Source of the DNA: an uncultured Burkholderiales bacterium
Lineage (GTDB): Bacteria > Pseudomonadota > Gammaproteobacteria > Burkholderiales > Thiobacillaceae
Length of the DNA: 64,000 nt
NCBI GenBank assembly: GCA_937949525.1
Contig: CALEDT010000002.1
Coordinates: forward strand, 31,312-95,311
Reading direction: 5' to 3'
How positions within the stretch are numbered: position 1 is the first letter of the stretch; every line of letters begins with the position of its first letter. Positions 1 through 64,000 of this stretch are shown one piece after another. A model generated the notes under the pieces. The model worked only from the letters and a program-made list of their open reading frames with translations, ran no database searches and was not told where the DNA came from. A program made the position numbers and the translations under genes.

Positions 1-554
1 CCGTACACCGAAACCGCGAGCCACGCACCGAACACGCCCTCCAGCGTCTTGCCCGGACTGATGGACGGTGCGAGTTTGCGCCGGCCGTAGCGCCGTCCGG
101 CGAAATACGCGGCGCTGTCGGCGATGGCCACCAGACCGACCAGGGCGAGCAGGCCATGGGCCGTCGCGGCGCGCAGTTCGATCAGGGCGATCAGCGCGGG
201 CGTGAGCACCAGCAGGCCAATGGCCAGATGGGCCGGCGCGCCGGCGATGCGCATGCCCCGTGCCATCAGCCAGGGCGAGACCAGCCAGAACGCCAACGCC
301 GCGGCATGGGGCCAGACCGTGGCCGGTGCGGCCAGGCTCAACCCGACGCCGAGCGTGGCGACCAAGCCGCCGAACGACACCCCTGCCAGCGCGGTCAACC
401 CGGTCAGTTTGGCCCACTCCCATGCGGCGAGCGCGGTGACACCGGCGGCGAGGGCGATCCACAACGGTGCCGGCGCGAAGTAGAGCGCGAGCACGAAAGC
501 CGCGATCAGGGGAAGCGCGGTGGCGACCCGCGTGCGAGTGGGGTTGGCCGCCAT
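1..554 (-). CDS. cdsA: Phosphatidate cytidylyltransferase, C-terminus cut by window edge
   Basis: Minus-strand translation from ATG at 554 (MAANPTRTRVATALPLIAAFVLALYFAPAPLWIAL...ADSAAYFAGRRYGRRKLAPSISPGKTLEGVFGA); SPGKTLEG motif; directly downstream of uppS. Confidence 0.92.
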   Translation of the reverse strand, partial: MAANPTRTRVATALPLIAAFVLALYFAPAPLWIALAAGVTALAAWEWAKLTGLTALAGVSFGGLVATLGVGLSLAAPATVWPHAAALAFWLVSPWLMARGMRIAGAPAHLAIGLLVLTPALIALIELRAATAHGLLALVGLVAIADSAAYFAGRRYGRRKLAPSISPGKTLEGVFGAWLAVSVY

Positions 555-564
555 CGGCGAAGGA

Positions 565-1344
565 TCAGCGCTTGTCCAGTTGCTCGCTGGTACGCCCGAA
601 GCGCCGCTCGCGTCGCTGGTAAGACTGAATGGCCGCTTCCAGCTGCTTGCCGTCGAAATCCGGCCACAACACCTCGGTGAAATACAGCTCGGCGTAGGCC
701 AGTTGCCACAGCAGGAAATTGCTGACGCGCTGTTCGCCCCCCGTGCGGATGAACAGGTCCGGCTCGGGCGCATAGGCCATGGACAGATAAGGGGCCAGCG
801 CCTCCTCATCGGGTACGCCGCCGTCCGGATGGTCCGCCAGCCAGTGCTTGAAGGCATTGAGGATGTCCCAGCGACCGCCGTAGTTGGCGCAGACGGTGAG
901 CGTCAGGCGGGCGTTGCCGTGGGTGCGCTTTTCGCCACGCTCGATCAGGTCGCGCAGATGGGTATCGAAGCGCGACAGATCGCCGACCACCTTCAGGCGC
1001 ACGCCATTGCGGTGCAGCTTGCCCACCTCACGCTCCAGGGCGTGCACGAACAGTTCCATCAGCCGGCTGACCTCGTCCTGCGGACGGCGCCAGTTTTCCG
1101 AGCTGAAGGCGAACAGGGTCAGATATTCGACGCCCTGATGGATGCAGGCCTCGACGATGTCGCGCACCCGTTCCACGCCCTGTGCATGGCCGGCGACCCG
1201 CGGCAACAGGCGCTTCTTCGCCCAGCGACCGTTGCCGTCCATGATGATGGCGATGTGCCGCGGCACCGCCGAGATGGCGGGCACGTCCAGGGTCGAGCTG
1301 AAGAATCTCTTGATCATCGTGGATGCGGGTGACGGCGCGGCCAT
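565..1344 (-). CDS. uppS: Isoprenyl transferase / undecaprenyl diphosphate synthase
   Basis: [16 protein letters not shown]...[18 protein letters not shown]...[30 protein letters not shown] synthase signatures. Confidence 0.97.
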
Positions 1345-1383
1345 AGTCTAACCGGGATTCGAGGCCGGCTTGCCGCGGCGGGC

Positions 1384-1941
<558 letters not shown>

Positions 1942-1971
1942 GTCTGTCTCCTTGCGGTTGGCCCGTCCGGG

Positions 1972-2682
1972 TCACAGTACGACCAGCGTACCCTCGGGTT
2001 CGCCCAGCACCACACGCTTGAGCGCGCCCGGCTTGAAGATGCTGAACACGGCCAGCGGCAGTTTCTGGTCACGGCACAGCGCGAACGCGGCGGTATCCAG
2101 CACGCCGAGCTGACGTGCGATGGCCTCGTCGAAGGTCAGGCGTTCGTAGCGCGTGGCCTGGGGATGCTTCATCGGGTCCGCGCTGTAGACACCGTCCACC
2201 TTGGTGGCCTTGAGCAGCAGATCGGCGCCGATCTCCGCGCCGCGCAGCGCCGCTGCGGTATCGGTGGTGAAGAAGGGGTTGCCGGTGCCGCCGCCAAAAA
2301 TGACGACGCGCCCGGCTTCCAGGTGGCGCACGGCGCGATCGCGTTCGAACGCTTCGCCGACGTGCGCGATGGTCACCGCCGTCTGCACCCGCACCGGCAC
2401 CCCGACGGCCATCAGCGCGTCTTTCAGCGCCAGCGCGTTCATGACCGTCGCCAGCATGCCCATGCTGTCGGCGGTGGCGCGGTCCATGCCGGCCAGCGCG
2501 CCGGTGGCGCCGCGGAACAGGTTGCCGCCACCGACGACGATGCCCACCTCGGTGCCCAGTTCGACCACGTCTTTGATCTGGGCGACGATGCCGGCCATGG
2601 TCTCGCCGTGGTAGCCGAAGGCGTCCGGCCCCATCAACGCCTCGCCCGATAGCTTCAGCAGGATACGGGTGATCGCGGCCAT
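1972..2682 (-). CDS. pyrH: UMP kinase
   Basis: [15 protein letters not shown]...[10 protein letters not shown]...[23 protein letters not shown]. Confidence 0.98.
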
Positions 2683-2689
2683 GATGGCT

Positions 2690-3562
2690 TCAGACCTTGG
2701 CAGCCGCAGCGACTTCGGCGGCGAAATCGCTCACCTTCTTCTCGATGCCCTCGCCGACGATGTACAGCGCAAAACCGTGGCATTGCGCGCCGTTGGCCTT
2801 GAGCAGTTGCTCAATGGTCTGCTTGTCGTCCTTGACGAAGGGTTGTGACAACAGCGTCACTTCCTTCAGGTATTTCTGCACACTGCCCTCGGCGATCTTG
2901 TCCAGCATTGCCTCGGGTTTGCCGGCTTCACGCGCCTTTTCGATGGCTACCCGGCGCTCGGTGTCGATCAGTTCCCGTGGCACGCCGGAGGCATCGAGCG
3001 ACTTGGGCTTGGACGCGGCGATGTGCATGGCGATGTCCTTGGCCAGGGTCTCGTTGCCGCTGACGTCGACCAGCACACCGATCTTGTTGCCGTGGATGTA
3101 GCTGGCGAACCGACCCTGCGCCTGCATGCGCGTGAAGCGGCGGATGGTCATGTTCTCGCCGATCTTGCCGACCAGTTCGGTGCGCGCTTCCTCCACCGTC
3201 TTGCCGGCGTAGGGCAGGGCGGACAGGGCGGCCAGGTCGGCCGGATTCTGGTTCAGCACCATGTCCGCGAGCGCGCGCGTCAGGGCCAGAAAGTCATCGT
3301 TCTTGGCGACGAAGTCGGTCTCGCAGTTGACTTCGACCATCGCCGCGCTCTTGCCATCGCCCGCGATGCTGATGGTGACGACCCCCTCGGCGGCGACCCG
3401 TCCGGCACTCTTGGCAGCCTTGTTGCCGAAGCGGACGCGCAGGATCTCCTCGGCCTTCTGCATGTCGCCGGCAGCTTCGCTGAGCGCCTTCTTGCAGTCC
3501 ATCATGGGCGCGTCGGTGCGTTCGCGCAGTTCCTTGACCATGGATGCGGTGATTTCCGCCAT
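2690..3562 (-). CDS. tsf: Elongation factor Ts (start at internal Met [27 protein letters not shown])
   Basis: [12 protein letters not shown] and [14 protein letters not shown] signatures; start chosen at 3562 rather than the longer ORF start at 3622. Confidence 0.97.
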
Positions 3563-3658
3563 TTCATTCTCCTGATTGGTTGCGTATCGAAAAAACGCCC
3601 CGTCGATCGGGGCGTCATGCATGCGGGCGGCCGGACGTCGATATGCGCCCGGCCCGGA

Positions 3659-4408
3659 TCAACCTTCGGCGGTCTCGCCGGACTCTTCCACTTCGACGTA
3701 TTCGTCTTCTCCGGTGGCGACCATCTCTTCGATCACCATGGTCTTGCCTTCCAGGATGGCGTCGGCCAGACCACGCGCGTACAGGCGGATGGCGCGGCTG
3801 GAATCGTCATTGCCCGGGATCACATAATCGACGCCGAGCGGGGTGTTGTTGGAATCGACCACGCCGATCACGGGGATGCCCAACTTGTTGGCTTCGGTGA
3901 TGGCGATCTTCTGGTAGCCGACGTCCACCACGAACAGCGCATCCGGCAGACGATCCATGTCCTTGATGCCGCCCAGGCTCTGCACCAGTTTGTCGTACTC
4001 GCGCTGCACGCGCAGGATTTCCTTCTTCGACAACGCGCCCGGCTCGGCCAGTTGGGCCTCGACTTCCTTCATGCGCTTGACGGACTGCTTGACGGTCTTG
4101 AAATTGGTCAGCATGCCGCCCAGCCAGCGGTGGGAGATCCACGGCATGCCGCAGCGCGCGGCTTCCTCGGCCATGATGTCGCGCGCCTGACGCTTGGTGC
4201 CGACGAACAGGATGGTGCCTTTGTTGGCCACCAGCCGGCGCGCGAAATTCGCCGCCTCGTTGAACATCGGCAGCGTCTTTTCCAGGTTGATGATGTGGAT
4301 CTTGTTGCGGTGGCCGAAGATGAACGGCGCCATCTTCGGGTTCCAGTAACGGGTCTGGTGGCCGAAATGAACGCCGGCTTCCAGCATTTGACGCATGGTG
4401 ACAGACAT
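3659..4408 (-). CDS. rpsB: 30S ribosomal protein S2
   Basis: [45 protein letters not shown]. Confidence 0.99.
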
Positions 4409-4571
4409 GGGTGCTCCTGAGGGTTAAGGTTGAACCGCCATCCGCCGATGACCCCGTCGGGCTGTCTGGCCGGGGCACCTTAACTGGGGCGGATGTGAGG
4501 ATTGGCCGCATCCGACGGGAATCGGCGGCTTGCGGCGGCCGGCATTCTAGCAGGAAAGGGGGATGGCGGGA

Positions 4572-5957
4572 CTATTTCTTGCCTTGCCAGACGGCGTCGA
4601 GCGCGCGCAGGTGGGCCAGATGCGCGGCGATACGCGCCTCCGTGCCCCGCCGTGTGGGGTGATAGAAGCGGGGCGGCTGGACGACATCGTCGGGAAAATA
4701 GCGTTCGCCGGCGGCATAGGCTTCCGCTTCATCGTGCGCGTAGCGGTAGGCGCGGCCGTGGCCGAGCTGCTGCATCAGACGGGTCGGGGCGTTGCGCAGG
4801 TGCGCCGGCACCGGGCGCGAGCCGTCCTCGTCGACGAAGCGCTGCGCCGCCTTGAAGGCGGTGTAGGCGGCGTTGCTCTTGGCCGCGCAGGCGAGATACA
4901 GCACGGCCTGCGCCAGCGCCAGTTCGCCCTCCGGGCTGCCCAGGCGCTCGTAGGTGGCCACGGCATCCAGCGCGATGCCCAAGGCACGCGGATCGGCCAG
5001 ACCGACGTCCTCCACCGCCATGCGCAGCAGGCGCCGGCCGAGATAACGTGGATCGGCGCCACCGTCGAGCATGCGCGCGAACCAGTACAGCGCAGCGTCC
5101 GGCGCGGAACCGCGAACGGATTTGTGCAGGGCGGAGATCTGGTCGTAAAAGACATCGCCGCCCTTGTCGAAGCGCCGCCGTGCGGGTGCCAGCACGTCGT
5201 TGACGAACGCCGCATCGACGTGCGTGCGGGCGGCGACGCGCGCTGCGCTGGCGAGCTGTTGCAGCTGGTTGAGCAGACGCCGTCCATCGCCGTCGGCTTG
5301 CGCCAGCAACAGCGCCCGCGCGTCGTCCGCCAGCACCGGCAGGGTCGCGTCCGCAGCCTGCGCGCGCGCGAGCAGGGCGGCGAGAGCGTCCTCGTCAAGC
5401 GGCTCGAGCACGTAGACCTGGGTGCGCGACAACAAGGCGCCCACTACCTCGAACGAGGGGTTCTCGGTGGTCGCGCCGATGAAGCTGATCAGACCGGATT
5501 CGACGTGCGGCAGAAAAGCGTCCTGCTGCGCTTTGTTGAAGCGATGCACTTCATCGACGAACAGCACGGTGCGCCGACCGGCCCGGCGGTTGGCACGCGC
5601 GCGTTCTAGCGCCTCGCGGATCTCCTTGACGCCGGCCAGCACGGCGGAAATCTGGATGAAATCGGCATCGAAATGCTGCGCGGTCAGGCGCGCGAGTGTG
5701 GTCTTGCCGACCCCGGGTGGACCCCACAGGATCATCGAATGCGGTTGCCCGGAGGCGAAAGCCACACGCAGCGGCTTGCCGGGCGCCAGCAGATGACGCT
5801 GGCCGATCACCTCGTCCAGCGTGCGCGGGCGCAGCCGCTCGGCCAGCGGCGTGCAGGCATCGACCTGGGGCGACGGCACCGGCTCCTGGTCTTGTGCGAA
5901 CAGGTCAGCGGTATCCATGCGGGTACGCGCAGGTGTGAAGGGCCGGCGCGGTGGCAA
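4572..5957 (-). CDS. rarA: Replication-associated recombination protein A (MgsA/RarA AAA ATPase)
   Basis: RTLDEVIGQRHLLAPGKPLR...ILWGPPGVGKTTLARL...FVDEVHRFNKAQQDAFLPHVE...IGATTENPSFEV. Confidence 0.96.
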   Translation of the reverse strand: MPPRRPFTPARTRMDTADLFAQDQEPVPSPQVDACTPLAERLRPRTLDEVIGQRHLLAPGKPLRVAFASGQPHSMILWGPPGVGKTTLARLTAQHFDADFIQISAVLAGVKEIREALERARANRRAGRRTVLFVDEVHRFNKAQQDAFLPHVESGLISFIGATTENPSFEVVGALLSRTQVYVLEPLDEDALAALLARAQAADATLPVLADDARALLLAQADGDGRRLLNQLQQLASAARVAARTHVDAAFVNDVLAPARRRFDKGGDVFYDQISALHKSVRGSAPDAALYWFARMLDGGADPRYLGRRLLRMAVEDVGLADPRALGIALDAVATYERLGSPEGELALAQAVLYLACAAKSNAAYTAFKAAQRFVDEDGSRPVPAHLRNAPTRLMQQLGHGRAYRYAHDEAEAYAAGERYFPDDVVQPPRFYHPTRRGTEARIAAHLAHLRALDAVWQGKK

Positions 5958-5965
5958 ACCGGCCG

Positions 5966-6586
5966 TCAGGGTTCACCGATGACGTCCGCGCCCTTGGGCG
6001 GCGTAAAGCGGAACAGGCTGGCACCCAGGCGCGGATTGCGCTGCAGTCGGGAAAAACGCAGCACGGTGGTCTGGCCGAAGTTGTCGCGCAGTTCCATGAT
6101 CAGCAGATCGTTGCCGCGAAAGCCCATGCGCACCGATTCGAAGCTGCCTTCCCGGCTCTTCGGCGTGGCTTCCAGCCATTCCAGGCCGTCCCGATCGGGC
6201 ACGTCGCGCAGCTCGAACAGCTTGCCGATGTCGTTGTCGCCGGCCAGCAGCGCGGCGGGGCTTTCGCCGATGGACTGGTCGAGCGGGCGCACCGTGACCT
6301 GGTCCAGATCCTCGTCGTAAACCCACAGCCGCGTACCGTCACCGACGATCAACTGCGCGTAGGGCTTGCGGTAGACCCAGCGGAACTTGCCCGGCCGCGA
6401 GAAGAACAGCTCGCCCGTGGCTTCCTGTGTGCGGCGTCCAGCGCGATCGAACACGGTCTGGCTGAACTCGGCCCTGAGCCCCTTGGTGCCATTGACGAAG
6501 GCTTCCAGCCGGGCCTGGGCGCCTGCCAGCGCTGCGCTCGCATAAAGACTCGCGCTCAGGGCGAGAACGGTGAACAGTTTATTCAT
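5966..6586 (-). CDS. lolA: Outer-membrane lipoprotein carrier protein
   Basis: Signal peptide, then [64 protein letters not shown]; lies between ftsK and rarA. Confidence 0.95.
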
Positions 6587-8879
6587 GGCGGGGGGCGATC
6601 ACTTCTCGGTTACCGTTGTTCTGCATGGCTGACACCAGTCCGGCCTGTTCCATCGCTTCGATCAGGCGCGCGGCACGGTTGTAGCCGATGCGCAACTGAC
6701 GCTGCACGGCGGAGATCGAGGCGCGGCGCGATTTCAGCACGTAAGCCACGGCCTCGTCGTAGAGCGGATCGACCTCGGCGTTGCTGTCCTGCGCGGCGCC
6801 GTCTTCCTCTTCCTCGGGGCTGGCCAGCACCGCTTCGTCATATTGCGGCGGCGCGAGTTCCTTGAGCCAGGCGCAGACGCGGTGCACCTCGTCGTCGGAT
6901 ACGAAGGCGCCGTGCACGCGCGTCGGTACACCATGGCCGGGCGGCAGATACAGCATGTCGCCCTGGCCCAACAGCGATTCGGCGCCCTGCTGGTCGAGGA
7001 TGGTGCGCGAATCCACCCGGCTGGCGACCTGGAAGGCGACACGGGTGGGAATGTTGGCCTTGATCAGCCCGGTGATCACGTCGACCGACGGCCGTTGCGT
7101 GGCCAATACCAGGTGGATGCCGGCGGCACGCGCTTTCTGTGCGAGGCGCGCGATCAGTTCCTCGACCTTCTTGCCGGCCACCATCATCAGGTCCGCGAGC
7201 TCGTCGATCAGCACGACGATGTAGGGCAGGGGGGCAAGGCGCTCCGGGTTTTCCGGTGTGATCGAGAACGGGTTGACCAACGGTGCACCTGCCTTCTCGG
7301 CATCGCGCACCTTCTGATTGAAGCCGGTGATGTTGCGCACCCCCAGTGCCGACATCAGCCGATAGCGCTTGTCCATCTCGCCGACGCACCAGTTCAACGC
7401 TGTCGCCGCCAGCTTCATGTCGGTGACCACGGGTGCCAGCAGGTGGGGTATGCCCTCGTAGCTGGACAGTTCCAGCATCTTCGGGTCGACCATGATCAGG
7501 CGCACGTCGCGCGGTGACGACTTGTAGATCAACGACAGGATCATCGCGTTGATGGCCACCGACTTGCCCGAACCGGTGGCCCCCGCCACCAGTACATGCG
7601 GCATGCGCGCCAGATCCGCGACCACCGGGTTGCCGCTGATGTCCTTGCCCATCGCCAGCGTCAGCGGCGAAGGCGTGTCCTCGTACACCTTGGCCGACAG
7701 GATTTCCGACAGCCGGACCACCTGGCGTTGCGCATTGGGAAGTTCCAGCCCCATGCAGTTCTTGCCGGGGATGGTTTCCACCACGCGGATGCTGACCAGG
7801 GACAGCGCGCGCGCCAGATCCTTGGCCAGATTGGTGATCTGGCTGCCCTTGACGCCTGAGGCGGGCTCCACCTCGTAGCGCGTGATGACCGGTCCGGGAT
7901 AGGCCGCCAGGACGGTCACCTCGACGCCGAATTCGCGCAGCTTGCGCTCGATCAGGCGCGAAGTCGCCTCCAGCCCGGCCTGATCGATCTGGGTCGCGCT
8001 TGCCGTCGGCTCGTCCAGCAGCCGCAGCGGCGGCCGTTGCGCATCGGGGATGTCGCGGAACAACAAATCCTGGCGTTCGACCTGTACCCGCTGCGAAACC
8101 TCGATGGCGACGACGGGTGCCTCGATGCGCACCGGCGCATCCTTGCGCAAGCGTTTGCGCTCTTCGCGCAACACGTTCTCGCGTTCATTGACGGCCTCCG
8201 CTCCGGCGCGGCGATCGCGCCAAGCGCGCCACCGCTCCAACAAGAAGCCGTGCCCGTACTCCAGTCCGGCGCCGATGCGTTCGGCGAGTCCGATCCAGGA
8301 TAGGCCGGTGAACAGGCTGAGACCGGCGCCCCAGACCAACACCAGCAGGACGGTGCCGCCATCGAAACCGAAATAGCGGCTGAACAGCGCAGCCAGACCA
8401 TCGCCCAGGGCACCGCCCTGGGTCAGCGGCAACTGCAGCGGCAGGCGGTGAAAGCGCAGGGATTCGAGCGCGCTGGAGGCCAGCAGGAACAACAGGAAGC
8501 CCAGCAGCGCGATCGACAGGCCATGACGATGCGCTTCATCGGCATCGCCGATGCGCCGGTAACCCCACCAGATCAGGCTCAAAGCCAACAGGACCCACAA
8601 CCACGCCGAGGCCCCGAACAGATAGAGCAACAGGTCGGCCAGCCATGCGCCGAAAGCGCCTCCCGCATTGTGCGGCACCAGTCCGCCGCCGCCGGCACGC
8701 GACCAACCCGGATCACGCACGTCGTAGGTCAGCAGGATCATCGCCAGGTAAATCGCCAACCCGACCGCGCCAAGCCACCAGATTTCACGCAACAGCGTGA
8801 CCACGCGCGGGGACAGTGCCGCGCGTGGCGCGGATCGGACGCCGGCGCTGCGGCGGCGGGAACTCGACTTCGCAAACAT
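6579..8879 (-). CDS. ftsK: DNA translocase FtsK (start [11 protein letters not shown] at 8879)
   Basis: 4-TM N-terminus; [68 protein letters not shown]-terminal gamma domain. Confidence 0.97.
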
Positions 8880-9076
8880 GGCGCGCACTATATCGGATGT
8901 GCCGGCCCACGCTCCATCCTGGCCGTACAGTGAAAACGGAATGAACATTATGTCAAATATTCATTTACCCGCAGCAGGCATGCCTCGCCGGCTGAGCGAC
9001 GCCAGATCCGGGCGCACCCGGCCCGTGCGCTAGAATCCGGCCCTATTGCCATTTCCGGCCTGCCCCCACAAATTGA

Positions 9077-10054
<978 letters not shown>

Positions 10055-10071
10055 CGACATAGCGCAAGCCC

Positions 10072-10647
10072 ATGAAAAAACATGGGTTGGAACGTTTGGC
10101 GCCATCCGAAACCGACTGCCGGATGTTTCGGGAGGCGCTGGACGGCATCCAGCCTCTTGCCCCGCATGGCCGTGCCCTGCCCCCGGTGCCGCGGCCGCCC
10201 CCGCTGCCGCGCTCGCGCTGGCGGGACGAACGTGCCGCCATTCATGCGGCTCTGCATGATCCGGTGGATTGGGACGTCGATACCGATGCCACCGAAGACA
10301 TGTCATTCCTGCGGCCCGGCGTGCCGCGCAATACGCTGCGCAAATTGCGTCGCGGTGAATGGGTCACGCAGGCTGAGCTGGATCTGCACGGATTGACACG
10401 GGCGGGCGCCAAGCAGGCTTTGGTGGATTTTTTGTGCGCCTGCCGTAAGCGCGACATACGCTGTGTGCGCATCATTCACGGCAAGGGTCTGGGCTCACTG
10501 AATCGCCAACCGATCCTGAAATCGCATGTGCGCCATTGGCTGCTGCAACGTGACGAAGTGCTCGCTTTCGTGCAGGCACGCGCCGTCGATGGTGGCTCTG
10601 GGGCGCTGAGGGTTTTGTTGAAAAGTGGCGGCGGGACGAATGGCTGA
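10072..10647 (+). CDS. Smr-domain (MutS2 C-terminal-like) protein
   Basis: ELDLHGLTRAGAKQALVDFLCACRKRDIRCVRIIHGKGLGS: Smr LDLHG and HGKG motifs. Confidence 0.93.
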   Translation: MKKHGLERLAPSETDCRMFREALDGIQPLAPHGRALPPVPRPPPLPRSRWRDERAAIHAALHDPVDWDVDTDATEDMSFLRPGVPRNTLRKLRRGEWVTQAELDLHGLTRAGAKQALVDFLCACRKRDIRCVRIIHGKGLGSLNRQPILKSHVRHWLLQRDEVLAFVQARAVDGGSGALRVLLKSGGGTNG

Positions 10648-10792
10648 CTTGCTCCTCGAGGGAACAGATGCCGGCTGGTCACGCCGCAATTCAGTCGATC
10701 GGGGAAATTGCCAGTATTCATTCCCGGAACTATCATGCGCGTCGTCAGTCAGCGAATTGCTGTTTCCCGTCAACCCAACCAGGAGCACTCAG

Positions 10793-11107
10793 ATGTCACA
10801 ATACAAGGCGATTCTTGATCAGATCGAGCAACTCAAGCGCCAGGCGGAAGATGTACGCAGAGAAGAAATGGCCGGCGCCATTGCCGAGATCAGGCGCCTC
10901 ATGGGTGAATTCGGCATCACCATGGCCGATTTGGACGATACCCGGCCGAGCCGTACCCGTACCCGCGCGCGCGCAGATCGTGTCGGTCAGGTGCGCTATC
11001 GTGATCCCGCCAGCGGCAAGACCTGGACCGGCCGCGGCCGCCGCCCGGCATGGGTGGTCGATCTGGAAGCACAAGGGCGCAGCGTCGAGGAATACAGAAT
11101 CGCTTAA
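10793..11107 (+). CDS. H-NS family nucleoid-associated protein
   Basis: N-terminal coiled coil (MSQYKAILDQIEQLKRQAEDVRREE) and C-terminal H-NS DNA-binding motif (YRDPASGKTWTGRGRRPAWV); AGGAG upstream of ATG at 10793. Confidence 0.95.
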   Translation: MSQYKAILDQIEQLKRQAEDVRREEMAGAIAEIRRLMGEFGITMADLDDTRPSRTRTRARADRVGQVRYRDPASGKTWTGRGRRPAWVVDLEAQGRSVEEYRIA

Positions 11108-11126
11108 GGCGGTAATCGCCGTTGGT

Positions 11127-11155
11127 GAAAGAGCCCCACGATGTGGGGCTCTTTC
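11127..11155. terminator. Bidirectional intrinsic terminator between convergent H-NS gene and sucA
   Basis: Perfect 13-bp stem gaaagagccccac-gat-gtggggctctttc, with the A-rich/T-rich stem base reading as a terminator on both strands. Confidence 0.85.
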
Positions 11156-11213
11156 ATTGATGGCGCTGCAAGGTCCACACCGTCCGTGACGATGCGCCTG
11201 AAGATATTCTGGA

Positions 11214-13964
11214 TTACGCTGGGTCGAATACCTGTTCGATGATTTCCAGCCACTGGCGGCGATGCAATGCAGCCAGTCCCGTCGCTGGTGCGGAACATTC
11301 CGGCCGGCCGACGTAGCGCAATGGCAGCGACGAAAGTTTGTGCAGATGATGCGCCATGAAACGCCAGGCGCCTTGGTTGCGCGGTTCGTCCTGCGCCCAC
11401 ACCAGTTCCTGCGCGTTCGGGTAACGAGACAACACCTCGGCGATCTCGATGTCCGCAACGGGATACAACTGTTCTACCCGGATCAAGGCGCAATCATTCA
11501 TACCCCGTTCCGCGCGCGCGTGCGTCAAATCGAAATAGAGCCGGCCACTGCACAACACGATGCGCGTGACCACCTCCGGCATGACGTGACGGTCATCGAT
11601 GACTGGCAGAAAACGTGCCTCGGCCAATTCCTGTAGGGTCGAGGTGGCTTCTGCGTGACGCAACAGGCTTTTGGGCGTGAAAACGATCAGTGGCTTGCGG
11701 TAGGGGCGAATCACCTGGCGGCGCAACAGATGGAATATCTGCGCCGGCGTGGTCGGCTGGGCGATCTGGATATTGTCATGCGCGGCCAATTGCAGAAATC
11801 GCTCGATGCGCCCGGAGGAATGCTCCGGCCCCTGGCCCTCATAGCCGTGCGGCAGGAACATCACCAGTCCATTGAGCCGGGCCCATTTGGTTTCCGCGGA
11901 AGCAATGAACTGGTCGATCACCACCTGAGCGCCATTGGCGAAATCACCGAATTGCGCCTCCCAGATCACCAGTTGGTCGGGTGATGCACCGGCGTAGCCG
12001 TATTCGAAGCCCAGCACCGCTTCCTCGGACAGCAACGAATCCACCACCAGAAAATTGGCCTGTCCGGGAAGCACGTGTTGCAGTGGGATGTAGACGCCGT
12101 CATCCCAGCGCTCGCGGTTCTGGTCATGCAATACCGCGTGGCGGTGAAAGAACGTTCCGCGCCCGGAATCCTGCCCGGTCAGCCGTACTGGCGTACCCTC
12201 GGCAACCAGGCTGGCATAGGCGAGGGTCTCGGCCATGCCCCAGTCGAGGGCGGCATCGCCCTCCCCCATGCGCCGGCGGTCATCCATGATCTTCTGCACG
12301 CGCGGGTGCAGCGAGAACTCGGGCGGCAGGTCCACCAGGCGACGCGCCAGCGCGCGCAGGTGCTCGATCGGCAGTCCGGTGCGAGCGGGTTCGCGCCAGT
12401 GCGTGTTACGAAACGGTCGCCAGTCCGCGGCATACGGGCTCTTGGCGCTGGCCTGGTGGCTGGCGGGCGCATCCAGACTGGCGCGATAGACCTGGATGAG
12501 GGTTTCGGTTTCGTCGGAGGCCAGTTCGCCGCTGTCGACCAGGCGTTGCGCATACAGGGCCCGCGTGCTCGGCAGTTGGTGGATGCGACGGTACATCAGC
12601 GGCTGGGTCGCCATCGGCTCGTCCTGCTCGTTATGGCCGAGCCGCCGGTAGCACACCAGATCGATGGCCACGTCGCGGCGCCAGTGCGCGCGATAGTCCA
12701 TGGCGATACGCGCGGCGCGGATCACCGCTTCCGGATCGTCACCGTTGACGTGCAGCACCGGTGCCTCGACCATTTTCATGACATCGGTGGCATACAGACT
12801 GGAACGGCTGTCACGCGGATCGGACGTGGTGAAGCCGATCTGGTTGTTGATGACGATGTGGATCGTGCCGCCGGTGCGGAAGCCGCGGGTGGCGGCCATG
12901 TTCAGCGTTTCCATGACCACGCCCTGGCCGGCGAAGGCGGCATCGCCATGGATCAGGACCGGCATCACCTGCGTCCCCTCGCGGTCGCCGCGACGTTGCT
13001 GCTGTGCCCGTACCCAGCCCTCCACGACAGGGTTGACGATCTCCAGGTGCGAGGGATTGAAGGCCAGCGCCACGCGCACCGGACCCGCCGGCGTATCGAG
13101 TTCGGTGGCGTAGCCCTGGTGGTACTTGACGTCGCCGCTGCGGTGCGTCGCCGTGAAGTCGTCCTGCGCGTGCTCGAACAACTCGATGACCGAACGGCCC
13201 AATACGTTGTGCAGCACGTTGAGCCGGCCGCGATGCGCCATGCCCAGGCCGATCTCCTGCACGCCGGCACGCGCCGACTGTTCGATGAGGTCGTTGAGCA
13301 GCGGGATCAGCGATTCCGCCCCCTCCAGCGAGAAGCGCTTCTGCCCGACGTAGCGGGTGTGCAGCGTTTTCTCCAGGGTTTCTGCGGCAGTGAGTTGCCG
13401 CAACAGCCAGCGTCGCAGACCGTTGTCGATCTCGGGAGCGCCCTCCCCGCCCTCGATGCGCTTCTGCAACCAGCGTTTCTGGGCGGTATCGGTGAGATGC
13501 ATGTACTCGACCGACAGCGTGCCGCAGTAGGCGCGTCTGACCCGTTCCAGGATGTTGCGCAGGCGATCGCGTGGCGGCCCCACCAGCGAGCCGGTTTCGA
13601 ATTCGCGGTCGAGGTCGGCCGCGGTCAGACCATGGCTGGCCGGGTCCAGCTCGGCGATGTTGGGCGTCGGCAACCGCCGCAACGGGTCCAGCTCGGCGAC
13701 ACGGAAGCCATGGAAACGGTAGGCATTGATCAGTTGGAGTACGCCCACCTGGGACGATTCGCACTTGGCCAGCGGCCGGTCGGTGACGCCGGCGGCGGTC
13801 TGCTCATCGGCGCGGGACGGAGCCACCGAGACCAGATGCTCGGGATGCTCGGCCTCCAGCGCGGCGAGGTAGTCGGCGCTGCCGGCATAGAGCGACGTGG
13901 CCGACACCGTCACCCGGGCGGAACCGTGTTCCGGCGCGCGCCCACCGCCCTGCCCGCGCGTCAT
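11214..13964 (-). CDS. sucA: 2-oxoglutarate dehydrogenase E1 component (ATG at 13964 overlaps gltA stop; GTG at 13913 is an alternative)
   Basis: [19 protein letters not shown]...[20 protein letters not shown]...[40 protein letters not shown]...[10 protein letters not shown]...[12 protein letters not shown]. Confidence 0.96.
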
Positions 13965-15265
13965 GCGCTGCGCGCTGCGATCGGCACGAACTCCCGCCTT
14001 TGCGGGCCGGTATACAACTGGCGCGGCCGCGCGATCTTGTGGCCGGGCGACGACACCATCTCGTTCCACTGCGCGATCCAGCCGGCGGTGCGCGCCAGGG
14101 CGAAGATGGCCGTGAACATGGAGGTCGGGATGCCCAGCGCGCGCAGCACGATGCCGGAATAGAAATCGACGTTGGGGTAGAGCTTCTTCTCGATGAAGTA
14201 GTCATCCTCCAGCGCGATCTGTTCCAGCTTCAGTGCGATGCGGAACAGCGGATCGTCGTGCAGGCCCAGCTCGTCGAGCACCTCGTGACAGGTCTGGCGC
14301 ATGATCGCCGCGCGCGGGTCCATGTTCTTGTAGACCCGGTGGCCGAAGCCCATCAGGCGGAAGGGGTCGGTGCGGTCCTTGGCGCGTTCGATGATCTCGC
14401 CGATGCGGCGCACGTCGCCGATCTCCTCCAGCATCCGCAGCACCGCTTCGTTGGCGCCACCGTGCAGCGGCCCCCACAGACAGGCGATGCCGGCGGCGAT
14501 GCAGGCGAACGGATTGGCGAAGCTGGAACCGGCCAGCCGCACGGTCGAGGTCGAAGCATTCTGTTCATGGTCCGCGTGCAGGATGAAGATGCGGTCGAGC
14601 GCGCGCACCAGCGTCGGGCTGGGTTGATAACTCTCGCACGGATTGGCGTGCAGCATGTGCAGGAAGTTTTCCGCGTAACTCATGTGGTTCTGCGGATACA
14701 CGAACGGCTCGCCCTTGTTGTACTTGTAACTCCACGCCGCCGCGGTCGGCACCTTGGCGAGCAGGCGGAACATGGAGATCTCCCGCTGGCGCGCATCGGT
14801 GACATTGGCGCTTTCCGGGTAGAACGCCGCCATCGCGCCGATCATGGCCACCATCACCGCCATCGGGTGGGCGTCGCGACGAAAACCGCGGAACAGGTGG
14901 TTCATCTGGTCGTGCAGCATGGTGTGGTGGCTGACCAGATGATCGAACTCGCGTTTCTGCGCGGCCTCGGGCAGTTCGCCATGCCAGAGCAGGTAGGCCA
15001 CCTCGAGGAAATCGGCCGATTCGGCCAGTTGCTCGATGGGGTAGCCGCGGTAATACAACAGGCCCAGATCGCCATCGATGTAGGTGATGCTGGAGGAACA
15101 ACTCGCCGTCGACAGGAAGCCCGGGTCGTAGGTGAAGTAACCGTGGTTGCCCAGCGCGCGGGTGTCGATCACCTCGGGCCCCAGACTACCGGACATGGTG
15201 GGAAGCTCGATGGTCTGGCCGGCCACCGTCAGGCGGGCGAGATTCTGCGGAGGGATGTCGTTCAT
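13961..15265 (-). CDS. gltA: Citrate synthase
   Basis: [37 protein letters not shown]...[19 protein letters not shown]...[15 protein letters not shown]. Confidence 0.98.
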
Positions 15266-15525
15266 GTCGTCATGTGCCGGGTCGTCTTGATCTGCGCCAG
15301 CACCGCGCGCAAGGCGTCGGGCGGCTCGTCCGCTCCGGTGAGCCAGGCGAACAGCGACAGGTCATCGTGCGCCAGCAACGCGGAAAAATCCGCCCGCAGC
15401 GGGCACGGCAATCCGGCATAGCGCTGCTCCAGGAACGTCGTCAGCCAAGCATCCAGTTCCAGCATGCCGCGTCGGCAATGCCAACGCAGGCGTTCCAGCT
15501 CTTCCAGCTCTTCCAGCTCGTTCAC
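15262..15525 (-). CDS. sdhE: Succinate dehydrogenase assembly factor SdhE (GTG start)
   Basis: [33 protein letters not shown] motif of the SdhE/SDHAF2 family; between sdhB and gltA. Confidence 0.95.
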
Positions 15526-16223
15526 AGCGCCCGTTTCACGAGAAGCGACTTGATTTTGCCGATGGCCGCCGTGGGGTTCAAGCCTTTGGGACAGACTTCG
15601 ACACAGTTCATGATGCCGTGACAGCGAAACAGGCGATAAGGATCCTCGACGTAGTCCAGGCGCTCGTCCGTGGCCTGGTCACGCGTATCGGCAATGAAAC
15701 GGTAGCTCTGCAACAAGGCCGCCGGCCCGAGAAAACGTTGCGGATTCCACCAGAACGACGGACACGAGGTGGTGCAACAAGCGCACAGGATGCACTCGTA
15801 CAAGCCGTCCAGCTCGGCACGGTCGGCCGGACTCTGCAGGCGTTCGTTCTCCGGTTCCGGATCCAGGTTGATCAGATAGGGCTTGATCGCCCGGTAATGC
15901 CGGTAGAACTGATCCATATCGACGATCAGATCGCGCACCACCGGCAGACGCGGCAACGGCCGGACCTCGATCGGTTCGCGCAGCCCTTCGAGTGCAGTGA
16001 TGCAGGCCAGCCCATTGACACCGTTGACGTTGACGCCGTCGGAACCGCACACGCCTTCGCGACACGAGCGCCGGAACGCCAGCGTCTCGTCCACCTCCTT
16101 CAGCGCGATCAACGCATCCAGCACCTTGCGGCCGCGCGCGTCGAAATCGATCTCGTAGTCCTGCATGCGCGGCGGCGCGCCGGATTCTGGATCAAAGCGG
16201 TAGATGCGCAATCTCATGGCCAC
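15522..16223 (-). CDS. sdhB: Succinate dehydrogenase iron-sulfur subunit
   Basis: FRRSCREGVCGSDGVNVNGVNGLACIT; ECILCACCTTSCPSFWWNP; RCHGIMNCVEVCPKGLNP. Confidence 0.98.
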   Translation of the reverse strand: MAMRLRIYRFDPESGAPPRMQDYEIDFDARGRKVLDALIALKEVDETLAFRRSCREGVCGSDGVNVNGVNGLACITALEGLREPIEVRPLPRLPVVRDLIVDMDQFYRHYRAIKPYLINLDPEPENERLQSPADRAELDGLYECILCACCTTSCPSFWWNPQRFLGPAALLQSYRFIADTRDQATDERLDYVEDPYRLFRCHGIMNCVEVCPKGLNPTAAIGKIKSLLVKRAL

Positions 16224-16245
16224 CCCGTCCGCTGCCGCCTGACCA

Positions 16246-18006
16246 TCAATAGGTCCTTTCCTTGGGTTGAAACGCTTCCACGGTCAGCGGCTTGAGCCGC
16301 ACCGGCTTGTAGTCGAGCTGGTCTCCGGGCTGGGAATACAGCGTATGGCGCAGCCAGTGATCATCGTCGCGTCGCGGGTGGTCTTCGCGCGTGTGCGCGC
16401 CGCGGCTTTCGGTGCGGGCACGCGCGGAGATCAGCGTGGCGCGCGCCACCAGCATCAGGTTTTCCAGTTCGAGGGCTTCCAGTCGCGCGGTGTTGAACAC
16501 GCGGCTGCGGTCGCCGAGCGTGATCTCCGCCAGGCGCGCGGCGACACCGTCCAATCGTGCGATGCCGGCGGCCAGAAGGTCGTCGCGTCGATACACGCCA
16601 CAGTGTTCCTGCATCACGCGCTGCATGTCCGCGCGCACGCCGGCAACCCTATCGCCGCGTCCCGCGCGGTCCCAGCGCGCCAGACGCGCCAGTGCCGGGT
16701 CGGCGGCATCCGCCGGCAGCGGGCGTGGAAACGGGTTGTCACGCAGATACTCGATCATGTGCCGGCCGGCGGCCCGGCCGAACACTACGAGGTCGAGCAG
16801 CGAATTGCCGCCCAGACGGTTGGCGCCGTGCACCGACACGCAGGCGCATTCGCCCACGGCGTACAGCCCGGGCACCGGTTCCTCCGGGCCATAACGCACC
16901 GGCGCGACCACCTGGCCGTGCAGATTGGTGGGTATGCCACCCATCATGTAATGCGCGGTCGGCGTGACCGGTATCGGCGCCTCGATGGGATCCACGCCGG
17001 CGAACTGCATCGACAGCTCGCGGATGCCGGGCAGGCGTTCCTTGATGGTCTGTGCGCCCAGATGGTCCAGCTTGAGGTGCACGTAGTCGCCGTGGGCGCC
17101 ACAGCCGCGACCAGCCAGGATCTCCTGGGCGATGGCGCGCGAAACCACGTCGCGCGACGCCAGGTCCTTGGCGTTGGGCGCATAACGCGGCATGAAACGT
17201 TCGCCGTCCTTGTTGACCAGATAGCCGCCCTCGCCGCGCACGCCTTCGGTGATCAGGCTGCCCACCTCGGGGATGCCGGTCGGGTGGAACTGCCAGAACT
17301 CCATGTCCTCCAGCGGCAGGCCGGCGCGCAGCACCATGCCCAGACCATCGCCGGTATTGATATGCGCATTGGTGGAATGGCGGAAGATGCGACAGGCACC
17401 GCCGGTGGCCAGCAGCGTGGTGCGCGCCTCGAACAGCCAGGGCTCGCCCCGCTCGATCTCCAGCGCCACTACCCCCAGCACGTAACCCTCGGCGTCGCGT
17501 ACCAGGTCGAGCGCGAAGAACTCGTCGAAGAACTGCGTGCGCGCGGCGATGTTGCGCTGGTACAGCGTATGCAGCAACGCGTGCCCGGTACGGTCGGCAG
17601 CCGCACAGGTGCGCACCGCCTGTTCACCGCCATAGTGTTTCGATTGACCGCCGAACGGACGCTGGTAGATCTTGCCGTCGTCCAGGCGCGAGAACGGCAG
17701 CCCCATGTGTTCCAGCTCGTACACCGCGCTGGGTGCGTTGCGGCACATGAATTCGATGGCATCCTGGTCGCCCAGATAATCCGAGCCCTTGACCGTGTCA
17801 TACATGTGCCAATGCCAGTCGTCCTCGGACACGTTGGCCAGGGCCGCGGTGATACCGCCCTGCGCCGACACCGTATGCGAACGGGTGGGGAACACCTTGG
17901 ACAGTACCGCCACCTTCAGGTCGGCCTGCGCCAGTTGCAGCGCGGCACGCAGGCCGGCACCGCCGCCGCCGACGATGACCGCGTCGAACGTGCGTTTGCG
18001 GATCAT
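16246..18006 (-). CDS. sdhA: Succinate dehydrogenase flavoprotein subunit (start [18 protein letters not shown] at 18006)
   Basis: [38 protein letters not shown] (flavinylation His), GHAL and [22 protein letters not shown]. Confidence 0.98.
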
Positions 18007-18347
18007 CCGACACTCCACAGGATGTCGGCCGCCCAGGCCAGGCAGGCGAGATACAGGGCGCCGAACAGGAAATACGCCGTCAGACGCAAAGGCAGCACGC
18101 GCAGATAGTCGATGAAGATCTCGCGCAGGCCGATCCAGGCATGCAGCAACAGCGCCGCGAATGCCAGCAGCGTGGCCAGTTTCATGGCGAGCGGCGTGAA
18201 CAGTGCGCGCCAGGCGGCGTAGTCGAGCGGCATCGCGCGCCACAGCAGCAGCAGAAATACCGGCAGGAACAGCACCAGATACAGCGCGCTGGCGCGTTGC
18301 AGCAACCACAGACCCAGTCCGCGACGCGCGCCGCCAACGGTTCTCAC
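18003..18347 (-). CDS. sdhD: Succinate dehydrogenase membrane anchor subunit (GTG start overlapping sdhC stop)
   Basis: [27 protein letters not shown]...[16 protein letters not shown]; three TM segments, operon position. Confidence 0.92.
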
Positions 18348-18718
18348 AACGATGCTCCCAGCCACAGCACCGCGGTGAGCGCAATGGCCAGCCACAGCGT
18401 CACCTGCGCACTCAGGCGCGCGCGTGCGCGCGCCTCGCCCCAACCGAAATCGAAACCGAGATGGCGCAGGCCGGCAAGGAAATGGTGCAGCAGCGCCCAA
18501 GTGGCGAGCACCCCGGCCAACCGCCCCGGGCCGCTGGAGAACAGGTGGCCCAGTCGCTGAAAGTCGTCCGCCGAGCGCAGAGACGACATGAACAGGTACA
18601 GCAGGACCGGGACGGCCAGCGCCAGCAACGCGCCGCTGGCGCGATGCAGGATGGACACCAGGCCGCCCACGGGCAGGCGGATGCGGATCAGGTCCAGATC
18701 GTACGGCCGCTGGTTCAT
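18344..18718 (-). CDS. sdhC: Succinate dehydrogenase cytochrome b556 subunit
   Basis: [34 protein letters not shown]...[17 protein letters not shown] (heme-ligand HH region). Confidence 0.95.
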
Positions 18719-18839
18719 GTCCTTGCACGACGCATCGACGCGATGCGCGCGATTAGACGCTTATTGCGCCGCACAATCAACCGGCCGCCGCGCTGCAAAC
18801 GGGGCGACGGCCAAGGGCATCGCGCCGCCGAACGCGGCA

Positions 18840-19754
18840 TCAGAACCAGTACTGCCAGGCCAGCTTGAACCCGTCCGTCTTGCCTGCCTGCATCAGCGTC
18901 AGGCCCGCGCGATAGCCGCCGCCGGTGGCCTTGTAGCTGCGCGTGTCGCCCACCGTCACACTGATTTCCTGCTGACTGTCGGCGAAGATCTCCGAGCCGA
19001 AGTACCGTGTGTCGACCACCGAGATTTCCCACCACGCCTTCCTGCCGAACATCTGGCCCGGAATCGCCGCCATGACGCCGTTGCGCAGAACGTTGTTGTG
19101 CGTGCCCGACAGGTTGGCGCGCGCGTCGCCGCGTTCACGCACGGTGTGGCTGTGGCCGAACATGTTGCCGATGCCCAGGTCGTAGCCATCCATCTTCCAG
19201 TAGTACACGCTGGTCAGGGACGCCGAAACCAGGTTGGCGGCCTTGTCGAAATCGCCGCGCTCGGCATGGGTGTAACTCAATGCCGGTGTCAGATACCAGC
19301 GTGCGGCCAGCGGATACGTATACGCGGCGCCGAAGCCCACGTTGTAGGCGCTCTCGCCCTCCGACCAGACGCGCGTGATCGGCAGGCTCAACACGAGGCG
19401 ACGGCGCGGGTCGACCTCGTTGCGTATGGTGTAGCTCAGCGGCACGGTGCAGTACTTGGAATCGATATTGCGGCCGGAGAAGGAAGCGCAATTCAAACCC
19501 ACGCCGTAACTGGCCGGTGTGGCGCCGGGTGGTGTCGGCGCGACGTCCGGTTCGTGCTCGAAGTGCATGACGCCGAACGCCGTATCGAAGTCGCTGGTCG
19601 CCTGTATCTGGATGCTCGATGCGGGCGTCTGTGTCACCGGGTCGCTACAGATGTAGCTGTGCGTATGGTGATCGAACACGCAGGATGCAGCGGCGTGGCC
19701 CGAGGCAATGGCGAGCGCGACGAACGTCGCAGAGCGGATCGACAATGCTTTCAT
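18840..19754 (-). CDS. Secreted outer-membrane beta-barrel-like protein of unknown function
   Basis: Signal peptide MKALSIRSATFVALAIASGHAAAS; alternating amphipathic strands; ends in aromatic LAWQYWF, typical of BAM substrates. Confidence 0.65.
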   Translation of the reverse strand: MKALSIRSATFVALAIASGHAAASCVFDHHTHSYICSDPVTQTPASSIQIQATSDFDTAFGVMHFEHEPDVAPTPPGATPASYGVGLNCASFSGRNIDSKYCTVPLSYTIRNEVDPRRRLVLSLPITRVWSEGESAYNVGFGAAYTYPLAARWYLTPALSYTHAERGDFDKAANLVSASLTSVYYWKMDGYDLGIGNMFGHSHTVRERGDARANLSGTHNNVLRNGVMAAIPGQMFGRKAWWEISVVDTRYFGSEIFADSQQEISVTVGDTRSYKATGGGYRAGLTLMQAGKTDGFKLAWQYWF

Positions 19755-19797
19755 GATGGATTCCCCTTGGACAAAAAAATGCAGGACAGCCGGAGAA

Positions 19798-20478
19798 TCA
19801 ACGTCCGGTCACCCCGCGCAGATTCTCCAGTATGGCCGCGGCCACGGGATTGTCGGGCTGACGGCACAGGATGTCCTCGATGACCTCCGGAATGTCCTTG
19901 TACAACTTCAGCTCGTAGAGCGCGCTGACCAGGTACAGTTCGGGCGTTACATCATCGTCCGCCGCCAGCGCGCGCAGTTCGCGATAGACCGACTCCGCCT
20001 CGCGCAATTGTTCCAGCAGGCCGCCGGAGCGAATCACCACCATGCCGGTGCGGGTGCGCATGTCCGCCAGCACGTCGTCGGCCCGCGCCAGACGCATCAA
20101 CGCCGCGCTGGGCACCTGCTTCACTTCCGCCTGCGCCGTGCCGGACACGCGCGTCGTGGCGTCCTTCCCCACCTGCAGCACCACCGCGCCATTCCAGGTT
20201 TCCTGGCGGCCGGATTGACCGTACAGCAAACGCACGCGCGCCGCGTCGCCGAGTTCGAGGCGGTCGCCGGCACGCAGTTTCATGAACGGTGTGGCCGGCG
20301 CACGCGGCTGCTGCCCGACGCTGACCCAGACGGCGCCATGGACCAGCGTCACCAGTGCTTCATCGGCCTGTGCCGGCAACGAAAACAGCACCGCCAGCAT
20401 GACGGCCCAGCCGCCGCAGATCCGACGCCACCCACGAGCGGCCCGGATGAAGGTGGCGCGCGTCGCATCACTGGGCAT
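19798..20478 (-). CDS. FecR-like domain plus C-terminal TPR-like periplasmic/membrane protein
   Basis: ALVTLVHGAVWVSVG...KLRAGDRLELGDAARVRLLY...W: FecR-type pattern; C-terminal helical repeat LYLVSALYELKLYKDIPEVIEDILCRQPDNPVAAAILENL. Confidence 0.7.
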   Translation of the reverse strand: MPSDATRATFIRAARGWRRICGGWAVMLAVLFSLPAQADEALVTLVHGAVWVSVGQQPRAPATPFMKLRAGDRLELGDAARVRLLYGQSGRQETWNGAVVLQVGKDATTRVSGTAQAEVKQVPSAALMRLARADDVLADMRTRTGMVVIRSGGLLEQLREAESVYRELRALAADDDVTPELYLVSALYELKLYKDIPEVIEDILCRQPDNPVAAAILENLRGVTGR

Positions 20479-22378
20479 GATCCGTCTCCGTCGTCACATC
20501 GAGAATTTCGTGTAGGGTGATTGGCTGGCGATGGCCCTTGACGCTGACCACATCGCTGCGCCCCAGGCGCAGATGCTCGCGTCCAGCGGCACTGACGGTG
20601 GCTTCGCTGGCGACGATGTCGGCGTGGAACACCTTGGTCATCCCTTCCAAGCGTGAGGCTATGTTTACAGTATCGCCGATCGCGGTGAATTCGCTACGTC
20701 GGCGCGAGCCGATGCTGCCGACGATGGCGTCGCCGGTGTGGATGCCGATGCCGATCGCGAACTCGGGCAAATCCCGGTCGGGGAAACGCCGCTGCATCCA
20801 GGTGCGGAACTCCAGCGCGATGGCGCGCATGCGTAGCGCGACCCGCAGCGCGCGCAGCGCATGATCGCCGGTGGGCAGCGGGGTGCCGAACTCCACCATG
20901 ATGGCGTCACCGATGTATTTGTCGATGCTGCCTCCCTCTTCCAATACCGGTTGGCAGACGCGCTCGAAGTACTCGTTCAGCACTTCCACCACTTCGCCGG
21001 GGCTAAGCTGTTCACTCAAGGTCGTGAAGTTGCGGATGTCGGAGAACAGCACCGTGATGTGCGACAGGCTGCCGCCGAGCTCGGGCACCTGATCGCCGCG
21101 CAGCAGCACTTTCACCGCCGCATCCGACAGATATCTGCCGAACAGGCCGGCCAGCCGGGCACGCTGACGCGCCTCGCCGGTGAACAGCAACACCACGCCG
21201 CCGACGAAGGCGGCCAGCAGGGCGCCGTGCCAGGCAGCCACGGAAACCAGGAAGCCTTGGGTGAACAGCGGGTAACCGGACGCGATGACCAGCGACCCCA
21301 CCAGCAAGGCCACGGCGGTGCCGATCGGCAACGAGCCGGACAGCAACAGCGCCAGCACGACCAGCGCGGCGAGCGCGGCCGACACCCCGATGCGCGTCCG
21401 GGCAGAAAGTTCGTGCAGGTTGCGTCCGGACAGCAGGCTTTCGACGATGTTGGCCTGCAGCTCGGCGCCGCTCATGAGCTGCCGGCCGTCAGCCACGAAG
21501 CCGGTGCTGTAAGGCGTGAAATGGATGTCGCCCATGCCGGGAAAGTCCGCGCCGATGATCACCACCTTGCCGGCGAAAGTCCCCAGCAACGGATCCTTCG
21601 GCTCTGCGCTGAGCAGATGCGTCAGCGACAGCCGCGGCATGGCCCCAGGCGGGCCCAGGTATGCGATGTGGTGCGCCTGCCCATTCACGGCCTCGCCCCC
21701 TGCCCCGCCCCGCTGCCGGTGACGCCTGGCCAGCAATGCCGCGAAGCTCAGCTCGGGCATGGCCAGCCCGGCATAGTCCGCATGGGCCTGTGCGACCGGC
21801 TCGATCACATAACGCCTTACCACGCCGTCGCGATCGGCATGCAATTCGGCCAGCCCGACGTGGTTGGTCAGATCCAGTTCCGGAATGGCCAGCAGGTAAT
21901 CGGGGTGCGGCAGCGCATAACGATCGCCGCCGCCCTTGTCGTCACGGGCCAGGCCGGCCGCGAGCACCACGTCACCCTCAGCGATGGCCTGGCGCAGCGC
22001 CGCGTCATAGACCCGCGCGCGTGCCCCCTGCGGCCCTTCCACTTTGGCCAACCAGGCATCCGGACTGATGGCGAGCAGAAAATCCAGGCCGATGACGCTG
22101 GCGCCGAGCGCGCGCAGGCGTTCGATGGCGGCTGCGAACTGCGGGCCGAAGAACGCCAGCGGCTCGTCGCCGAAGCGCACCAGCGTGGCCTGATCGACCA
22201 CCACCAGCGCCACGTGTCGGGGTGCGCCGCGGGTGCCGGCGAGGCGATGCCAGGCATCGGAGTACAGCGCATCGAGCGGCGCGAGCAGGCCGGAGCGATA
22301 TGCCGTCTCGGCCAACGCAACCGCCATGACCACGACCAGCACCAGCCAGCGCCATTGCCGTCGCGACAGGCTTGCCAT
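20468..22378 (-). CDS. CHASE2-domain class III adenylate/guanylate cyclase
   Basis: N-terminal TM plus CHASE2 (VALVVVDQATLVRFGDEPL...RLRALGASVIGLDFLL), TM helices, then cyclase VLFSDIRNFTTLSEQL, DKYIGDAIMVEFG, EFTAIGDTVNIASRLEG. Confidence 0.93.
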   Translation of the reverse strand: MASLSRRQWRWLVLVVVMAVALAETAYRSGLLAPLDALYSDAWHRLAGTRGAPRHVALVVVDQATLVRFGDEPLAFFGPQFAAAIERLRALGASVIGLDFLLAISPDAWLAKVEGPQGARARVYDAALRQAIAEGDVVLAAGLARDDKGGGDRYALPHPDYLLAIPELDLTNHVGLAELHADRDGVVRRYVIEPVAQAHADYAGLAMPELSFAALLARRHRQRGGAGGEAVNGQAHHIAYLGPPGAMPRLSLTHLLSAEPKDPLLGTFAGKVVIIGADFPGMGDIHFTPYSTGFVADGRQLMSGAELQANIVESLLSGRNLHELSARTRIGVSAALAALVVLALLLSGSLPIGTAVALLVGSLVIASGYPLFTQGFLVSVAAWHGALLAAFVGGVVLLFTGEARQRARLAGLFGRYLSDAAVKVLLRGDQVPELGGSLSHITVLFSDIRNFTTLSEQLSPGEVVEVLNEYFERVCQPVLEEGGSIDKYIGDAIMVEFGTPLPTGDHALRALRVALRMRAIALEFRTWMQRRFPDRDLPEFAIGIGIHTGDAIVGSIGSRRRSEFTAIGDTVNIASRLEGMTKVFHADIVASEATVSAAGREHLRLGRSDVVSVKGHRQPITLHEILDVTTETDHAQ

Positions 22379-22386
22379 GGGCCGGC

Positions 22387-24672
22387 TCAGCGCCCGGTGG
22401 ACTGGAACGCGGCCCAGAAGTAAGGCGCGTGGCCGGCGCGCAGCATGGCCACCTGTGCGCTGCGCAACGCCTCGGCCGGCTCGTGCGTGCCCAGGCCGGC
22501 ATAGAAGCGGCGCATCAGGTCGGCGGTGGCGAGATCATCCACCGGCCACAGGCTGGCGACCACGTTGCGCGCGCCGGCGAACAGAAAACCGCGGATCAGG
22601 CCGATCACATCGTCGCCGCTCATGACCGCACCCAAGCCGGTCTCGCAGGCACTGAGCGTGACCAGCTCGGCATCCAATGCCAATCCGTACAGTTCGTCGA
22701 CGCTCAGTCGGCCGTCGTTCTCGGCGTCCGCCGCCAGCAACAAGCCCGAGCGCAAGGGCTGTTCCGCGGAAAAGTGGCCGTGCGTGGCGAAATGCAGCCA
22801 GGCATGACGCGCGGCGCGCGCGCGAAACGCCGTTTCGCTGGCCTCGGCCCGGATCAGCAGCGTACTGCCCGGCATGCCGGCGACGATGGCGCGCGCTTCC
22901 TGTTCCGCGTGCGGCAGATCCAGGCGCCGACTGCCCAGGTCCGGATTGGCCAGCACCAGCGCCCCCGCGGGCGTCCTGTCCGCCCGGCGTGGCGCGAGGA
23001 ACCGCAGCAGGCTGGCGCTGGGCAGGATGGCGAAGGCGACGCGCTCCACCAGATGCCGCTGCCCGTCATGCAGTGCGGCGAACGGCAGATAGTGCAGCGG
23101 GCCATGCGGTACCAGATACAGCTTGCGCACGTCGTCGCCCGGCTCTACCGGACCGAGCAGACGCCGGTACAGCGCCTGCGCGCGCGGCAGCACGTCCGCC
23201 GCCTGATCGGCGATGGCCTGGCGCAAGCCGCGGATGTCATTGGCCAGATCACCGGCCGCATTGCGCACCACCCGCAGATCGCGGGCGGACACCAGAAACG
23301 CCAGCAGTTCATCGCCATCGACATGGTAGGCCAGCAGGCGCTCGTCCGGCGCCAGCATCGCTTGCAGTTCGGCCAGCGACAGCGTGGACACGGCGACGAG
23401 CGAAGCGATCTCCGGATCGATCTCGCGCAGCCGCGCGATCGTCTGCCCACCATCGCGCGGCTCCGACACGCCGGTCATCTGCCGGCGCGCGGCTTCTTCA
23501 GCGCTGCGCTGGGCCTGCAACAGGCGCGCGACCTCGGCCTGGCGCGCGCGCGGTCCCCAGTCCTGGCGGGCGGCGAGCAGATCGACCAGCGCGCGGGCGC
23601 GCGAACGCTCGACGTACTCGAAGGCATCGCGCTCGCGGCCGAGCCGAAGCAGCGTGCGGATCAGGCGCGCGTACACCTGCTGCTTGTCGCCGACGAAACC
23701 GATCTTGTTGGCCTCCGTGGCGATGCTGGCGCGTTGCGCCTCCAACACCTCGATGGCATGCGCGTAATGGCGCGCGGCCTCCGCGTCCTCACCGCGCTGT
23801 TCGGCGATGCGGCCACGGTCGAAACTGGCCATCCAGTAGATCTCGCCGTTCTGGCGCGTGCGCGGATGGGCCAGCAGCCGGTCCAGGCGAGCGGCCGCGG
23901 CGTCCACCTCACCCATGCCGAGCAGGGCGCGGCTCAGCATGTAGGCGCGCGGCAGTTCCTGCCACAGCCAGTTGCTTTCGCCGCGCAGCAGGGCGCCGCT
24001 GAACAGATCGTCGAGAAAAGCATCGAGCTTGAACGTGCGGTCGCTGCTGACCGCGTCGTAGGCCTGGCGATACTCGCCCAGCGCCATGTACACCCTGCCC
24101 TGTGCCAGCGCGCGCGTGGTCTTGTAGTCGTCCTTGAACAACGAGCGACCGATGCGGCCGATGGGCTCCAACTGCGCGCGCGCGGCCGCGTGGTCGCCGC
24201 GAAACGCGTGGGCGAGCGCCAGCGTGGCATGGCTGTCGATGGCGATCAGCGGCTCCAGGCCGGAGCGCGCCATCCAGTCGAGCGCGCGTTGCGCCTCGCC
24301 TGCCGCGAGGTCGTAACGCCCCAGATCGATCGCCGCCTCGGCCCGCATCAGCAGGATCGCCGGCATGGCATCGTCCAGACCGAACAGCACGCTTTCGCGA
24401 TCAGCCCGGGCGAACGTGGTCTCGAAACGGTCCAGGCAGGCTTGCAGACGGGCGTAATGCTTGGTCCGCGCATAGGCGTGGCACAGCATGTGCACTTCGC
24501 TGGCCGACAGGCGCTCCGGGCGCGCCACTGCCTCGGCCTGCTGGATCACCTGCTCGTACTGGCCGGCGGCGATCAGGCGCAACCACTGGTTGGCCTGGCG
24601 GCTGGCGTGCGCATGAACACTGGCCAAGGCCAGCAGCAACAGCAGCGCGATGGCGAAAATGCGGTTCGACAT
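22387..24672 (-). CDS. Secreted TPR plus CHAT-domain (caspase-like) protein
   Basis: Signal peptide MSNRIFAIALLLLLALASVHAHA; TPR-like repeats; C-terminal CHAT with HFATHGHF (His) and LVTLSACETGLG (Cys), GFLFAGARNVVASLWPVDD. Confidence 0.93.
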   Translation of the reverse strand: MSNRIFAIALLLLLALASVHAHASRQANQWLRLIAAGQYEQVIQQAEAVARPERLSASEVHMLCHAYARTKHYARLQACLDRFETTFARADRESVLFGLDDAMPAILLMRAEAAIDLGRYDLAAGEAQRALDWMARSGLEPLIAIDSHATLALAHAFRGDHAAARAQLEPIGRIGRSLFKDDYKTTRALAQGRVYMALGEYRQAYDAVSSDRTFKLDAFLDDLFSGALLRGESNWLWQELPRAYMLSRALLGMGEVDAAAARLDRLLAHPRTRQNGEIYWMASFDRGRIAEQRGEDAEAARHYAHAIEVLEAQRASIATEANKIGFVGDKQQVYARLIRTLLRLGRERDAFEYVERSRARALVDLLAARQDWGPRARQAEVARLLQAQRSAEEAARRQMTGVSEPRDGGQTIARLREIDPEIASLVAVSTLSLAELQAMLAPDERLLAYHVDGDELLAFLVSARDLRVVRNAAGDLANDIRGLRQAIADQAADVLPRAQALYRRLLGPVEPGDDVRKLYLVPHGPLHYLPFAALHDGQRHLVERVAFAILPSASLLRFLAPRRADRTPAGALVLANPDLGSRRLDLPHAEQEARAIVAGMPGSTLLIRAEASETAFRARAARHAWLHFATHGHFSAEQPLRSGLLLAADAENDGRLSVDELYGLALDAELVTLSACETGLGAVMSGDDVIGLIRGFLFAGARNVVASLWPVDDLATADLMRRFYAGLGTHEPAEALRSAQVAMLRAGHAPYFWAAFQSTGR

Positions 24673-24743
24673 GCCGGCAAGCTTACCTCAGCGTACCGGC
24701 AGATTGCTTACGCCATTCTCCGGTACCGGCATCGCTTCCGGAT

Positions 24744-26195
24744 TCACAGCACCTCGCCGTGCCAGCCCAGGGGTGACAGCCCGCGCGCCATCGCGCCCGC
24801 CTCCAGCGCGCGCAGCAAGTCATGCGGTCCGACCGCGTACAGATCGGTATGGGCCAGATCGCCATGATCGGCCAGCAGGCGTTCCACCAGCCCGGCCGGA
24901 TCGTGCGCGCCGTCGATCGGGTGGTAATGGAAGTTGTCCATCGCATCGGCCCAGGAACGGCAAAGGTTGTCCAGGTAATGCCCGGTTTCGCCCGCCACCC
25001 AGTACAGATGCATGGCATCGGCGATCTCCAGCGACATGGCGTGCTGGATCAGGCTCTGGATCGGCGCGAAACCGTGTTCCCAGGCGACGAACAGGGCCGG
25101 ACGGCGCGATTCGATGTTGTAGACGAAGCCGCCGAACGGCCCTTCGATGGTGACCGTGTCCTCCTTGGCCAGGCTGTCGAATGCCTTGCGCGTGAACGGC
25201 CGGTTGTCGCGGCGGATGTGCAAGGTGATCTGGCGGTCCTCGCACGGACAACTGGCGATGTGATACTCGCCGGCGATGCCGTCGGCGGCGAGGCGCACGC
25301 GCTGCCCGGCCAGGAAGCGCAAACGCTGGCTGCGCGGGGTGGTGAGATGCAGCGCGACGATGCGTTCGCCCAGCCGTTCCACCGCCTTGACCCGCGCCGG
25401 GATGCGCTGCTGCGGGATGTCGGCGGCACCGGCCACGGCGGCCTCGATCACCACGTCGGTCACGGCCGTGTAGGAACACAGCAGGAAATCGCCGTTGGCC
25501 TTGTCCTGCTCGCGGAAAGTGAAATCGTGCGGGTGCACCCTGCGCAACTGGCCGGACACCAGGCGCGCGCGACATTCGCCACAGTTGCCGTTGCTGCAGC
25601 CGTAATTGAGCGGCAGACCGACGCGCAGCGCGGCCTCCAGCAGCGTATCGTTGCCCTCCACCAGGAATTCGTGACCGGACGGCTGAACCGTGACTTGAGC
25701 GGACATGATGCGCATCACACTTTCGTGGGCCAGCAGCGATTCCGCCCGTTCGGCTTCCTTGGGGGCCGCGTCGAGCTCGCGTTTGAGCCATAGTTTCACT
25801 CCGGCCACGGCCTCGTAGAGCGCCGGGCCGCCCCGGTCGGCCAGATCGTCCAGTTTGTCGTTGAGGAAGCGCAGCACCTCGTCGTAATGCAGCAGCAGCG
25901 TCTTGGCCGCGGCGAATTCCCGGCCCATCTCGAACAGCCGTTCGGCCAACACTTCCTTGTCCGGCAGCGCGCGTTCGTAGATGCGCTTGCCGTATGCCTT
26001 TTCCTTGATCTCCTGCACCCGTTTGAACTCGCCGTCGTCCTCCCAGCTCACGTCGGGGAAGACACGCAGCAGTTCGTTCATGTCCACCATGCCATCGAAG
26101 GTGGCCAGTTCGCCGTCATGGATCATGCGCTGGATGCTCGCGCGCGATTGCCCGACCAGGCGGGCGACACGGGACAGAGGAAGGTAATGCGCCAT
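24744..26195 (-). CDS. Fusion: N-terminal HTH/excisionase-like domain, helical middle, 2Fe-2S ferredoxin, FNR-like FAD/NAD module
   Basis: MAHYLPLSRVARLVGQSRASIQRMIHDGELATFDGMVDMNELLRVFPD (HTH); NYGCSNGNCGECRARL...LLCSYTA (Cx4Cx2C...C); reductase-like C-terminus EGPFGGFVYNIESRRPALFVAWEHGFAPIQSLIQ; start at 26195. Confidence 0.85.
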   Translation of the reverse strand: MAHYLPLSRVARLVGQSRASIQRMIHDGELATFDGMVDMNELLRVFPDVSWEDDGEFKRVQEIKEKAYGKRIYERALPDKEVLAERLFEMGREFAAAKTLLLHYDEVLRFLNDKLDDLADRGGPALYEAVAGVKLWLKRELDAAPKEAERAESLLAHESVMRIMSAQVTVQPSGHEFLVEGNDTLLEAALRVGLPLNYGCSNGNCGECRARLVSGQLRRVHPHDFTFREQDKANGDFLLCSYTAVTDVVIEAAVAGAADIPQQRIPARVKAVERLGERIVALHLTTPRSQRLRFLAGQRVRLAADGIAGEYHIASCPCEDRQITLHIRRDNRPFTRKAFDSLAKEDTVTIEGPFGGFVYNIESRRPALFVAWEHGFAPIQSLIQHAMSLEIADAMHLYWVAGETGHYLDNLCRSWADAMDNFHYHPIDGAHDPAGLVERLLADHGDLAHTDLYAVGPHDLLRALEAGAMARGLSPLGWHGEVL

Positions 26196-26254
26196 GGCAC
26201 GCATGTTAGTCGCGCGCGTGAGCGATACCAAACAGCGCCCTGTAATATTCGCAC

Positions 26255-27964
26255 ATGCTGAATCTGGTCCTGCGCCACGCCTCCCCGGCCGCCGCACGCG
26301 CGCTGGTCGACGCCGGCCATCCTCCGCTGCTCGCGCGCCTGCTGGCGGCGCGCGGTGCCACGGTCGACGATCTGAAGACGCGGCTGGATGAACTGCTGCC
26401 TTTCACCGCGCTGCTGCATGCCGATGCGGCCGCGGCGCGCCTGGCCGACGCGATCGCGCGTGGCAGTCGTCTGTTGGTGGTGGGCGACTACGATGCCGAC
26501 GGCGCCACCGCCACCGCGGTCGCGGTGCAGGGGCTGCGGGCGTTCGGCGCCGACGTCGACTATCTGGTGCCCAATCGGTTCGAGTACGGCTACGGCCTGT
26601 CGCCGGAGATCGTCGCGCTGGCCGCCGATCGCCGTCCCGACGTGTTGATCACTGTCGACAACGGCATCGCCGCGCACGCCGGTATCGAGGCGGCGCGCGC
26701 GCGCGGCATCGAGGTGCTGGTCACCGATCACCACCTGCCCGGCGACAGCCTGCCCGATGCGTTGATCGTCAACCCCAACCAGCCCGGCTGTCCCTTTCCC
26801 AGCAAGCATCTGGCCGGCGTGGGCGTGATGTTCTACGTGCTGATGGCGTTGCGCGCCGAACTGCGACGTCGCGGGCGTTTCGATGCGTTGTCCCAGCCCA
26901 ACCTGGCGCGCCTGCTCGATCTGGTCGCACTGGGTACGGTCGCCGACGTGGTGCGCCTGGATGCCAACAACCGTCTGCTGGTGGCGCAGGGGCTGACGCG
27001 CATGCGCAACGGTCATGCCCGGCCGGGCATCCAGGCGCTGTTCACGGCTGCGGGCCGCCGCATCGAGCGCGCCAGCGCGGAAGACCTCGGCTACGTCATC
27101 GGTCCGCGCTTGAACGCCGCCGGCCGGCTGGCCGACATGAGCATCGGCATCGAATGCCTGTTGGCCGAGGCCATCGACGCGGCGCTGCCGCTGGCGCGCG
27201 AACTCGACCGGCTCAACCGGGAGCGGCGCGAGATCGAGAGCGACATGCAGGCGCAGGCGCTGGCACTGCTCGACGGTGTGACCGTGGCCGATGGCGCCAG
27301 CCTGACGCTGTTCGACCCGGCCTGGCACCAGGGCGTGATCGGCCTGCTCGCCTCGCGTCTGCGCGAGCGTCATCACCGGCCGGTGATCGTGTTCGCCGAC
27401 GGCGGCGACGGCCTGCTGAAGGGATCGGGCCGCGCCATTCCCGGCCTGCACCTGCGCGATGCGCTGGACCGCGTCGACCGGCTCGCACCCGGGCTGATCC
27501 TGCGTTTCGGCGGGCATGCGGCGGCGGCCGGCCTGACCCTGCCGCGCGCGCGGCTGGACGAGTTCGCCACGTTGTTCGAGGCGGTCGCGCGCGACAGTCT
27601 TTCGGCCGCCGATCTGACGCGCTCGATCGAGACCGACGGCCCGCTGGCGCCGGCGGAGTGCACGCTGCGCGACGCAGAGGCGCTGCGCGACACGGTATGG
27701 GGACAGGGCTTCCCGCCCCCCCTGTTCAGCGGCGAGTTCGTGGTCGAAAGCCAGCGTCTGGTCGGTGACCGGCACCTGAAGCTGCGCCTGGCCGGTGACG
27801 GGCTGGCCGCGGATGCCATGCTGTTCTTCCATGACACGCCGCTGCCGCGGCGCATCCAGGCGGCCTACCGTATGGAAGTGAACGAATGGAATGGTACGCG
27901 CACACCGCAGTTCCAGGTCACGCACTGGAGCGACGCGTGCCCGCCCGGCACGGCTGACCGCTGA
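26255..27964 (+). CDS. recJ: Single-stranded-DNA-specific exonuclease RecJ
   Basis: LLVVGDYDADGATATAVAVQGL (DYDADG); DVLITVDNGIAAHAG; LVTDHHLPGD; DLVALGTVADVVRLD; FGGHAAAAGLTL (GGH-AAAG). Confidence 0.97.
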   Translation: MLNLVLRHASPAAARALVDAGHPPLLARLLAARGATVDDLKTRLDELLPFTALLHADAAAARLADAIARGSRLLVVGDYDADGATATAVAVQGLRAFGADVDYLVPNRFEYGYGLSPEIVALAADRRPDVLITVDNGIAAHAGIEAARARGIEVLVTDHHLPGDSLPDALIVNPNQPGCPFPSKHLAGVGVMFYVLMALRAELRRRGRFDALSQPNLARLLDLVALGTVADVVRLDANNRLLVAQGLTRMRNGHARPGIQALFTAAGRRIERASAEDLGYVIGPRLNAAGRLADMSIGIECLLAEAIDAALPLARELDRLNRERREIESDMQAQALALLDGVTVADGASLTLFDPAWHQGVIGLLASRLRERHHRPVIVFADGGDGLLKGSGRAIPGLHLRDALDRVDRLAPGLILRFGGHAAAAGLTLPRARLDEFATLFEAVARDSLSAADLTRSIETDGPLAPAECTLRDAEALRDTVWGQGFPPPLFSGEFVVESQRLVGDRHLKLRLAGDGLAADAMLFFHDTPLPRRIQAAYRMEVNEWNGTRTPQFQVTHWSDACPPGTADR

Positions 27965-27971
27965 GCGACGT

Positions 27972-29420
27972 TCAGCGCGCCCCGGTCAGGCGCGTCTGCA
28001 GCAGATTGCGCAGGGTCGCCAGTGTGGCCAGCTCCGCCTTGGTCAGCTTGACGTCGTCGTGCTGCTGGCCGAACAGCAGGCCCAGCGCGTTGCCATCGGC
28101 GGCGGTCATGGGCAACAGGAAAAACGGGTGCAGAGCGTGCGCGCGTATCCATGCCGGCAGATGCGGCGCGATCTCGCCGTCGCGCGGATTGTCGATGTAG
28201 ATGTCCGCGCGCTTGGCCAGCGCGATGTGCGCCAGATCGCGCGCGAACTGCGCCGGTATGACGAGACCGGCCAGCGCGTTGGGTTCGCGCGCGGCCAGCG
28301 TGGCGCGCACGCGGTACACCCGCTGGGCATCGTCGAGCAGGAACACGGCGGCACGGGCGAGTTCCAACGCCCGGAACATCACCTCCACCACCATGCCGGC
28401 GATGTCGGCGGGTGTACCACCCTGTTCGATGGCCGCACGCACTTCGGCCTCACCATCGCGCAGCTTGTCCAGTGCCGACGGCGCGGTCGCAGGCAACCGC
28501 GCCTCGGCCGGTGCTGCAGGGGTGGTCGACAGCAGCATGCTGGCCCCCGGCTCCTTCAGCGCCGCCTGGGTGGCCGCCATCAGTTCCTCGCGCGCCAGCC
28601 CCAGACGGTCGGCGAAACGAACCGCCAGGCGCTCCTGCAGCTTCTGCTTGATGTCCTCGCTGGCGCTGGTCGACAGCACCGACGCGGAACTGTCGGCATA
28701 GCGGGTGATCGCCAGCAGCCAATCCTCCACGCCATCGACCTGATCGTCCTGTTCGCCACGCAGGGTCAGCACGATCCTTGCCGGCAGCCGCCAGTGCCGC
28801 GCCACGCTGGCGCCAAGCTGCTCCAGCGTCAGGCCGAGCACGTCGCGCGCGGCGGCCACCTCATCGCGCCCGGACTGCACGAGCTGCTGGATACGCGTCC
28901 ATTCGTGCGGCAGATAGAACGCCGTCAGCAGGCGGCCGACGCGGTGCAGCAAGGTGCACACCACGCCCAGCTCGCCGTTGCTCACCTGCATCTTGGCGGT
29001 GACGTTGCCCGCCACCGCCCCGGCCATCAGGCTGTGCGCCAGTTGCCGGCGCGCGCTCAAGGACTGCGCATCCATGGCCTCCATCGAGCCGATCACCTTG
29101 GCGCCCAGCGCCAGATGGCCGACGGCCTCGAAGCCGAGCACCATGACGGCATGCGAGATGGTGGCGACGCTGCCGCCGATGGGCGCATACATCGCCGAAT
29201 TGGCCAGGCGCAACACCTTCTGGGTCAGCGACACGTCGGCCAGCACCGCGTTGACCAGCGGCGTGGTGTCCTCCGCGCCCACCTCCAGCGCTTCGATGAT
29301 GCGGGTGACCGAGTGCTCCAGCGCGGGGAAGCCGCCACCGGCGTTCATGCGCTCGATGACCCGGGCCAACAGCGCTTGATCGGTTTGCGCCTCGGTCGCG
29401 ATCACGGCGCCAGCCGCCAC
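27972..29420 (-). CDS. HDOD-domain protein with C-terminal GAF-like region
   Basis: PALEHSVTRIIEALEVGAEDTTPLVNAVLADVSLTQKVLRLANSAMYAPIGGSVATISHAVMVLGFEAVGHLAL, HDOD pattern. Confidence 0.85.
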   Translation of the reverse strand: MAAGAVIATEAQTDQALLARVIERMNAGGGFPALEHSVTRIIEALEVGAEDTTPLVNAVLADVSLTQKVLRLANSAMYAPIGGSVATISHAVMVLGFEAVGHLALGAKVIGSMEAMDAQSLSARRQLAHSLMAGAVAGNVTAKMQVSNGELGVVCTLLHRVGRLLTAFYLPHEWTRIQQLVQSGRDEVAAARDVLGLTLEQLGASVARHWRLPARIVLTLRGEQDDQVDGVEDWLLAITRYADSSASVLSTSASEDIKQKLQERLAVRFADRLGLAREELMAATQAALKEPGASMLLSTTPAAPAEARLPATAPSALDKLRDGEAEVRAAIEQGGTPADIAGMVVEVMFRALELARAAVFLLDDAQRVYRVRATLAAREPNALAGLVIPAQFARDLAHIALAKRADIYIDNPRDGEIAPHLPAWIRAHALHPFFLLPMTAADGNALGLLFGQQHDDVKLTKAELATLATLRNLLQTRLTGAR

Positions 29421-31096
29421 GCCCCCGCCTCCACCCGATCCTCGAACGTCTGCGGCGCCTCGGGACGCCCCAACAGATACCCCTGCATCAGCTCACAACC
29501 CTTGTCGCGTAACAGTGCATATTGTGTCTCGTTTTCCACGCCCTCGGCGACCACGCGCAGACCCAGCTCGCGCGCGAGACTGAGGATGGCAGCGACGATG
29601 GCCCGGTCGTTGCCGTCGCTTGCCAGATCGACCACGAAGGAACGGTCGATCTTCAGGCTGGACAGCGGAAAGCGCTTGAGATAGGCCAGCGAGGAATAGC
29701 CCGTGCCGAAGTCATCGACGGCGAAGTTCACGCCGCGTTCGCGCAGCCGGGACAACAGTTCCTGCGCACGTTCCGGCTCGCGCATCAGCATGCCCTCGGT
29801 CAGTTCCAGGGTCAGCAGTTCGGCGGGCAGCCCCGATTCGGCCAGCGCCCGCTCGACCACGCCGACGAGGTCGCCCTGGCGAAACTGGGCCGGCGACAGA
29901 TTCACGGACGCCTGCAAGCGTGCCTGCCAACGCTGGTTCCAGCGCGCGACCTGATGGCAACTCGCGCGCAGCGACCAGGCGCCGAGGAATGCGATCAGGC
30001 CGTTGGCCTCGGCCAGCGGAATGAACTCCGCCGGCGAGACGGCGCCGCCGTCGGCAGGGTGCCAGCGCATCAGCGCCTCGACCGCCACCACCGCCCCGGT
30101 CGCAGCCGAGACGATGGGCTGGTAATGCATCTCGAATTCGCCGTTGCGCACGGCGTCGTACATGCGTTCCTCCAGCATCAGGCGGCGCTCGGCCAGCGCG
30201 CCCCCCTCCGGTGCGTAGACGTGGCAACGGTTGCGCCCGGCCTGTTTGGCCAGCGACAGCGCGATACCGGCCTGTTTCAACAACACCTCGGCATCAGGGG
30301 CGTGCTCCGGAAACAGTGCGATGCCGACGCTCGCCGACAGGTGGGACTGGCCACGGCCGTGCTCGAACGGCCGTTGCATCGCCGCCAGCAGTTTGTGCGC
30401 CAGCGTGGACGCATCCTCGGCCGTGCGCATGCCGGGGAGTAACAACGCGAACTCGTCGCCACCGATGCGCGCCACGATGTCATCGCCACGCAGTGCGGTG
30501 CGCAGTCGCCGTGCCGACTCGCACAGGATCTGGTCGCCCAGTGCATGGCCCAGCGCGTCGTTGATCTTCTTGAAGCCGTCCAGGCCCACCAGCAATAGCG
30601 CGAAGCCGCCGCCGGCATCCCCGGTTTGGCCGATCGCGTGTCCCAGCATGCGCATCAGCTCGCCGCGATCCGCGAGGCCGGTGAGCGGATCGCGCGAACC
30701 GGCGCCACCCTCGGCCCGATCCAAGAGCGGGTCGAACTCCCAGGCCGCGAACAACAGCTCCGTCCGTCCTGCGGCCCCCGGCAGCGGCAGGATACGGCAC
30801 GTGACCCGGCGCTGCCCACCGTCGCCGGACTGGAAACGCAGGCTCAGAGCCTGCCGGGTGCCACCGTCAGCCGTGCGCACCAGCGCGGCGCGCAGCGCAT
30901 CGTGGTAGTCGATGCCGATATGCTGGAACAGATCGTGATCGGCATGCGCCTGGGGCGGCTCGGGGGCGCCAAGCCAGGCCAGACCGGCGGGCGGGACGAA
31001 CAGAAAACGCCCGTCCGGGGTCACCCGCGCCAGGAAATCCGCCAGCCGGTCGGCCAGCCGTTCACCCGTCGCGCCGGCGACGGGCCGTTTGCTCAT
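29402..31096 (-). CDS. GGDEF-EAL protein (putative bifunctional c-di-GMP enzyme); start MSKRPVAG at 31096
   Basis: DIVARIGGDEFALLL; VEALMRWHPADGG; DDFGTGYSSLAYLKRFPLSSLKIDRSFV; GVENETQ. Confidence 0.95.
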   Translation of the reverse strand: MSKRPVAGATGERLADRLADFLARVTPDGRFLFVPPAGLAWLGAPEPPQAHADHDLFQHIGIDYHDALRAALVRTADGGTRQALSLRFQSGDGGQRRVTCRILPLPGAAGRTELLFAAWEFDPLLDRAEGGAGSRDPLTGLADRGELMRMLGHAIGQTGDAGGGFALLLVGLDGFKKINDALGHALGDQILCESARRLRTALRGDDIVARIGGDEFALLLPGMRTAEDASTLAHKLLAAMQRPFEHGRGQSHLSASVGIALFPEHAPDAEVLLKQAGIALSLAKQAGRNRCHVYAPEGGALAERRLMLEERMYDAVRNGEFEMHYQPIVSAATGAVVAVEALMRWHPADGGAVSPAEFIPLAEANGLIAFLGAWSLRASCHQVARWNQRWQARLQASVNLSPAQFRQGDLVGVVERALAESGLPAELLTLELTEGMLMREPERAQELLSRLRERGVNFAVDDFGTGYSSLAYLKRFPLSSLKIDRSFVVDLASDGNDRAIVAAILSLARELGLRVVAEGVENETQYALLRDKGCELMQGYLLGRPEAPQTFEDRVEAGAWRLAP

Positions 31097-32394
31097 TTGA
31101 CGAATCCCCACCCTCGCAGGCGGCTGTAGGCATGCTGCGCCTGGCCACCCTGATTGGTCAGTTGCAGGTAGCGGAAATACTCCTGCGCGGCTCCACGGCG
31201 ATCCTGCATCTGCTCCAGCGCGTAGCCCTTCAGGAACACCGTATTGGGGTTGCCCGGCAGCAGGCGCTCGAACTCGCTGAACGCCGCCAGGGCCTGATCG
31301 GGCTGGCGTGTCTGCAGGAAGGCGACACCCGCCAGGTGATGCGCTTGCGCCTCGCTCGGATAGACCGCCTTGGCCTGGGCGAGATAAGGCTTGGCTTCCT
31401 CCGGACGCTTCATCGCCATCTGCGTCTTCGCCATCAGCACCAGACCGGTGTAGTCGTCCGGCGCCAGTTGCAGCGCGCGCCGCATGTGGCCATCGGCGGT
31501 TTCGAACTTCTTCTGGTTCAACATCGCCTCGCCCTTCTGCTGTTCGGCGATCGCCGGCCGCAGCTTGCGCAGGCGGACGGTATTGTCCATGTAACGCTCG
31601 CGCTGGCGCGGGCGGCGCGCCGCTTCGGCATGCGTGGTGGCCAGCGCCCGGCGGGTGTTGTCCAGACGTTCCGAACTCATCGGGTGCGTCGAGAACATCA
31701 GTTCCAGCGCATTGGGCTTCTCGCGCGCCTGACTGTTGAGCATGGTCATCAGATCCTCCATGCCCGCCGGGTTGTGCCCGGAGCGCGCCATGTATTCGAG
31801 TCCCAGCGCATCGGCCTCGCGCTCGTTGTCGCGGCTGTAGTGCGCCAGTAGCGCACCGCCGCCGATGTTGCCGATCATCTGCGCCAGCGCGCCGTATTGC
31901 GGCTGCCGGTCCGCGGCGGCGATGCTGATGCCGGCCACCACAGCTTCCAGCAGTGTGCCCTTGGCCTGGCGTTCGGCGTGATGGCGCGCGTTGACATGGC
32001 CCAGTTCGTGGCCCAGCAGCGCCGCCAGTTCGTCCTCGCTCTGCATCTCCAGCAGGATGCCGCGCGTGGCCGCGATGGTCCCGCCCGGAAAGGCGTAGGC
32101 GTTGACATAGTTGGCATTGACCACGTTGACGTTGTAGGGCATGTCCGGGCGATGCGTGCGCGCCGCCATGTCCTTGCCCAGTGCGCCGACATAGCGGTTC
32201 AGCTCGGTGTCCCGGGTGATGCCGTAGTCCTCCGACAACTGGTGCGGCGAGTGCTGGCGATCCAGCGCGATCTCCTGCTCCTTGCTCATCATCACGAAAG
32301 TCGTCCGGCCGGTGACCGGATCCGTGGCGCAGCCGGTCAACCAAATGGACGCGCCCAGGCCAGGAAGCGTCCAGATGAAATCTCGTCTATTCAT
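31093..32394 (-). CDS. M48-family metallopeptidase, TPR C-terminus, lipoprotein (BepA/LoiP-like)
   Basis: [25 protein letters not shown] (RR signal plus lipobox); [17 protein letters not shown] (HExxH form HELGH); [13 protein letters not shown]-terminal TPRs. Confidence 0.92.
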
Positions 32395-33524
32395 GGTATT
32401 ACATCCGCTTGTTGACAATCACTGTTAACTTGTCGAGGGCCGTCGGCCAGCGTCGCCGCGATGATGCCACCGCCCAGGCAAACCTCGTCATCGTAGATCA
32501 CCACCGACTGGCCGGGTGTGACCGCCCACTGCGGCGTGGCGAAGTCGACGCGCATGCGATCGTGTTCCAGCGCGCTGATCACGCAGCCGGCATCGTGCTG
32601 CCGGTAGCGTGTCTTGGCCGCATAACGCGCGCCCACGCGCGGCGGCGCACCGACCCAATGCAGGTCTTCCGCGATCAGCGAGGTCGCACTCAGCAGCGGG
32701 TGGTCATGCCCCTGAACCACGATCAGCCGGTTAAGTTCCAGATCCTTGGCGGCGACGAACCAGGCCGCTCCCTCGGCCGCCGCACGGATGCCGCCGATAC
32801 CCAGGCCCTTGCGCTGGCCCAGGGTGTAATACATCAGCCCCTGGTGGCGTCCCACCACCTGCCCGGCGGGCGTCACCATGTCGCCCGGCTCGATCGGCAT
32901 GTAGCGCTGCAGGAATGCCCGAAACGGCCGCTCGCCGATGAAACAGATGCCGGTGCTGTCCTTCTTGCCGGCCACCGGCAACCCGGCCGCGCTCGCCAGT
33001 GCGCGCACGCGCGGCTTGGTCAGTTCGCCAAGCGGAAACAGCACGCGCGCGATCTGCGCCTGGCTCAGCCGGTACAGGAAATAGCTCTGGTCCTTGTCGC
33101 CATCCACTCCCTTGAGCAGTTCGCGCGTCGGCGATTCGCCGCGCAGACGCGCGTAATGGCCGGTGGCGATATGGTCGGCGCCCAGGTCCAGGGCATGGTC
33201 GAGGAAGGCCTTGAACTTGATCTCGGCGTTGCACAGCACGTCCGGATTGGGCGTGCGGCCGGACCGGTACTCGTGCAGGAAATGGGCGAATACGCGCTCG
33301 CGGTAGGCGGCGCTGAAGTTGACCAGATCGACCTCGATGCCCAGCGCGTCACCGATCGCCAGCGCATCGAGGAAATCCTGCCGTGCCGGGCAGGCGGGAT
33401 CGTCGTCGTCACCTTCCCAGTTCTTCATGAACACGCCGGTCACCTCATGGCCTTGCTGGCGCAACAGCCACGCGGTGACGGCGGAATCGACACCGCCCGA
33501 CAGACCGACGACCACGCGGCTCAT
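32391..33524 (-). CDS. mnmA: tRNA-specific 2-thiouridylase
   Basis: [37 protein letters not shown]...[13 protein letters not shown]...[11 protein letters not shown]...[12 protein letters not shown]...[10 protein letters not shown]. Confidence 0.97.
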
Positions 33525-33985
33525 GATGCGTCGCCGAATTCCGCCAGCAGATCGAGCGGAAAGCGGCGCCCGGCTTGGTAATCGTCGACGCAACGTTGCA
33601 GCAGCGGGCTGCGATGGCGAGCGCGCACGGCCGCGATCTCCCCGGGCGTCAGCCAGGCCGCGCGCAGGATGCCGTCATCCAGTGGCGCCGTCGGATCGTA
33701 GCCGGTGACCACGCCGGTGAAGGCGAAACGCAGGTAGGTGCGCCCGGCATGCGCGGGTGAGGTCCAACGGTACACGCCGAGCAGCGCGGTCGGCTCGAAA
33801 TGGTGCGCGGTTTCCTCGAAGGTTTCGCGTCGCACGGCATCGAGCAACGATTCGCCGTGTTCAAGGTGACCGGCCGGCTGATTGAAGCGCAGACCGTCTT
33901 CGGTGCTTTCCTCGACCAGCAGGAAGCGGCCGTTCTGCTCGATCACGGCGGCCACCACGACATGGGGTTTCCAGATTGCGCTCAT
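33521..33985 (-). CDS. NUDIX hydrolase
   Basis: [30 protein letters not shown]: Nudix box Gx5Ex7REUxEEx. Confidence 0.92.
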
Positions 33986-34084
33986 GGGAATCGGTGCGGC
34001 CGGATGGATCCGGCCCGGTCGCCTGTGGGCATTGTCGATGCCGGCATTGTAGGCGCCGCGCCCGCGGCGCGGGCGAGTCGAATC

Positions 34085-34160
34085 TGGTGGGCAGTACTGG
34101 GATCGAACCAGTGGCCCCCGCCGTGTGAAGGCGGTGCTCTACCGCTGAGCTAACTGCCCA
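34085..34160 (-). tRNA. tRNA-Val (anticodon CAC)
   Basis: Minus strand TGGGCAGTTAGCTCAGCGGTAGAGCACCGCCTTCACACGGCGGGGGCCACTGGTTCGATCCCAGTACTGCCCACCA; complete cloverleaf, anticodon loop TTCACAC, encoded CCA. Confidence 0.95.
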
Positions 34161-34287
34161 AAGAGGGGCGCATTCTAAAGAAGGGGTCGGCAGGCGGTCA
34201 AAGTCTTTTTTGGGCGCCGGCTGCCGCCATGGCTTCCTCCCGGTGAGGCGGCCGGCAGGATCCTTCCACCGGCGCTTGAACCGGATT

Positions 34288-35871
34288 TCACCGGGGCGGT
34301 GGTGTTTGCGGGGCCGGGGCAGCGGTGGCGCGTCGCGCAGGCCGTGCGGCGCGGGGGTGGCTTGCCGTCATGCTCGAAGCTTGCGCCGCCGCAGCGGAAG
34401 TGCCATCGACGCCATCACCGTGTTTCTCGGCCACCATACGGTCGATGATTTCCATGACCCCGTGGCTGCCGGCCTCCATGTTTTCCAAATGGGCATAAAT
34501 GGTCTGCTGCATATTCAAGTCTTTTTCCCACCCTTTGCCGATAAAGCCCATCATTTCATGGGCACTGTGGTGTACCTGATGATGGGGGGCTTCCATGGCG
34601 GGGTAAGAGGAAGTCTGGCCGAATCGTGCCTTGCCTTCGCCTTCGTAATACCACTTACCCAGACGGCAGCCATGACAATCCACACCGACCGCACTGACGA
34701 ACTGCGCATCTCCGCCCGAACTCAAGGCCATGTAGGCCCGTTGTTTATAGATGATGTGATCCACTTTTATGAGAGACGCAAAGCTCATGTCCAAGGCGTG
34801 CCAAGTTTTCTCCAGCGTCTTCCTGGCGGAAGCGGCGAACTGGCTGAAGCGTTCCGCAAGCTGGCCAACCATGGCCCGGGAATCGTTGGCCATGTCGCGC
34901 ATGACCATGGAGTCGTCGAGCATGACCTCCGCCTCGCGCATCAGGTCTTCCATGACCCGACCGATGGAAATCGACGCACTCTTGGTGTTCTCCGCCAGTT
35001 TTCTCACCTCGTCGGCCACCACCGCGAAGCCTCGTCCGGCTTCACCGGCACGCGCCGCTTCGATGGCGGCGTTGAGCGCCAGAAGATTGGTCTGGTCGGC
35101 GATGCCATTGATCAGACTAACCGCCTGCTGGATTTCGGCGCCCCGGGCGTTTAGGTGAGCGATGGCTTCGCTGGCATGATCGATACGCGCCGAAATGTCG
35201 TGGAGGCTGTGCACCACCGTGGCCACGGTAGCCTGGCTGGCCTGCGCGTCGTGGTCGGTATGCGTGGCCTCTGCGGCAACCACCTTCATATACTCGGTGA
35301 TCCGGGTCATATCCTGCTGGCTGGATGCCAGGTTCTTCAGTAGGTTGCCGCTGTTGAGCGCCTGCACCCTGGACAACAGCATGTTCTTCATGTGCAACTG
35401 GGCATTGGCGGCCATGTGCTCCAGCAGTACGTTCTGGTTCTGCAGGCCCTTCTTGAAGCCACCATGCAGACCGGTCGGCATGGCCTTGCGATAGAACTTG
35501 TTTTCGACGTGGTGGCGAAAGGTAGTGGCTTGCTCCCGGTTGAACGTTTCCAGTTGATCCAACATGTCGTTCAGGTGCCAGCATAGCCGGCCGAATTCAG
35601 TATGGTCGTCGCTGTGAGTGATGCGTCGCCTGAAGCGCCCCGCACTCACCTCCTGCAACACTTCGGTGAGTTCGGTCAAGGGTGCCAGCCATCGGCGCGA
35701 CTTGATGTACAACAAGCCGGACATGACAAAACCGCTGGCCCAAAGGCCGATGGGCAGCCATTCGAAGCCGTGCGTCAAGACCTGGACGAGCATGCCGACG
35801 GCCAGCAACACACCGAAGACCATGGCAAACAAGGCCAATTGCTGATGCAGGGAACGGTTGGACATTGACAC
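34288..35871 (-). CDS. Methyl-accepting chemotaxis protein with C-terminal CZB (zinc-binding) domain and no large periplasmic domain
   Basis: Two closely spaced TMs, HAMP-like region, [43 protein letters not shown] hairpin, C-terminal [12 protein letters not shown]...[22 protein letters not shown]. Confidence 0.93.
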
Positions 35872-35872
35872 C

Positions 35873-36394
35873 TCACAGAGAACAAACGAATTCGGCGTAG
35901 CTCATCCGCTTCTTCGCCAGCAGGTCGGTCAGGTATTCCAACGATGCGAAGGGCGCATCTTTCGGGCCGGCCTTGTTTTCGATCTCCAGCATCGTCCGAT
36001 AGACCCCGGTCATGAGTTCCACCGCCCCGGCTCCGGGTTTGCGGCGCACCGAGGTATAACCCACGACTTGACCATCCTGGCCGAAATCCGGGGTGACGTT
36101 GGCGTAGACCCAATAGAAGCTTCCATCCTTGGCCATGTTCTTGACATAGGCATTGCATTCATTCCCGGCCTGGATGGTATCCCACAGCAGCTTGAACACG
36201 CCGCGCGGCATGTCCGGGTGGCGGATGATGTTGTGCTGGCTACCCAATAGTTCCGCTTCGGTGTAGCCGGAAAACTCGATGAAGACGCGATTGCCATAGG
36301 CAATTCGCCCCTTCGCATCGGTCTTGGAGACGATGAAGTCGTCCTCCCGCATGATTTTTTCCATCGACGTTGGGTTGATGTTCCGGTTCTTCAT
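35873..36394 (-). CDS. Stand-alone PAS-domain protein (Aer-type PAS)
   Basis: [88 protein letters not shown]. Confidence 0.92.
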
Positions 36395-36511
36395 GGTCGA
36401 TCCATCCGTTCGGGCGATTGCCTACGCTTGCTGCAACGGGGCTTTATAACGGTTCCGCGCCTCTGATAGTTTAGAGTACCCTTCATTTTCAGCTTGCGAG
36501 GAGGATAAGCC

Positions 36512-37561
36512 ATGCGAACCGTGCTGGTTTTGATCATGAACCTGTTGTTGCCGCTGGCGGCCGCATATGCCGCACCCACCCCAAGCAAGGGCGCGTATAT
36601 CGGCGCCATGCCCACGGATTACCCGGACTGGTTCAAAGTCAGCTTTCTCGATTTGAAGGAGGACGTCGCCGAGGCGGCTACGCAGGGACGGCGGGTCGCC
36701 GTGCTATTCCACCAGGACAATTGTCCATATTGCAATCAGCTCGTCGAACGCAACTTGGCCCAGCGGGACATCGAAGCGACATTGCGCTCCCGATTCGACG
36801 TCATTGCCTTGAACATGTGGGGGGACCGCCCCGTCACCGGACTCGATGGCAAGGACTACACGGAGAAGAGCTTTGCTGCCGCGCTGCGGGTACAGTTCAC
36901 TCCGACGATGCTGTTCTTCAATGAAGCGGGCGAGATCGTCCTGCGGCTTAATGGCTATGTACCGCCAGGCCGGTTCAAGGCTGCCCTGGATTGGGTGGAT
37001 CGACGCATGGAGCAGCAAATCGCTTTTCGCGACTATCTCGCTTCGCTCGATCAGGCATCCATCCGCGCAGGGCGTGGGCTCATCCAGCAACCGTTTTTCA
37101 AGGATCTGACCGATCTTCGCCGCACTGGCGCACGGGCGCGGCCGTTGGCGGTGTTCTTCGATCAACGCGACTGTCCGGATTGTGAGGTGCTGCACCGGCG
37201 GGTATTGGCCGATGCCTCGGTACATCAGGCCATGGATGGTTTCGACCTGATCCAGCTCGATATGTGGTCGTCCCGTCCCATCACCACACCGGATGGCCGC
37301 ACGCGCTCGGTGCGCGATTGGGCGCGCGAATTGAACGTTCAGTTTGCCCCCAGCATCGTACTTTTTGATGGATCCGGGCGAGAGGTCATCCGTTGGGAAT
37401 CCGGGTTTCGCGTCTTTCATACCGCGGGCATGTTCGACTACGTCAAAAGCGGCGACTGGCTGCGCGAACCGAGTTTTCAGCGTTACCTGTCGGCACGAGC
37501 CGAGCACATTCGCGAGTCCGGACGAGATGTCGACATCTGGCGCTATACCGACGGGCCGTAA
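36512..37561 (+). CDS. Periplasmic protein with two tandem thioredoxin-fold domains (SoxW-like)
   Basis: Signal peptide; repeat 1 VAVLFHQDNCPYCNQLVERNL...LRVQFTPTMLFFNEAGEIVLRLNGY; repeat 2 LAVFFDQRDCPDCEVLHRRVL...LNVQFAPSIVLFDGSGREVIRWESG. Confidence 0.88.
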   Translation: MRTVLVLIMNLLLPLAAAYAAPTPSKGAYIGAMPTDYPDWFKVSFLDLKEDVAEAATQGRRVAVLFHQDNCPYCNQLVERNLAQRDIEATLRSRFDVIALNMWGDRPVTGLDGKDYTEKSFAAALRVQFTPTMLFFNEAGEIVLRLNGYVPPGRFKAALDWVDRRMEQQIAFRDYLASLDQASIRAGRGLIQQPFFKDLTDLRRTGARARPLAVFFDQRDCPDCEVLHRRVLADASVHQAMDGFDLIQLDMWSSRPITTPDGRTRSVRDWARELNVQFAPSIVLFDGSGREVIRWESGFRVFHTAGMFDYVKSGDWLREPSFQRYLSARAEHIRESGRDVDIWRYTDGP

Positions 37562-37615
37562 GACGCGGTCGGCTGCCGGTTAGAATGCAGGCCCCTTACA
37601 ACCACTCCGTCCAAC

Positions 37616-39028
37616 ATGGTCCGCACCCGCTTCGCGCCCTCCCCCACCGGCTATCTGCATATCGGCGGCGCCCGCACCGCCCTGTTTTCCTGGGCGTTCG
37701 CGCGCAGGATGGGCGGCGAATTCGTGCTGCGCATCGAGGATACCGATCTGGAGCGCTCGACCCAGGCGTCGGTACAGGCGATCCTGGACGGCATGGCGTG
37801 GCTGGGTCTGGACTGGGACGAGGGGCCGTACTACCAGATGCAGCGCCTGGAGCGGTATCGGGCGGTGGTCGACGACCTGCTCGAAGCCGGGCATGCGTAC
37901 TACTGCTACGCCAGCAAGGAAGAACTGGAAGCCCTGCGCGAGACGCAGAAAGCGCGCGGCGAAAAACCGCGCTATGACGGTCGCTGGCGGCCCGAGCCGG
38001 GCAAGACCCTGCCGACGCCGCCGGCCGGCGTGACGCCGGTGATCCGCTTCCGCACGCCACGGGACGGCGAGGTCACGTTCCATGACATGATCAAGGGGCC
38101 GATCACGGTCGCCAACGCCGAACTGGACGATCTGGTCATCATGCGCGGCGACGGCGTGCCCACCTACAACTTCGGCGTCGTGGTCGACGACTGGGACATG
38201 CGCATCAGCCATGTCATCCGTGGTGACGATCACGTCAACAACACGCCGCGCCAGATCAACATCCTCAAGGCGCTGGGCGCGCCCATTCCCACCTATGCGC
38301 ACGTGCCGATGATCCTCGGTCAGGATGGCGAACGCCTGTCCAAGCGCCACGGCGCGGTTTCGGTACTGCAGTATCGTGACGAAGGCTATCTGCCCGAGGC
38401 GCTGCTGAACTATCTGGCACGCCTGGGCTGGAGCCACGGCGACGATGAAAAGTTCGACGTCGAACAGTTCGTCGCATGGTTCGACGTCACCCACGTCAGC
38501 CATTCCGCCGCGCGTTTCGACATGGCCAAGCTGACCTGGCTCAACCAGCAATACATCAAGGAAGCCGACGACGCCCGTCTGGCCGAGCTGGTGCGCCCGT
38601 TCCTCGCCGCTCAGGGGATCACCGCGGCCGACGATGATCGACTCGCCGCGCTGGTCGGCCTGGTCAAGGAGCGGGTGTCGACGCTGGCCGAGCTGGCCGA
38701 TGCGCTGCACATCTATCATCACCAGACCTTGCCCGACGATGGCGAGGTGCGCGCCAAGCTGGTCGCTGCGGCCGTGCCGGCGTTCGAGTCGCTGCGCGCG
38801 GCGTTGGCCGAGATCGCCTGGGAGGCGCCGGCGCTGGGCGCGTTGATCAAGGAAACGGCTCAGGCCCATGGCCTGAAGATGGGGCAGATCGGCATGCCGC
38901 TGCGCCTGGTGCTGTTTGGCACGGCGCAAACGCCGGCCATCGATCAGACGCTTGCACTGCTTGGACGCGCGGAGACCCTGCGCCGTTTCGACGCGGCGTG
39001 GCCTCGGGTGCGCGCCGCGCTGGAGTGA
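37616..39028 (+). CDS. gltX: Glutamyl-tRNA synthetase
   Basis: [50 protein letters not shown] (KMSKS variant). Confidence 0.98.
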
Positions 39029-39117
39029 GCCGCCGCGAGATGGAGCAAACGCCGCCAGCGCCGCTACAATCGCCGGCCGCGACCCACCCAATAACGACAC
39101 AGCCATAACGCGTAGCC

Positions 39118-39738
39118 ATGTCCAGCAAGATGAAACTCATCGGTTCCCTGACCAGCCCGTTCGTGCGCAAAGTGCGCCTGGTCGCCGCGGAAAAGTACAT
39201 CGAGTACGAATTCGTCGTCGACGTGCCATGGGATGAAGGCACCCACGTGCCCGACTTCAACCCATTGGGCAAGGTGCCCGTCTGGGTGCAGGAGGATGGC
39301 AAGTCGCTGTACGACTCGCGGGTCATCGTCGAGTACCTCGACAACATCAGCCCGGCCGGCCACGTGCTGCCCAAGGAGCCGCGGCCGCGCATCGTGGTCA
39401 GGCGCTGGGAGGCCCTGGCCGACGGCGTGTGCGACGCCGCCGCGCTGGTCCACCTGGAGAAGAAACGCCCGCCGGCGCAGCAGAACGCCGATTGGATGCG
39501 CCGGCAGATGGACAAGGTGCGCGCCGGTCTGAAATGCATGAGCGACGACCTGGGGCAGCAGACCTGGTGCACCGGCGAGATCTTCTGCCTGGCGGACATT
39601 GCCCTGGGCTGCGCGCTCGGCTATCTGGAGTTCCGCTTCCCCGACATCGACTGGCGGCGCGATCATCCCAACCTGTCCGAAGTGTATGACCGGCTGATGC
39701 AGCGCCCCACCTTCAGGGATACCGCACCGGTGGGCTGA
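39118..39738 (+). CDS. Glutathione S-transferase family protein
   Basis: MKLIGSLTSPFVRKVRLVAAEKYIEYEFVVD...GKVPVWVQEDGKSLYDSRVIVEYLD. Confidence 0.93.
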   Translation: MSSKMKLIGSLTSPFVRKVRLVAAEKYIEYEFVVDVPWDEGTHVPDFNPLGKVPVWVQEDGKSLYDSRVIVEYLDNISPAGHVLPKEPRPRIVVRRWEALADGVCDAAALVHLEKKRPPAQQNADWMRRQMDKVRAGLKCMSDDLGQQTWCTGEIFCLADIALGCALGYLEFRFPDIDWRRDHPNLSEVYDRLMQRPTFRDTAPVG

Positions 39739-39851
39739 CCGCATCGGTGCCGACGGCAGGCGGCGCCGCACGGTTGCCGCACCCGGGCTACATTGAAACT
39801 GAAGCCGTTCGTCATGCCGCGCACTGCGCGGCGTAACCTGGTGGAGGTGAC

Positions 39852-40658
39852 ATGTTGCATGTGCGTCCCGCCGCGGTCGCGGGTCTGTTCTATCCCGATG
39901 ACCCGCGGCGCCTGCGTGATCAATTGACCGAGTATCTGTCCGCTGCCGCGCAAGATCCGGCATTGCGGCCGAAAGCCTTGGTTGCGCCCCATGCCGGCTA
40001 TATCTATTCCGGCCCGGTCGCCGCGCGCGCCTACGCGCTGCTGCGCCCGTGGCGCGCTGCGATCCGCCGCGTGGTCCTGCTCGGCCCGGTGCACCACGTC
40101 TGGGTCGCCGGACTGGCATTGCCCGGCGTCGATGCGTTCGTCACGCCGCTGGGACAGGTCATGCTCGACCGCGATGCCATGGCCGAGGTCGCCCGACTGC
40201 CGGGGGTTGAGACCCTGCCTGCCGCGCATGCGCGCGAGCACTCGCTGGAGGTCCATCTGCCTTTCCTGCAGACGGCCTTGGCAGATTTCGGCCTGGTACC
40301 GCTGGCCGTGGGCGGCGCCGATGCCGAGCAGGTGGCGCGCGTGCTCGACCACCTGTGGGGCGGCGACGAAACGCTGATCGTGGTCAGCTCGGACCTGTCG
40401 CATTACCTGCCCTACGACCTGGCGCGCCGGGTCGACGACGCCACCGCGCAGGCGATCCTCGCGCTCGACGACCGTCTCGTGGGCGAACAGGCCTGTGGCG
40501 CCCATCCGCTCAACGGGCTGTTGCGCTGCGCGCGCCGGCGCGGCCTGACGCCGCATCTGCTGGACCTGCGCAATTCCGGCGATACTGCCGGCGATCGTGA
40601 ACGGGTGGTGGGCTACGGTGCGTTCGCGTTCACGGAGGCCGCGCATGGCAGCGCTTGA
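39852..40658 (+). CDS. AmmeMemoRadiSam system protein B (MEMO1 family)
   Basis: VRPAAVAGLFYPDDPRRLRDQL...KALVAPHAGYIYSGPVAARAYALL...VVLLGPVHHVWVAGLALP...REHSLEVHLPFLQ...VVSSDLSHYLPYD. Confidence 0.96.
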   Translation: MLHVRPAAVAGLFYPDDPRRLRDQLTEYLSAAAQDPALRPKALVAPHAGYIYSGPVAARAYALLRPWRAAIRRVVLLGPVHHVWVAGLALPGVDAFVTPLGQVMLDRDAMAEVARLPGVETLPAAHAREHSLEVHLPFLQTALADFGLVPLAVGGADAEQVARVLDHLWGGDETLIVVSSDLSHYLPYDLARRVDDATAQAILALDDRLVGEQACGAHPLNGLLRCARRRGLTPHLLDLRNSGDTAGDRERVVGYGAFAFTEAAHGSA

Positions 40659-41214
40659 TCCAAGGCAGGGGCGCCTACTACTGGCCTTGGCGCGCGACGC
40701 CATCGCCCGCGAGTTGGGCCAAGCCGGCACGGTGGCGGTTGCGGCCGAGGATGCGGCTTGGCTGGACACGCCCGGCGCGACCTTCGTCACGCTGACCCAA
40801 CGGGGCGCGTTGCGCGGCTGTATCGGCTCGCTGGAAGCGCGCCGCCGGCTGCGCGACGACGTCGTCGCCAACGCGCGTGCCGCGGCCTTTGCCGATCCGC
40901 GCTTCCCGCCGCTGACAGCGGACGAACTGGCGCGAACGCGGGTCGAAGTCTCGGTGTTGAGTGCGCCCGAGCCTTTGGCGTGGGCGGACGAAGCCGATGC
41001 GCTGGCCCGGCTGCGCCCGGGCATCGATGGCGTGATCCTGGAATGCGGTCGCCATCGCGCCACCTTCCTGCCGCAGGTGTGGGCGCAGTTGCCCGAGCCG
41101 CAAGCGTTCATGGCGCATTTGAAACAGAAGGCCGGGCTCGACGCCGTCTTCTGGTCACCGGACATACGCCTCGCCCGCTACACCGTGCAGAAATTCCAGG
41201 AGGATGCCGCATGA
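40645..41214 (+). CDS. AmmeMemoRadiSam system protein A (AMMECR1 domain); start MAALDPRQG
   Basis: GATFVTLTQRGALRGCIGSLEARRRLRDDVVANARAAAFADPRFPPLTADELARTRVEVSVLS, LRGCIG signature; ATG at 40645 overlaps the Memo gene. Confidence 0.96.
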   Translation: MAALDPRQGRLLLALARDAIARELGQAGTVAVAAEDAAWLDTPGATFVTLTQRGALRGCIGSLEARRRLRDDVVANARAAAFADPRFPPLTADELARTRVEVSVLSAPEPLAWADEADALARLRPGIDGVILECGRHRATFLPQVWAQLPEPQAFMAHLKQKAGLDAVFWSPDIRLARYTVQKFQEDAA

Positions 41215-42299
41215 GCCTGCCCGAATCCGACCATCCGGCGCGCTGGTGGCACGCGCTCGACGACGGGCGCATCCAGTGCGACCTGTGCCCGCGCGACTGC
41301 CGCCTGCACGAGGGCCAGCGCGGCGCCTGTTTCGTGCGCGCGATGCGCGGCGGGCGCATGGTGCTCACCACCTACGGACGCAGCTCCGGCTTCTGCGTCG
41401 ATCCGATCGAGAAGAAACCGCTCAACCACTTCTATCCCGGCTCGTCCGTGCTGTCGTTCGGCACCGCCGGCTGCAACCTCGCCTGCAAGTTCTGCCAGAA
41501 CTGGGATATCTCCAAGTCCAGGGACATGGACCGGCTGATGCAGGCCGCCAGCCCCGAGCAGATCGCGCGGGCCGCGCAGCGTTTGGGCTGCGCCAGCGTG
41601 GCCTACACCTACAACGACCCGGTGATCTTTGCCGAATACGCCATCGATACCGCCGCTGCCTGCCGCGCGCGCGGCATTCACAGCGTGGCGGTCAGCGCCG
41701 GCTACATGCACCCCGCGCCCACCCGCGAGTTCTACGCGGCCATGGATGCGGCCAACATCGATCTGAAGGGCTTCACCGACGCGTTCTACGCCAGGTATTG
41801 CGGCGGACACCTGCAGCCGGTACTGGATACGCTGGTCTACCTCAGGCACGAGACCTCGGTATGGTTCGAGATCACCACGCTGCTGATCCCGACCCTGAAC
41901 GACAGCGACGCCGAACTGCGTGCGCTGGCGCAGTGGATACACCGGGAACTGGGTGCGGATGTGCCGCTGCATTTCACCGCATTCCATCCGGACTGGAAGA
42001 TGCGCGACCTGCCGCCCACGCCAGCGTCGACGCTGGCGCGCGCCCGCAACCTGGCCCTGGCCGAAGGCCTGCACTACGTCTATACGGGCAACGTGCACGA
42101 CCGCGGCGGCGGCACCACCCATTGCCCGCACTGCCAGGCCGCGCTGATCGAGCGGGACTGGTACGAGATTCCCGCCTACCGCGTCACCGACGATGGCCGC
42201 TGCCCGCAGTGCGGCACCGCCATCGCCGGGCGGTTCCAGCGCTATGGCGGCGCGTTCGGCAGCCGCCGCATCCCGGTCGACATCGCGAGGAGCGCCTGA
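41211..42299 (+). CDS. AmmeMemoRadiSam system radical SAM enzyme
   Basis: GTAGCNLACKFCQNWDISKS (CxxxCxxC); AYTYNDPVIFAEYAIDTA; C-terminal zinc-ribbon CPHC...CPQC; ATG overlaps AMMECR1 stop. Confidence 0.97.
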   Translation: MSLPESDHPARWWHALDDGRIQCDLCPRDCRLHEGQRGACFVRAMRGGRMVLTTYGRSSGFCVDPIEKKPLNHFYPGSSVLSFGTAGCNLACKFCQNWDISKSRDMDRLMQAASPEQIARAAQRLGCASVAYTYNDPVIFAEYAIDTAAACRARGIHSVAVSAGYMHPAPTREFYAAMDAANIDLKGFTDAFYARYCGGHLQPVLDTLVYLRHETSVWFEITTLLIPTLNDSDAELRALAQWIHRELGADVPLHFTAFHPDWKMRDLPPTPASTLARARNLALAEGLHYVYTGNVHDRGGGTTHCPHCQAALIERDWYEIPAYRVTDDGRCPQCGTAIAGRFQRYGGAFGSRRIPVDIARSA

Positions 42300-42311
42300 G
42301 ATGGCGCCGGT

Positions 42312-42557
42312 CTACTCGCCCGCTTGGCGGGCCAGTTGCAGCGGGATGACGTGGGGCGCGTCCAGACGGGCGGCACGGGTGCGTTTGCGCTGGGCCTGAC
42401 GCATCGCCGTATCGCTGAACCCGTGTTCGATCCTGAGCCTGAGCGCGTCGTCGCCGGCCGGTTTCGTCGCTGCCGCCTCGCCCGGCAGCGCACTGCCGGG
42501 CTGCGCGATGTGCGTCGCCGCCATCAGCAGCAATACCGCGAACTGTTCGGTATACAT
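42312..42557 (-). CDS. Small putative exported protein of unknown function
   Basis: MYTEQFAVLLLMAATHIAQPGSALPGEAAATKPAGDDALRLRIEHGFSDTAMRQAQRKRTRAA: hydrophobic N-terminus; no recognised family. Confidence 0.4.
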   Translation of the reverse strand: MYTEQFAVLLLMAATHIAQPGSALPGEAAATKPAGDDALRLRIEHGFSDTAMRQAQRKRTRAARLDAPHVIPLQLARQAGE

Positions 42558-42743
42558 GGCGTTCCTCCATTCCGTTCGACCGGCACATGCCGGCCTGCCC
42601 AGACTAGGCCGGCGGATGGCGCGTGCCGAGCAACCCGCTTGCAACCCGGAGGGCCGAGCACGTGGGCCAACCGGGTTGGTATACGCGCGCGGCGGTGGCG
42701 GCTATCGTTGAAGCCCTGATTCGATCCGACGCGAGGAGGCGGC

Positions 42744-64000: not shown

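Follow-up and report, generated by a model that had tools for sequence, protein, structure and literature searches.

Four successive minus-strand genes at 18840-24672 of the window (the whole stretch of 64,000 nucleotides analyzed here) encode a TPR-CHAT protein, a CHASE2-class III cyclase, a FecR-like protein and a barrel predicted to lie in the outer membrane, and the parts of this cassette are linked in other genomes as well. The recurring gene grouping in many bacteria suggests a little-studied envelope-sensing route, and a coupling of proteolysis to cAMP output is plausible as judged from the sequences. To our knowledge, few roles have been assigned to exported bacterial caspase-fold proteins and few signals are known for CHASE2 domains; the recurrent pairing of CHAT or C14 peptidases with CHASE2, together with a recurring barrel family, provides a testable partner for each.

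Cassette layout and insertion site

22387..24672, minus strand: predicted exported TPR-CHAT caspase-fold peptidase, 761 aa (PF12770; Foldseek match to Craspase)
20468..22378, minus strand: CHASE2 receptor with putative class III adenylate cyclase domain, 636 aa (PF05226, PF00211)
19798..20478, minus strand: putative periplasmic protein, 226 aa, FecR-like and with a TPR-like tail (PF04773 below cut-off; 18-member family alignment)
18840..19754, minus strand: predicted outer-membrane beta-barrel protein, 304 aa (beta periodicity and C-terminus; no Pfam match)
24744..26225, minus strand: flank outside the cassette, HTH/2Fe-2S/FAD-reductase gene (Pfam Fer2, FAD_binding_6)
18752..18780, minus strand: flank, conserved sdhCAB promoter-like element at the downstream insertion border (recurs at empty sites)

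The ORF coordinates agree with the gene spacing given in an earlier note on this DNA, namely 8 nt between the CHAT and cyclase genes, an 11-nt overlap of the cyclase and FecR-like genes and 43 nt between the FecR-like and barrel genes. In view of this spacing and of the shared strand, the four genes likely form one predicted operon. Within 18840-24672 a Pfam scan detected no phosphodiesterase gene, and neither effector nor CRISPR partner genes were found in the cassette, where apart from the cyclase domain PADLOC reported just a weak match to BovA.

The cassette is an insertion, since recJ, the reductase gene and sdhCAB lie side by side without it in four sister species. These empty sites support the portable module between sdh and recJ that had been proposed before, but recJ does not adjoin the cassette, as the reductase gene (24744-26225) intervenes. 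The genus has this gene in 23 of 23 genomes, though some show no more than fragments or a weaker paralogue, and the promoter-like element, TTGATTGTGC..CGCAATA.GCGT..AAT, is also present at the empty sites L097, L098 and L109. The search for repeats or mobile-element borders flanking the insertion yielded only divergent repeats of a chance type. The base composition of the insertion resembles that of the neighbouring DNA.

Properties of the four proteins

The CHAT protein is a predicted exported caspase-fold peptidase. It scored 250.1 bits against PF12770 (cut-off 24), with positions 3-288 of the 289 in the profile covered, and the His and Cys that the earlier note had read as catalytic in the motifs HFATHG and SACETG correspond to H631 and C676, a predicted dyad that is invariant across 11 diverse alignment rows, retained in every relative covering the site and aligned with the dyad of Craspase in profile comparison. 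That alignment required a profile, phmmer of CHAT against the PDB having given no match; a broader CHAT profile (A4) recovered generic TPR matches from the PDB. Foldseek with a structure model of moderate quality (mean pLDDT 62.5) returned Craspase (7xsq_B, E 2.6e-10) as the best structural match, and the transmembrane anti-sigma factor DdvA (8rot_A) was matched as well. Export is in accordance with a signal-peptide-like helix at residues 5-23, and such N-terminal helices are also found in the close relatives at L028, L030 and L031. A scan of genome contigs with CHAT as query gave two loci only.

Both domains of the cyclase protein exceeded the Pfam cut-offs (CHASE2 PF05226, 116 bits; Guanylate_cyc PF00211, 86 bits). 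Transmembrane helices are arranged 1+3 around CHASE2, near residues 9-27, 324-342, 348-366 and 380-398, those from 324 to 398 separating CHASE2 from the cyclase domain. The catalytic residues were assigned by motif (metal Asp D447 and D491, substrate K487 and T565, and N572 and R576), and we take the enzyme to be of the predicted class IIIb; its product would be cAMP rather than cGMP. The genome encodes two class III cyclases, both of them with CHASE2, and its other CHASE2 locus (L043) contains an MBL/PDEase_II-type gene.

The protein that the earlier note had called FecR-like/TPR has a TPR-like tail and scored below the threshold for membership of PF04773 (13.2 bits, threshold 24). Since, moreover, only 1 of 18 family members matched the FecR model, 'FecR-like' denotes resemblance here. 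The protein carries a signal-peptide-like helix at residues 20-38 and its gene adjoins a CHASE2-cyclase gene in most related loci. Comparison of the family with the PDB gave no significant match, and no MtxA chain was among the profile matches.

The 304-aa product of the last gene is predicted to be an outer-membrane beta-barrel. In its family, two-residue hydrophobic alternation reached 0.86 as compared to 0.63 ± 0.07 in shuffled sequences, of which 3 of 1000 attained that value. The reading as a signal-peptide protein with an outer-membrane-type aromatic end was borne out by an N-terminal signal-peptide-like helix, by this beta periodicity and by a conserved C-terminus of the FG[YT]WF type, the window protein ending in QYWF (family alignment A1). 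The window protein itself had no Pfam match, and the best among its relatives was a weak one to OMP_b-brl (E 0.015). A single-sequence AF2 model of the barrel was discarded (pLDDT 33).

Recurrence in other genomes

In 110 genomes of the order, a CHASE2-cyclase gene was located within 6 kb of at least 12 of 43 CHAT genes as compared to 0.44 expected, an excess of about 27-fold; the linkage is a lower bound, counted from CHAT loci and with weaker CHASE2 matches included. The CHAT gene of L059 was detected by six-frame HMM scanning. Among 20 loci retrieved via the FecR-like gene, a CHASE2-cyclase was nearby in 12 and a caspase-fold peptidase (CHAT or C14) in 11, so that the co-localization anticipated earlier does recur. 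Caspase-linked cyclases occur in at least five clades, and their tree shows nine or more changes. C14 caspase domains occupy the place of CHAT in other loci: the peptidase is interchangeable. All four cassette genes are present in another genus (L032), where a 1246-aa CHAT-cyclase ORF (G037) was rejected as a Rosetta-stone fusion because it crosses an assembly gap, a run of N that appears as X in the translation.

The barrel gene adjoins CHAT in L028-L031, in L070 and on Azospirillum plasmids, which extends the pairing of barrel and caspase fold to alphaproteobacterial plasmids, and it is found near C14 in Rhodobacteraceae SC52. One Azospirillum has the order barrel-CHAT-CHASE2 with no cyclase recognized. 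At L090, CHAT and cyclase genes are convergent and hence do not form a single operon. CHASE2-cyclases without a caspase-fold neighbour are many (e.g., L043, L046 and L047), and five barrel loci lack other cassette partners (L072-L076).

Known systems, proposed mechanism and alternatives

We found no work in the literature combining CHASE2 with a CHAT domain and FecR, and none that unites every component of the cassette; several known systems share parts of it. By description, similar partners are found in a cluster of Campylobacterota, for which a cAMP pathway was proposed, with a CHASE2 adenylate cyclase, a phosphodiesterase, a FecR outer-membrane protein and a TPR protein (mBio 2022, PMC9239204); the cassette differs in that it has no phosphodiesterase, that its TPR protein bears the CHAT peptidase and that its FecR-likeness is below the Pfam cut-off. 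In Sinorhizobium meliloti, NsrA acts with the CHASE2 cyclases CyaK and CyaD1/D2 (PMC7529298; PMC13001267). According to the part of the description available, this outer-membrane barrel is required if an external protein signal is to evoke a response from a CHASE2 adenylate cyclase, and NsrA-CyaK is a genetic precedent for barrel-to-CHASE2-cyclase signalling (PMC7529298); NsrA is, however, about 1200 aa long with its barrel at 600-1200, whereas the window protein has 304 aa, and that part of the description names no peptidase or FecR-like partner. In Magnetospirillum, the gene of the signal-peptide protein MtxA adjoins a CHASE2 adenylate cyclase gene (PMC4439547), as does that of the FecR-like protein in the window, although no CHAT or barrel is named in the available part of that account. 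In Trichodesmium erythraeum, a metacaspase-CHASE2 fusion (PMC2853523; PMC3501461) joins a CHASE2 receptor to a caspase-fold peptidase, but within a single protein with a predicted cytoplasmic peptidase, whereas the window has separate genes, a predicted exported peptidase and a cyclase output. Finally, the Craspase CHAT protease is experimentally active, its TPR-CHAT component being Csx29 of type III-E CRISPR (PMC10028731). Csx29 shares the TPR and CHAT architecture and the aligned His/Cys dyad and was the top structural match; unlike the window CHAT, which is predicted to be exported and has no CRISPR genes beside it, it is cytoplasmic and RNA-activated via Cas7-11.

We propose, with the balance of probability about even, that the cassette is a trans-envelope sensor whose CHASE2 adenylate cyclase receives its input from the barrel, the caspase-fold peptidase and the FecR-like protein. 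The outer-membrane barrel would serve as surface input; the exported TPR-CHAT protein would be a periplasmic peptidase, inactive until triggered by the barrel or by what the barrel reports; the FecR-like protein with its TPR-like tail would act as adaptor in the periplasm; and the periplasmic CHASE2 domain would be switched through cleavage or through binding of a CHAT/FecR-like complex, so that cytoplasmic cAMP shifts and CRP-type regulators respond. The coupling of proteolysis to the cyclic nucleotide is plausible and now better grounded, given the active-site residues kept in both CHAT and cyclase and by their repeated association; from the sequences we infer that CHAT may cleave, that CHASE2 or the FecR-like protein may be its partner and that the direction may run from barrel to cAMP. 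More tentatively, and with the odds rather against it, the cassette may represent a distinct and widespread class of trans-envelope signalling in Gram-negative bacteria, in which an exported CHAT or C14 peptidase, itself controlled from the surface by a barrel of this family, by a two-partner-secretion pair or by a barrel of autotransporter type, switches a CHASE2 receptor, mostly an adenylate cyclase. Such a class would amount to a bacterial caspase-fold relay leading to a second messenger instead of death. Should the peptidase govern the cyclase, a second messenger would be fed by periplasmic proteolysis under regulation; we know of a comparable proteolytic route only for sigma factors, in regulated intramembrane proteolysis. 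This would also provide a possible mechanism for signalling from barrel to CHASE2 as in NsrA-CyaK.

Other readings appear less probable. CHAT could serve in the periplasm as a peptidase for quality control or processing of outer-membrane proteins, the co-encoded barrel among them, in which case the CHASE2-cyclase would report envelope stress and would not be a target of CHAT. M48 peptidases of the BepA type have a role in outer-membrane protein maintenance, and the barrel-CHAT pair of L028-L031 amid SH3 and M48 metallopeptidase genes fits such a task, as does the pair in A. oryzae, which has no recognized cyclase domain nearby; we nevertheless consider this unlikely, as CHAT or C14 accompanies a CHASE2-cyclase in many loci without this barrel (L056, L058-L060, L079-L091), which makes the cyclase look the commoner partner. 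To CHAT as a ligand-binding scaffold, a pseudo-peptidase in practice that would control the CHASE2 receptor through binding and without proteolysis, we assign a similarly low probability: the TPR-rich architecture and the match to the signalling protein DdvA would suit it, but the invariance of H631 and C676 does not, and the C14 domains in the place of CHAT at other loci suggest that peptidase activity is what these loci have in common.

A device for conflict or self-killing, in which a surface trigger would activate the caspase-fold peptidase and the cyclase in the manner of Pycsar or Craspase defence, seems improbable. The insertion between core genes, the relationship of CHAT to Craspase and an 87-bit PADLOC match between the cyclase domain and Pycsar cyclases could be taken in its favour, but this match concerns a general catalytic domain, the Csx29 family model gave 42.6 bits against a threshold of 300, and the peptidase is predicted to be exported from a cassette free of effector or CRISPR genes. 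Chance adjacency of four unrelated genes is very improbable: despite the fact that family members stand apart from the others at L055, L065, L067 and L072-L076, it is at odds with the proximity excess of CHAT and CHASE2, with a linkage that spans several cyclase clades and with the barrel-CHAT-CHASE2 order in another class.

Composition of the cassette and its insertion site

Reading of the open reading frames confirmed that the four consecutive minus-strand genes described in the earlier note are real and placed as described there. The cassette and its bordering features are:

18752-18780 (-), promoter-like element upstream of sdhC, conserved in the genus: TTGATTGTGC..CGCAATAAGCGT..AAT
18840-19754 (-), barrel gene
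19798-20478 (-), FecR-like gene
20468-22378 (-), CHASE2-cyclase gene
22387-24672 (-), CHAT gene
24744-26225 (-), reductase gene, an unusual fusion of HTH, 2Fe-2S ferredoxin and FAD-reductase that adjoins recJ across the genus

Pfam searches recognized the CHAT domain (250 bits) and, in the cyclase, CHASE2 (116 bits) and Guanylate_cyc (86 bits), all above cut-off; CHASE2 is flanked by one transmembrane segment at the N-terminus of the cyclase and by three further along, and signal-peptide-like helices were seen at the N-termini of the CHAT, FecR-like and barrel proteins. The FecR label of the earlier note stands as a resemblance and not as Pfam membership, since the protein reached 13.2 bits where the cut-off is 24. 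The last protein, for which the Pfam search returned no family, is best read as a putative outer-membrane beta-barrel: most members of its family have an FG[YT]WF-type C-terminus, and the last 215 alignment columns showed a period-two hydrophobic alternation of 0.86 as compared to 0.63 ± 0.07 after shuffling, a score matched in 3 of 1000 shuffles. In the same test the alternation did not stand out in the CHAT, cyclase and FecR-like families. The single-sequence fold of the barrel protein was uninformative.

Residues H631 and C676 of CHAT were invariant in an 11-row alignment, were retained by every relative covering that site and aligned by profile with ILCHGE and GACET of the Craspase TPR-CHAT chains, to which Csx29 with its catalytic H615 and C658 is related (PMC10028731). 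In an AF2 model of moderate quality (three alignment rows, mean pLDDT 62.5) each of the two lies at a strand end, and Foldseek matched this model to Craspase, the transmembrane anti-sigma factor DdvA and separase. The cyclase possesses D447, D491, K487, T565, N572 and R576, read from motif positions, which we take to be class IIIb adenylate cyclase residues and which would make cAMP the likelier product.

The cassette is bordered by the stop of the reductase gene on one side and the sdh promoter-like element on the other. Three sister species (L097, L098, L109) lack the cassette and have recJ, the reductase gene and sdhCAB side by side, and the element is also found at these empty sites; at L110 the reductase gene adjoins sdhCAB and a dnaJ/dnaK-like pair takes the place of recJ. 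Since neither mobile genes nor clear border repeats were found around the insertion and the base composition of the cassette is local, the insertion is not a very recent one.

Recurrence of the module

The module and its recurrence, which the earlier note had set as a check, are well supported. Among 43 rows obtained with the CHAT seed in 110 genomes, at least 12, spanning nine families, have a CHASE2-cyclase within 6 kb of CHAT: nine of the 20 loci fetched (L079, L081-L084, L087, L089-L091), the window, G118:C50 and G211:C18. This is a lower bound because only part of the 43 rows was examined. By chance 0.44 pairs were expected (Poisson tail 7e-14, indicative only, because L079, L081 and L082 are congeners and the two genes of L090 are convergent, not co-directional). 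With the FecR-like seed, 300 genomes of the order were searched and 20 loci fetched, the window's own excluded; a CHASE2-cyclase lay within about 6 kb in 12 of them (L050-L053, L056-L061, L063, L066) and a caspase-fold peptidase nearby in 11, namely CHAT (L056, L058, L059, L060, L062) or C14 (L051, L057, L064 and L066 by Pfam, L054 and L063 by our own profile). On a tree of 34 cyclases the caspase-linked ones are spread over five or more clades and the trait changed at least nine times, where some absences may reflect contig ends (L052, L053).

In another genus, L032 (genome G037) carries CHAT, cyclase, FecR-like and barrel genes in the order of the window; an apparent CHAT-cyclase fusion in G037 was rejected, as it crosses an assembly gap. 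In G031 (L025/L027) CHAT is followed by the cyclase as far as the contig end. The source genome's other CHASE2-cyclase locus, L043, is an operon of SH3, SH3, M48, CHASE2-cyclase and MBL-type phosphodiesterase genes, with domains assigned through relatives. In three congeners (L028, L029, L030) a barrel-CHAT pair with 37-39% (barrel) and 45-46% (CHAT) identity to the window lies inside this type of operon, between M48 and cyclase, so that related pairs occur with CHASE2-cyclases from two clades; at L031 the pair adjoins M48 and the contig stops short of any cyclase.

At all four of these loci (genomes G022, G032, G024 and G012) the pair stands among SH3 and M48 metallopeptidase genes, and a second SH3-M48 protein, lacking the HExxH motif in L030, is encoded downstream of CHAT. 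L078/L051 (G183 contig C3, ~124-137 kb) comprises TPR-CHAT, barrel, C14 caspase, FecR-like and CHASE2-cyclase genes on one strand over ~13 kb. At L066:9682-11373 a C14 caspase domain is fused to an FGE-sulfatase domain, adjoining FecR-like and CHASE2-cyclase genes.

Proposed signalling route and known relatives

We propose that a surface signal would act on the barrel, upon which the exported TPR-CHAT peptidase would be released or activated; CHAT and the FecR-like adaptor would then change the state of the CHASE2 domain through cleavage or binding, and the cytoplasmic cAMP level would shift. Every step beyond the gene anatomy is one that we infer, and the mechanism as a whole is plausible. 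A cAMP route exists in the source genome, as it encodes two class III cyclases, both CHASE2 proteins, and has 11 cNMP-binding matches, 10 of them above cut-off.

Several relatives of the system are known. Campylobacterota have clusters of CHASE2-AC, phosphodiesterase, FecR and TPR genes (PMC9239204), and genetic work in S. meliloti on NsrA, CyaK and CyaD1/D2 has established signalling from a barrel to a CHASE2-cyclase (PMC7529298, PMC13001267). A metacaspase-CHASE2 fusion is reported in Trichodesmium (PMC2853523, PMC3501461), and the MtxA gene adjoins a CHASE2-AC gene (PMC4439547). In the portions of these papers that were available, no exported caspase-fold peptidase was found united with CHASE2-cyclase, FecR-like protein and barrel. 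Likewise, no paper combining CHASE2, CHAT domain and FecR was found in a search that covered few subscription papers, and priority is thus not proven.

Alternative surface parts and plasmid homologues

At L035 (G017:C193) a two-partner secretion pair, FhaB/ShlB, stands in the barrel's place on one strand with CHAT, CHASE2-cyclase and DUF928 genes; here the surface part differs and the inner parts are kept. At L054 and L064 an autotransporter-type barrel replaces the cassette's barrel family. At five barrel loci (L072-L076) no cassette partner lies nearby, which counts against the association.

On an Azospirillum oryzae plasmid the barrel gene is followed by CHAT after 92 nt, and on plasmid NC_013855.1 of Azospirillum sp. 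B510 (L124, 8413-13825), a record without annotation, barrel, CHAT and CHASE2 genes are consecutive on one strand; no cyclase or other output domain was recognised in the B510 CHASE2 protein. The Azospirillum case, in which CHASE2 accompanies CHAT with no cyclase recognised, suggests the CHASE2 receptor, and not the cyclase, as the constant partner. A Rhodobacteraceae SC52 plasmid carries one C14 gene two genes before the barrel and a second three genes after it. On Thiodictyon plasmid NZ_CP020372.1 (L121, 8536-13232) the barrel homologue is directly followed by a TIR-domain gene, and an FGE-sulfatase-domain gene lies near this pair.
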